A DNA stretch of 64,000 nt from Paracamarosporium sp. OC-R06-R3 (lineage: Eukaryota; Ascomycota; Dothideomycetes; Pleosporales; Didymosphaeriaceae). The stretch spans positions 50,465 through 114,464 of the forward strand of contig JACVRA010000110.1 in assembly GCA_019828545.1 (NCBI GenBank), read 5' to 3'. Positions within the stretch are counted from its first letter, which is position 1; the number at the start of each line of letters is the position of its first letter. Position numbers and translations under genes: made by a program. The notes beneath the pieces were generated by a model. The model had not been told where the DNA came from, searched no databases, and was given only the letters and a program-made list of their open reading frames with translations. This document shows positions 1 through 64,000 of the stretch, piece after piece.

Positions 1-3000
1 CCGGTGAGGGTCGTGAAACTATATATAGTACCGTCTGTGCAAGCACCAATTATATCGTCATTAAGGACGCCAGCGGCGATGGGAGAAAAGTTATCAGGAC
101 TATAGAAGCGGCGCCAAGGCGGGCGAATATCACCCTGTTGAATACGAATTACTGAGCGCGGAAGGCAAGCTTCGAACATGGTGGTGGCGGCGCTTTTATT
201 GGATGTGTGGAGCGGGTGAAGGAGGCCAACCAACGAGGCATTTTTATCGGTCAGGAGAACGATTGTGTTCGAGCGCTTGGCGGCGGGGCTATTTTCCACC
301 ATAGGCCGTTTGTATATTAGATGGCGTAGAGAGGAGCGCTGCCGAGAGTCACTGAAAACTTGGGTGACCTTGAAGGTCGTCTCGTTTTGTGGCTCTGGAA
401 GCTTGGTGACTTGAAAGCAAAGGTGGGAATCGTGACTGGTGGAGACGTAGATGAAGTTTTCAGAAACAGTCATATGGACTCCAGGGGAAGGCAGTTGTAT
501 CTGCCCACGTGGCTTCCATCTGTACTTGTTAGTCACCATTCGCAGGAGATGGAGGTGTATTACCTAGCTTCCTCGGTGCGTTCTATCTGCTCTAATTGCA
601 ACGTACTTCCAATGATGCTGATAATGTGTTGGTTGTCGAAAACGGCTATGCACCGTACAGGTTTATCGAATCGTTTTTTGTCCTGCAATTTGAGGCCAGA
701 TTTTGTGATGTTTAGCACAAGTCTACGTCCTGTTTCTTTTTCTGCAGACTCCATTATCCCAGTACCCACTACGACAAGCGCATGCTGACGATCTTCGTCA
801 CCTAAAAATACCCACCTGACCATTGAATGTACTCGTTCGTAATGCTTCAATGGTATTTCGGTCTTTTCGAGCTTCTTCTTTGGTGTGCTAGGTGTACGTT
901 CCTCTTTGATCTCGGCGTCCGCATCTGACCCATCATCCAGCAGGTCTATAATCTTGATGCTAGAAAGCATGGTCCTGTACTCATGGGAAGGCGTTTGTTC
1001 TTCTCTGAGCTCGTTCGTAACCGCAATCATGTGATGTGGCAAGTCGTCTGCCACCATAAGCTTTGTGGGCGTATGCCTAGTAGACAATTTCCGTGGGACG
1101 ATCTTGCCGTCTTCTGGTAACAAGGATGGCGCAACTTGGCCCGACCATTTGATATCATAGTCCAAGCGAGTGTAAACCATCCTGTCTCCAAACACTGCAA
1201 AGATAAAGCCACCAAGATTTTGTCTCTCTTCACCAGTAACCGCCGTCAGTGGAACTTGATCCATGGCATTGAGAGCTCCTTGCAAGTATGTTGGACGTTG
1301 AGGATCGTCGAGCCATATAGAGTCGATCTGTACCCCAAAACTACGGTTTGATAGGTAAACTCGACAGAAGTCTGCACCACAAGCTGCGAAGGCCATAGAA
1401 CAATCGGTTTTATTTGGAGTGATGTACACAGGGGTAGACCCCATCCTTGTAACCGATATGGTGTTTAGTTGGTGCGCTATAGGAAGTAAGTATAGTGTCT
1501 CGACGTGGAACAGCACACTTACGCTCAAATGTAAAGGCTCCACGGCCAATTTCTGGGAGATCTATGCAGATCAATAAGCCAGTTCTGGTACCACAAACCA
1601 ACTTCTCGTGTCCTCGGTTTGCCAGCAGAGCCGCACTCTCGTACACATGCTGTAGCCTTGGGGTTCCCACTGGGGCCACGTTGGTCTGGTAGACTGGTAC
1701 CAGTGAATTCTGTTCATTGATCGCAAATAAGGAAAACCCAACATTTGTAATTCCTACAAAGATAAGGGGACCGCTGTCGGAAACCAGTATATCAATACAT
1801 GTAGGATCATCTTGGAGCGGGCTTCGTCTTGTTTCATCGTATGGCATCTTGAATTGTTGGTCGTCCGAGACTGGTATGGCTATAAGGACAGGTTTTGTTC
1901 CTTCATACAATGCGACCACAATAAAGGGTACACCGGGCTTCGTAGCCGCTCCCAGTAAAGGACTGGAGAAAGCGATTGAGCCAACTTCATTCAATAGTGG
2001 ACGTCGAATAACCCTAGCTTCGTGATACGTAATCTGAACAGCGAGGTTTGCACTAATCGAACAAGCCGATATGGTTTCCGCATTACGTATGAGATCATCC
2101 TGGACTGGCTGAATGTTCTCCCATTCCCCACCGTCCCAGGCGCTTCTCAAGCTACTTTGGCTGTACGACCCTTCTTTTTGTGTTCGGGATGCTCGCAGAA
2201 CTAGGGTCTCAGGAGGAGCGTTAACGACAAAAGTGGCGTAATCTTGTCGCCTTAAGGTATCATCTTTATCCAAGGTAGTGCTGTCATCTTTATCCAAGAT
2301 AGTGCTGCCATAATCAACGACCCACAACCCAGTAGACCCCTTCAAGCCTCCGTAACTATTGTCGACAAGAGCTCTTAGCCCTCGTCTAAGCTGCGAAAAT
2401 TCTCCGTAAGGAGCTTTGCCGTTGGATACAAATATATTAGCTCGATTTCGATCGTACGGCAGTGGCATATTTCCAAGCCGTGTCACAGCCATGTCGGTGA
2501 GTGGTGCCCAGTTTGGTAGTGACTCTACAAAACCGAAAACGTTGGTTTCCGAATACGGTGCCTTGTCCGCATACTCCTTTGGCCACGCACCCACTTTGCA
2601 TAAGTGCCCATCGCTTCCGAAGCCCCCAGCCACAAGAACATCAGGATAAGATTGCGCAAATTCAGAACTGTCAGCTTTCAGACACGCGAATGCAGTGTCA
2701 ATCGGATACGGCCAGCTGCCAGCGTCGGAGATTTCAAGTGCATTGGCAACATCCCCAAGCTCGACGTAGATAATGACACCATCCTCTCGCGCCAAATAGA
2801 AGGCCTCCTTAGCGAAGTTAGGATTGCGAGGCGCCCGATCCCATTGTACCCATAGAGGTTGACCTCTATTGCTACCGGGTCTTAGCGCATCTAGGAAACG
2901 ACCGGGTATGGGAGTTTTCAGAGTGGCTGGGGGTCCGGCCAGTACCCCTTTGCATACGGATATATGCTTGTTCTGGACGAGCAAAAAGTCGGTGCTGCGG

Positions 3001-4053
3001 CTAAGGGGAATAAGGAGCGATGGATTACGATGATCTGAATGTGTCAGTCCCAATGTTGGTGAAGTCAAAATTCATTATGTCACCATGAAAAGGAATTAGA
3101 TTGTACTCACCGAAATCGAGTACTGACCTGGTTTTCCTAGGCATAGTGTCTAGACTATTTCTGAAATCCCAGTCGTAGGATGCTATCTTTGTTTTGCCTT
3201 CGTGAACCACAATAAAGATCAAGACAACGTGAGCGTCATCTTCCGTAGTGCCTGCTGAAAGAAAGTCCATGTGCATGATGCGACCATCGATCGAGTACTG
3301 CGCTTCTTCGAGTATAGGAACCTCGTCGTGGCCCGCCGCCATGTCGCGCCTCCACACATCCATTGTCTTCGTCTTATACAACATGAAGCAGCCTTCGGCG
3401 GCAGCTACAGCTATAGCACGACATCGCGGGTCTATCGCCAAGTGTTGGCCGGGTCGATTGAACCGTGACGCCGCCGTCGGTAGTTGAACCGTCTTCTGAG
3501 CAAAGGTGGTTGGGCCTGTGTGACTGTCTTTTACCCACAGGAACATTAGCGTTCTCGTGCTGAGAGTCAGCACAACCACTTCCAGAGGCAAAGTGTTCAC
3601 TTCTTCGGCAGTCGTGGATCTTCGTCCGCGATGGAGAGACGCTCTCTTCAGAAGTGGGCTCTGCTCAGAAGTGTTGATGTGCACCTTCCGCGGATCGCCG
3701 AATGCTTTGGCAGCCAGAATCTTGCCCTTCAAGTCAGACTTGGTCGCGATGTGCCGCAGATGTCCATAGTCGCCAATTTCTTTGAGCTGGACGAAGTCCT
3801 CGCCAACGAAAACAACATCATCCAGGTCTTTGTGACGAATGTTAGCTGGTATGATGATTCTGTGAAGCGGGCTTTCGACGACTGTCTTGGAGAGGATGCC
3901 GATGTCCGGGATCGTATATGGATGCACAATGTCCACGTCGTCCATGTCGACGTCTTCCTGTCGCTGGTTCCGCGACATTATCTGATAGACGTCTGCTGAT
4001 CTTGAGACCCATTCTCCGTCAACGAGGACGGAGCCTTGGACTTGAAATTCCAT
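1..4053 (-). CDS. MMS1/DDB1/CPSF-A family protein, 3' end beyond the window
   Basis: Four exons are visible on the minus strand: 4053-3111, 3034-1523, 1476-564 and 519-1, still open at the window edge. The introns are 76, 46 and 44 nt with GT-AG ends, and the phases join in frame to give about 1295 residues so far. The N-terminal region, with HRIIIPANIRHKDLDDVVFV at about residues 65-84, looks like the MMS1_N beta-propeller of the MMS1/Rik1/DDB1/CPSF-A superfamily. Members are large multi-propeller adaptors, often for cullin-4 type ubiquitin ligases, and act in DNA repair or chromatin. I cannot tell which subfamily this is; the missing C-terminus should carry the CPSF_A domain. An acidic-then-basic linker rich in D/E and K lies in exon 3 near 850-960. 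The start is the first ATG in the open frame. Family is fairly sure; exact role is inference. Confidence 0.8.
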
Positions 4054-4875
4054 TATGCAGGCCTGGGACAGAAACCATGCAACGAGGCGTCAATTATCAG
4101 AGCAGCGCTAGGCTAAGCAGGCCAGCGCAAAAGCGCAACTTAGTGGTCTAGGCCAGGTATGAGAGACGCAGCTAACGTCGCACCAAGTTGGGACGCTGGG
4201 TAATTGTCATCTTGGGTCTTGCCGGAATCCAATGCAGGCCTTGCCAGGCAACGAAAACAATTAGGCAAGAAATGGCGGGGTTGCACGACCAGCACAAGCA
4301 GACAGGGCTTGCACGGCAGGCTATGGCAGCAAATTATCGGAAGGGCAAGCTGGCAGCTGACTGGGAACTGGAGGCGGCGCAGACTCGACCTGGGCGAATT
4401 GGAAGAGGGTCGGGATACACGGTCAGTCACAGGCAGAGAAGCCGCGTTAGGAGGGCGTTTAACGAGCCATAGCTATCTCTTGGCAAACGGTGCTGTACGA
4501 TCGATATAGGCCGACAGGGACCGGGTATCTCTCGATCGTGCAGGGCAGGCGGACGGCTGGGATTGGCCGGGCGTGTGACGATGCGAGTCGGAGATGCAGC
4601 TGGAGGGCGACGAGCAGGTTTGGTGCCGGGCTATCTCGGCTGCGAGGCCGTGTGTTGGGGTGCGGGCCGGAGGGGGCGTCGAGGCGGAGGTGAATGCCAG
4701 CACGCGTGCGCCTGAGGCAGCGCGCCTGCCAAGGCTGCGGCTACGTGTCGAGGGCGACGACGCGAGCCTGGAGTGTTTTGAAACGCAGTCTCGTCGCCCA
4801 CCAGCGGCATGACACGACAGCGCCTGCACCCGAGCCGACCATATCTGTGGCGTGCCGACGCGCCATGCCGGCGAC
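4054..4875. promoter_or_regulatory. Divergent intergenic region, MMS1-like / TBC genes
   Basis: About 820 bp separate two divergently transcribed genes, so this must hold both promoters and 5' leaders. It is GC-rich towards the TBC gene. Several overlapping open frames occur on both strands, but none has convincing composition or splice structure. No clear motif was identified. Confidence 0.5.
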
Positions 4876-6228
4876 ATGGCCTCTCCAAGCTCATCCCGCA
4901 ACCCCTCTCGCTCAGTGAGCTCCGCCGGCCTGCCCACCCTGTCGGCTGCCGAGAAGGAGAAGGCCGCACGCATCAGCGCTGCGTGCCAGGGCCGCAGCCT
5001 CGATGCCCTGGTGCCCCTCGCGACTAGCACCCACGGCCTGATCAGCGACAGCCTGCGTCGCGCAGCATGTACGTCTCGGTGCTACCTGGCTGCGGCAGCC
5101 TCTGACGTGTTGCAGGGCCAATACTCCTCGGCTGCGCCCCGGACGAGCAGCCCCAGGAGCAGCCCCAGGAGCAGGCCTCGTGGACCGAGCTGCCTGCGCA
5201 TCGCGACGAGGGGCAGGTGGCGTTGGACGTCAACCGCGCATTTGTCTACTACCCCAAGCACGGTATGATTGTCATGGCCATATCAGGCTGCTGACGAGTG
5301 CTGACCCGCCCCAGAATCGGAGAAGCAGCTCGACCGCCTGAAGGAAGAGCTATCAGACATCATCGTCCAAGTCATTCGCCGTCATCCTACCCTAAACTAC
5401 TTCCAAGGCTACCACGACATCGTCCAGGTCTTCCTGCTCGTGCTCGGTCCCCATGAAGCCCCCGCAGCAGTTGCTCGGCTGAGCTTGCTGCGCATTCGGG
5501 ACTTTATGCTGTCCACTCTCGATCCCGCCATAGCCCACCTTTCGCTACTCCACCCCATACTCGCAACTGCCGATCCTGACCTGTACGACCACCTGCCCAA
5601 GAGTCAAGCGTCGTTTGCATTGGCCGACACCCTTACCATGTTTGCGCATCACATACAGGAGTACAAGGATATTGCAAGGTTGTTCGATTTCTTCCTGGCC
5701 CGGCATACCATCATGCCTATATATTTCTTCGCTGGGGTGGTTCTCTCAAGGCGAGAAGAGATGCTGGAGATTGACAAGGAAGATGAAGATATCATGCACG
5801 CCATGCTCGGGAAGCTACCCCAACCATTCGATGTCGAGTTTCACATTGCTCGAAGTGTCGAGCTGTACGAACGGTTGCCTCCGGAAAAGCTCTACAGCTG
5901 GTTGTGGTGGAAGATATCCTCATCGAGCGTGCTGAAGACATCTGCAACCCCCGCTGCGTTGAATTGTCTCACCCTAGAAGACGGGGAGAAGTGGATGCTG
6001 CAGCAAGAGAAGGAAGTCCGCAGGCAGCATGCTTTTACCAATGCTGCGAGGAACGCCCAAAGCATCAAGCGCAAATTATGGGTATACCGCAGGCAGGGCG
6101 TTTTCGGGCTAGCCGTTGTCATCGGCGTATATGCGCTGTGGCTAGGTCGATCACGTGATACTAATAGGCTTCCCGCTTTTGGGCCTATCAGTGAACTCTT
6201 CAGACGAGTCGCGAGTGTCCTACGATGA
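4876..6228 (+). CDS. TBC-domain Rab GTPase-activating protein with C-terminal membrane anchor (Gyp8/TBC1D20-like)
   Basis: Three exons: 4876-5068, 5116-5262 and 5315-6228 (417 residues); the introns are 47 and 52 nt. Splicing restores WPILLGC across intron 1 and the TBC arginine-finger motif LDVNRAF in exon 2. The glutamine-finger block reads YFQGYHDI, the variant typical of TBC1D20/Gyp8 rather than the common YxQGM form. The C-terminus has a basic stretch followed by one hydrophobic segment (GVFGLAVVIGVYALWLG), which suggests a tail-anchored protein of the ER or early secretory pathway. Such proteins accelerate GTP hydrolysis on Rab1/Ypt1-class GTPases. The first ATG after the GC-rich leader was taken as the start. 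A Gln/Pro/Glu repeat (two PQEQ units) lies between the two finger motifs. Family call is firm; the exact Rab target is inferred. Confidence 0.88.
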
Positions 6229-6667
6229 GCTGTGCGATGACGGTGTTGAATACAGAAAAGTTTTGTCCTATTCGAAAGCCATCACTGCGTCTATAATATG
6301 GGCAATACGTGACTTCAGAACAGCTGATATCATTTTCATTGTTTATTTGGGCTGAAAAACATAAGTAGACCACACGAGCACGAGGGACGCACGAACTCAC
6401 CCTCTTGCTGACATCCCAACTTCTAAAAGCAGAAAGCCCTGGGGCAATCTTCTTTCATTAGGGGAACTCTTATTATAGAAGATGTTCTGAAACCTTTCCA
6501 AATCGTCAATCGCTAATCACGTTGGCCGCCATCTTTTAAAGACCGAATCACGAGCGCCGGCTTGTGAACAGTCTCATCGCAGAACCTATCTAGACTTCGC
6601 ATCTACTGCTTACATCAGGAAGGATCACGGTAGCCGCAGCAGAAACCACAACTCACGTATTGACTCG
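6229..6667. other. Convergent intergenic region
   Basis: About 440 bp lie between the stop codons of two converging genes. The sequence is AT-richer than its flanks and fits two 3' UTRs. No gene, repeat or RNA was recognised. Confidence 0.5.
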
Positions 6668-7487
6668 TCATCGACCGAATGGAGGGTGCCTTATATGTTC
6701 GCACCAGTCGCAGTACCTTAAGCACTGAACAAGCATAGTGAACACCTGGTCTGCAGTTGCGGTGATGTATCAAAAGACTTACCAAGCTTTGACACATGCG
6801 CCTGTTGCATTCATCGAGCGGGTTTTTCTGCTGGCATGTCAACCCAAGAAGCTCATGGGAACAGGTGCAATCGCACGAACCTCCAAGCAGCCTTGGTGTC
6901 CTTGGACGCAACCTCTAGGACAGTAAGCAAAGAGACCGCTGCCCAGCGCGTCCTTTGACGCTGGCTTCTCCTCTTCAGAGTCATCTCCTACGCTATCACG
7001 ACGGACGGTGTTGGAAGGATCTACGGTAAGAGGGATTCTGCCGCATTGCGCGTCGCATTGTGCGCACTGCTTAACGTCAGAATCGTGGGAATTGTAAAGA
7101 CGACCAGTAGGGAAGACTTACTTCGCGATCTTGGCACCTGGTCTCCTGGCAATGATCCATTCCGTAGAGGCCCTTCAAAATCAGCTCGTCTGCTACCACT
7201 TTTTCTTGTCCTGGGCTTCCCAAATACCTCGTTGATGCACTGCGAGTAAATGCGTCTGCACTTGTTTGGACAGACTCGAATGCCGAACTCGCTTTCTTCG
7301 GCCATACTCTTAGTTGAGGCCGCAAGAGCATGAATATCTGATGGAGATCAATGATAGAATCGTCGATTCGTTATCAAGTATATTATTTGCGCTTTAGCGG
7401 CAAAAGCTACGTACCTTTGGGCAATACGACGACGGCGAAGCCGACAGTGGCAAGCGCAGCAAACGAGAAAAGATTAGACAGCTTCAT
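6668..7487 (-). CDS. Small secreted cysteine-rich protein with two 8-cysteine modules
   Basis: Proposed exons: 7487-7415, 7337-7228, 7172-7122, 7069-6881, 6830-6783 and 6724-6668 (175 residues). The introns are 77, 55, 52, 50 and 58 nt. Exon 1 encodes a signal peptide beginning MKLSNLFSFAALATVGFAVV. Module A has cysteines at residues 47, 51, 58, 69, 74, 80, 83 and 87; module B at 128, 132, 139, 149, 154, 158, 162 and 165. Both follow C-x3-C-x6-C-x9/10-C-x4-C-x3..5-C-x2/3-C-x2/3-C. An RR at 101-102 lies between them and fits a Kex2-type cleavage. Introns fall at matching points in both modules: after the third cysteine plus two or three residues, and just before the sixth cysteine. The acceptor of intron 2 is the least certain (7173 or 7185). 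The family is not known to me; a secreted effector or antimicrobial role is only a guess. It is divergent from a similarly built gene. Confidence 0.68.
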
Positions 7488-8134
7488 CTCAGAGACTTGG
7501 ATTGGATATTGTCGTGTATGTACAACCAATTCGGGAGAAGCGAACAAAGAATATTGAATGAAAACACTGGTGAGGAAAAGACGAGGGAGCTACGCGTGCA
7601 AGCGCAATTTAAGAAATCACAACGCGATTACCCTCCCACCAAAGCCTCTCACGCGTCACACCCCTAGAAGCCACGATGGGTGTACATGGATGGTTAGAAT
7701 TCGTTAGAAATCACAGCATAACGCTGGCAGTGAAACCTCTACGGTCAGTCGAGTGGTGTGATCGATATGCACCTGTTTCTAGAATCACTATGTCTTCAAC
7801 ACTGACCGTTCAACACTGACCGTTCAACACTGACCGTTCAACACTGACCGTTCAACACTGACCGTTCAACACTGACCACTCTTACCATCAGAGGTAACAC
7901 GAGTCAATAACTCAATGTTCTGTTTGCTTCTCCGGAACCGCCAAGCAAGTTTCCCGTCGCCTTCACTCGCCTGGCCGGCTCTAACCTCTTCCCGATAACA
8001 TCTGCTTAGCAGGGCAACGCGACTCTTAGCACCAACTCTACGACTAGAACCCGTTCCACTACTCCTCTCACATTCTGTATACTCTTGAGATACTATCAAA
8101 CCTGTTCTTTCTAGTGCTCTGGCTCATGGTCAAT
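7488..8134. promoter_or_regulatory. Shared divergent promoter of the two cysteine-rich genes
   Basis: About 650 bp separate the two start codons of the head-to-head pair. The stretch contains the 14-bp minisatellite at 7797-7880, and a partial inverted copy of its unit core near 7741-7750. No other coding potential is convincing. Co-regulation of the pair is an inference from this arrangement. Confidence 0.55.
7797..7880 (+). repeat. 14-bp minisatellite, six tandem copies
   Basis: The unit CAACACTGACCGTT is repeated five times without a mismatch at 7797-7866. A sixth copy at 7867-7880 differs at two positions (ending CACT). The array sits about 255 bp upstream of the plus-strand cysteine-rich gene and about 310 bp upstream of the minus-strand one. 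Confidence 0.97.
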
Positions 8135-9169
8135 ATGAAGCTCTTCCAGCTTGCGTTGGCTCTGGCTGTGGCCGCCCTCACGGCAGCTACTCCTTTGACA
8201 AAGGACAACACTATTACTGCTGTGATTGATAACCCCGCCCGCAATGAGTTCCTGGTTCGTCGTAAGGACATCGCTCAATGCGGACCCTCGGGCGCCTGCT
8301 ACAGTTTCATCAAATACTGCACTCGTGAGTAACCTTTCATTGCCTTCTTGCTTGCGATGCGTTCTCAGCGAATCAAGTTGTTACTGGCGAGATATTTGGT
8401 AGCTGCCCTGCACGATCGTGTACGCTGGGAGCATTCAAGCGTCCAATGCGTACGCTACGTGCCTTCCGAAGTCGCCTTCGTGCATAGCCATTTACAGTAT
8501 AGAGTCAGAATCCTACATAGAATTATCTGTTACATTGCTCGTCCTAGGATATTGCAGTGGATCCTGACTGCATGACATGGCACTATATAATGCGTACAGG
8601 GTCATGGCAGGGGAGCACGCATGTATCCACAGTTTTGCTCTTCACTAACGATATTTAACTCAGATATTGATTGTAAGAACCCTTTCACATGGGAATGTGA
8701 CAACTGGTGCCACGAGCGACTTTGTTCCATTGGCCCTGAGGTTTGTCGCAAGGGTGGTGAGTGTGCATATGAGTATCACTGTGACGGCAGCACTGTTGTG
8801 CGCGGCGGTCACACCAAAGCACCCACCACAGGCTTTTCCTCACCAAGCCACGGAACTACTACCGACGGCAATCCACGCAAAGAACAAGCATCTCGCACAC
8901 ACCACCAGGAAGGACTCAATTACGGCAACGAGGCACTAGACCGAACTGAAACGAAGCTCAGGAAGCGCAATGATCTTGAGTTAGACAAGGCTGCCGAATG
9001 CACTGCATGTGACGACTTCATGAAAAACTGCAAGAGAACCTTGTGCCCTCGCCCGTGGGCTCCAGAGTGCCAGTGGGACTGCCAGGCTCGCTTGTGCAAG
9101 GACGGCCCTCCTGAATGTCGCAAAGGCGGTGCGTGCGGTGTGTATGCTCGCTGTGGAAGGTTGGATTGA
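8135..9169 (+). CDS. Secreted protein with two 10-cysteine modules separated by dibasic sites
   Basis: Exons 8135-8324 and 8664-9169 give 231 residues. The 339-nt intron (GTGAGT...CTCAG) is long for this genome. The start at 8135 gives a clean signal peptide (MKLFQLALALAVAALTAATP); an in-frame ATG at 8126 is possible. Module 1 has cysteines at 49, 55, 62, 67, 75, 79, 84, 91, 97 and 103. Module 2 has them at 176, 179, 186, 191, 199, 203, 208, 215, 221 and 227. After the first loop every spacing is identical: x6, x4, x7, x3, x4, x6, x5, x5. RRK (42-44) and RKR (163-165) precede the two modules, as expected for Kex2 maturation into two disulfide-rich peptides. The linker is Ser/Thr/His-rich. The splice junction is supported because it restores the x4 spacing seen in intronless module 2. 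Family and function are unknown to me. Confidence 0.8.
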
Positions 9170-9544
9170 TGCGTTCTGCAATGGAGCTCTCCCAAGCGGT
9201 CCTTCGTGCGAGGTCGATTGACGCTCGTAATTGGGAGTCAAAATTGTGCTTCATCAGGTTAGGTGGCACCTTACACTAATAAAGCTATCCGTCAAGCTAA
9301 AAGTCATGCGATACCGGTTCGTCTCCGCGATGGACAAAACTAAAGGAAACAAATCCACAAATATTGGTGAAGATGCTTTGATTTATCGAATTAAGTGACC
9401 CGTGGCTCCATCATGAAGTGACCGGTGCCTTCCTTATTCATTCCTGCCCTAAAACGCCACATATTCCATGCCATCATAACTCATAACGCCTGCCTAGGCC
9501 TGAAAACAAAACCCACTCCTCCAGCTATTATCCTTCTCATAGTA
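9170..9544. other. Convergent intergenic region
   Basis: About 375 bp lie between the stops of two converging genes. They are likely 3' UTRs; an AATAAAG-like stretch near 9278 could be a polyadenylation signal for the plus-strand gene. Nothing else was seen. Confidence 0.45.
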
Positions 9545-10226
9545 TTACTTCTTCTCCGTTCCGGAGTCATACCCCGCGGTACTATCGACCTGCTCCATCA
9601 ACCGTCCCTGCAGCATATGTTTCATGTCTTGTTCGTTCCAGCTCTGCTGTCTGCCCAATTGACCTAAGCTGAGGCCCCTATTCCTCGCCTTCTTAACTAC
9701 GTCTGCTTGGCCACTGCCAATGCCCTCATATGATGGCACGACGCCCTGGCCCGGCGGGGGAAAGGCGATCGATGTGGAGGCGGGCGATTGGACCTTTGTG
9801 GTGCCAGTGATATCTTCAGCAGCCGTAGTCTCATCGGTAAGATCAGATCTATATTCACCATCAAAATCAGCAATTAAAAGTATTCGGAAAGCAAGCAATG
9901 CTGCTCCAAACTTCCATCGCAATCCTACATGGAGACGGGAAGCAAAGAGTAACTCACGACGCAGAAGCCTGGCCTCCAATCTCCCTCAAAGCTCTCTCGT
10001 AATTCATGCTGCTCGCTCGGACTGGACCACCGGGTCGTCTATATGCCCTTTGTGCCTCGGTCAAGCTGTCGTCTGCTGGGGCCGCAGAGTCGGTCTGTTG
10101 CATTGCGTTGAGATTGAATGCGGATTCGGCTTCAGAGCGAGTGTTGGGCGTGAGTCCGGAAGGTGTAGGTGAGGTGAAGGAGCCTTGACTCGGAGGGAGC
10201 AGGATGCGTTGAGTAGAATCCCCCAT
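9545..10226 (-). CDS. Small acidic protein of unknown function
   Basis: Exons 10226-9958 and 9848-9545 (190 residues) are joined by a 109-nt intron. I do not recognise a named family. The protein is hydrophilic and probably largely disordered, with a Ser/Thr/Pro-rich N-terminus (GDSTQRILLPPSQGSFTSP) and the stretch RALREIGGQASAS before the splice. A C-terminal block, SLGQLGRQQSWNEQDMKHML, is the most conserved-looking part. It resembles a short helix-forming motif found at the end of uncharacterised fungal proteins, but I cannot name it. There is no signal peptide or membrane segment. The ATG was chosen because upstream sequence in the same frame is low in coding character. Confidence 0.68.
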
Positions 10227-11456
10227 TTTTGGTGGTGAGATCCCAGTGGGGTGACGCGGGGTTTGGGGTATATCGCAACGGGATTGGTTGGGTGGGAGAT
10301 GCAGTATAAGGTTCGAGACTATGCACCAAGCGCCAATGCCAGGGGTCGAGAAGTCGAGCAAGACCGCTGAGTGCAATAAAGAAGTCGTTTCCCTGTACCG
10401 TCATTAGCAGGCGCTAAGCTGTGTTGTTTGTTGTCGACAACGTGCCGTAGTACCTTTCCGGTTATGCATGCAATACCGCAAGCGCACACGAGCAGAACAA
10501 AGGAAACGAACTCTGGTAAGACGTTTTCTTAGTAAACTACATGCAAGCTGCCCGTGATAGCTGCTATAGACTATTTGAATCACCAAGAGGTATGATGACA
10601 TTGCTTGGCTGTGACGTACTGTCCAACGAGGGTCCAGGGACTTGCGGGGCTGGACTAACTACATGTGGGGCGCCATTAGCCGCTTCAGGCAGTCTGGGTG
10701 ATGATTGTCAATGCGATATCGTCGATTGCAGCGAATCTTAGATGAGCTTCGCCGCATTGCATGCATCGCGGGGTTTGGGAGAGGGCTGGACCGTCAAGGA
10801 GGGTCCTTTGTGAAGGTCATGCAGGGGCAATCACACAAGGATCCGATCACCAATGCGGCTGCTGAAGCAACGGGTGAGAGAGGAAACCAAACTCTTAGAC
10901 TTTGCATTGTTCAGAAAACGCGTTCTTCGTACAGGAATGTGGAGTAGGTTCAGATTGAAGTCCTTGATCAAGAGCATGAGGCCCACACCGCTTTTGAAGG
11001 CTCTTACGTCGTGGCTTGACTTCCCCTTGCAGCACCTGCATACTCCGGATCATGACGCTGGATCGGCAAGAGTATCTTCGCGAGCGCGTTGTGCGATCCT
11101 TCGATGTTGAGCATGACGCGTTTCTGCTTATCACCGGCCGCTGTGTGGTGGATGTGCGTCATTTCCTAGAACCAAGTGTTGCCAATAGGAGCCTTTCCCA
11201 TCAGCTGTTAAAAACATTGTCAGAACGAATGACTTTTACGGATTCATGTATGGAGGCTGAGTGGTCGTGAGTATGAACTGTTGAATATGGGCTGGATGAT
11301 TACCGGTTTTTTTTTTTGGGGGGGGGGGGGGGGAAGTAGGTGCATCTGAGCAGGAAATTGAAGTAAACTGGGTAATTTTAGGCAGCGTAATGCTATACGT
11401 ATCGTTCTCAACGCTATAATCTCAGTATTCAGCCAAGGCCCTTCTATAGTATCGAG
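10227..11456. other. Intergenic region containing a T11-G16 homopolymer
   Basis: This 1.2-kb stretch holds the promoter of the small acidic gene and the 3' side of the PARG gene. Several short open frames occur on the plus strand between 10541 and 11270. They overlap one another in different frames and lack recognisable content, so I do not call a gene. Confidence 0.45.
11307..11333 (+). repeat. Homopolymer pair, T11 then G16
   Basis: Eleven T at 11307-11317 run straight into sixteen G at 11318-11333. The G tract could form a G-quadruplex. Tracts of this kind are also common sites of sequencing or assembly length error, so the exact counts should not be trusted. Confidence 0.95.
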
Positions 11457-12896
11457 TTACGGGAACCGTCCTATCTCCGATAGAACCCAACCAAGAAACC
11501 CACCTTTCGGAAGGCCCAGGCCCTCAGCCGCCAGTAACAACCTTCGTACATCCTCAACTTTATACCCACGATCGCGAGCTAAGACTGAAAATCTCCCCAT
11601 CTTCCTTGCAAATTCTCGTCTCCCTTCCTCAAACGTTACCGTAAGAGCAGATCGTTCAACACTCGCCGCAAGCCACAGAATGAGCATCTTGACTTCCGGA
11701 TCGCCACCAAATGTCCCGCATCCCCACAGACCCGTGTATATCCGCGGATATCTCCTTGAGCTGAAGGCCACATGAGCCTTCGTCATCTCGCGTTCTATGT
11801 TGGTATGCTTAACGTCCAAACATTCTGACCCGTCATGCGAATCCAACTCCAGCGCGTCCATAAACAGCATTGTCCTGTCCCGCCATCTCTGTTTATGTTG
11901 CCCAGCATCATCCGTTTGTTCTCCTCTATGTGGGCTGATCAACTTGATCTGCCTCCCGTGACCGATCGTCTTCACCATCGCCTCGCATCCCCGCACGACC
12001 AACACCTGCAGATCGCCTAGAGGCGGCGTGACTAAGACGGCGGGACACGCCTCCGGTGTAGTGCCAACAAAGACTTCTTCCTGGGTAGCCGAACGCCCGA
12101 AGCCGACGAATCTATTGGCAGATATGACGACCGCATTGCCTTCTGTACCGAGGAAGTCTGCTTCCCCCGTCCTCTCGCTCATAGGCTCTAGCTCAACCTC
12201 TCCCAAAGCTACCCCTCGACCATACTCGTTCCTCTCACCGTCTCGAACCACACCGCTAACCCCTTCCTTCCCGTCCACCGACCGTGAAACCAACTCATAC
12301 GTTATCATCCAATCCTTATCCCCCAGCACCAACGGCGCCCCCGCAACCCTTTCAAAATAGCCCAACACAGCCGAGATATAAATCCCCGGCGCACTCACAT
12401 GCGGCTGTTCCCCCTGATACCAAAGCTCAAAGTTCTGATACCCCTCCTGCCACGGCGGCGCCGCCATCGTGCCCAGAAACTGATGAGCCACCAAACACCC
12501 AACCTGTTCGCGGCTAAACTGTAACCTCACAGTGCCACCCTCCTTGAGTATTGGAAGGCGCTGCTCAGGGAACAGTCGTGGCATGTCGAGCGCCAGACGC
12601 ACGATACGCGGCCAGAAGGATAGAAACGTGGTCTCATGCGCGAGGAGGCATGATTTTAGAGTGTTGTAGTCTGGCGGAGCGGTCCCGCGTAGCTCGATGG
12701 CGATGATTTCGAGTATGTTCGAAAGCGCAGCTATGGAAGTAGCAGGAGGGTCGAGGAGAGTGCTTAGCATGGACCAAAAGGGAACGTTGAGAGTATCTGA
12801 GTCTAGGAGGCCGAAGCGGTCCTGGCAGGTTATAGAGGGAGAAGACGGGAGGGTGTAGAGGTCTGGCCATTGCGAATTGGGCTTTGGATCGCGCAT
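11457..12896 (-). CDS. Poly(ADP-ribose) glycohydrolase (PARG family)
   Basis: A single exon encodes 479 residues. PARG removes poly(ADP-ribose) chains, mainly in the nucleus after DNA damage. The C-terminal GLWGCGTFGGDPEVKMLILW matches the PARG block that normally reads GNWGCGAFGGD-x2-LK. The catalytic loop reads ANRFVGFGRSATQEEVFVG, keeping the paired glutamates of the QEE signature. The N-terminal part fits the helical accessory domain of PARG. Two departures from the textbook signature (GGG-x6..8-QEE) are visible: the middle glycine is phenylalanine, and only four residues separate GFG from QEE. The protein is short beside animal PARG and lacks an obvious regulatory N-terminus, which is usual for fungal forms. 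Family call is firm; activity depends on how the altered loop behaves. Confidence 0.85.
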   Translation of the reverse strand: MRDPKPNSQWPDLYTLPSSPSITCQDRFGLLDSDTLNVPFWSMLSTLLDPPATSIAALSNILEIIAIELRGTAPPDYNTLKSCLLAHETTFLSFWPRIVRLALDMPRLFPEQRLPILKEGGTVRLQFSREQVGCLVAHQFLGTMAAPPWQEGYQNFELWYQGEQPHVSAPGIYISAVLGYFERVAGAPLVLGDKDWMITYELVSRSVDGKEGVSGVVRDGERNEYGRGVALGEVELEPMSERTGEADFLGTEGNAVVISANRFVGFGRSATQEEVFVGTTPEACPAVLVTPPLGDLQVLVVRGCEAMVKTIGHGRQIKLISPHRGEQTDDAGQHKQRWRDRTMLFMDALELDSHDGSECLDVKHTNIEREMTKAHVAFSSRRYPRIYTGLWGCGTFGGDPEVKMLILWLAASVERSALTVTFEEGRREFARKMGRFSVLARDRGYKVEDVRRLLLAAEGLGLPKGGFLGWVLSEIGRFP

Positions 12897-13667
12897 CGTG
12901 AGCCCTTCGTTTCTTTCTACGTGCGTATTTAGGTTAAGTGATTGTATTTCGTCTAGATTGCGAGCGATGAGTTGCTGGGGTCAACAGTTCATCAACCGTC
13001 TTAGCTGTACACTATTAAAGTAAATTCTACTCAAGGACCGTGTACTTAGCTAGAACAATGGGAATCATTTGAGTTTGTAGGATCTTCTTCCAAGCGTTGA
13101 TGACAAGGAGACGGTTCGCCTTAGCGTCGTGCTGCTCGTATTGCCAACCTAGTTAACGCGTTAAGGGCGCCGCGAAGGGCGCTTCAAATACAAACGCACC
13201 GCACAAGCGCGCAGGCGCAGGGTAGAATGTCCGATATTTCTCAACGGTACTATCGTCACAAGAGTCAGACCATGTATGATCTTGCACCTTGTGCAACCTG
13301 CTCCCAATGCCTAAGACAATGACGGGAACAAGCAATCACGGGCCGGGCTGAGGCTCTACAACAGTAGCTATGAAGATAATAATCAGATACTTTTTTTTAT
13401 CTTTCAAGCGAAAAACTTCGAACTTCAAGACTCGATGTTTGACAAGGCTCATGCAGAACCCTTATGCAGCGAACCTGTATTGACTACACATAATATACAT
13501 TTTTCGCCAGAGCAGGAGTCGCCATCCAAAATGTAAATGCCACCATAAAAAACCTCGCTCCGACTATGCTTCGTTTTGGGCCCTCTATAGTACAGCTAGC
13601 GGTTCGCCTTTCCGCAGACTTCTACATGCGCGTTTGTTTCTTTTGCACATTTAAAGCTATCGTTTCT
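12897..13667. other. Intergenic region
   Basis: About 770 bp lie between the PARG start and the MIA40 stop. The PARG-proximal half is presumably its promoter. Poly-T tracts lie near 13390. No gene, RNA or repeat was recognised. Confidence 0.45.
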
Positions 13668-14734
13668 TTACTTCTTTCCTACCGAAGCGTCGGACGCATC
13701 GTGTGCTGCTCTTGGGACGAGCTCTTCGCTTTCGCTCGTAGGCTCATGATCTTGCTTCACCTGTTCGGTTGCCTTGTTGGCGCGCTCTGTCTCGTCACTG
13801 GGTCGGTATTCCCTGGGTACGAGGCTAGAGTCGTTCTTACTCGTCGAAGAAGCCTTAAGAGGATTGGAGGTGGACGGTGTCTCATGGTCACTGACATCAG
13901 TGCTAGAAGTCTCCGCTACTGCATTCACAGGTGCTCCGTCCGCCGGAATATCATCCTCGTCATCCTCGGCATCAGATTCGAGCTCTGAGCCGTACACTTC
14001 AGGGTACTTGCGGAAGCAGCCTTGCATGTCCCTACTCGCAGTCAGCATCCCTGTTTCGTTCGTTTCCAGAAGAGGGCGACTCTTACTTGAACTTCTCAAT
14101 ACAATCCATTCCCTTCGGCTCCTCGGTGCTGTACACGAAGCAACTGAATGCAGCCTTGAATTCCTCTCCACAAGGCCCGTCAGCCATGCCGCCCAAGCAT
14201 GGACAATCCCAGTTGATCTCGCCAGTCTCAGGGTTGAAAGCGCCCTGTTGTCCTGCCTCCTCTTCCAGCTCTTCCACGCTTCCCGCTGTAGCGACGGTGT
14301 CATTTGCCTCAGCGGCTGCCTCTTTCTGCTGTTGTGCCTGCTGTTGTGCCGCTAATTGAGCTGCAATGGCTTCCTGCTCTGCTTTTCGCTTGAGGCGAGC
14401 TGCAGATACATCTTCGATGGTGGGGAGTTGCTCGGTCTCATCTGCGATGGGAAGCGCTGCCACGGCGTCTGCAATAGACTGATTAGCCTACTAGTTGTGT
14501 TGCCACTTTCATTCTCCTGCATCACTCACGTCTTGGCTCCTCCGCCCAAACGTCCGTAGTGTTGTAGTAGTATATTATAGCACCGGCAGCGCCTACGCGT
14601 GCGAACAAGCTCTTCCAACTTCTTGACTTCTGCGTCGGGGGTGCCGTGGAGATGAACCGTCGCGCGGGCGCAGCGGCGCGAGGAGCGGCACGCGCCGCAT
14701 TAGAGGCAATTAATCGGGTCGCAGGCCGGAACAT
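13668..14734 (-). CDS. MIA40: Mitochondrial intermembrane space import and assembly protein Mia40
   Basis: Exons 14734-14530, 14468-14087 and 14031-13668 (316 residues), with introns of 61 and 55 nt. Mia40 is the oxidoreductase receptor that traps and oxidises small cysteine-motif proteins in the intermembrane space, working with Erv1. The N-terminus ([20 protein letters not shown]) is an Arg/Ala-rich presequence, followed by a short hydrophobic anchor ([11 protein letters not shown]). The core has the redox motif CPC and two twin Cx9C motifs: [11 protein letters not shown] and C-IEKFKDMQG-C. The second is completed only after splicing intron 2, which supports the model. A Gln/Ala-rich coiled linker precedes the core. 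The long Ser/Glu-rich acidic tail is typical of filamentous fungal Mia40. Confidence 0.95.
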
Positions 14735-15513
14735 TGTGCTGAACGAAAGGAAAAAGGGAAGAAGAGGAGAAGAATGGAAAACGGGGTCGTTGGCGTGGAG
14801 AGCTAGTCCGCGTTGTCGTCCGTATGTCAAAAGTTCATCATTGACGATCCTCGGACCTGCATTTCTAATCGGGAGCTTAACCAAAGGGGAAAGCGCGACT
14901 CGTAAATCACGTGCGCCGCTTTCGCCCTCTAGGTTCATCCAATGCAAAGCACACAGTGGACATATCACACTGGTACACAAAGACAAAATGAGTATCAATC
15001 TCTTGAATTCTTCTCCGCCATGCTAGGTCACGCCCAAGACAAAACCCTCAAGGGTATAGTAAAAAGCTACACAAAGCCGCTTAACGCCAAGCAAAACCTC
15101 CTCTTGGCTCCAAACAAGATCCAAGAGAGGGGATAAAAGAACCATATCATACACAATAACCGGAGAGAAATCATCCCTGTTAGCTTTCCAAAGACACAAC
15201 TGCCAAGACTGGAGCCGTGGGTGAGAACATAAGAAGGACAAAGTTTCGTTCATAGCATCGTGCGTCCGGTGAAGTCGCTCCCGTGGCTCAATTTGTGTAC
15301 TCCATGCAGATTCTGCGCATGTACAAAGAATCGAAGTAGAAGCGGTCCAGCTGTCGTGGATGTTGGACAATAGAAGTGAAGAGATCGTCGACCGTAGCAT
15401 GGCCAGCAATCGTTGATCGAGGAATTACTACAAGTTGTTCAACGAAATGCGAAGCAAGTGCATCGCTCAAAGGGTTCATGATCCCAGGAAAAGTTGAGCA
15501 GTCACCGGTCAGG
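14735..15513. other. Intergenic region, MIA40 promoter and LIM-RhoGAP 3' side
   Basis: About 780 bp. The MIA40-proximal part should carry its promoter. The remainder fits a 3' UTR for the upstream LIM-RhoGAP gene. A 128-codon open frame at 15023-15409 (minus) lies here but shows no domain and ignores the clear stop of the neighbouring gene. Confidence 0.45.
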
Positions 15514-18500
15514 TCACTCCTCGTCAAAGAAAATGTTTTTGTGATCTTCAAGAAGCGCTTGGACGGCGTTCCGTTGAGCTTGCATGTCAGTCAACTCCCG
15601 GTTTATATCCGTCGGACGCATAATCGTCGGGGCAAAAACAACGGCGAGATTGAGCGGCGTCATCTAGATAGAAGTTAGGATAGTACCGTTAGAATAGGAT
15701 ATGGCATACTTACCAGATTGTCGTTCGAGTGCTGGATGACACGAGACAAATGAAAGGTCAAGAACTGGATCGTATCGTGGTGTGCGCGAGGAATCTCGTT
15801 GATAGCGGCACGCAAGGCCTTCGCTCGCTGCTCTGGAACCTCAATCGCGCCAGCGTCCAAAAATTGATCGTATACAGCATATGTGATCAGGGGCGTCGGC
15901 AGACGACGGAAGTAGTTTTTCAGAGTTGAGGTGACGGCATGGATGTCTAGGTCAGGGTCTGAGATGTCAAACTCATCGTTGTTTTCGAACCCGCTCTTGA
16001 CTTGGTTGACCTGAGACGAACCACCACTCTTGCGGTAGATACCCTCAACGTCCATGCCCCGTGCCTCCACTTCTTCGATGCAACGACTGACGATTGCAGG
16101 AATCATTCTCTTTTCGAAATCACATCGCGAGCTCAAATCCGACCCGAACAGCACCGAAGCGTCGACCAAGTTAGTGCTGCTGTTTTCATGCTGCATCGGC
16201 TTCAACCTATCCTTAGGATTGTTGGTGGCACCCTTGCCACCGAACCAGCCTCGCGGTGTAGCTTCCTCTTTACTCTTGAGCGAACTCGACATGGAGGCGA
16301 AGTCTGGTTGGGTGTGTGTAGACCCGTACGGAGTGCCAATGACTTTGATGTTCATTTCGTCCGCCGGTTTAGATTCGGTCGGACCGAATGCTCCTTTGAA
16401 GCCTTTCGTGACGTTCTTTGTGATTGCCTGACCACCTTTCTTCCAATTGGAGAACGCTTTGGCCTTCCCGGTCTTGCGGATGTTGACGACTTGGGGTTGC
16501 GCCAGTGTAGCTTCGCTGTCTGCTTCGTGTAGATTCGAGTAGGATGGCTCATGCATGACCTCTCGGGTGTCAACAGATATATCAGACTTTCCACCTTTAT
16601 GGTTCGTGCTATAAATGCCTAGGCCATTCGCCGGCGACCGTGCGGCATCGATTGATTGATTGCCAATGTGCTGCTTGTTGGTTTTGAGTGTAGACTGGAT
16701 CGACTCAATGAGGTTTTGATTCATGTCTGCAAGCTTTTTGTTCTGCGCGCTCAAAGATTCATACTCTTGGAAACCTTTGTCCTTCATCTGGATCAGATTG
16801 GATATTTCATCAGTGAGGGCCGTGCGCTTCGAAATGAGCTCCTCGATCTGGCCACCAAGCTGGTCCTTGAGCTTCTGTAGCGAACTTGCAAAATCTCGCA
16901 AAATGTCCGACTTCAGCTGGTGTATGTCCATAGTAGACCCGCTGTTCTCTTTGGCTTTCTTCAGATGTTCGGTCATGATCTCCAACTCGCGAATGACCAT
17001 CTCACGCTGGGTGTCGAGAACGGCGATGGTGTTTCGCTTTTCCCTCAGCATTGTATTGGCCTGTTTGATATCGGCAGCGCTGTGCACGGTCTCTTGCAAG
17101 CCATTCTTCTCGGCCTCGAGTTCAGCAATCCTTTGTTGCGCCCGGCGAAGCTCATTTCTCAGATTCACTGCCTCTTCGTTCGAGTTTGGCGACGCAATGG
17201 TTGGGCTGCTGATGTCTATGGAACCATTAGTTGGCCATTTCTTGTGTCCGTGTCCACGAGAGGTTATCGAGCCGCGGTCACTATGACTCCGGCCATGGCC
17301 TTTCATAGCATTGGAGACCTTTCTTAGCACACCGCCTTCTTTCTCATGACCTTCCTGGTTCGAAAGTAAACGCGCAAAGTCCTCATCCATGGAGAAGTCA
17401 CCTTGCGCGCTGTAGCGAGGCAGGCCACCAGTAGAGTAGAGCGTGTTAGAGCCATCACTCTGCATGGTACTGACGGATTCGGATGTTTTGTGGTTCTGCA
17501 GCGGTGGAGGAGGTTGAGGAGGTGCACGCGGTGACACGAAAGTATCGGTGGACGGCGGCGGGCGTCTCCCTGCCGAGCGCTGAGGTGGAACTGGGGGGTC
17601 CATCATGTCTCTATCATTTGTGCCGTTAGTTCCATAAATACCATTTTGCGAACTGTATGCGGAGGTAGCGGATGGCTTCCGCTCGACTTGGGACATTGTG
17701 GGAGTAGTCGGAGAAGTGGCAGAGACTTCTTTCCTGGATGTCGAAGCAGATGGTTTCATGGAAGAATTAGCAAGGGAGTCACCGCGTGTGGGTCGTTCAA
17801 CTTGTGGTCGTTGCTGGGTCGAACCGAAGGATGAGCTCGACGTGGTAGACGAATCGTCACGGCTAACTTGAGCATCCAGCTTCCCAGCCGCATCGGCGGG
17901 TGGGTTTGCGAGCCTCCCAGCCAAATCTGCAGGGGGAGAGCCACGAGAAGGCGACTGAGCGGTAGAATTCTTTCTCGCCTCCGCCCTCTTATTCTTGGGG
18001 ACCTCCTGAAGCTTAAAAGCCTCCGAGGATTGCGATGGAGCAGGCGACGCATGCTGGCTACGAGTTCGGTCGGTAGTAACAGCGGGGGACTCGCCCGAGT
18101 TCTCCTTTCGCTTCCGAAGCGTGTCTACAAGTTGTTCTGACGGTTGTCTGCCCTTCTCTTGATACGCAATATGCGGGCTCGTCGGCTGACGCTCTGCGGA
18201 TGCCGACCGAGACCTGTTCTCCTTGAGCATTTCTCTGTGGCCACCCACAGGACGGTTGAAGTAGTCACGACCAGACTTTGCATCGGCTCCTCTACCGTGT
18301 GTCTTGTTGATTGGAGACGGCCCGGGAGCGGGATTCGGGTCCAGCGCGAAGGGAAGTAGGATGCCGTTGTCGTCACCAGTGTCAGACGCTTCGGACTGGT
18401 TTGTCTCTTTGTAAGTGCTTGCGGGCAGTGTTACGTTATCTGTGTGACACTCGTTAGTGAGGTGTTCAGCATGCAAGCAATCGCGGCGTGAGTTGGAGGC

Positions 18501-19265
18501 AACGAAAAAGCGCGTACCCCTACGGGCATCATTCTGCGAAGCGGGGGATGCTTCACGCCTGAGGTTAGCAGAGGACTCGTTCCGCCGAGACTGGGGCGGC
18601 CTAGGAGACACGTCAGTGGTTGTGGGCTCCGAGAAGACATCGGACGGCGTATCAATGTCAGGCGTGAACTGGGTCGCAGCGCTCGGGGGCAAGGCGGGCA
18701 ACGACTTGTCTACTTTTGGTTGTGCCGAAGAGGATGGTTTTTTGGTCTTCTTGCGCCGGCGTGCCATGAGCGACTCGTGGCATGACATGCAGAAGATGCC
18801 CTGCGAGGTGCGGGCATAGCGCAGGTTCTCGATCTTGCGCTTGCAGTTCCTGCATCGGAAGCAGTTTGCGCAAAAGGCCTGGTCGCCGGTCAGGATGGCC
18901 AAGTCTTCGATCTTGTTGCCGCAGTGGTTGCAGCTGTATGTGCAGTTGTTGCAGATCAGCGAGCCGTCGCCGAGAAGCAGCAGGTTCGCGTCCGAGTCGA
19001 GGAGGGTGCCGCACGTGTTGCAGCGGAAGCAGTCGATGTGCCATCGGTTGCCCGCTGTCGCACGTCAGTCAGTAGGCGCGGGCGTCTCGCGGTAGGGAGC
19101 ATACCTAGCTCGAAGGCCTTTCCTTCCTCGAGGATCTGCGGGGGCGTTAGAGCGGAGCGAGACGCGGGCGATAGGGCTTGTTCCTACCTCACCGCATCCC
19201 TTGCACGGATACACGACATCGTCCTGGTCCAGCGGCGACTCTGGATAGCCCCCGGGCGAGTCCAT
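15514..19265 (-). CDS. LIM-domain Rho GTPase-activating protein (Rga1/Rga2-like)
   Basis: Proposed exons: 19265-19188, 19135-19105, 19054-18518, 18439-15714 and 15663-15514 (1173 residues). Introns are 52, 50, 78 and 50 nt. Two N-terminal LIM zinc-binding domains begin at C21/C24 and end near residue 130, with blocks HIDCFRCNTCG and CNHCGNKI. A long Ser/Pro-rich disordered region follows, then a coiled coil (about residues 650-780, NLRNELRRAQQRIAELEAEK). The C-terminal RhoGAP domain has its catalytic arginine finger in EGIYRKSGG, near residue 1018. Relatives down-regulate Cdc42/Rho at polarity sites and septa. The last exon is needed to complete the GAP domain. The 78-nt intron at 18517-18440 is in frame without a stop, so retention would add 26 residues. 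The tiny 31-nt exon 2 is supported by the LIM sequence it restores. Confidence 0.88.
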
Positions 19266-21300
19266 GGCGCCCTAGAGAACGAGAGCGGGCTGCGGGCGCG
19301 GCAGCGACAGGAGGGCGGCGGGTGCCAGGGGCGGCGGCGGCGGCGGCGGCGGTGATGGCGGTGGTGGTTGTGGTGGGGAGCGAGGCGAGGAGGTCGACGA
19401 GGGCGAGGGACCCTGAGGTTGTCGGAGAGACGCCAGCAGCGCACACAGGACCGGCGGCCGTGCAACGCGTGTCGTCAACGGGCGAGGAATGCAGGGCGGC
19501 GGGAAGCTGTCGACAGCAGAGGAGCGACGTCTCGGCGAGTGCATTCGCTGTCCACTTGCCCCCCTCCCGCGAAGTGGAGCCCGGCCAATGGGTGCAGCAG
19601 TGCGGCAGTCCAGCCAGACTTGGGGCCCAGGGTCCGGCTGCACAATTGCAGTATAACTAGGCGGCACACCCGCCAGACCAGATTCTTCAGCTCAGCCGCA
19701 ACGCCGACACTTGAAACGCCTGTCCTGCTGCCGGACCTGGCTGCCAAGGCCTCGCCGTCGAGGACCGCGTCGGTGGAGTGGTCCATGTCCACCAGTCTGC
19801 TTCACTCGACGGCGAGAAGCGAGCGAACCCCCAGAAAGCACAATCCTTCCAGGGACGCCCTAAAATAGACGGCCGGTATCGATAATAGACAACAGCCAGA
19901 TGCGACGACGACGCGGCCGCAGCATAGCATCAGCTCTCGTCATCGCCGCCATCGCCGTCTGCCAGCGGCATTGTCTGCACCACTCGACCCATGTTTCATC
20001 TTCATCAGTGCGTCTGAACGCTGCCGAACGCGCCTACACGTGTCTTCGAGCCTGGCCGCCTGAGCCTGCCTTACCTCATCCGCAGGAGATTGAAGGGCCG
20101 TCTGCAATATGCGCGTCACGGCCTCGTGCACACGAGCACCGCAGCTGCAATCTCACCTGTATGAAATGCACCCTGCCGCTCGTTTGGGAAATACACACGC
20201 CCATCCTCCTCCCACCATCTCGGCAAGCCTGTCTGATACCCGTGGCTCCGAGAGCATCACGCGCTTTGTTTCATGTTGCCGGCGGATGAACGTCTCCTGA
20301 ACGGCCCAGCCTTTCGGGCTTGCAACCCCCAGAAAACATCGTACCCACTTTCTCGCGACCTTCCCTTCCCGAACATGTGCCTTGGACTAGCCGCGCACTG
20401 CAAACTACGCATGCTGTGTCCTCGAGTCCCATTCTCTGCCACTGCTACCGTCGCACCTGCTACGGAATCATTTCGCATCCATCTTCAGGCCCTGGCCCCG
20501 ACATCTGTGGAGAAATCTCCGACAAGCCACTAGCCAATTGCGTTCCCGGCAGGCGTTCTCGCGGCTGACTGCAGCATCCAAGGTCCCTGTGACAGGTAAA
20601 CAGTCTTCGGTAGAATTTACTGTCCTCCGTGGCTTATAACACGGACTCTCGTGTTTTCACTTCCGTGCTGCAGCAATCTCTAGTAGCACTTGATAGTAGG
20701 GTAGGCATGCATCGTTCAAACAGCGCCACTAAACCTTGGCGTCACCACAACCATGCATACCATCAAATACTACAACCAACTTACCCGGGCCCCTGCAGTG
20801 CTCCTTCCGCGGCGTCTGTCACACGCAAGCATATGTCTGCTATTGTTACCAAAGACAACCTATCCGTGATTACCAAACTCATACGCTGACAGAGCCAAAG
20901 CCACTACTATCAACCAGCAATACTAGTCCTGCTGATGTTGGAAGTGGCTTCTAATAATACGAACATAGCATCGGTACGCCTCTTCTGTTCTAGACCGTTT
21001 GCATCGCCCGGATCTTAGCGCTCTATTCCAGGGCCACTATGTGACCATCAAGCTAGAACAGTTCGTCCGAGCTTCTGCGAGACTTTGAGCACCAACAGTC
21101 ACCTAACCTGTTTTGTTCTGCAATCGAGCACGGTGTTCACTAGTACTTCAGTTCCTAGCTACAACAGTTCAGGTATCGCAATTCAAGCACAGAAGATGAA
21201 TGAGCAAACACCAGGTCTAAAAGTCTAATGGCAAAGTTGAACATTAGCTCCCTCCTACTACCACTCCATTACAAAGATTACTGTAACAACACACAACTCT
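19266..21300. other. Two-kilobase gene-free region upstream of the LIM-RhoGAP
   Basis: The first 200 bp upstream of the LIM-RhoGAP start are extremely GC-rich, with a GGC-type simple repeat near 19330-19360. The rest is pyrimidine-rich on the plus strand. Many overlapping open frames are present on both strands, but none has consistent coding character. A long 5' leader or regulatory region for the RhoGAP gene is the likeliest content; the 300 bp before 21300 are 3' flank of the acetyltransferase gene. Confidence 0.5.
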
Positions 21301-22083
21301 CTAATCTATTTCTTTAACCTCGGACTTCTTCTCATAGCCCTCTGGCCACCAAATCATGGGAGCAACCGGCACACCAACCGCCTCCTCCCCACTCGCCGGC
21401 TCACCGACCCCATCCACGCTCCCAGCCCCCAAAACAACCCGATCCCCAACATCAACAAAACCGCATCTAGCATAGACCCGCCTCGACGCGGGACTACTCG
21501 CCTCAAGCCAAATAGGCTTCATCTCCTTCTGGGCCCTCTCCTGCAGCTTGCCCAGGACACTCTGCGCAAGCCCCTTCCCACGATGAGACGACCCCGTCGC
21601 AACAAAGACAACATAGTAGTACGTTTCGTCTTTTGACAGGACAGACGCTTTGGCTGCCTCGACGGGCCCCACGTACTCCCTCATGTACTTGTTCCAGCCG
21701 CCCAGGCCCACAGCGGGCAGAACTCTCCAGCCGCCCTTCAGGACGAGGCTTGCCCAGCCTAGAATGCCGATGTCTAGGAGTTCATTGCCCGGGGGCAGGA
21801 CGACGGCGGCGCATTGGGGGTCGAGCTCGGTTTGCGATGCGGGGGGTGGGGAAGCAGGATTGGAGGCGCCGGAGAAGAAGAGCGCGCGGTTGTTGCGTGC
21901 TGTTGCTTGGAGCTGGGTCCGTATGGTGAGGTATGTTACGTATGGGCGGCGGTACCACGGTGTGGAGCCCAGTATGTACCTGTATACGGGGTCTGTGACG
22001 AAGTTTTGGGCGAGGAAATCGGTGTAGACTGGGTGGTTCTTGTTTGTGGTGGTCACTGTGGTGTGTGACTTGGGGTCGGCCAT
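21301..22083 (-). CDS. GNAT-family N-acetyltransferase
   Basis: A single exon encodes 260 residues. The acetyl-CoA binding motif A of GCN5-related acetyltransferases is visible as VVFVATGSSHRGKGLAQSVL, with the R-x-x-G-x-G/A signature RGKGLA. It is followed by LEASSPASRRVYARCGFVDVG, the typical motif B leading into the last strand. The N-terminal half (about residues 15-110) carries the extra helices common in fungal members that act on small molecules. There is no signal peptide or membrane segment. Substrate is unknown; this large fungal subgroup has few characterised members. The start at 22083 is the only upstream ATG in frame. Confidence 0.82.
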   Translation of the reverse strand: MADPKSHTTVTTTNKNHPVYTDFLAQNFVTDPVYRYILGSTPWYRRPYVTYLTIRTQLQATARNNRALFFSGASNPASPPPASQTELDPQCAAVVLPPGNELLDIGILGWASLVLKGGWRVLPAVGLGGWNKYMREYVGPVEAAKASVLSKDETYYYVVFVATGSSHRGKGLAQSVLGKLQERAQKEMKPIWLEASSPASRRVYARCGFVDVGDRVVLGAGSVDGVGEPASGEEAVGVPVAPMIWWPEGYEKKSEVKEID

Positions 22084-22767
22084 GTTGTTTGAAGGGATCT
22101 TTGCGTGCTGAAGTCGTTCAAGTAATGTGTTCGGAAGTAGTATGTATATAGATTCTTGTCAAGAGCAGCAGTCTTGATGTGTACGATGTTTGAGGTATGC
22201 AAGTGTTGGGTCGTTCTTTGATGGCTTGCGCCCCACGAGACTCAACTAATATATATGTTCATTCTCTCGATAATCTGTAATCACCCGTTCGCATACGCCT
22301 CTTGTGCGGCACCTCGCAGTCCTCGCGATGCGCGGCGCCCGAGCCCTACCGCGCCGCATCTTGCCTAATGCGGAAATTTTGAAAGTGCTTAGCGCGGTCG
22401 ACCATAGGCATAGCCGTGCCTTACGTAGCCAAGACTGAGAGACAAAATGGGGAGAGGAGTGGAGAGACGGACTAGGCGCACTCATCAGGTGGGGCGTCGG
22501 TAAGATGCAGCTGCTTCAGCCCTGTGCTGGCTGTGCGATGGTCCTCGGGTCCCGTTCACAATCCGTGTGTTGATGCGGCCGTCGTTTCGAGCAGATGCTA
22601 GTAGCACAATCATTAACAGATGCAATGGAAGATTATAGAGCGAATGACTATTTATTGGCTCCGTGTATGGAGACTGTAGCTATGAGTTGACCATAATGTA
22701 GAGACAGGACTAAAGCGACAAAGACAGCAGACATCTAAATGTCAGGGACTAAGCAAGCTCTCTCATG
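22084..22767. other. Intergenic region
   Basis: About 680 bp lie between the acetyltransferase start and the THI4 stop. It contains the acetyltransferase promoter and the THI4 3' UTR. No further gene or repeat was recognised. Confidence 0.45.
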
Positions 22768-23867
<1,100 letters not shown>

Positions 23868-23941
23868 ATTGGCAAGTTACGTCAAGGGCGTTGGAAGCCT
23901 GCGAACTGTTAAGTTTGTCCCTAAACGGTAGGAGTAGGGAG

Positions 23942-24076
23942 GCATGATCCTTTCGCTGGTATTATCCAGATCAAGTTGGCACCGTATAATCTCAGAACGA
24001 GTCCAGCACACGTCTCATCCAGGCTAGGAAGATGCGATGGACGAGGCATGTGCTGGAAACGAACACCGGTCCATGC
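23942..24076 (-). promoter_or_regulatory. TPP (thiamine pyrophosphate) riboswitch aptamer in the THI4 leader
   Basis: On the minus strand the conserved aptamer core is present: CTGAGA at 23995-23990, then TTGATCTGGATAATACCAGC, and GCGAAAGG. A nine-position P1 helix with one mismatch can form between 24076-24068 and 23950-23942. The extended P3 arm typical of fungi is clear. CCAGCACA at 24056-24049 pairs fully with TGTGCTGG at 24010-24003, and an inner seven-pair helix follows an internal loop. The aptamer ends 74 nt upstream of the THI4 ATG. Fungal THI4 and NMT1 aptamers usually sit in a 5'-leader intron and control its splicing; that mechanism here is inferred. Confidence 0.93.
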
Positions 24077-25000
24077 TCAGCATACTTAACACTGATTGTA
24101 CCTTGATGTAGTTGGGATAATGCCCGCGCATAGAACATGACTTGGTGCATGGCGAGCTCCATACTTTTTGGATGGAATCTATACGCAGATTAGTCGGTGC
24201 ATTGCTTTGAGGGGTACAGAGGGGAGTACGAAGAGTCAGCTGGCGAAGTGAGGACGTGTGAGGGTGTGAGGGTGGTGAGAGGAGGGAAGGAGAGAAGGAG
24301 GGGCAATCGTGGTATTTCAGCATGGAGGGGTAGTGGCGGGCTAGAGCTGCACGGTGAGCTAGTAGCAAGGTAAGTGCCCCACGTCGACAGGATCGGTCGA
24401 GGTGTTATTCGCTCAGAGGGACCGGCAGTCTGTTGGATATTGGAAAGCGGAGCCGGCGATGATGCTCGGCCGCTGGAAGCAGTGTGGGATTGGCAGTGCA
24501 GCCGTTGCGGGTGCGTCACCAAGCAAGAGGTGCGGCCATGAAGGACGTATGAAGGCAGCAGAGTGTGTCAATTACGAGTATAGCCATCCACCGACGCGGA
24601 GAAGAAGCCGAGCAAATGACGGTACCTGGTGTCAGTCAGTCGGTGGGCATGAATTGCAGGCACTTGTTGTGGAGGCACTTCGACGATTGCACTCCTGGAT
24701 GGCCTGACGTCTGCTGCCGGACACGTCCACCGTCCCGAGGGAGCTCGACACCGGACCCTGGAGCAGAGACACCAGATTCGATGCGCTGGCGCCGTCCATG
24801 GGCATGCCGGGCGCTGTTCGGTGGGGGCGGCTAGCGCGAGCGGTTGCCGATGAAACGAATGGCCAAAACACAGCCAAGGAAGGCGGGCAGCCGACTCTCT
24901 ACTAGCTGGCCGGCCGGGGTCAAACAACAACACGACTCTCTGCCATCGCCGCCTCATGTGCCCCGCCGCCCTCGACACACCACAATAACACTCGCCCACC
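24077..25000. promoter_or_regulatory. Divergent region between THI4 and STU1
   Basis: About 920 bp hold the THI4 promoter with the start of its leader, and the GC-rich STU1 promoter. A candidate leader-intron donor for THI4 (AAG followed by GTACAATCAG on the minus strand) lies near 24102. No further gene was recognised despite several overlapping open frames on both strands. Confidence 0.45.
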
Positions 25001-28000
25001 ATGGAGGAGCAGGTTGCGACCCTCCTCGCGGCCCTCAAGAAGCCCTCGACCGCCGTCGACACGCGCCTGCAGCTCTTCGCCGCCGTCAAGTCGTCCATCA
25101 AGCACACCCGCGTCCCAGAGGCCTGCCAGGCGGCCACTTTCGAGTGCATCCGCATTGCCATCAGCGCCACCACCTCGGCCGCCCTGGTCACCACGGGCTT
25201 TTCCACCCTGAGCCACTTCATCAAGCGATTGCAGCTGCAGGAACAGACGACCGTCATCACCTCGCAGTCCGCCCGCCTTCTCTCCATTCTTGTTGATCGC
25301 CTGGGCGATGCGCGCGAGAGCCACCGCAACGCCGCCGCACAGCTCCTCGCCGACCTGCACCCGCTGTGCCCTGTCGACGTCGAGACTGCCGTTCACAATG
25401 CCATGAAGGGCGCCAATCCCCGCGCCAAAGAGGCCTCGATGCCCTGTCTCGTCAAGGTGTGTGCGCCGTTTTGTTGATACCTGCCATGCAAGGCTAATGC
25501 GCGCCCGGCAGATAAACAAAGCCGAGAGCCTCCCGTTCAAATCCTACGTCCCCCAGCTTGTAGCGAACCTCGAAGACGCCGACGCGGGCGTGCGCGAGGC
25601 CGCCAAAAATGCCGTCGTGGAATTGTTCAGGTAGAATTGGCACCTCGATACCCCCAACGCGCATGTGGCTGACAGTTGCACAGGACAGCGCCAGAACGCG
25701 CAAAGGTAGACCTAAAGAAGCAGCTTGTAGCTGCCAACGTGCGCAAGACCATTGCGAACTACATCACGTCCCATATGGATGGTGCCAGCCCCGTCGAAGC
25801 AGAATTGCCGCCGCCTCCGGTTCGTCCCATATCCGCAGCACGCGCCCAAACCCTACAGCCCGATACAGGTTTCGCCGACAGTCTAATCAGCGAGCAACCT
25901 CCACCAAGCGAACCCGTTTCTATGGACCCGCTACACATTTACACCCAGCGTGAGCTGGAAGACATCTTCCGCGACATGACGCCCCACTTTGAGGGAAAAG
26001 AGTCGGAGCAGAACTGGATAGCACGAGACAAAAACACGACCAAACTACGCCGCATAACGAAAGGTAATGCGCCTAGTGAATTTCACGGTATCTTTGTAGC
26101 AGGAATCAAGTCTCTGCTGGACGGCATTTTGAAGGTCGCAAACTCTTTGCGTACTACTATGTCAACAAATGGATGCCAGCTAGTACAGGACCTTGCTAAG
26201 ACTTTGGGGTCCTCGATCGATCCATGGGTGGAAATTCTCCTCCAAACGTTCATCAAGATGTGTGCTGCGACCAAGAACATTGCTGCGCAAAACGGCAACA
26301 CGACAGTAGAGGCTATCATGTCGAATGCATCATATACGAACCGTCTGCTACAGCATGTCTCGTTCGCGTCGCAAGACAAGAATGTGCAGCCACGGAGCTT
26401 CTCTTCAGCTTGGGTAAAAGCCTTAATTCGCAGGCACAAGTCACAAATTGAGCATTCTGGGCTGGACGCCGTTGAAAAGATCCTTAAGAAAGGTCTCACG
26501 GATGCTAACCCAAAAGTTCGAGAAGCGTATCGGAGCACATACTGGACATTCGCCCTCGTCTGGCCTCAAAGGGCTGAAGCGTATGTGTAGAGCCTCCACA
26601 AAGGCGAGCTGTGCGCTAACATGTGCATAGAATCTTCGAAACACTCGATAAGCGAGAAAAGAACGGGCTAGAAAAGGATCCTAACAATCCAAATGCATCA
26701 TTAGTATCGTCACAAAGCAGTACTTCAGCATTTTCAAAGTCTGTGGGTGCAGGCAGTGGGCCTGCACGGGATGCGCTGAAGGCAAAGATTGCTGAGCAAC
26801 GTAGAGCAAAGCTGGCAGCAACTAGAGGTGTACCCGAACGCCCCAATTCTGCTCAAGCCACTTATACACCCGTGAAATCGCAGTCAGCGAAGGCTCTAAA
26901 CTCTAAGACAACATCTAATACTTCCGCAACATCGTCCGGTCTCGGCAGACCACCTTCAGCACTTGGAAGCTCAACCAAGTCAGCAGTGTCAGGAAACGGT
27001 ACAGGCTCTTTGATGAGCGGCACGGCTAGACGACCAATGCGACGGCCTGAACTACATAGGCCTGCTACAGCCGATCCTTATGCAGTACGGCGTGCAGGCA
27101 CAGGCAAAGTGACTCCTTCGATGACTCCTGAGAAGACCCCTGCTGCGACCACAACAAAGAAAGCCATTGCGCCAAAAAGCATCAGTCGTCCACGAGCGCA
27201 GACCCAGAATAGCCCAAGCGTCAGCCCGATCCGTAGTAAGTCTAGGCTAGGAGAAGTCGCGACACATCGCAAAGCGCCTAGCACAAGCTCGCGACACGGT
27301 AGCCCAGCTGTCAGTCCTTCTAAAGACGAAGATCTAACCTTGGTCAAGCCATTCGTGCGTTCACAAAGCCATCATGAACCCGGTGTCGCTCCGTTCCGGC
27401 ATCAACAAGGTCCCGATACATCTGCCGACATTGACTCCCTCGACGTTGGAGATGAAGATAATTTCACTATGGTTATTCCAAACCTCGAAAGACCCCAAGC
27501 ACAGCCTGTGCAGCGAAGCCCACCCAAACCAACGACGTCTTCTAGTCGGCTGATGGTAGGGAGTCCCCACGTTTCGCCTTTGAAAAGCCCGAGATCCATG
27601 GGTGATATTAGCGTTGGATCTGCTCGAAGCATTCGCATGCGATCGCCAGATCGGCCAAGTACACGGGGAACGGACGCACAGGAGGAGGTTCAAGTCTACG
27701 AAGATCCGTTCGTGGGCGATGAGCCCACTGCTGTGCCAACAGAGACCGAGAAACCAGTCTTGGAAGAGCTACCATTGAATGAGAAGAACGCCGAGCGCAG
27801 GCACAGTTCCCAGAGCTCGGAGAGTAACACGATGATGGGTGAGGCAGCTGAGACACCTATACGTGGTCATCACAAGACGACTAGCACTGGAAGTGTCATG
27901 CATACAGAGAGTACGGAGAGCAACGGTCCCGAAGTTTTCAAAAACAGACAGCTCCTTGCCAGTGGTATCAAGAAGATTCAAACTCAAACGGTTGAAGCAC

Positions 28001-28734
28001 ACATGTTTCGACGACTTCAGGACATGGTGAAATCCAACCAAGACATATGGGGCCCGGGCGATGAGAAATTCAGCGAGTTGCTTCTAGCTTGTCTAGAGTA
28101 TCTCGAAACCCCGGCTGACCTTTTGAAGACGCCTCCTGCGAAAGTTGCTAATCTCAAAGTCCAAGCGCTGGCGACCATCCGCGCCATGCTCTCTCTATAC
28201 CGCAAAGAGACAGCACGGCACTTTTCTCGCGTGCTCTGCACTCTGCTGCAGACAAAATCACAACACGAGAACAGCTCACACATCGCCACAGACCTCGAAG
28301 CCACTGCAGACGAAATTGTTCGCTACGGCCAGACGTCGGAATGCCTAAACGCCGTGCTTTCTCTTGTCGAAGGCACGCCTGCGTCCACCCCAACCTCCTC
28401 GCCCAATTCGAAGTCTTCTTCGATCTCCTCGGCATCGATTCCATCGAACCGGACAATAACGATGGCACTCAGCACACTTTCTTCGCTCATCCAGATCTCC
28501 GGCGCAAAGAACACTCCTCTGACGCAGGAACAAACAGCCCGGCTGGGCAAACTAGCTGTAAGATGTTTGGATGATACCGATGCTGATGTGCGCAAGGCGG
28601 ACATCGATGTCTGCGTCTCGCTGCATGAGCGCATTGGTGGTGAGAAAGAAGTATTCTGGAAGGCTGTCGCCGGTGCACGGGAGCAGCACCTCAATCTTTT
28701 GACTTATTATCTCGCAAAGCGCAGCAAGGCTTAA
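25001..28734 (+). CDS. STU1: CLASP-family microtubule-binding protein Stu1
   Basis: Exons 25001-25456, 25512-25630, 25684-26580 and 26631-28734 (1191 residues), with introns of 55, 53 and 50 nt. CLASP proteins bind microtubules and tubulin through TOG (HEAT-type) domains, promote rescue, and are needed for spindle assembly. The N-terminus (MEEQVATLLAALKKPSTAVD) and the following helical repeats (EDADAGVREAAKNAVVELF) form a first TOG domain. The central block (residues about 260-500, including SSIDPWVEILLQTFIKMCA and LTDANPKVREAYRSTYWTFA) is the CLASP_N type TOG domain. A Ser/Arg/Pro-rich basic linker (residues about 540-840) likely binds the microtubule lattice. The C-terminal helical region starts near AHMFRRLQDMVKSNQDIWG. 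All splices restore continuous helices. Length fits fungal Stu1. Confidence 0.92.
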
Positions 28735-29580
28735 AATGCTTTGTATCCGCTGGTGCGCAGGGCTGGAGTGAAGCAGCAATGGCTGGCCGGTCCAGATCTC
28801 TTGCCTTTGTCTTTCTCGTCATCACCTTATTTCATCTTCAAATCGTGAGTGGCGCCGGGGCATCTATGGGTTTGAGTGGTTCTGTTCATCTTGGCGTTGC
28901 AAGAAAAGTAGGCGGTTCAGTCCGGACCTGGTGGCATATCTACCAAGAACAGCGATTACATGTATACTTTGTCTTAGGACAGTTTCTCCGGATCCATCTT
29001 GCTGTTTCGTCTTGGTTTGGTAGCGGAAAATGTAGTCTTGTTTAATATATGAATTCGAGCTTTTCAACTGCTGGAAGTCCAACAAGCAAATCTATTGGGT
29101 GGTTAATAGCGGAGGGGCAAACATGCGGATTGGTCATTATGTCCGAATACGCGCTGTGGTGGCACCGGAATGCTTTCTGCCGCAGCGGGGTTGTCATCAC
29201 GTCGTTGCCTTCGGCTTCAACGGATGGCCAAAGATTAGTGCGGGATAGCAGCGAGGAGGAAGTCCATTATGACGGGTTTAGATAATTTGAAAGCTGGGTA
29301 CGCCCGCTCGAGTATCTTTCCCATCATCCACTCACAGAAGGGGGAGGGCGCTCTGTTTTGTACAAATAAATTGCCCGCCGCCAAGCTACTGGCCGTCACA
29401 CAGCTTATGTGGCGAGGTTAGCCTTTTTAAGTCAAGTGTACGCCGGAAGAACCGCTTTCTCGATCCACCCATCAACTTCACCCATCCTCACAACAGCTCT
29501 GAGCACACCGACTGTGGACGCGGCTTGAACGATAATAGGGATCAGAACCTACGGCCGTACAGAGCCCATCTGAAGCCGTA
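28735..29580. other. Intergenic region downstream of STU1
   Basis: About 850 bp. The first part fits the STU1 3' UTR; the second part is the promoter of the Zn2Cys6 gene. An 88-codon frame at 28779-29045 has a hydrophobic start but begins only 44 bp after the STU1 stop and looks accidental. Confidence 0.45.
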
Positions 29581-31066
29581 ATGGCGGGTGGCTTACGCAA
29601 GTATCATACCAAGAGTCGGAACGGCTGCAGCCAATGTAAGAAACGAAGGAAAAAGGTACCGCGTCATCTCATTACTCTCGCAGGATTAGCATGAATGCAA
29701 TTTGGAAGGACCAAACGCCCTCTGGGCAAAACGCCTCGCATCGGTTTGACTTACTTGAGACAGTGTGACATGCGGATGCCGAGGTGTGGAAACTGCACAA
29801 AGTGGGGAACAACATGCGATTTCACGGCGTGGAGCGAGGCGGTTCGCCCGTTAATCGAAAAGCAATTTGCCGAGTCAGTCGCCTCTACTCCATGCATACG
29901 CGCGAGACCATACTGAACAATTTTGTAGAGCCCTGCCTACAGAAGACGCACTAGCCTACCCGATGCCGTTAGCCAGCTTCGATGCCGACGATTTGGGTCT
30001 TCTTCGACATTATGCAACTACGTCCTCCCTTACTCTTGCGCCGAAAGATACCCTCTTTCTTTTTCAGGTCAACGTACCAGGCGAGGCGAAGTCCCATTTG
30101 TTTTTGATGCACAGCGTTTTAGCGTTCTCTGCGCTGCATCTTTCCGTCATCGATACCCGTAACCGAGATCGCCATGTCCACAATGCGTTCAAACAGCACC
30201 AGCAGGCCCTAACCTCTTTTCGCGAGTCGGTAAAAGAAGTTAATGTCGACAACGGCGGTGCCATAACCGCATTTTCGTTCTTGATCCTCGTCTATACCAT
30301 CGGTCTTCCTATCGTTTTCGGTTTCGACAACGCACCGAGTAGTCCGCTATCTTCCTTTCTTGATATTCTCCAGGTACTTCGAGGAGCATGGACTGCGCTC
30401 GGACCCAACATGGCAGGAGTTGAAAATGGTAAACTGCGAGAGCTTGTCAAACCACAGCCCATCAAGCGGAAGCCATGCGTAATGCACGCCAAGGGTGCAA
30501 AAGTAATTCGCGCCCTCAGCCACTTCCTGGATACTTCTCCCGTTGTCGAAGACGAGCACCGACAAACCTACCGCGAGGCCTTAATGCATTGGGAAAGATT
30601 TTTCATGAACTCGCCGTGCAAGCCACCGCTCTGGGCTAATGCCCTTGTATGGACGATGAGTGCTCCACATACGTACTTTAAACTCTTGAGGGAGCGAAGG
30701 CCCTTCGCCCTAATCATCTTCGCGAACTGGGCCATCGCTCTGGTTCGTGCTCCTAACATGTGGTTCAACGCTTGGGCAAAGGAAGTGGTCGCTGATATCT
30801 GGCACATCTCGGACATAGAGACTAGGAAGGCGTTGATGTGGCCTGCGGAGGTGTGCGGCATCATACCAAAGAATTTCCATCCCAAGGATTGTGTATGCTG
30901 GGAGTGCCGCGAGGGAGAGCCGTATATGTCGGTCCGCGATGCGGCTGCTGCAGTCTTGGTGGACAGAACGAAGCCGGTCATAGGAAGAGACAGTCCTGAG
31001 AGGAATGTTCAGCCCTACACGATTGTGGAGCAGCCCACTTTCCATGGTTTGATGAAGGCGGTGTGA
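29581..31066 (+). CDS. Zn2Cys6 binuclear-cluster transcription factor
   Basis: Exons 29581-29655, 29764-29873 and 29929-31066 (440 residues); introns of 108 and 55 nt. The first splice assembles the DNA-binding cluster exactly: C-SQ-C-KKRRKK-C-DMRMPR-C-GN-C-TKWGTT-C, that is Cx2Cx6Cx6Cx2Cx6C, at residues 16-43. The remainder is a helical regulatory region of the type found in short fungal regulators of this class (LFLMHSVLAFSALHLSVI, ANWAIALVRAPNMWF), without a clear named domain. Proteins of this kind act in the nucleus as activators or repressors; target genes are unknown. No adjacent metabolic cluster is present, so neighbourhood gives no clue. The split of the zinc cluster by an intron after the basic run KKRRKK is common in this family. 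Confidence 0.87.
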
Positions 31067-32136
31067 GAGGACGGAGTACCTTTCCATCAACGGATCGGGC
31101 GGTTTCTTTGGTCATTCTTGTTGGAAGACACCCGAGAGACGCTCGCTCACTGTTCCGGACAAGAGCATCAACCGAACCTGCGCCTCACGCGTGGCGTCGA
31201 TGAGATGTCTCTGGGTGCGCATCTGCACCCCCACTTGTAAGGGAGGTATTCTGAAGCGTTCTTCGGTCCTTTCCGTGTACGAGCTACGCATCCAATCAGG
31301 AGATTGCACATATAGTGCTACGCCATTGCGATAACCTCCTCAAGAATGCGGCTCTTTTCCCAGTGGTCAGGTCCACGATGCGCGCACGGACGCACATGAT
31401 CGGACTTCCCCTTACTTCAGGCTGTGGGGCGGCACAGTACCAGGCGTCCCACAGCTTGGGGCTGGCGCGAATCACTCAGGCGTACGTGCAAGGTCCAGAC
31501 AAGTAGGCGTATAACGGACTTTGAAGCAGAGATGCGTCTCGCGAAAGCACGAGTGTCGCAATCTGGCCACGGCTTCTGATGTGAGGTCGGCATCCGAACC
31601 CCGTCTACCCAATCACAGCGCCTCTAGTGGCTCCTCCACCCTCAGCTTCGCTCTACCTTCGTCATCCAGTACTTCATCTAGCAACCAGATCTATCCAGTG
31701 TTTCGCAATGTTCTGTGGCGCTTCGCCCCCCGTGCGTGCGCACGCCCAAGGATACATCCACGCGCTTGTGGATTTTAGAGTTTGCCGATCCATTCTGGGT
31801 TGGCCTGTCCTTCTTACTGTCTAATTGCGAGCTGCATCGGAGTGCCCTTGGCAACGGTGTTTGCCCTCTCATATAAGGCTCGAGCAGCTCCGACGGCACG
31901 GGGTTCTCTTCTCCTCTGGCTCTTGCTCTCGCCCCGTGTGTTGTCTTAGAACGCTATCGCTCTTTACGCTCCTTTCGCGCTCCACGGCTCGCTGTTGGAC
32001 GCTGCCACTCGTTTGACTTCGTCGCACTCTATCATCAAGCAACTACAAATTTTCGAATACGCAGTTCCTGGCACCGCCATCTCCAATTACTATAAACGTC
32101 ACCAGCATTAGCATCTTGTCTACCATCGACCCCAAC
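31067..32136. other. Intergenic region upstream of a secreted-protein gene
   Basis: About 1.07 kb with no convincing gene. A TATA-like CTATAAAC at about 32090-32097 lies 40 bp before the next ATG. The last 200 bp are rich in C/T tracts (CTCTTCTCCTCTGGCTC and similar), a common feature of strong fungal promoters. Confidence 0.5.
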
Positions 32137-32874
32137 ATGCGCACCTCACTTGCAGTCTTCGCCATACTGAGCGCCATTCCAGCCCTCGCCGCTGCCTATC
32201 CTACCTCCAGCTCTTACGGCTCTGGTCCTGTGGACGACACTCCCTCTCCTCCCAGCTATGGCTCCGGCTCCGGTTCCGGTTCCGGCTCAGTCGATGCTCC
32301 TGTACGAACTTCTCCATCCATACAACATCATTGATGTAGTACATCTGACATGAACATGTAGGATTCCCGCAACGACGGTGCCTGCACTCTTTACAAAGCC
32401 CAAGACCTTGCCGGTAAGACTTCACCTACCGACTACACGGCCATCCCTGCCGACGCCGGGTGCCTCGACCTGAGCAGCTTGTATGGAGCGTGGGAGGAGA
32501 AGACGCGCAGTCTAGTCGTGCAAGAAGGATACAAGTGTGACTACTATACGTAAGTAAACTGCTACCTTCCCTACACGATGAAACTACCCTTCGATATTGC
32601 CAGCCGGACTATTTCACCTAGTATCGAAGAGCATTACAAGAGATTTAGTACTAACAAATGGGATTATAGCGAGTTCAAATGCCCATCGACATCCACGCCA
32701 CTCTGCCTCAACGCTTCAGCTGAAAAGATCACCAAGAAGACGCTGCCCGACGCCTTCGACCAGAAGATCAAGAGTGTCAAGTGCGAGAAAATCGAGACGG
32801 AGAAGCCTAAGCCCAAGCCCAAGCCCGCGCCTGAGCCTGAGCCTGAGCCCGAGACCCCATCCTCGACCTACTAG
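32137..32874 (+). CDS. Small secreted protein with Gly/Ser-rich N-terminus and Lys-Pro/Glu-Pro tail
   Basis: Exons 32137-32301, 32362-32549 and 32670-32874 (185 residues); introns of 60 and 120 nt, the second with a TACTAAC branch site. The start at 32137 gives a signal peptide (MRTSLAVFAILSAIPALAAA). After a Ser/Tyr/Gly segment with repeated GS dipeptides (YGSGSGSGSGS) comes a compact region with six cysteines (in ACTLY, GCLDL, KCDYY, KCPST, LCLNA and KCEKI). The C-terminus is a simple alternating tail, KPKPKPKPAPEPEPEPE. I do not recognise a family. The layout fits a secreted or wall-associated protein; a role in host interaction is possible but not shown. A second in-frame ATG upstream is less likely because it would bury the signal sequence. 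Confidence 0.75.
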
Positions 32875-34045
32875 ATAGCCTGCTTTCAGCTCCCGAATTA
32901 GCTTCCGTCAAAAAGGCACCTGCGTGTCAGTCGCATCCATCTTGTTCGATACCCCTCAATTCCTTTCTCCATCCGGAGCACCTAAGGATCCCTGTAATGA
33001 TAATCTATTTCACTTGTTTGAGATCGCCGTCTGTGTTTCGTTGTGATGTTTCTGTCCCAGCAGTGCAATTGGTGTACCATAGATATATACTGTACAATGA
33101 TCGAAGGTTATCACATACGACCATAGGATCCTGAGAACAGAGCTTCCCGTTCGCTCAGCTGTACTTAAGCAGGATACCGGCGGATCAGTACTCAGGTCGG
33201 TGACGACTGGGGAATCCCCGCTGTTGTATGTTTTTTTGCCGTTTTTGTACGTGTGGGTCGGTCGACTTGTGTGCGCTATGTGGGTCTCCTCCTCCGCTTA
33301 GGCGTCATCCTACCTAGACGGCTTACCGCAGGAGCAGCGTTACTACTTTAAGAAATGTGCCATTGCGTGTTTTTGATCTGCGCTTTGAACGTTTGAAACA
33401 TGACTCGAGTTCCGGTATTCTTTTGCTAGTCGCAAGGGCGATGTTGGGATACTCGACAGATCCTACCATACCGGTCGCGAATGCGGTAAAATGAAATGAT
33501 GGCAAGCGACGATAATACACTGTCACATATTGCATCTGGGAATAGAGTCGTGTACCTCAATTATTCGCTACATACCTGTCAGCCAAGTGTCAGCTCTCCA
33601 ATGCGCAGAGCCATTCATTCTACTAGAACACCCTCATCCTGCCAACATTACTATCACATCAAATCACGGTTTTCCTTCGCAAATCTGTACGGTACTATAT
33701 CTTAGTTAGGATTGACCTTGCGAGCGTAAAAAGTGAGCTCCATCAGCGCAGGGTTACAAATGATGTCCACCTCTATGTTGCGAGAAGTCTGTAAGTCCCG
33801 AGAAGGATAACGAGGTTGAAGGGTGACATTGACAGCGTCTGGTAGCTGCCTTGACCTTGACTTAATATGGCGGCGCGCGTCCCGTTGTAGAGCAACGATG
33901 AAAGAAATGAAAAAGTGATATTCAAAGGCATATGCCGGGTATACATGCCGTACCCTTCCAGGATCTTAATGCCAAAGGTCGCCACAATAACAGTACAAAT
34001 AATCCACGTATTAACAGCGATACCCAACTTGCACCCTAACCGTTC
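32875..34045. other. Convergent intergenic region
   Basis: About 1.17 kb lie between the stops of the secreted-protein gene and PMS1. The sequence is AT-richer than its flanks, with T tracts near 33220-33240. An 84-codon hydrophobic frame on the minus strand (33773-34027) begins without an ATG. Nothing else was recognised. Confidence 0.45.
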
Positions 34046-37000
34046 CTAACCACCCCATCCATTGTCCCTCCTCTTCAAGTAACTACCCCAATCCACCCGC
34101 ATCCCCACCTCGTCCAACCCACTCACGCCATCACCTTCTTCCCAGCCTTCCCATTTCTCCAATCCGTAGAGATGCCGCATAGTTGGTCTCCCATGCGGAC
34201 AACTCCACGGCTTGTCCATGCTTCCCATATGTCTAACGATTTCTTCCATCTTACTCTTCCTCAGAGTCTTGCCTATCATAACACTGCCCCGACAAGCCCT
34301 ACTCGCCAGCAACTTCCGAATTTTGGATGGACGAGGTATGTGAGCGGAAGTGGATAAAGAGGAGGAAGGAGGGTTATCCATGATAAGGGCCAGGAGCTCG
34401 GAGAGATCGTGTGGCGTGAAGGTTACTTCTTTGCTCATGGGGAGCGACGTGAGTTTGAAACGATTGCTGTCGTCTGATTCGTTAGAAGAAGAGTCTTGTT
34501 CTACGACGAAGCCGTTGGCAGTAAGAGAAGGTGCATTGGCGAGGATAAGCTCTTTTTCGACGGCGGTGAGTTCGAGGGGGTGGGGATGAACGAGGCGCTG
34601 GGAGACAAGGACGGTGGTCGCAGAGAAACGCTCAAAATTATACTTTTCATCTGAGGCGTGCTGGTCGATGATGAAGAGGTCGGAGGATGAAGAGGTTGGC
34701 GTTGGTGGGCGAACAGCGAGGATGAATCCGAGGTTGAATTGGCCTATTATGCCCATGTCATTGAAATCGGATTTTGTGACTGTTAACGAGAGACGTTCTT
34801 CAGGGTCGTCGTTGTTAAGCGGGGTATTTGTGGAGAGGCTGCCTGTGGACTCGAGTTTCTCCGCTTCCCTTAAGGCAGCATCCAGATTGCGGAGGTATGT
34901 GGTGAGGGAAGCTGTGTCGATCTTGATTGCCCGCTCCAGGTTAGTGGTAGAGTACTTTTTCTGAGAGATCCTGAATAGTTTAGTAGCACGTTTTAGGTTC
35001 TCTTCCGTAGGTCTTGCTGCTGCCTCTTCAGCTTCGACGATCATTTTGGCAATCACCGCTTCTTCGCGAGCTTTCTTTTCTGACTCATCAATGTACTCGT
35101 CGTCGGGATCATCAACCTCAGCGTGAGGGGCGGCTTCAGGGTCCTCGTTGTCTTCATTATCTTCCTCAACTGGTACGGGGAGCGATAAAACGCTTGACGA
35201 CATGTCCACCTCGTCGGTCCGCGGTGTTTCAAACTCACCAGGTTGCCCTCTTTTATGCGGCGATGGGGAGTGAATTGGTAGACTACTGTCTTGGCCCCCT
35301 TCGTCCTCATCTTCGCTTTCTTCCATTTGCGTACCAGGAGCGGCGAAACCGCGCAAGCCCTTAAAGAAATTTGGTCGTTTGGGGGTTTGCGTAAGAGGAG
35401 TACCGTTAAGAGAAAATTTGGGCGTATGAATACGTGCCCTTTTAGATGCCCGTGACTCACTACCACTGCCGACTGTAGACACCGTGGTTGTGTCGCCGAT
35501 AGTAATAGTAGCCTGCTGTACAGGTGTCCGCATGGGGCGCATGCGATCAAAAGCATTCTGGATGGTACTTTGGGTAAGGCGCTGTGGGGTTTGTATGATG
35601 GCTGGAATCCTGTCTTCCGTTTCTCCCAGGTCTTCGATTTCATTTGAAACCGCAGACCTGCGTGAAGGCTCCAATGCTGTATGTTTTGAACTTTGAGAGG
35701 CGATGCGTGAATTGAAATCTTCCACCATCTTAGATCGTGGTTCAACCTCTGTTGTCAATGGCGGAACGTCACCCTCAGGTTCGAAGAGAGGTGACTCTTC
35801 TCGCTCAGCAGGCTGGGAAGTGACATTGTTCGTGCCTGGAGACTGACTTCTTTGCTGAGAGCTAGGATGGCGTACCCTCATCTCAGTGACACTGGCTTGG
35901 ACCGGAGAGAGGCTCCTCTTTCTACCAGTTGGAAGACGGGCAATCCTTTCCTCGGAGTCTCTCTCAGCAAACCTTTCTATAAGGCTTGCTTTTATGAAAC
36001 CGGGACGGGAGGTCTCTTCTGCCACGCGCGAGGGCTCTGTATGGTTTTTGTTTGTGGATGGTAGTTCGCGTGGTTCCGGAACAGGATCAAGGTCGAACGG
36101 TCCCTCGGGAATGGAAGTTGTGCTAGGTCGCTGTTGCATCGCAGGTGGGCTAAAAGTGGTGATGGATGGCGTCCTCTTGCCTAATAGTTGCGCTTGTGGT
36201 ACACTCTGATCGTGGCTTTCGAATAGCTCGGCCAGTGCATCCCTCAAACTCTCCAGCAGCACAGCCTGGTCATGAAGCATGATCGTCCTTTTGTCTGGAC
36301 TGACGTTTACGTCGTAGGCATTAGTATCCAGCTTTATATCAGCAAAAACGAAAGGCGACTGCGACATGTTGTACGATTTGTATACCTCATTGAAGGCTTT
36401 CCTAACTTGCGGCAGGTGACACGGCCGCGAATTGACGAAGAACATTTGCCGATCTGGTAACCCGCGACCCTCGCCGACCACAGGCCGCGAGATGTGACCA
36501 AGAATCTTTACCGTATGGGATGCGTCTTCTTGGGTACTCCGATTGCGCGCACTCTGAGTCGCAGTCGGACGGTTCGAGGGATCCATCTCAAACTGCAGGT
36601 TAAGCGGGATGAGCGCGAGGAGCGCTTTTGCACCGAACACGTTGGCGAGGTTTTCCTTGGTGTTCAGATTAGAATTAGTGGAAAAGGCCACAGTTTTCTT
36701 CCTGTGTATCTGTTAGTTATGGATATAGCGTTTTAGTGTATAAGCCAGACGCACCCCTTTGGTATCTGGTTGCTAATGTTGAATTTAACGCCTGTGCTGA
36801 TACAAGCGTAAGCCTGAAGCAGCTCTAGCACTTTGCTATACTCCCGTTTGACGTTCTTCTCCAACTCCTTCCGCCTCACGGGCAGATTATGGAACAAGGT
36901 CTCCACCACTACAGTAGTGCCCTGTTTTGCCGCGACCACCGACGTGCCTTTGAGCTTGCCTGACTGCTCGAACTCCAGCTTTGTGCCCTTTGGTCCATCT

Positions 37001-37405
37001 GATGCTCGAGCCGTGATAATGTGGAACTTGGAGAGGGCGCATAGCGAGGACAAAGCTTCACCGCGAAAGCCGAACGTCTGGAGCGAGGAGAGATCGTCAT
37101 AGGTGGACAGCTTGGATGTGTAATGCTTCAGGGCGATTGTCTCGTAGTCTTCCGGGGCAATGCCGGAGCCGTTATCCTGCACTTCAATGAAATCGAGGCC
37201 ATTGTTCTTGAAGCGCACCTCTGCGAGCACCTTTAGCGGTCACGCTTCCATTGCAACGGGGGGCATCTGACGTACCGATGGAGGTGGCGCCTGCATCGAC
37301 GCTGTTCTCGACCAGCTCTTTGCAAACGGAGATCAGGTCGACGATGACCTGGCCTGACTGGATCTGATGCACTGAGCGGCCCTCGATAGGCTTGATGGTG
37401 GCCAT
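34046..37405 (-). CDS. PMS1: DNA mismatch repair protein Pms1 (MutL homologue, endonuclease subunit)
   Basis: Exons 37405-37276, 37220-36755 and 36701-34046 (1083 residues); introns of 55 and 53 nt. Pms1 pairs with Mlh1 to form MutL-alpha, which nicks the new strand after mismatch recognition. The N-terminal GHKL ATPase motifs are intact: [17 protein letters not shown], and [12 protein letters not shown]. Exon 2 completes the domain with [17 protein letters not shown] long acidic and Ser-rich linker (about residues 410-740) follows. The C-terminal endonuclease motif reads [12 protein letters not shown] (from about residue 878), matching DQHA-x2-E-x4-E. The supporting metal-site blocks [14 protein letters not shown] and [11 protein letters not shown] are present. 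The first intron splits the codon right after the SVDAGATSI block. All key residues are present, so the gene appears functional. Confidence 0.95.
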
Positions 37406-37606
37406 GTCAACCCATGCCTCCCGGCAATGCGGTACGTTTAAGCCGTGACACGCCTCCCGTCGCGGAAACGCGCTCCCACCTGACCAGCAACGCCAAGACG
37501 TTTTCCGATAGGGCTAGACACTTTCGGAATCCAACCGCGACCGTCCATGTACGCGAGCGCTTTTCGAATAACCCACAGATCTGTCCAGCTGCACACTTCA
37601 GACAGC
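37406..37606. promoter_or_regulatory. Short bidirectional promoter, PMS1 and coiled-coil gene
   Basis: Only about 200 bp separate the start codons of PMS1 and the divergent plus-strand gene in my model, so both leaders must be short and regulatory sites shared or interleaved. No specific motif was identified. Confidence 0.5.
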
Positions 37607-39072
37607 ATGACAGCCGAATTGAACGCCTCAATGGCGAACCTGCGGCAATTATATGGCCAGTCCGCACGCAAGCAGCAGCAGTGAGTGCTTTCAACGCACA
37701 GTAGCAAGCCGCAACCTTCTAGTCGAACTGTGGATCGTACGTTTCCAAGGCATACGATACGTCAGCAGATTTCGTCAAGAGGCCGCGCATAGCATTTATC
37801 TCGATGAGCGTTTGTTTTGGTATCTAACAAAGATCACCAGGATACAAGTCCTGCAGGAAGAAAGGCGCAGGCTGGACCTAGAATTCGAGAGCCAACTAAA
37901 TGAACACGCAAAAGCAGATTGTAAACAGCTAGTGAGCATGATGCACACAAGGCTTCCACAAGAACTTAAGGAACTCATATACCAATATCTATACCTTGAG
38001 GACGCTCCGATCCCGATAGGCTCGTACCACTTTACCACTTACGTTCCTGAGCCTCTAAGGCAAGATCACACAGACCTGCCAGCACACAGTGCACCCTTCA
38101 TTATTATCCCAGAAGGAGCGACAAGGCAAGATCACAGCATTGAACGTGACGAAAACATCGTCTACCCGGATAGCCGATTGCTTGATCCCACGTACCTCGG
38201 ATACCCTGTAGCAAGAGACGCATCAATGTACTATTACAAGTCAAACACGTTCTCAGTATGTGCTCTGGAAAATGCTCTATCCGACTTCCTTTTCAAAGAT
38301 CCCATACATCACTTTACTGGCCAACAATCAGATTTAAGAGGCGCGCCTCAGCCGCTAGGCCTTATCCCAGTTGATCATATTCAAAACCTTCAAATCCGCA
38401 TCAAACATGAACACTATGGTACCTACCTCACCTTCTACGACACGCTTCATGACGGTGAAAAACACCTGATACAGGGCATCTTCGACGCTCTGTACGGCTT
38501 TACTAGTCGGGTTGGCCCTGTCACTGCATCGCAGCTACGTGTTGAGTTCTGCTTGATGACAGCTTATAAGCCATCCGAAGGAAATCCTAACAATAACGAC
38601 AATATTCAGCGCCACCACACCAACCTCCTAGAAGCCATTCGCGTTCCGTTATACATGCTCAAGCATGACCTGGGTGCAGATATTACAGTAATACACTACG
38701 ATGAACGCTATCTATCCTTCCCTAAGGACGTCACCGCAATCTTCCAGCTATCAGGAGATCAGTGGTCAAAAGTATGCAGCTCTGCTCCAGTCCATTCTGT
38801 GTAGCTGTCATGTAGCTAATATGTTTTATTTTCAGGAGAAAAATGCTCTCAAGGCCGCCGGTATCGAGTACTCGCCTCTGCAATACTATGTTGCACGCAG
38901 GGGCGTAAGGCAAGGATTAACGGGCTTCGGTTTCTCTGATCTTGTCGATATATTGGATTGCCGCTGGGGTTTTCTTTCATCGTTCGCCTCGTCTTGTAAC
39001 CACCCCATCAAAGAAAGCGAGTGGTGGCCTAAAGGCAGGACCGAACCTTGGAGCGTCTCAATCGAGCAGTAA
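37607..39072 (+). CDS. Protein of unknown function with N-terminal coiled coil
   Basis: Proposed exons: 37607-37680, 37841-38771 and 38836-39072 (413 residues). Introns are 160 and 64 nt. The open frame continues upstream of exon 2 without a stop to an ATG at 37653. However, a canonical GTGAGT donor at 37681 and a CTAAC branch plus ACCAG acceptor ending at 37840 join an upstream exon. That exon (MTAELNASMANLRQLYGQSA) yields a continuous helix running into QIQVLQEERRRLDLEFESQL, which looks much more natural. The following LPQELKELIYQYLYLED resembles the first part of an F-box-like segment in fungal proteins of this type, but I would not call a domain. The rest (residues about 100-410) is globular and unrecognised. 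It is divergent from PMS1 by 200 bp. Confidence 0.68.
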
Positions 39073-40004
39073 TTGTGTTCTAGTCTGATCTCTGGTCAGC
39101 TCGGTAACATCACGTTGCGATAGGCTATGTGATATCCAAGGCCGTTGACATCTACTAGACGTCTGCTTCAGAGTGTCGGATTGTTCTTTATAAGCTATTT
39201 GTTGTCAAAAAATAACAGTTACCCATTTTCTGCTGAGGTTGGCAGTAAGCGTCCACTTGCTTTCCCCCTTCTTTAGGCTACAACCTAAGAACTTTTCAGT
39301 TCAAATCCAATCTAGTGCTCGCTCAGAGGGCGATGATGTGTACAACCATGGTATCGCGTGTTCTGTACATTGAAAGCTTGGATAGGCGCATATACTGGCA
39401 GTCAGCACAACACCGGAATGGCTAGAACTTAGGCACACCAATGACGTTCCGTGATCCGCCAGAGTGGACCGAACGAGATATTCAATGCTTGTTCTTTGAG
39501 GTTAGCCGTAAGCAGTTAAAGTTACGCCTGCTTCATGCAAGATTCGGCAACGACGATCCGGAGAGATGGCATGTCGAGCAGCTCTCTGATAGAGCTTCGG
39601 CTGCCACTCGAAGGTGTTGCACGAGGACTGGGCTGGCGCACGTAGATCAGGCCAGCATCAATTGACAAGACCAATCTTCTCACTCAAGCATTGTAGGCGC
39701 AAAAGCAACAAAAATAGTGTTCAGCCCTGTGGAAGTGTGCGACAAGGGTTATGGTTCACGGCACGGCGGGGTTCTCTTGGCATGCGTCATTGGTCGATGC
39801 CGTTCCATCCACACGCTCACACCATCCTGGCAGTCATCTGCCAAGTATCGCAACACAGTAGATGCAGGTTTCGAGGGTGTACTGGATCAGTCTTTACAGT
39901 GCCTTATGTGCACGTGTGTCCGCCGTTCTACCCTTCGCTTTCACCCTTTCCGCGCTGCCATTGATCCCCTCACCTAGACGAGCCAACAACCCCACCAAAC
40001 AAAC
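39073..40004. other. Intergenic region upstream of the phospholipase D gene
   Basis: About 930 bp. Open frames of 74-116 codons at 39441-39977 overlap one another and have no recognisable content. A tRNA B-box-like GTTCAAATC at about 39299 lacks a partner A box and a foldable cloverleaf. I see no gene here. Confidence 0.45.
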
Positions 40005-42623
40005 ATGGCAGACGGCGCAAGCGACCGGGGGTTGAAAGATAAGATCGCGCATCCATTTCCGAACCTGCGCCATAAGCTCAAGGATACGCATCTCTATGAT
40101 GCGAAAATCAAGGCGGTGCATGTGAAGAACAAGGTGGGGAAATTTGCGAATCTGTTCAATTCGAATCATCGCCACGACGAGGAGCATGAACAAAAGACAG
40201 ACGAGAAGCGGAGTCGTGTCTGTGAGAACCATCGCTTTGACAGCTTTGCGCCGGAAAGAGAAGGCAATCTGATCAAGTGGTATGTTGATGGTAGGGATTA
40301 CTTTTGGGTAAGCAGCCTCGAAGGAAGTGCAGCGGACGTTGGCGCTGAATGAAAGCAGGCAGTATCGGAGGCTTTGAACAATGCCAAGGAGACGATATAC
40401 ATTGAAGACTGGTGGCTATCCCCGGAACTTGTAAGTGTCATCTCACTACCAATCTCTCAGAGCTAATTGAGATAGTTCCTACGTCGACCTCCATTCTATA
40501 ATCAGGGATGGCGTATAGATTCGCTTCTCAAGAAAAAGGCAGAACAAGGCGTGAAAATCTACATTATCGTGTACAAGGAGGTGTCTGCAGCACTCACCTG
40601 CAACAGCCGACATACCAAGGACGCCATCATGAACCTGATCACTGACGATGATGCGCCCGGCTATGGCAACATCAGGCTCATGAGACATCCGGATCATAAC
40701 GTGTTTGAAAATGCTGGTGATATGACATTCTACTGGGCTCATCACGAGAAGTTCATCGTAGTTGATTACGCGTTAGCCTTTATTGGAGGTCTGGATCTCT
40801 GCTATGGCCGTTGGGACGAGAAACAGCATCCTCTAGCAGATGTGCATCCCTCTGGTGTGCAAAACGAGATCTTCCCTGGGCAAGACTTTAACAACAACCG
40901 CATCATGGATTTCCAGAGCGTGCAAGACTGGAAATCGAACCAGCTCAGCAAAGCAGAATATGGCCGCATGCCGTGGCACGACGTAGCAATGGGCGTCATT
41001 GGACCGTGCGTGTACGACATCGCGGAGCACTTCGTCCTTCGCTGGAATTTCTGCAAGCGCGACAAGTACAAGCGAGATGATCGGTATGCATGGCTTACCC
41101 TTGAGGGTCGAGAGGGCGAAGACGAAGACCTTGTTGGTGTGCAGCGGCCCAAATTTCCCGTCGGTGGCTATGTGCATCATCCGCTGAGTCCGCTAAACAC
41201 GAAGAACCTTGACAATCGCGGCACTGTGCAAGCTCAGGTAGTACGGAGCAGTGCTGACTGGAGTAGCGGAATCTTACCCGCTGAACACAGCATCCAAACC
41301 GCATACTGCGATTTGATCCGAGAAGCAGAGCATTATGTATACATCGAGAACCAATTCTTCATCACAGCCACGGGCGAGGAGCAGAGCCCTATTCATAACC
41401 AGATCGGACGGTCAATAGTCGAAGCTGTTGTCCGGGCAGGTAAAGAAGGCCGGAAATTTAGAGTCATCATCGTCATCCCTGCTATTCCTGGGTTCGCTGG
41501 CGACCTCAGAGAAGACGCAGCTACCGGAACCAGAGCGATTATGGACTATCAGTACAAATCCATCTGTAGAGGGGAGCACAGCATTTTTGAGCAAGTTAAA
41601 GCTCAAGGCGTAAATCCGGACGATCACATCTTTTTCTTCAACCTACGATCATACGACCGACTCAACGTCAACGCAACGCTTAAGAAGCAAGAGCAAGAAT
41701 CGGGTCTAAAATACAAAGAGTTGCAGCAAGCTGAAATCGAAGAACTTGAAGCCCCACTCAATGACGGCCAAGAAGCGCGCGACCGTGCCGCCGAGAAGAG
41801 ACGGCAGTTTACAGGAGAACAAAAAGAATCCGTCGGCATGGGCGACCAGGGCGGTCTGATCGACCCCGACTCCATTGCGGACGATGCAATGCTCACGGAC
41901 AAGAAGCCCAGCACCGAGAAATGGGAAGGCGACCCAGAGTCAGAGAAAGAGAACTTCTTCCAAGAGGAGCTCTACGTGCACGGCAAGATCTGCATTATCG
42001 ACGATGAATACGTCATCTGCGGTTCGTCCAACATCAACGACCGCTCGCAGCTCGGGTACCACGATTCGGAGCTCTCCATCGTCATGCGAGACACAGACCA
42101 GGTGGACATCACCATGGACGGCAAGCCCTACAAGGCCGGCCGCCACGCACACACGCTCCGCTCCATCCTCTGGCGAGAACACCTCGGCCTCCTTCCCCCC
42201 CAATCTCTCGACGCATCCGACGACCCGAACGCCCAGCCTCCAGGCGAAGAATCACCCAACGACACTCTGCCAGGCCAAGAAGCAGATTTCGTAGCCGACC
42301 CGCTCAACGACGACCTGTGGAAAATGTGGAATGACCGCGCGTCGACAAACACCGAGGTGTTCCGCGACTTGTTCCACGCGGACCCAGACGACAGTATATT
42401 GACCTTTGAAGACTACGACAAGTTCACGCCGAATCCGAAGCAGGACAAAGAGCACAAGCAGGGTCATCTATACGACATGTCGAAGCCGGTAGAAGAGGTG
42501 CGAAGGGAACTGGACAGGATCAAAGGGCATCTCGTGTGGATGCCGTTGAAGTTTTTGGAAAATGCAGAGATGGCGGAGAAGGGGTTGCAGGTCAATGCGT
42601 ATACCGAGAGTATATACACGTGA
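40005..42623 (+). CDS. Phospholipase D
   Basis: Exons 40005-40307, 40359-40430 and 40476-42623 (840 residues); introns of 51 and 45 nt. PLD hydrolyses phosphatidylcholine to phosphatidic acid and choline, a signalling lipid for membrane traffic and growth. Both HKD catalytic motifs are complete. The first is HEKFIVVD, with H215, K217 and D222. The second is VHGKICIIDDEYVICGSSNINDRS, with H627 and K629. Family blocks IYIEDWWLSPEL (built by splicing the 24-codon exon 2), GGLDLCYGRWD and YIENQFF are also present. An acidic insert rich in Glu/Asp lies between the two halves (about residues 525-610). There is no obvious PX or PH domain at the N-terminus; the protein starts with a short basic region, as in the PldA type of filamentous fungi. 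Confidence 0.94.
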
Positions 42624-43512
42624 AGTATGGGAGAAGGGTTACGGAAGGGGGTTGTGGTAATGGTACGGACTGGGATTGTCGTGAGGGTGTTAGGTGTTAA
42701 CGCATTCTTGAGGATTTGACACTGCGGTTGGTATTGGTAAAATCAGCGTTCTGGGCTTTGGCTTCATTCAGCTATCTGGTTTATCTTGTAGTGTGTTTAA
42801 TACAAAAATGTCTTCAATTACTGTATGGTTGCATGGGTGCATGGGTTTTTGTGAAACTGGCATGGATCGTTTCGACATTGCTCTGCGACGAATTAGACCT
42901 TATAGACACTTGAGAAGTATCTCCTTCGGATAGTCTTACACACCCTTCTATTTTGCCACGGAAGCCATACGAGACTACATCGCGATGAACGCACACGCAG
43001 CTCTAAATACCAGCAACCTCTTCAAACCCTTCACTTGCTTCTTTTCCTCATAGATCCATCATTGTGACCTACGTAGCCTTTATACGCCACACTCATTTAG
43101 ACCATCACCATCACCATCACAAAATATCACCGAAATATACACAGATCAATTCAATTCATTAATTACATCGCATCATCCAGAGTCATATCTACCGACCATT
43201 GAACGTAAACATCATACTCTGCCGTCAACGTCCCTCATAAGCAGCACATTCTATGCAAAACTGTATAAAAAACCCACAAGGCATCGCATGCCATTCATAT
43301 CCTCATTTCCACACTCATGTCCACTCGCGTTGAAGAAAGGTGCAGGTGGGGGTATAATGCCGTATGCCGTAAGTGAACGTTAAAATGAAAAAAACAAAAC
43401 ATCGCAAAAGCACGGTTGAATCTTTGGTACAATCTGGAGTGGGGAAATTTGTCCGGAATTTTGTTGGGCCACGAGGAAGGCGTTTCGCGCTGTCGTTTTC
43501 CATGTCGATAGT
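42624..43512. other. Convergent intergenic region
   Basis: About 890 bp lie between two converging genes. There is a short CCATCA-type simple repeat near 43100-43125. The stretch next to 43512 likely holds the 3' UTR of the coiled-coil gene. No gene was recognised. Confidence 0.45.
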
Positions 43513-46500
43513 TTAGTTCTTCTTGCCCTTCTTCTTCTTCTTGGACTTTGGAGAAGTCACGGGCGTGGCATCGGCTCCAGGTGTGTCCTCGGTGCTGGGC
43601 GTGGGAGGCACGGAGTCATCTGCAGGCGAATCTTCAGCTGCAGGCGTGGCAGGTACAGAGTCGTCCGTAGGCTTGTCAGCGGCCTCATCTTTCACGGGTG
43701 AAGCATCCTCTTTGGGAGCCTCCTCTTCAGTAGCTGCAGGAGCTGTAGGAGCAGCATCGCCGTTCTCCTTAGGAGCCTCAGGGACCTCAGTCTCGCTGGC
43801 GGCAGGGACAGAAGCATCGCCGTTCTCCTTCGGAGCTTCGCTAGCGGCCTTGAGCGCAGCATCCAACTTCGTCTGGAGCTCCTCCTTCTCCTTGATGGCG
43901 CTCTGAAGTTGTTCTTCAGCCGTGGTAGCTTTCGTCTCCGCTTCCTTTACACTAGCCAAAGCTTCTTCAGCACGCTTTTCGGCTTCATCGCTCTTCTTGT
44001 TCAACTCCTCGATTGAAGCCTTCTCATCTGCCAAAGCTTTCTCGGCGGTTTCCCGAGCTTGATCAGCCGACAAATGTTGCTCCTTCAACTGAGCGAGGCT
44101 TGCCTCCAAGTCTGCGACACCCTTCTGTTTTTCTTCCTTCAGCAGCTCGTGTGCTTTGGTAAGCTCCTCTAGCTCGCTTGCAGCACCAGTTTGTGCGGTC
44201 TTCGCTTCCTCGGTTGCCTTCTGCGCGGCCTCGAGCTGGGTCTGCAGATCAGTCAACTTCGAGTCGTTGGAGCTTGAAGCCTCAGTCGCCGCTGCAAGTT
44301 TTTGTTCGAGCTCGGCATTCGCTTTCTTGAGTGCTTCAGCCTCGTCTCCAGCCTTGGAGGCAGCGTCCTTCGCCTCAGCCTCGGAAGTGTCAAGCTTAGC
44401 CTGGAGGTCGCTGACCTTGCTCTCAAGCGAGCTGAGCTTGTCATTGTCGGCCTGGTAGACTGGTTAGTATATATAAGAACGCAATCGATGACAGACCACC
44501 GAGGTATGGCAGGGTAGCAAATCGACCCAGGTCACACGATAGAATGGCAAGACATGGGGAAAGCATATCATGTTGGTGAAGGGTGACTCACGGTAGCGGC
44601 GCCAGTGGCAGCGTCCAGCTTTTCTTGGAGGGACTTCGTTTCATCCGCGCTCTTCTCAGCGTCCTCAGTGGCCGTCTTGAGCTTATTTGCAAGCTCGTCG
44701 CGCTCTGATTGAGCAAGCTTAAGGTCCTCAGCAGCCTTGTCACTGTTCTCAGTGGCGCTCTTGAGTTTCTCTTCGATCTCAAGCTTGGCGGCCTGTACAG
44801 GAAATGTTAGTAACTAAAGATTGATTGGGTGATGCAGTGAGTCTTGGGGCAATGCAGTGTAATCACATACCTCAACAGTCTTAAGGTCTTTGATCTGCTC
44901 CTCCAACTGAGCGACCTTGGCTTCATGGGCAGAAGCAGCTTCGACTTGCTGCTCCAGATCCTTGGTCCGGGACTCGTGGGTAGATGCCTGTTCTTGTGCG
45001 GCGGTCAGGAGACCCTTGGTGGCCTCGTGTGCAGCATTGGCTTCATCTAGCTTGGACTGCAAGCCTGTAGCGCTATCGGCTTGTTCTCGAGCAGCCGCCA
45101 AATCCTTCTCTAGTGCGGACAAAGCATCCTGGTGGCCTTGCTTAGTAGTCTCCTGCTCGGTGGTGGTCTGGTCGAGCTTCTGCTGCAATTCGGTGAGCTG
45201 GGCGCTTACTTCAGCGCGACTATCCTCAGATGACTTTGCGGCAGCCGACTTCTCATCGACCTGAGACTGGAGGCTCTCAATCTCCTTTGCTTTGGCAGAC
45301 AGTTGCTCGGAAAGCTCCTCAGCCTTAGCGCCCGAGGATTGAGCCTCGGTCAACTCGGCGCGGATTTTCTCGATTTCGCCATCCTTTGCCAGCAGGGCAT
45401 CCTGGCTCTCCTTCAGGGAGCTCTCGATACCTGCTAGCTTAGCAGTTAGATCCTCAGCATCGCTCTTCGCCTGGCTCGCTTCTGCTTGCTTCGACTCAGC
45501 ATCAGACTTTGCCGTAGATAGCGATTCTTCAAGTTCCTTGATCTTTGCGGACAAGGCCTCGGCATCGCCCTTGGCAGCTTCGGCAGCTTGTAGCTCAGAC
45601 TGTTTGGACTCGAGATCGGATTGTGCCTTAGACAAGGATTGCTCAAGCTCTTGGACTTTAGCCGATAGGCCTTCGGCGTCACCCTTCGCCGCTTCGGCAG
45701 CTGAAAGGGCTTCGTCTTTCTTAGCCACGGACGCCTGTAGATCGCTCACCTGAGCAGTCAAAGTGTCGATCTGGGTCTTCGCTTGGTCTGCTTCGGCGCT
45801 GGCGGATTGGACTTGAGCGTCGAGCTTCTTCTGGATATCTTCCGCATTCGTGACGGCGCTGGCATGGCTCTCCTTTGCCTCAGCAAGTTGCTTTTCCAAT
45901 TCAGACTTCTCTGAAGACAAGTTTTCGAGTGTTTGCTTGGATTCTTCGACATCCTTTATAGCAGTGGCTTTCTCGGCTTCGAGGGCAGTAATCTTGGTTG
46001 CCAACTCTTCTGCGTCACCCTTAGATGTCTCTGCCGCCTTCAGCGCCTCTTCCAGTTCGGAAACTCGTGCTTGGTGCGTCTGGAGCTCGCTGCGGGTCGC
46101 CTCGTGTGCCTTGGTGGCGGTGGCTAGCTCCTGGGCATTGCTATCTTTCTCCGCTTCCAGAGTGGTAATCTTCTTTGCCAGCTCTTCTGCATCACCCTTG
46201 GATGTTTCGGCCGTCTTGAGTTGTTCTTCCAATTCAGAGATACGAGCTTGATGGGTCTTAAGCTCACCACGAGTCGCTTCGTGTGCCTCAGTGGCACTGT
46301 CGAGCTCTTGGGTCTTGTCGGTGACTTGTTTCTTGGCCTCGTCCAGTTCTGCGAGTTTGGAAGCAAGGGCTTCCTCCTTCTCGGCTATAGACTGTTGTAG
46401 TTGTGCAATCTCGCCAGAAACGTCACCTTTGGCAGCCTCGAGCGCCGCGATAGACTGGATAGACATAGTCAGCATGTGTCTCTTACGTATCGTCAGACTA

Positions 46501-48530
46501 AGATCAGAACGACTTACAGCTTCAAGCTCCGTGACTCGGCTCTTGTGCCCTTCGCTCTCTACACTACGAGCATCGTGTTCTTCCTGTAACTTGCTGTACT
46601 CTTCACCCTTGGTGGTTAATTTTCCAGTAGTCTCATTGTGGTTCGCCTTTTCGGCTTCAAGGTCTTTTTGAAGGGCAGAGAGCTGGGTGTCCAACTCTTC
46701 CTTTGCCTTGTTCAACGACTCAACAGCTTCGTCCTTCTCGGCGGTAAGAGTGGCAATTGTAGCCTCCTTTGCCTCAATGTCAGCCTTCGGGACAAGAGCT
46801 CCTTTCTCTTGCTCCCATGCGGCGCTGCTTGATTCCTTCTCTGACTTTAATTGAGCAATGATCTCGTCTTTTGCGTCGACGTCAGCCTTGGGAACAAGTG
46901 ATGCCTTCTCTTCTTCAAGTTTGGCAATGAGTGCATCCTTGGCATCGATCTCGCTCTTGGGGACAAGCGAGCCCTTCTCTTCGGTCCAGGCGGCATCTGC
47001 TGCTTCTTTCTCAGACCTGAGCTTGGCGATTTCTTCATCCTTGGCCTCAACCTCACTCTTCGGCACAAGGGAGCCCTTCTCCTCCTCAAGTTTGGTGATG
47101 ATCTCGTCCTTGGCTTCGACCTCGCTCTTGGGAACCAAAGAGCCCTTCTCTTCCTCTAGGTTTGCATTCGCTGCACGTAGCTGCTCCAGCTCAGAATTTG
47201 CCTAGATAGAAATGAACGATTAGCCCACACCTCATCCGCAGAGTGGAGTCTAATTCAACGTACCTTTGCAAGAGACTCTTCCGCCGACGACTTGTCCGCA
47301 GACAGTGCAGCGATCTCGCTGTCCTTGGCCTCCAATTGCGACTTGGGCACACTCTCGCCCTTATCCGCATGCAGGCTTGCAATCTCATCCTCGAGAGCCT
47401 TGACACGCTCTTGAAGCTCGCGGATTTGCTCCTTCAACTCTGCCTCGCGAGCATCACGCTCAGCAATCTTTCCTGCAAATTCTTGCTCGCACTCCTCGAC
47501 GACAGTGTGCCTCTCCTTTGCCTTGGCTTCGCGGACCTGTTGCACAACGATACTAACCATGTGCTCCTCCAGGTCCTTCTTATCCTGCTGAAGCGTGGCC
47601 TCGCGCTCTTCGAAGCCCCGCTCCCGCTCCTTGTACTCCTCTTCGATACCAGCGATGGTGTCATCCTGGCGCTTGACGGTCGAGTGTGCCTCTGCAAGCT
47701 CGGATTGAGTCTTCTGGAGCTTCTTGCGTAGCTTCTCGACGGCGACCTCGGGCGAGTCGTCAGCGGTAGGCGAGGGCGGCTCGAGGGCTGGCAAAGCGAC
47801 GGTTAGCAGGGCGACGACATGGGTACAGCAGAAGAACCTTTGGTTACCACTTACCAGCTTCTACATTTGAATCACTTCCCTCGGCTGCTTCACGAGCGGG
47901 TGTTTGCGGCGGAGTGTCGACACCAACATCGCCTGCAGGCTTGTCATCACCCTTGACAGCTTCCGCATGTGCTTCGGTGACGACAGGCGACGTCGGGGAC
48001 GGCGGTTCTTGCGGTGCAGTGCCGCCGAAAAAGTAGTTGTAGGCCCTCCTCATGCTGCTGGTACGCTTGGGGAGCTTCGGGCGGGTCGAATTGGTCGACT
48101 TTCGTCCTCTGCGTTCTTCCTGTTGGGATTCAGGCAGGACCGTGACCGGTGTGATGGTCTCGTTGCTCTTTTCCCGACGGTGACTCGGCTGGCGGGAAAG
48201 AAGCTTGCGGCCAAACTTCTGCGAGCCGGCGTTGATGTCGGCGAGGATCTGCTTCTGCTCCTTTGTGGACACACTGATGGGGTGGGGCGGTTAGTTGAGT
48301 TGGTAAACAAACGGCAGGACAACACCACACCGCCAGTTGGGAAAGTGCTAGACTGAGAAGGTGCACAGCAATTGGCTGCCGAGGCCGGGCAGACAACAAG
48401 GCACGTTTGGCTTACCGGAGCAGCGTGTGTTGGAAAAGGCGTGAGGTGCGGATGGGGAGAAAAAAAAAATCACGGCAAGAGAAGTTTAAACTCACTCGTA
48501 GCTCGACCGACTCCTTCCAAAGCTCGGCAT
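43513..48530 (-). CDS. Large coiled-coil repeat protein
   Basis: Proposed exons: 48530-48496, 48273-47855, 47787-47264, 47201-46518, 46454-44871, 44792-44592 and 44451-43513 (1461 residues). Introns are 222, 67, 62, 63, 78 and 140 nt. The N-terminus (about 170 residues) is basic and Ser/Pro-rich, with MRRAYNYFFGG. Residues about 170-1330 are almost unbroken heptad-type coiled coil rich in Glu, Lys, Ala and Leu. Two repeat classes stand out: six units built on LVPKSEVEAKDEIIAKLEEE, and longer units with AHEATRGELKTHQARISELE followed by AETSKGDAEELA. The tail is acidic, Pro/Ala/Glu-rich, and ends in KSKKKKKGKKN. There is no motor, membrane segment or other domain. A scaffold or septum/polarity role is possible, but I do not recognise the protein. 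The 63-nt intron is in frame. Confidence 0.8.
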
Positions 48531-49810
48531 GGTGATTTGCAGCTCAGCACTGATAGCAACTGCACTGCTAGCGTATCAAATTTTCTTTCCTGATTCTCCT
48601 AAGCGGGAGCGCGAGCACAGCGTACGTATTGGCCTTTATGTACGGGGCATAAACGCCGTGTACGTGCAGCGCGAGCGTTGTGCCGGGGTGCCAATCAAGA
48701 GCTTTGACGTGGCACAGCTCCGGCGTGCGGAAGAGTAGAAGATCAGACAACGATGCAGGCCCTCGTGACGGCGACGAAGCCAGGCGGTCTACAGCGAATG
48801 CACTTGATTAAGAAGAAGCGCGTCGTGGTGGCATTGGCATGGTCCAGCGAGCACAGCGCGTCGTCGACATGGGAGCCAGCGCGCGGCACCAGTCCATGTG
48901 CTACTACCACTCGACCTATTCGACTATGCGAACAGGCCCCTCAGGCTCGTCTCGTTGATTGTTTCGTCTCAGCGCGTCGAGGCAGCCCGTCGAGGAAGCC
49001 ATGAGTACTGCCGTGGCAAAGGGCCGGGGTGGTGATGCGTTGTCGGGCCCGCAATGTCTGTGCAGATTGGCGACTGGAAAAGAGTGGCCCGAACGAGGCG
49101 GTCAATACAGGGGACTCGCATCCGTCACAGCATTGTGCATTGTTGCCCAGTGCCAGCCCTCCATGACGGCGGCTACGTGCAAGATAGCAACACGCCTAGC
49201 CCGTGCCTGACAAATGGTCTCTGCCAACTGGCACTGCAGCGGCTGTCGGAACGAGTGACGGACCCTGCATGAACATGAACGCCCTCTTCACGTGCTTGGT
49301 GCAACCTCGTGAGTCGCAGCCACGGCTCCACAGCTTCATGCAGATCCAGATACTGTTCGCAGCATGCAAACTCTTCGTTGACCAGGTGAATCGCGTCAGG
49401 CTCAGTGTAACTGCTGGCGCTGCCTTTCTACCTGCCCACGCTGTGTCCGCCATGGCGAGCAAAACTTCGCAATTGGCGCCGCCGCACTGGCACCCTTCTG
49501 GGGAACGCCCCTGCCCAATGCCTTGGCTTACTTTCTCCATGTCGTTGTTTTGCTCTCAATCTTCTGCTTGCGTACGCATGTGTGCACGGGGAATTCAATT
49601 TCTCACCGTGATCGATCCAGGGTCTTGCACGGATCACTCTCACAATCACACCAATGCACGTCATGCTCCTTAGACAAAAATCACAAATAAGCACTGCTTG
49701 GGTATACACGAACGCCTATAGCATCTCAATCATGCGTCCACCATCGTGAACCGTCCCAACAAACGCCAACAACCCCGTCCATGCCCACGCTCCCGAAGTC
49801 TACAGGAACC
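48531..49810. other. Intergenic region upstream of the coiled-coil gene
   Basis: About 1.28 kb hold the coiled-coil gene promoter and the 3' flank of SPC24. Overlapping frames up to 156 codons (49203-49673 plus, 49196-49540 minus) lie opposite one another. They have mixed composition and no domain, so I call none of them. Confidence 0.45.
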
Positions 49811-50508
49811 TTACATAGTCCGCCAGAAGTAGTTCGTATAGAAATTACGCGAGAACTTGGGGTCGATGTTGACCACGTGAACGTCGCCCTTCGCCGCGTT
49901 GCGGATGACGGCCTTGTTGTATTGGCCCGTGGTGTCGGCTTCGACGTCGACGCCGAGTGACCGGTATACCTTAAGCTTCAACCTATGTACTAAGTTAGCG
50001 AACAGTGCTCTTAAAATGTGTTCGAGCAATGCGACGTACACAGTAGCATCTTCCTCGGGGCCCTTCTCCCTCTCCCCGCCCTCGACGCCTTCAGCCTCCA
50101 ACTCCGCCAGCACGCCGCCCAATCTGTTCAATTCTCCCTCCAATCTCTCGCCCTCCATTTCAAGATCGCTGGCCTGCTTTGCGATCTTGAACTTCTCAGT
50201 GTCAAGGCGCAGGATCTCGGCTGCATGGGTAGTCGGGTTGTGTTGTGATAATGTGTGATTATGGTTCGAGGCTAGAGTCTGGTGTGTGCGGTTCAGTCGT
50301 GTGAGCGTAGACTCCAGGGACGAAATGTTTTGCTGGCGGAAAGTGGAGAGCGTTGACAGTGAGTCAGATATACGCAGGAGAGAGGAGCGGTCGCTATCAA
50401 GTTTGAAGTGCGATGTGCATTGTGCAATGAGCTATATACCGCTGTCAGCTGGATACGGGTATTATGGAGGGGAGCGCATACAGAAGCGGGGTCCTCGTCG
50501 AGAAGCAT
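49811..50508 (-). CDS. SPC24: Kinetochore protein Spc24 (Ndc80 complex subunit)
   Basis: Exons 50508-50482, 50431-50040 and 49982-49811 (196 residues); introns of 50 and 57 nt. Spc24 pairs with Spc25 at the centromere end of the Ndc80 complex and connects it to the inner kinetochore. The N-terminal two thirds is a coiled coil (SLSTLSTFRQQNISSLESTL, then ILRLDTEKFKIAKQASDLEM). The C-terminal globular domain is clear: LKLKVYRSLGVDVEAD, then NKAVIRN, then KGDVHVVNIDPKFSR ending in NYFW. The second splice joins ATV directly to LKLKVYRSLG, as expected for the family. The nine-codon first exon (MLLDEDPAS) is supported by good donor and acceptor signals and by length. Confidence 0.92.
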
Positions 50509-50850
50509 TGAGACGGAAGTTTGTATGTCGCGTGTACGCTCTGGGTCGTTTTGCGCTATTTTACGTGGATAAATTTCGCGGTTTTGCGGAACGGTGCTTG
50601 GGTTTGGAGAGTGAAGTCGCGATGTTCGTGGCCTTGGTGTTGATGTGTGGTGTTTGGTGGTCCGAGCGTTGCATGGCAACCACGCTGGGCGGCAGCTTCC
50701 GCCACATCGCGGCGCAGTGCCACGAGCGTACGTCACAACCGAAAGTCACCCGCAACCGACGTTGAATCCTTGTAGCCTGGCCATTTGGACACCGCACCGT
50801 TGGGGTCTATACATCCTCTGCAAGCTTCGCGAGATATATACGTGTGCAAA
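50509..50850. promoter_or_regulatory. Bidirectional promoter, SPC24 and FIS1
   Basis: The start codons of the two divergent genes are 342 bp apart. The interval is short enough to be a shared promoter. Overlapping frames here are shadows of no recognisable content. Confidence 0.5.
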
Positions 50851-51425
<575 letters not shown>

Positions 51426-52233
51426 GGGAGAGAACATGAATGCGCGTACGCTGTGACGCCGTTTGCGAGGTGTGCATAGGCGTTGGGGTTTCTAGATTGA
51501 CTCTAGGTTGTATAGTACAGGTTTCAAAGGTTTGGTGGATTTTGCATGGGAGACATAATGCATCTTTTCTCTACTTTCTGGGAGAACCGGGATACAAGAG
51601 CAGGCGCGGTGTCACGTTACCTCAGCCCAGGTGTACTTGTTTGTGGTGTGGTGCGCACAGAACGGAAGCAGATGGAAGTTCGTAGAAGACCCTCTGGACA
51701 GGTGTTGAGCAAACGGAGTCAGAGCGACAATCACGCCTTGCTCGAACGGCAAAGCACACTAAGCACGCCCTACGGCTCTTCTACATGCTTCTTCTTTTCC
51801 TGCACCTTAGGCGCAACCCTAGTCAAGCGCACTTCGCGGAATCGTCGGCGGACCCTTTGCCGATAACGTCGCTCGGCTCCTAGACAACGTCACTGGCCGA
51901 GCTCACCATCCAAGGAACAAAAAGTCGCTCTCGGCTTTCCATACTTGGCTCTTTCCATTCTGATCACCACGCGACCCTCCTATGATTACCTGCGTTACTC
52001 GCATCTTTCTGCAGCTGCACCAAGCCACCATTCTGCCAGTCACTCGAAGCAGGCGCATGACAGCAGCCCGATCCTGCAGTACACCGCGTCGAGCCCAGTA
52101 GTAGCAGCCCTTGCTGCATACTGCTCGTGAGTGCCGGTCCACTCATGCTTGCGCCCTCTATGCTCATCCAGCCTAGCCACCACCTACGACCTACTCCCCG
52201 TCTTGCACCTTTGCTCGCAATTACCCCGCCACC
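51426..52233. other. Intergenic region upstream of the RING-H2 gene
   Basis: About 810 bp. The part after FIS1 fits its 3' UTR and the remainder the promoter of the RING gene. No gene, RNA or repeat was recognised. Confidence 0.45.
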
Positions 52234-53740
52234 ATGAGCGAGTCAACACCAGCCCGACCGAGCGCCGCGCAGCGGGAGATGATGTTTTGCCACGAGTGCC
52301 ATGACGAGTGGTATCGCGACGAGCGAGGCATCATCTGCCCAGAGTGCGGGTCCGAATTCACCGAAATCGTGCGTGTCCCTCCAGCTCTGCCGCGAGGCTG
52401 TCAGTGCAGTGAGCTGACTTGGAGTTGTAGATAGAAGATGGGAACGACCCGCGCGATAACGACATGTTTGGCCATGAGCATGACGAGTACGACGACGACT
52501 CCATGCCTTCATTAGAAGAAGCCGATCCTGACAGTCTGCTTCGCGAGCACAATCCTTTCCGAGCGGCCGATGATGATGATGATGACCCGGAGGAGGCAGA
52601 CATCAGCCAGATGCGATTCCAGAACACACGATTGCAGAATACGGGCCCGGGAAGATATCATTTCTCTGCTACGATACATCAGACCATTCCACTCGGCCCC
52701 GCCGCGTTTGGTCAAAATGGCAATGGACCGAATACGATAGGTGGCATCACTTCGTTCTTGACAAGCATGTTACAAGGTGGCGTCCCACGGCAAGCGCAGA
52801 CCGCAGCAGGCAACAGCCAGGATGGTTCCTCACAGCAGCCCGCCCCAGAAGGCAGTCCGCATGTGCATCGTTCGACATTTACATACTCTTCTGGCGCACG
52901 TCTTCATCCTCGCGATGGAGACAATCCAGGTCCACGTCTAGAGCCAGTAGATGGCATCAACAAGTGAGCTGGTTGTGTACTTACAGCAGTACTTCATTGA
53001 CTAACAATCGCAGTGTTCTGGCTGATTTGCTTGCAGCCTTCGGAGAGCCTAACCAGGGCGGCCGAAGACCAGAACAACATCACCATCACGAGCATGACTT
53101 CGATGGAATGCCCATGAACCCGCTCATGGGTCTTTTCGCCGCCATCAGCGGTGGTCAACACGGCGATTTTGTCACCTCGCAAGAAGCCATGGACCGTATC
53201 ATTTCGCAGTTAATGGAACAGACAGCAACTAGCAATGCCCCAGGTCCAGCCTCCCAAGCCGATATTGACGCCCTTCCCAGAAAGAAGATAACAAGGGAAA
53301 TGCTTGGCGATGACGGGAATGCTGATTGTAGTATATGCATGGACGCGGTGATGCCAGAAGAGGAGGTCACGGAGCTGCCCTGCAAACACTGGTTCCACCA
53401 CCAATGCGTTTCTGCCTGGTTGAAAGAGCACGATACTTGTCCTCATTGTCGCCAAGGCATTACAAAGACCGACGAGAATGCTCCCAAAGACGCTCCATCA
53501 AGCGGAAACGCAACCTCCTCCGGTGCTGACCCTACGGCGTCGATGCCAGGCGCTTTTGGCGTCGCCGGAGAAGGCACTTCGAGCAATCCTTTCATTGTAC
53601 CGGGAAGTTCACCGCCAGCCCCGGCACCCCATAGCAATGACGCCAGCTCCAGCGCCCAGCAAGGACAATCGAGTACGAACGAAGGCTCAAATAACGACCC
53701 AAGTGCAGCGGAGCGGGCCCGAAGGAGTTGGTGGCCCTAG
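52234..53740 (+). CDS. RING-H2 E3 ubiquitin ligase (RNF126/RNF115-like)
   Basis: Exons 52234-52368, 52431-52963 and 53014-53740 (464 residues); introns of 62 and 50 nt. The N-terminal zinc ribbon reads FCHECHDEWYRDERGIICPE ending CG, as in the RNF126/RNF115/BCA2 group, where it binds ubiquitin or substrates. A disordered acidic stretch (a run of Asp around residue 90) follows, then a middle helix (NPLMGLFAAISGG). The RING-H2 domain (about residues 330-372) has all eight ligands: C-SI-C, then C-KH-WF-H-HQ-C, and C-PH-C. The tail is Ser/Pro/Ala-rich. This architecture predicts a soluble E3 in the quality-control or trafficking class; substrates are unknown. The last residue block is RARRSWWP. 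Confidence 0.93.
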
Positions 53741-55012
53741 AGGCCGTTGCCGTCGCAGTTTAACTGATTTTAGCTGATTTTTTTGCGATTTAGCAAGAGG
53801 CAGCCGCAGAGCACGAGTTCGACGAAGGAGCAGGACCGTATCTGAAATTATGGATGGAGTCGATGTTATTCTGATACGTTTACGGCGGCATCGGCGTACC
53901 GAGTGAAGTATATTGTCCAGGCAGTCATAGAGGATTCGGGACTCGAGCGCTGTGCCGTTCGCATCATGTACCCGGCTGCCCACTCTTTAGCACCTGATGG
54001 ACGGGCTCATAGACAGCGATTGAGCGTATCCGCTTCTACTTCTGGCGTTTGAACAAGGGCGCCCTTTTTCGGCGCAAGCATAATTCACGTGCGAATTGGT
54101 TTGGATTCCCCCGGGTGTTTCGATAGCGTTCAATTTCCTGTATTTATTCCATTGCTATTCCCCGTTATGGCTTTTGGTTCTTGCAGCGTGTGTAATACAT
54201 CGTGTATGATATCCTGGGAAGCGGGAGGTTTAACATGCGATGGCTTAGCTCAGCACGGGGGATGGAAATGGTATGGTGTGGACTGGTCAAGTAGCCTTGA
54301 TTGAAATCGCTTGAGAATCGTCATAAATCGTATTGCCTTCTAAATAGAACAGAGGACCCCGTGTGAGGTGTGTCTCGGCGTTGACAGGGAGCATTCCACT
54401 ACTATCTTCTGCATGATCTGCATCCACGTCCTGCACTAATACATCACCTCCCTATTGAATGCGGCTTCTGCACTACCGAGAGAGAAACTGTATCGCTGGG
54501 GATAATCGCGATCCTGGAGTCCAACTGGGTGCTGAAAAGCTATGCATAGATCACCATGGCTATAGATAAGGTCTACAATCTGCGGATAGAAACGCAAGAG
54601 GGGTATCGGGATGCGGCGTTGGGATTGATGAGCCAGAGGTAAGAAATGCCAGATCATAGAGAGGGGTAAGACCACTGTATATATCGAGTGACAGTGCAAG
54701 TCACAGTACACATGACAGTGCTCGCAAAGTTCTGCTATTGCTCGCTGACGGTGACAGCCAAGATAAATTGACGCTACGCTGCAGTGTTCTAGAATGTGAG
54801 GTCCATAACACAACTTTGACTAGCAGAACAGTAGTAAGCAAGCATTTCCGACATTTACTATTGTTATCGTCATCCTTCCCACCCTCCTACCCAGCCCGTC
54901 GTTTCACTCTGCAACACTTTTAGCCAGTCGCTCGTCCTCATACGAACAACACAATGTACCACCGTTTAGACAGGGTAAAGATGCTATGCGATACTTTCTC
55001 GGGCTGTATCTC
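53741..55012. other. Convergent intergenic region
   Basis: About 1.27 kb lie between two converging genes, with no convincing gene. A 125-codon frame on the minus strand (54436-54813) starts at a non-ATG codon. The region is AT-richer than its flanks and likely holds two 3' UTRs. Confidence 0.45.
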
Positions 55013-58000
55013 CTAGCGCTTCGAACCCTTCTTCTTGGCAGCAACGACCTTGAAGTTGCCAGTGTCGAGCGTGCTTTGCTGTTGCTGCTGCGTATTCGGG
55101 TTGCCCTTCTTGGCGACCTCGCTCCAACCACCACCAGACTTATTTTCGGCAGGACTGGATGTGTTGCGCTCGTCGATGATACCTTTGTCGGCCAGTTTAC
55201 GGCGGCGCAGAAATTCTTCGGCAAAATGGCGGCTGTCGATGTTATGCGTAGCAGCGTGGACTGACTCCGTGATGAGCTCGAGCTCAGGTGGAAAAGTAAG
55301 CAAGGAAGCGATGAATTCCTCGGCTGATCTTGGTTAGAAAGTGGTGACGAGCTATGGGATGAAGAACTTACCATTAATACTCTTATTGAGATCGCCGCGA
55401 AGCTCACCAACAGCCCACTTTTTGAACTCCTCTTGAGCATTGACTTGTCCCGCAGCTTGGCCACCGGTCGTGGTACGGGTCACAGCAGGCTTCTTTACGA
55501 CAGCGGGAACTACGCTGCTGCTAGCGGACCGGACAGCAGGCGGAGGAGCGGGCGACGCAACGGGAGCCTTAGCTTTGCCACTGGATCCCACAGTAGTCCA
55601 GGCACCACCACCAGTTGCTGGTGGAGGAGCTGTCTGCTTGCTAGCAAGATCTGCATATCGTTTTCCAGAGGCCAGGCTCTGGGTGGCAGCACCAAAGGTG
55701 CTAGCAGTGGCTTGAGCAGCAGCCTTCTGTTTGCGGGCCTCTTCCTCTTTCTGAATTTGCTGGAGAGTCTTTTTCGCCGCGGCAGTTGGTTGACCAGGTG
55801 TCTTGCCTGCCAAGGGCTTAGCCCAGGCGGATGCGTTTCCAGCTCCTGGCGTTACGGGCGAGGCACCGCTTGCCCATGTAGAACTGGATGGGAGACCAGG
55901 TTGAGGTGCGGAAGCCTGAGCTTGGGCCGCCAACTCCTTTTCGTAGGCTTCACGACGAGCTGCTGCGACGATTGCCTCGCGCTCAGCAGCCTTTCTTGCC
56001 TCCGATTCTTGGATTTCCTTCAGCGACGGACCGCGAGGTGCCTCCAACGGTTCCTTGGCCCATGGAGCGATTGATGCACTAGGGGTATCTGCTGAAGGGG
56101 TCTCAGAACGAGATCGTGACTCACCCGCAAGGGAATCAGCGACAATGGGTTTCCTCTGTGCCGCGGGTGCAGGCAGCGGGGATTGAGATGGCGGTGGGGG
56201 GAAAGGATGAATCGCCGGCTCGACCTTGTTCCAAGCAGACTGAGGTTGGGGTGTTTGTTTAGCTGATGCCGCCTTCTGCACCTGCTCTGTCAAAGACAGC
56301 GGCTCTGTCTGGATAGCCGTTGATTCATCCGATTGTGCTGCGTGTACCCTGTCTTCTGGAGCATGTTCAGGTTGTGGCTCCAAACTGGACTGGTCGACAG
56401 TAGAATCATTGGGCTTTCCAGCAACACCCTCAGGGAGAGGCGCACCGGTAGAGTGCTGGCCTAGATCAGTCTGTACCCTAAGGTCCTGAAATTGTTGCAG
56501 TCGGTCTGCGGACGCTTGAGCAGCCTGTTGATCATTGTGTCCTTGTCGCTGCAAAGCATCGTGGTCAGCTTGTTCGCGTTGAAGACGGGCACGATCGTTG
56601 AGCATCTGAACAACTTGTTGAGCTTGCGTGTTGGAATCCTGTTGTTGCTGTCCAAATTGTGGAGCAGTGCCGAAGGACGGCTGGTTTGCACGGCCAAGAT
56701 TGAGACGGTCCATCATTGACGGAATGTCTTCCTCCCGAATGTTTCCAAGCGCATCTACGTTGGGTCCAATGGGTCCTAGACCGGGAACAGACGTCGGCCT
56801 AAATGCATTGTCGAGCAGTCCTGGGACAGCTGGACCACCAGGTAGGGGACCTTGACCTGGGGACGGCTGGTAGCCACCGGGAGAAGTAATGCTACCATAA
56901 CTCGGCTGGCTTTGAAGACTGTGGGCACTGGAGTGGTGTTGAAGCTGCTGCGGCAGGATGCCGTGCGAGCTTAATCCCATCTGCTGTTTTGCTAACGCTT
57001 GTTGCTGGGCAAGGTGTTCTTTCTGGCGAGCCATCAAATACTGTTCCTCTTGCTTTCTACGCTCAAGGGCATTCTGTTGTTCGGCAGTCAACGTAGTACC
57101 AAAGCTTGGGAACGAGTTCGCAAACGGCGGTTGGGCACCTCCATTCGGGCCAGCAGATGTATTTCCTGTCCAAGTCGTTCCAGATGTCGCAGAAGAGGGA
57201 GAGCCATGCGGTATTCCGATTTGGGGCACAAGGAACGGTTCCCTGGAGTTACCGATCCTACGGATAAGCTGCAGCAGGGGTTCGTAGTCTGGATCCTCTT
57301 GCTTCTTCACCAGTAATTCAGGTGAAAAGTACCCTGCCTTGTACCAATCGTGCATCTCCAGCCCAGAAAAGGGGCCTTGGATACCACCCGAAGGATCGCG
57401 GTATATCCACCGCATTCTATCCGGCATAACCATCGTGCGCTGCTGAGGAGGCGGGGGTAGGTTCGAGGCTGGACTGTTAATACCCGGGGTTTGTGCTGAG
57501 GGTTGTGCAGTACGTGTTTGATTCAGCGCAGCCATCGACAAAGAAGTCGTTGCCAAACTTGAGGTCTGGCTAGCTGTCGAAGATTGGCCGAAACCGGACC
57601 CAATTGGCTCCTCGTGATGACCTCCTGAAAAATCGTCGAAAAGGTTGCGTCCAGTCCGGAAAGGACTTTCAGTATCACGAGCGGGCAAAGCGCTGCCGGG
57701 TGTTGGGCCACCGAAAGCACCGCGCCCAAAGGTTCCAGTCATGCTCTGTTGACGGTCGCCCTGGCTAGAGGAATCATCAATTGGCCGGGGTTGATCGCCC
57801 GTCCGCATTTGATCTTGCATGGCAGTAGGGAAAAGAGAGCCCAATCTGCTCGAGCGACCTAATGTCCCACCATGACCAGATCCAAAAAGCGAGCTACTTC
57901 CGAGCCCTGCCAAGCTCGGTGATTGCGCTTCTCCCACATTTCCAAACATACCCTCCAAACCGCCTCTAAGAGCGCGTTCTTGAACAGGTGTGCCTATGGA

Positions 58001-60028
58001 TGGTTGACCGGTAGACCAAGCGGAAGCGCCACCTAACCCAGGCAAACCACCCAGACCTGGAAGCGTAGGGAATCCACGAGAAGGCCCTACGCTTGAGGTC
58101 TGGCTACGATCACTTGCTGCAACCTCGAACGGTCCAGGTATCCTTCCGAAACCTCCAAGGCCGCCAAACTGGTGCTGGTGAAGGCCAGATCCTGCCTGAG
58201 GATCCACCTGAAAGCTGCCCATTCCAGGATAATGAGAGTTTTGAGGTTCAGAACCATCCGTATCTGCATCGTCATCATGGTCGTGTCTAACATGGTCAGG
58301 GCTCGCAAACGGATTGGTGTCCGTCGGGCTCATGGGCTCATGGCGATCTCCACCGCGATGCTGCGGCGTTTGATGAGCGAAATTGTCTCTGCCATGGAAT
58401 ATGTCGCGCAAGCCCGTGTTGTCTGTAGTCATACCAAAATGGGAGAATCCGGTATCATCACGAGGGTCCGGCCGGAGAGGTGTTCCAAAAGCTCCTGGAC
58501 CTTGCTGGCGAGGAGGGCTCAGATCCTGTCCACCCCCCAAAGCCGCACTTCCAGTACGGAGGTCGTCTTCGGCGTATGGGTCGGTATCGTGACTCATCGG
58601 TCGATTGGAACGGGATTCTGCCCAAGAAGGCGCCTGCACCGACGGATCCGCCTCGTTGACAGCTCCAAGGTTTCCCAAGGATGTCTTCTCCGCCGGAATC
58701 TTTCCCACATCTTCCAGGCTGCCCTTGTTCATAAGACCCTTGAACCTGCTTTCGCCGCGCACGCTCCCGAATCCCGGCTTCTTCTCAGATTGTGGAGCCA
58801 CGAAGCTTCCAAAGGCACCCATTGGCGAAAAGCCACCACCCTGCGCGGAGCCCCACGGAGACGCAGCATTGTTCGAACCAAACGTTCCAGTCGCGGTCGA
58901 GGTACGCTTCAAAGTACCAAGTGGGCCAGCATTTTCAGCTGCACTCTTGTCCTTATCGCGCTCCTCGGTCGAACCACCAGGAGCTTGCTCCTTGAAGTCA
59001 GTGCGCCGGCGTACCAAAGCCGGCGGTGGCGTCACGGCGCTTGACTCCTCTCTTGCGAACCTAGATGCCGACGGCGAAGCTAGCCCGCTCGAGGGGAACG
59101 GAAAGGCATCGCCAGTGTCACGGCGGCGAGTTCCTGGTCGAGCACTGGTGGGAGACGACAGCCCATACGGTCCGCTTGCCGAGATAGAAGACTTGCGCAA
59201 AGACAACCCCTCCTTCGGCGTGCCGTCCTTGTTCGTGTTCTGGGCAGGCGGTTTTAGAGGTGAATTAACTGATGTGTTGAAGACCTAAGCGAGGAGCCAA
59301 ACGTCAGCTATTGAACCAGACAACCAGTGCACGCGGCGCCAACATACTTCTTTCTCGTCCTCAGTCAGACCAGTTAGACCAAGCGGAAGAACATTTCCAT
59401 CTCGGTCCCAGCACAGGTCGACCCCACCTTGGCCTTCTCTGCCGTGATCGTCCTTGCGGCCCCAATTAGAACCCGAGGTGCCGTTAGGAATATTGGGCTC
59501 CCAGTTACCCACGTAGAGCTCTGAGAGGCTGTCTCTCAGCTCATCTGACTCCTGATGCGATCTGAAAAGATTTATCATTTGGTCTCGAGCGTACCGACCC
59601 TCGCCAGAGCGGCCGAACTGAGCATGTGGCGGCACGTATACGCCGGGGTTTGAGGCCAATGTGTTTTGGGCGGCACTAGCATCACGGGAAGAGGTCTGCG
59701 CTGTCGAGCCGGGCATGGAGGGTGCATGTGAGGGTCGGCGAAATGTTTGCGTGGCACCATTCGTGCGGCGGGGCCTGGAAACGTTAGACGCATGAGGAGA
59801 ACGGGTGGGTAGCATGTTTGCAGCGAGGGTATTGGCGATGCTATGTAGCGATGTAATGTGGTAATGTGTGTTGCGGGGGAGCGAGTCTGCGGTAGCTATG
59901 CGAAAGCACAGTGCGCATGCATGCATGCAAGGTACAAGCGGCTGCACTTACCAGTCTCCGCCCGAATCTGCCCGCGATGAGCTGGCATTGGTTCCTGCCG
60001 CAGCAGACGCGAAAGATGCAGGTGCCAT
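55013..60028 (-). CDS. GYF-domain protein (Smy2-like)
   Basis: Exons 60028-59952, 59774-59348, 59284-55372 and 55323-55013 (1575 residues); introns of 177, 63 and 48 nt. GYF domains bind proline-rich peptides; yeast Smy2 relatives act in COPII traffic, mRNA decay and translational repression. The domain lies at about residues 790-860: RWIYRDPSGGIQGPFSGLEM, then HDWYKAGYFSPELLVKK. The rest is long, Gly/Pro/Gln/Ser-rich and disordered, with a Gln-rich helix (ERRKQEEQYLMARQKEHLAQ) after the GYF and a Lys/Glu/Ala-rich helix near residue 1340. Exon 1 (MAPASFASAAAGTNASSSRA) was found by extending the model upstream. Its splice to PRRTNGATQTFRRPS reproduces a block that typically starts these fungal proteins. 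The last exon ends in a short basic tail, KKKGSKR. Confidence 0.9.
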
Positions 60029-61371
60029 GGCAAAGGTGGTCTAGGGGAGTGCCGATCGAGCAGCGCGCTGGCAGGACGACGAAAGATGGAGGTGCGGGTG
60101 CGGCGAGCGGGGGGGTCGGTGCGGCTGCGATAGAACAGCTGGGCGCAGAAGCAAGGAGGGCGGTATTATCGTTTGCGTGCGTGTGCAGTGCAGAGAATGG
60201 AGCTGTGTCGAGATGCCACAAGGAAGAAGCTCTGTCGAGTCGCCCCAGTGTAAAGAACATCGAAGTCTCCACAGCCGAGGTCACGTGAGTGGCTTTAATT
60301 TTCGCCAAACCAACCCCCGACCCCCTCGTCATTTCAACGCGCGGTGCACGCGACAGCACTAGTCAGCAACAGCCTTGCAACACTCCATCGCAACACGACC
60401 ACGCCCTGCACTGCATCCGTCTCGGATCCCGCGGTTCCTTCGCAGCCTCTGCTGTGCGACAAGTGGCGCTGCCTCCACCGTCTCTAGCACAGATGCGCCT
60501 TAGTCGCTTCTTAGAGGTTGCCCAACTCCAATGCAGCACCAGTAGGTAGACCCAGCTCCGTACGACCTCAGTCTGTCTGTGTTCGTTGTCCTTTCTTGAG
60601 CACTTCCTGGGTCTTCCTTCATTCATCCGGCTTCCAGATGCTTTTCTTTCTGCCCTCTTCACCTTGGCCCTCCTTGGCTATCCCCATCGTCGTGCTTCAA
60701 GCAAAGGGTTGTTTGCTTCTTGCCACCCGCGTTTGCATTCCTGCCCACTGGCTTGCAGACGAATGTTTGCCATCATTCCGCCAAATCCAGTCAACCAATC
60801 AGCCCACATTACACGTTGAACAGTCCCATGTACCTCTCTGCTAGCACGGCCGTCTGCCAGACACTGGCTTTCCCTGGTTCTCACACTGCGTCCTTGACCT
60901 ACGCTCATAGGTAACACTGAACCAAGGGCTCCGTCAAGAGCTCGCTCGACCATGCCGCGGCTGGCGGCTCAATACTGGTCTATAAGTGCTCCTGCAGTAT
61001 GTAAAAGCGTCGCGTCGGAACCTGTTCTGCAATGCGATTGACGGAGCATTCACCACCAGCCAAAAATCCCAAACTTCGTTCAACCGGCACGGTTTGCTTC
61101 TTCCCGATCGTTCCTATCTCGTAAACCTTTTTGTCACTTGACTCTACTAGTCTTGCCTCTCTTCTCCTTACTCTCTACCTCTTCGCCTTCCTCTCTGAAC
61201 CCACTTACATTCACAACGATCGGCATTCTCCACCAAACAGATCGGTTTTTTTTTTTTAGTGAGCATAGGTTCTTGAACTTGTTAGCATATCATATGCCTT
61301 GTGCTGCAAGCTCTTAGCATAGGTACGCTCTCGTACGCTTTGGTCCGCCGCCATCTTCGAACCAGTACCAT
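60029..61371. promoter_or_regulatory. Divergent intergenic region
   Basis: About 1.34 kb lie between the GYF gene and the Gly/Tyr/Arg-rich gene. The part before 61371 has C/T-rich tracts, and a T12 run at 61246-61257 lies about 115 bp before the ATG. Frames around 60518-60844 have no recognisable content. Confidence 0.5.
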
Positions 61372-62070
61372 ATGGCCCTAGCTTTGCGTCCAGATTTTTG
61401 GAGAAAGGAGCCCCGTCGCTCCGTAAGAAACGCAGATTATTCTTACCGAAGACTCCTCGCACAAGGATGGGAGGGAAAGAGAGGCATGTGGAGAGCGGGA
61501 ATGTACCGGGACCCTTTTCAACGCGCATATGGTTACGGGGGCTTCGGCGGTTTACGGATGCCCCACTTCAGACGCCCAGGTTATAGTGGTGGCTACTATG
61601 GTGGCTACGGCGGCTATGGCCGACGGTCATTTCCCTCACTACCACGCTTCGGCATGCGGGCAAACCAATACCGCAGTCCCTACTCGCGATATCCAGCCCG
61701 TTTAGCATACAATTACGGTCGAGGCCGTGGTAGATTCATCCCTCGATATCAACCAAACTATCGCGGCTACTCGCCCTTCCTAAATCGACGCCGACCGTAT
61801 CCGCGAAGTTCATACTACGAAGATGATAACTATTCATCCGAAGAAGACTACGACGAAAGCGACCTAGAAGATACTTATTACCCTTCACCGTACCGTAGGA
61901 TGAATGGAGGCTATCCAGACTGGGATGAAGAAGACGATGATGTTTTCGATGAAGATATTTTCGACGAACTGGACGAAGAAGAAGACAGTGACTATGATTC
62001 GGATCTATATGGCTACGGTCATTATGGATATAGGGGATACGGTTATGATCGAAGGGGCTATAGATATTAA
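61372..62070 (+). CDS. Low-complexity Gly/Tyr/Arg-rich disordered protein
   Basis: An uninterrupted frame encodes 232 residues. I do not recognise a family. The N-terminal 40 residues are basic. Residues about 50-140 are dominated by Gly, Tyr, Arg and Pro (YSGGYYGGYGGYGRRS, RGRGRFIPRYQPNYRGY). Residues about 145-210 are strongly acidic (DWDEEDDDVFDEDIFDELDE). The C-terminus returns to GYGHYGYRGYGYDRRGYRY. Such alternating aromatic/basic and acidic blocks are typical of disordered proteins prone to condensates or RNA binding, but that is inference. Composition is too biased to be random, which supports coding. There is no signal peptide. A small upstream exon cannot be ruled out. Confidence 0.6.
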   Translation: MALALRPDFWRKEPRRSVRNADYSYRRLLAQGWEGKRGMWRAGMYRDPFQRAYGYGGFGGLRMPHFRRPGYSGGYYGGYGGYGRRSFPSLPRFGMRANQYRSPYSRYPARLAYNYGRGRGRFIPRYQPNYRGYSPFLNRRRPYPRSSYYEDDNYSSEEDYDESDLEDTYYPSPYRRMNGGYPDWDEEDDDVFDEDIFDELDEEEDSDYDSDLYGYGHYGYRGYGYDRRGYRY

Positions 62071-64000
62071 CATGCTAAGACAATGCCTATTGCCGCTTAC
62101 TGATTCTCGCTTGGTTGTCTGCTCTCGTCCATCATTTCGGTGCCCACTCCTTCCTCTTTTGATACATGCATCATCTGTCATCACCAGCGATACATTCCAT
62201 TAATTCTAATTGAAATTACCGCGGCATGCTTCTGTTTCAGCGCGCATTGTGACCAACCCTTTACCGACTCATAACGTCAAGATAGCAACCTCCCGTAAGA
62301 AATACTCTCCAAAATCGAACTTGTTCTATTCGAGTTTCAAGAGGTGCTTTCTATAATTGACCGTAACTAAGAAATCAACCCTATTCAACGTTCCCTTGTG
62401 ATCCGGCATCTACAGCATTTTTGCTAAAAACAATCCAATGAAACCTCTCACGCCATCCCCACCCGCCTTCATGCCCATCGATCCCCCAATATCCCAAAGT
62501 CACCATGCCGAGTTTGCTCCCGGAACTCGGCTGCCCTGTCCATCCAATCACTCCACTATTTCAATTGCACATTACAGCCCTATCTTAGGTATGCATACTT
62601 CCGTCTGTCCTCCCAGCCTGTCAGTCACCATGTGCGACGTTATAGTTCCCGCTCACGCGCGAGCTTGCAGAATGTTACCAATCAGACGCTCATACCTAGG
62701 GAATTCTTCCCCATTTTTCATCCGCTTCGTCAAACAATCTTTAGATGACATGGCAAACGGCTACACTAGCGCCGTTGATGGTGGTTCGTTTGGTGAACAA
62801 GTCAGCGCAACGCGGGGAAAGTATCGCTTGCTTCACCCGCCGCTTAACGTACGACCGAATCAACCGGGCAGCAGGCTAGGAAATTTAGTTGAAGAGAAAT
62901 GTTGGGCTATTAGGTGCGGGATCTCAGACGGGTGTATATTTCCATACAAGCCTAGCAACTAGGGGAGAAGAGGGCTCGTGATGCATGCTGTGGTCACGGA
63001 TGCACAATCGAAGTGAGCCCGGTAGTTCCTGGGTACATTGGGCACTATAGGTATTTGAAAGGAGCAATGCTTCGGCAAAGCAATTTTATCACTATCTCAC
63101 ATATGATCTTCGCACTACTTCTCGTATACGTGCAAGTCGCTGTTCAATAGCAATCTGATATCCAAGCAAGTGATACATTCGCACTCATCACATTTTCAAT
63201 TCCTTTTCTTTCAATTCCCTTCAAAGCCTTTTCCGTTATATTACTGCATCCAAAAGCAAGATAAATCCCTGACACGGGTCGGAAACAAATGTGTCTCCTC
63301 ATGCAGTACGCATACACTTGCTCGCCGAGCCATACTGAAGTCCTCTTTCATCCCTGCCATCTGCCCCCTACACGCCATTATCGTCTGCGTAATGTGACGA
63401 TGTTTCTCAGCAATAACCCTTATCTACGGATATGTCCACGGTTGTGGGAAAAGAAGATATGTCCTCCAATGTGTGAGAGATGTGCTAGAAGAGCGGTGGT
63501 CAATTAGGCACCAAGATGATGGCCGAGAATGAGAATATGGATAGTATGAGGAGTTTCACGAGCAAAGCAGTACGATGTCATAATCATAAGTAGAGGGTCT
63601 TTGGCAATCAAGATTGAGGATATTGGGATCAAGTTGTCTACCACTTTTGACATATCTTATGCAAGCGAACAATAAATAGCTGGCTACCTGAGCAAGCCAT
63701 TAAGCGACTTCCAGTTTTGCGTTTCTTAAATGTTTAGAAAGCCGAACTATTGAGGATGCATTAGCCCAAATCCAGAGAAGACCAGTCCCACGTTAGAACA
63801 GAAAGTCTTCTCACTGCCTGTTCTCTGCAAGGTATCTTAACATGATATGCGCTCAATGGTGGCGCACCTGAATAAACATAGCGCCCGTCAAGTTGTTGTT
63901 GTTGGGCCAAGTTTGGACCCGGCGACTTGGCTTTATTGTCGTTCCGGAAAGACCGTACCGTGTCCGTGCGCGTGATGCGCGGGCAACACCAAAACACCCC
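62071..64000. other. Right-hand intergenic region
   Basis: No clear gene in the last 1.9 kb. The longest frame (62438-62962, plus, 174 codons, ATG start) is hydrophobic/Pro-rich at first with scattered Cys and no domain. Frames of this size can occur by chance, so I give it little weight. A minus-strand frame at 63761-63997 reaches towards the right edge and could be an exon of a gene outside the window. A short GTT repeat lies near 63894. Confidence 0.4.

Follow-up and report, generated by a model that had tools for sequence, protein, structure and literature searches.

The window, by which we mean the whole 64,000-nucleotide stretch analysed, carries on its plus strand a two-exon gene whose predicted product is a probably secreted protein built of two cysteine-rich modules. 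From the ATG at 8135, exon 1 (8135–8324) and exon 2 (8664–9169) are joined across a 339-bp intron (8325–8663) with a GTGAGT donor, an AACTCAG acceptor and a branch-like CTAAC at 8645, 15 bases upstream of the acceptor, to give a spliced product of 231 amino acids. The genome search found a single copy of the intron sequence. Many further open splices are listed for the locus, and the one chosen has both a consensus donor and a consensus acceptor. This predicted gene model is supported by the relatives described below, because P0001 and P0003, whose gene calls appear to be unspliced, resemble the window protein from the first residues of exon 2 onward and not before, and because P0004 tracks exon 1 as far as the donor. 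The coordinates, splicing and residue numbering of the preliminary description were all confirmed. Exon 1 encodes a signal-peptide-like N-terminus, a short pro-segment and cysteines 1–3 of module 1; secretion is judged probable from the hydropathy plot, in which the N-terminus is hydrophobic over approximately residues 1–20 and the peak falls at residues 1–19.

The genes around this locus appear to be ordinary cellular genes. Eight long open frames nearby were scanned, and seven match Pfam families (RSE1/DDB1/CPSF1-like, TBC, PARG, RhoGAP-LIM, GNAT, MutL and phospholipase D), the eighth having no match; G+C in 2-kb steps across the window ranges from 0.465 to 0.620. Head-to-head with the gene, on the minus strand at about 6839–7487 (ATG at 7487), lies a gene that also seems to encode, in several exons, a small and secreted cysteine-rich protein, with a MKLSNLFSF start followed by CPNKC, HCQETRC and CAQCDAQC, and then by NTVRRDS and FAYCPRGC; it is possibly repeated too, and its linker contains an RR site. 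A perfect 14-bp tandem repeat, TTCAACACTGACCG, in 5.9 copies, occupies 7795–7877 in the interval that separates this divergent pair.

Module 1 is divided by the intron into an exon 1 portion (C49–C62, 8279–8324) and an exon 2 portion (C67–C103, 8664–8782), and is followed by a cysteine-free, hydrophilic linker (8783–8956); module 2 (C176–C227) occupies 8999–9154. The ten cysteines of module 1 are at residues 49, 55, 62, 67, 75, 79, 84, 91, 97 and 103, and those of module 2 at 176, 179, 186, 191, 199, 203, 208, 215, 221 and 227. The first loop is 5 residues long in module 1 and 2 in module 2, and the remaining eight loops are common to both (6, 4, 7, 3, 4, 6, 5, 5), an arrangement for which 5040 distinct orders are possible; the matching spacing described earlier is thus confirmed in both positions and loop lengths. 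Outside the cysteines, 12 of 40 positions are identical, compared with a mean of 2.07 in shuffled sequences, and 12 or more were reached in none of 100,000 shuffles. BLASTP of one module against the other, as a single comparison, gives 22/50 identities with an E value of 8e-13, and while the RKGG singled out earlier is indeed shared, the sharing extends beyond it. The two modules are, by their sequences, homologous and not merely alike in spacing, which bears out the proposed internal duplication under disulfide constraint.

Three points were absent from the preliminary description: a family of relatives, a divergent module type with eight cysteines, and a relict module at 9159–9218. Seven relatives (P0001–P0007) were found, five by whole-protein search and two more with a profile of two-module pieces. 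Five relatives come from Didymosphaeria variabile, Kalmusia sp. IMI 367209, Paraphaeosphaeria minitans, P. sporulosa and Karstenula rhodostoma, whose genera belong to the Didymosphaeriaceae, Pleosporales (P. sporulosa being placed by genus). Counted by eye, the relatives carry from about one module (P0004) to four (P0002, and P0001 with a partial first one). Modules of the 10-Cys type are 49–55 residues long, those of the window 52–55. The 8-Cys type, which ends in CC, is found at the C-terminal end, where it occurs twice in P0002, once each in P0003, P0005 and P0006, and cut short in P0007; cysteines 2–8, seven in all, are common to both types. Across 19 aligned modules, a set that omits the incomplete module of P0004, the cut-short third module of P0007 and, from P0001 and P0003, the first modules, which are partial, six cysteine columns are invariant and a seventh nearly so. 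The family may be described by these core cysteines and an [LIVAPF]xxR site ahead of each module, and the window protein, one of the sequences from which that description was drawn, has the core cysteines and such a site ahead of both modules. Pfam and NCBIfam returned no family for the six proteins scanned, P0006 and P0007 not being among them (E up to 5 per library), a search of the PDB sequences with the profile of 19 modules gave no hit (E up to 10), and own-genome searches with four proteins gave no match besides the window locus. What emerges is a module family without a name, so far seen in one fungal family, with a copy number that varies between related genera.

Two observations on the relatives may be added. 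The public gene model of the Kalmusia protein P0004 seems mis-spliced, since exon 1 runs into RLC and the stretch that starts exon 2 in other members is skipped. Furthermore, a similar stretch (YYKEAL, YYKKGF, HYEEAL, YYEEVL) ending in RRD or SRD recurs ahead of the middle module type, before the first module of P0005, P0006 and P0007 and in the linkers of P0002 and P0003, and is present even where the first module is missing.

A tree was built from 21 modules, with the incomplete module of P0004 and the cut-short third module of P0007 left out. Module 1 of the window groups with the corresponding first modules of three relatives, P0001, P0002 and P0003 (support 88/95, the P0002 row being a long branch), module 2 has its closest neighbour in P0002, whose second module is 83% identical to it over 52 columns, and the CC-type modules form a group of five with support 100/100. 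Because the branch that sets the module 1 side apart is weakly supported (71/96), and P0001's second module joins that side, also weakly, a duplication older than the genera is likely rather than proven. Past the stop codon of the window gene, another frame of the same strand reads GWIDAFCNGALPSGPSCEVD and then a stop, and this sequence shares 11/18 identities with a CC-type module of P0002. The stretch scores 64; elsewhere in the window, 1246 overlapping 300-base pieces, counted on both strands, were scored, and the highest reached 42. The relict, of the 8-Cys type, spans 9159–9218, overlapping the stop and extending past it, and lies outside the predicted protein. An out-of-frame third module behind the stop suggests that the two-module form probably arose by loss, and most likely the window gene is a former three-module gene of which the third module was mostly removed by a deletion and a change of frame.

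With respect to processing, the dibasic sites RRK (residues 42–44) and RKR (163–165) are present as claimed, and Kex2 release of two peptides is supported as a prediction, but the signal that recurs through the family is LxxR, dibasic pairs between modules occurring at about the chance level. In the extended Kex2 motif, as summarised in the accessible portion of PMC8528282, Leu or another aliphatic residue occupies P4 and Arg occupies P1, and the preferred P2 residues are Lys, followed by Arg, Thr, Pro, Glu and Ile. Two window sites fit this motif fully, with the preferred residues Arg and Lys at P2: LVRR (residues 40–43, 8252–8263), 5 residues ahead of module 1, and LRKR (residues 162–165, 8957–8968), 10 residues ahead of module 2 and followed by an acidic spacer of net charge –3. 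Among 21 pre-module segments, LxxR is found in 15 (3.6 expected from shuffles) and the wider [LIVAPF]xxR in 20 (12.3 expected), values reached in none of 5000 shuffles, and KR or RR in nine (5.4 expected, p 0.043); these statistics overstate the evidence, because shared descent of the proteins makes the segments non-independent. The wider class admits Phe at P4, in addition to the L, I, V, A and P listed in that portion of PMC8528282, and the segment count omits the N-terminal segments of P0001 and P0003, in which exon 1 is absent, and the region after the sole module of P0004. The wider-class site lies 5–19 residues ahead of the first cysteine in the 20 segments that have one; the single exception is the segment ahead of P0001's second module, which lacks sites of both classes. 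For the 15 inter-module linkers taken separately, LxxR occurs in nine (1.9 expected) and the wider class in 14, and KR or RR occurs in four (2.7 expected, p 0.27), which is no commoner than chance. The six 8-Cys modules are preceded by LxxR in two cases and by PxxR in four. At many of the relatives' LxxR sites, P2 is occupied by Ala, Val or Ser (LSAR, LQAR, LLVR, LRVR, LVSR), outside the preferred set.

A further KR pair (187–188) lies within module 2 with Asn at P4, and P0001 and P0003 have KR at a like place. Blanket cutting at dibasic pairs would damage the module, so cleavage must be selective. The recurrence of LxxR (PxxR before most 8-Cys modules) without dibasic pairs makes the family a natural test of the proposed extended Kex2 motif, and 11 of the 15 inter-module linkers would escape a scan limited to KR or RR. 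As judged from similarity, the genome encodes a kexin: the one protein with a proprotein-convertase P domain found there (L011, G000:C306:171843-172103; E 1.9e-28) has Kexin as its best PDB match (E 2.4e-163), spanning both the catalytic domain and the P domain. By eye, a hydrophobic stretch is seen near its C-terminus.

AlphaFold2 was run with 8 and 7 sequences, the window protein being modelled from exon 2; module 1 of the window could not be folded whole. The overall quality is poor, with a mean pLDDT of 59 for window exon 2 and 52 for P0006. The front of window module 2 alone scores well (block pLDDT 84–89 over model residues 111–150, then 71 and 53), and has predicted helices at 113–126 and 133–146, that is, a helix pair in the first three quarters of the module. 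P0006 has a predicted helix pair in each of its three modules at block pLDDT 55–82. These weak models agree with, without proving, one fold for both module types, and Foldseek matched no solved structure to them. The window modules differ in net charge, –2 for module 1 and +3 for module 2. All 12 scored modules that are classed as middle type, the window's included, have net charges of +2 to +5, and the five whole 8-Cys CC-type modules have –2 to –6. First-type modules of the relatives carry –4 in P0002, –2 in P0001 and +1 in P0003, the latter two modules being partial. P0001's second module, at +5, is classed as middle type by its place, and the first type becomes mixed if it is counted there on its weak tree position.

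These observations are best accommodated, with a probability of about one half, by a secreted modular precursor that is cut by kexin to yield disulfide-laced peptides. Following signal-peptide removal, kexin in the secretory pathway would cut after R43 (LVRR) and R165 (LRKR), dropping the short pro-segment and freeing two peptides, the one comprising residues 44–165 (module 1 with its hydrophilic tail) and the other residues 166–231 (module 2). Each module would be oxidised to a compact helix pair of 52–55 residues, laced by disulfides, in which the cysteine scaffold is held fixed and the surface has diverged, so that one copy is anionic (net –2) and one cationic (net +3). Such peptides would most likely be stable extracellular interaction peptides aimed at a neighbour, either plant tissue or a microbe, and may serve as plant-directed effectors, antimicrobials or wall proteins. 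The sequence itself establishes the gene, the duplication, the family, the recurrence of LxxR, the kexin gene and the relict module, while secretion, cleavage, disulfides, fold and an extracellular role are inferred from it.

A possible, if somewhat less probable, arrangement is a protein that stays uncut between its modules, as beads on a string of the Cin1 type, in which the modules, still joined, would engage several partners or attach to the hyphal wall, and the LxxR sites are unused or serve only to remove the N-terminal pro-segment. The repeats of Cin1, described in the excerpted text of PMC4617103 as 52–64 residues long with a helix-loop-helix core and flexible linkers, are comparable to the modules of 49–55 residues here, the window linker is long and hydrophilic, and the P2 residue at many of the relatives' sites is not a preferred one. 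Against this stand the recurrence of LxxR also between modules, in 9 of 15 linkers where 1.9 are expected, and the preferred P2 residues (Arg, Lys) at both window sites. If the precursor is cut as we favour, a cationic antimicrobial module may be kept masked by an anionic module and acidic spacers until cleavage. The net charges of the middle-type (12/12) and whole 8-Cys (5/5) modules fit this antimicrobial form of the kexin-cut precursor, as does the origin of one relative, Paraphaeosphaeria minitans being a mycoparasite; we nevertheless consider it rather unlikely, with no sequence match to a known family or solved structure in the Pfam and PDB searches, and with a first type that is not always anionic (P0003 partial, +1; P0001 second module, +5, which groups there weakly). 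More speculative still is a reading in which charge-opposed folded peptides, with cationic middle and anionic first or C-terminal modules, are made as one chain and parted by kexin at LxxR, the anionic partner chaperoning or neutralising the cationic one up to its release, or forming an extracellular heterodimer with it. The family would then be a serial pro-domain effector, one domain acting as the pro-piece of another.

That the relict third module marks a step in the loss of the gene, and that the remaining protein is without a selected function, is improbable. The out-of-frame relict past the stop would suit such decay, as would the loss of cysteines from a module in P0005 and in P0007 and the cut-short third module of the latter. 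However, the window gene retains an uninterrupted frame, every one of its 20 cysteines and the site ahead of each module, and module 2 has kept 83% identity to its P0002 counterpart. We give next to no weight to chance similarity or a wrong gene model: other open splices do exist at the locus, but the observed module identity was reached in none of the 100,000 shuffles, and the modules and the start point of exon 2 are common to the relatives.

Among known systems, Cin1 of Venturia inaequalis, also a member of the Dothideomycetes, is a secreted, cysteine-rich candidate effector with eight helical repeats, and its two-repeat structure is 2LHT (PMC4617103, in part); it is Venturia-specific, with Cin1-like proteins of one repeat (PMC4617103 and PMC9632046, both in part). 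As for Cin1, the repeats here are cysteine-rich, of similar length (52–64 and 49–55 residues), variable in copy number and restricted to a lineage, and their core is weakly predicted to be helical. Predicted Kex2 sites lie between the modules here, a feature not mentioned for Cin1 in the available portions of the two papers, and the module profile is without a PDB match at E up to 10, on the assumption that the PDB copy includes 2LHT; a distant kinship beyond the reach of sequence comparison is possible. With regard to the three-helix bundle of Cin1, what is predicted here are helix pairs at poor overall confidence, for which Foldseek gave no match.

In Kex2-processed pro-domain (K2PP) effectors such as SnTox3, ToxA and SIX1, a Kex2 site (KR, RR or LxxR) closes an N-terminal pro-segment and the mature domain follows, according to the accessible part of PMC8528282. 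The class is defined by such a site in the first half of the protein after a disordered segment, by a secreted form that lacks the pro-domain, and by the action of a plant pathogen's effector on a host. The window protein resembles them in having LVRR at residues 40–43 of 231, in the first half of the chain, after a short and mildly hydrophilic segment, and differs in that the site recurs ahead of several homologous modules and in having no PDB sequence match. Rsp3 of Ustilago maydis likewise is secreted, contains repeats and a cysteine-rich region, is processed at its N-terminus and is polymorphic in length, but its repeats are not its cysteine-rich part, and it is predicted to be unprocessed between repeats (PMC5923269, in part). 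The Kex2-processed repeat proteins (KEPs), including Rep1, Hum3 and Rsp1 of U. maydis, share with the window protein a single precursor with repeats separated by Kex2 sites (portions of PMC4617103 and PMC6339444), and Rep1 yields ten peptides of 35–53 residues and one of 228 (PMC4617103, in part). The window protein has instead two diverged 10-Cys modules, and its family linkers feature LxxR in 9/15 cases and KR or RR in 4/15. Where the KEP definition calls for at least four fragments, cutting at KR or RR gives four, one cut falling inside module 2; where the pipeline calls for at least three similar fragments from cuts at KR, RR or KK (PMC6339444, in part), the window protein offers its two modules. 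Because it falls below the KEP repeat count and has no detectable sequence kinship to Cin1, we file it as a serial, folded-module form of Kex2-processed secreted protein, which by analogy appears nearest to Cin1 in build, and nearest in maturation to the Kex2 pro-domain effectors and to repeat precursors such as Rep1.
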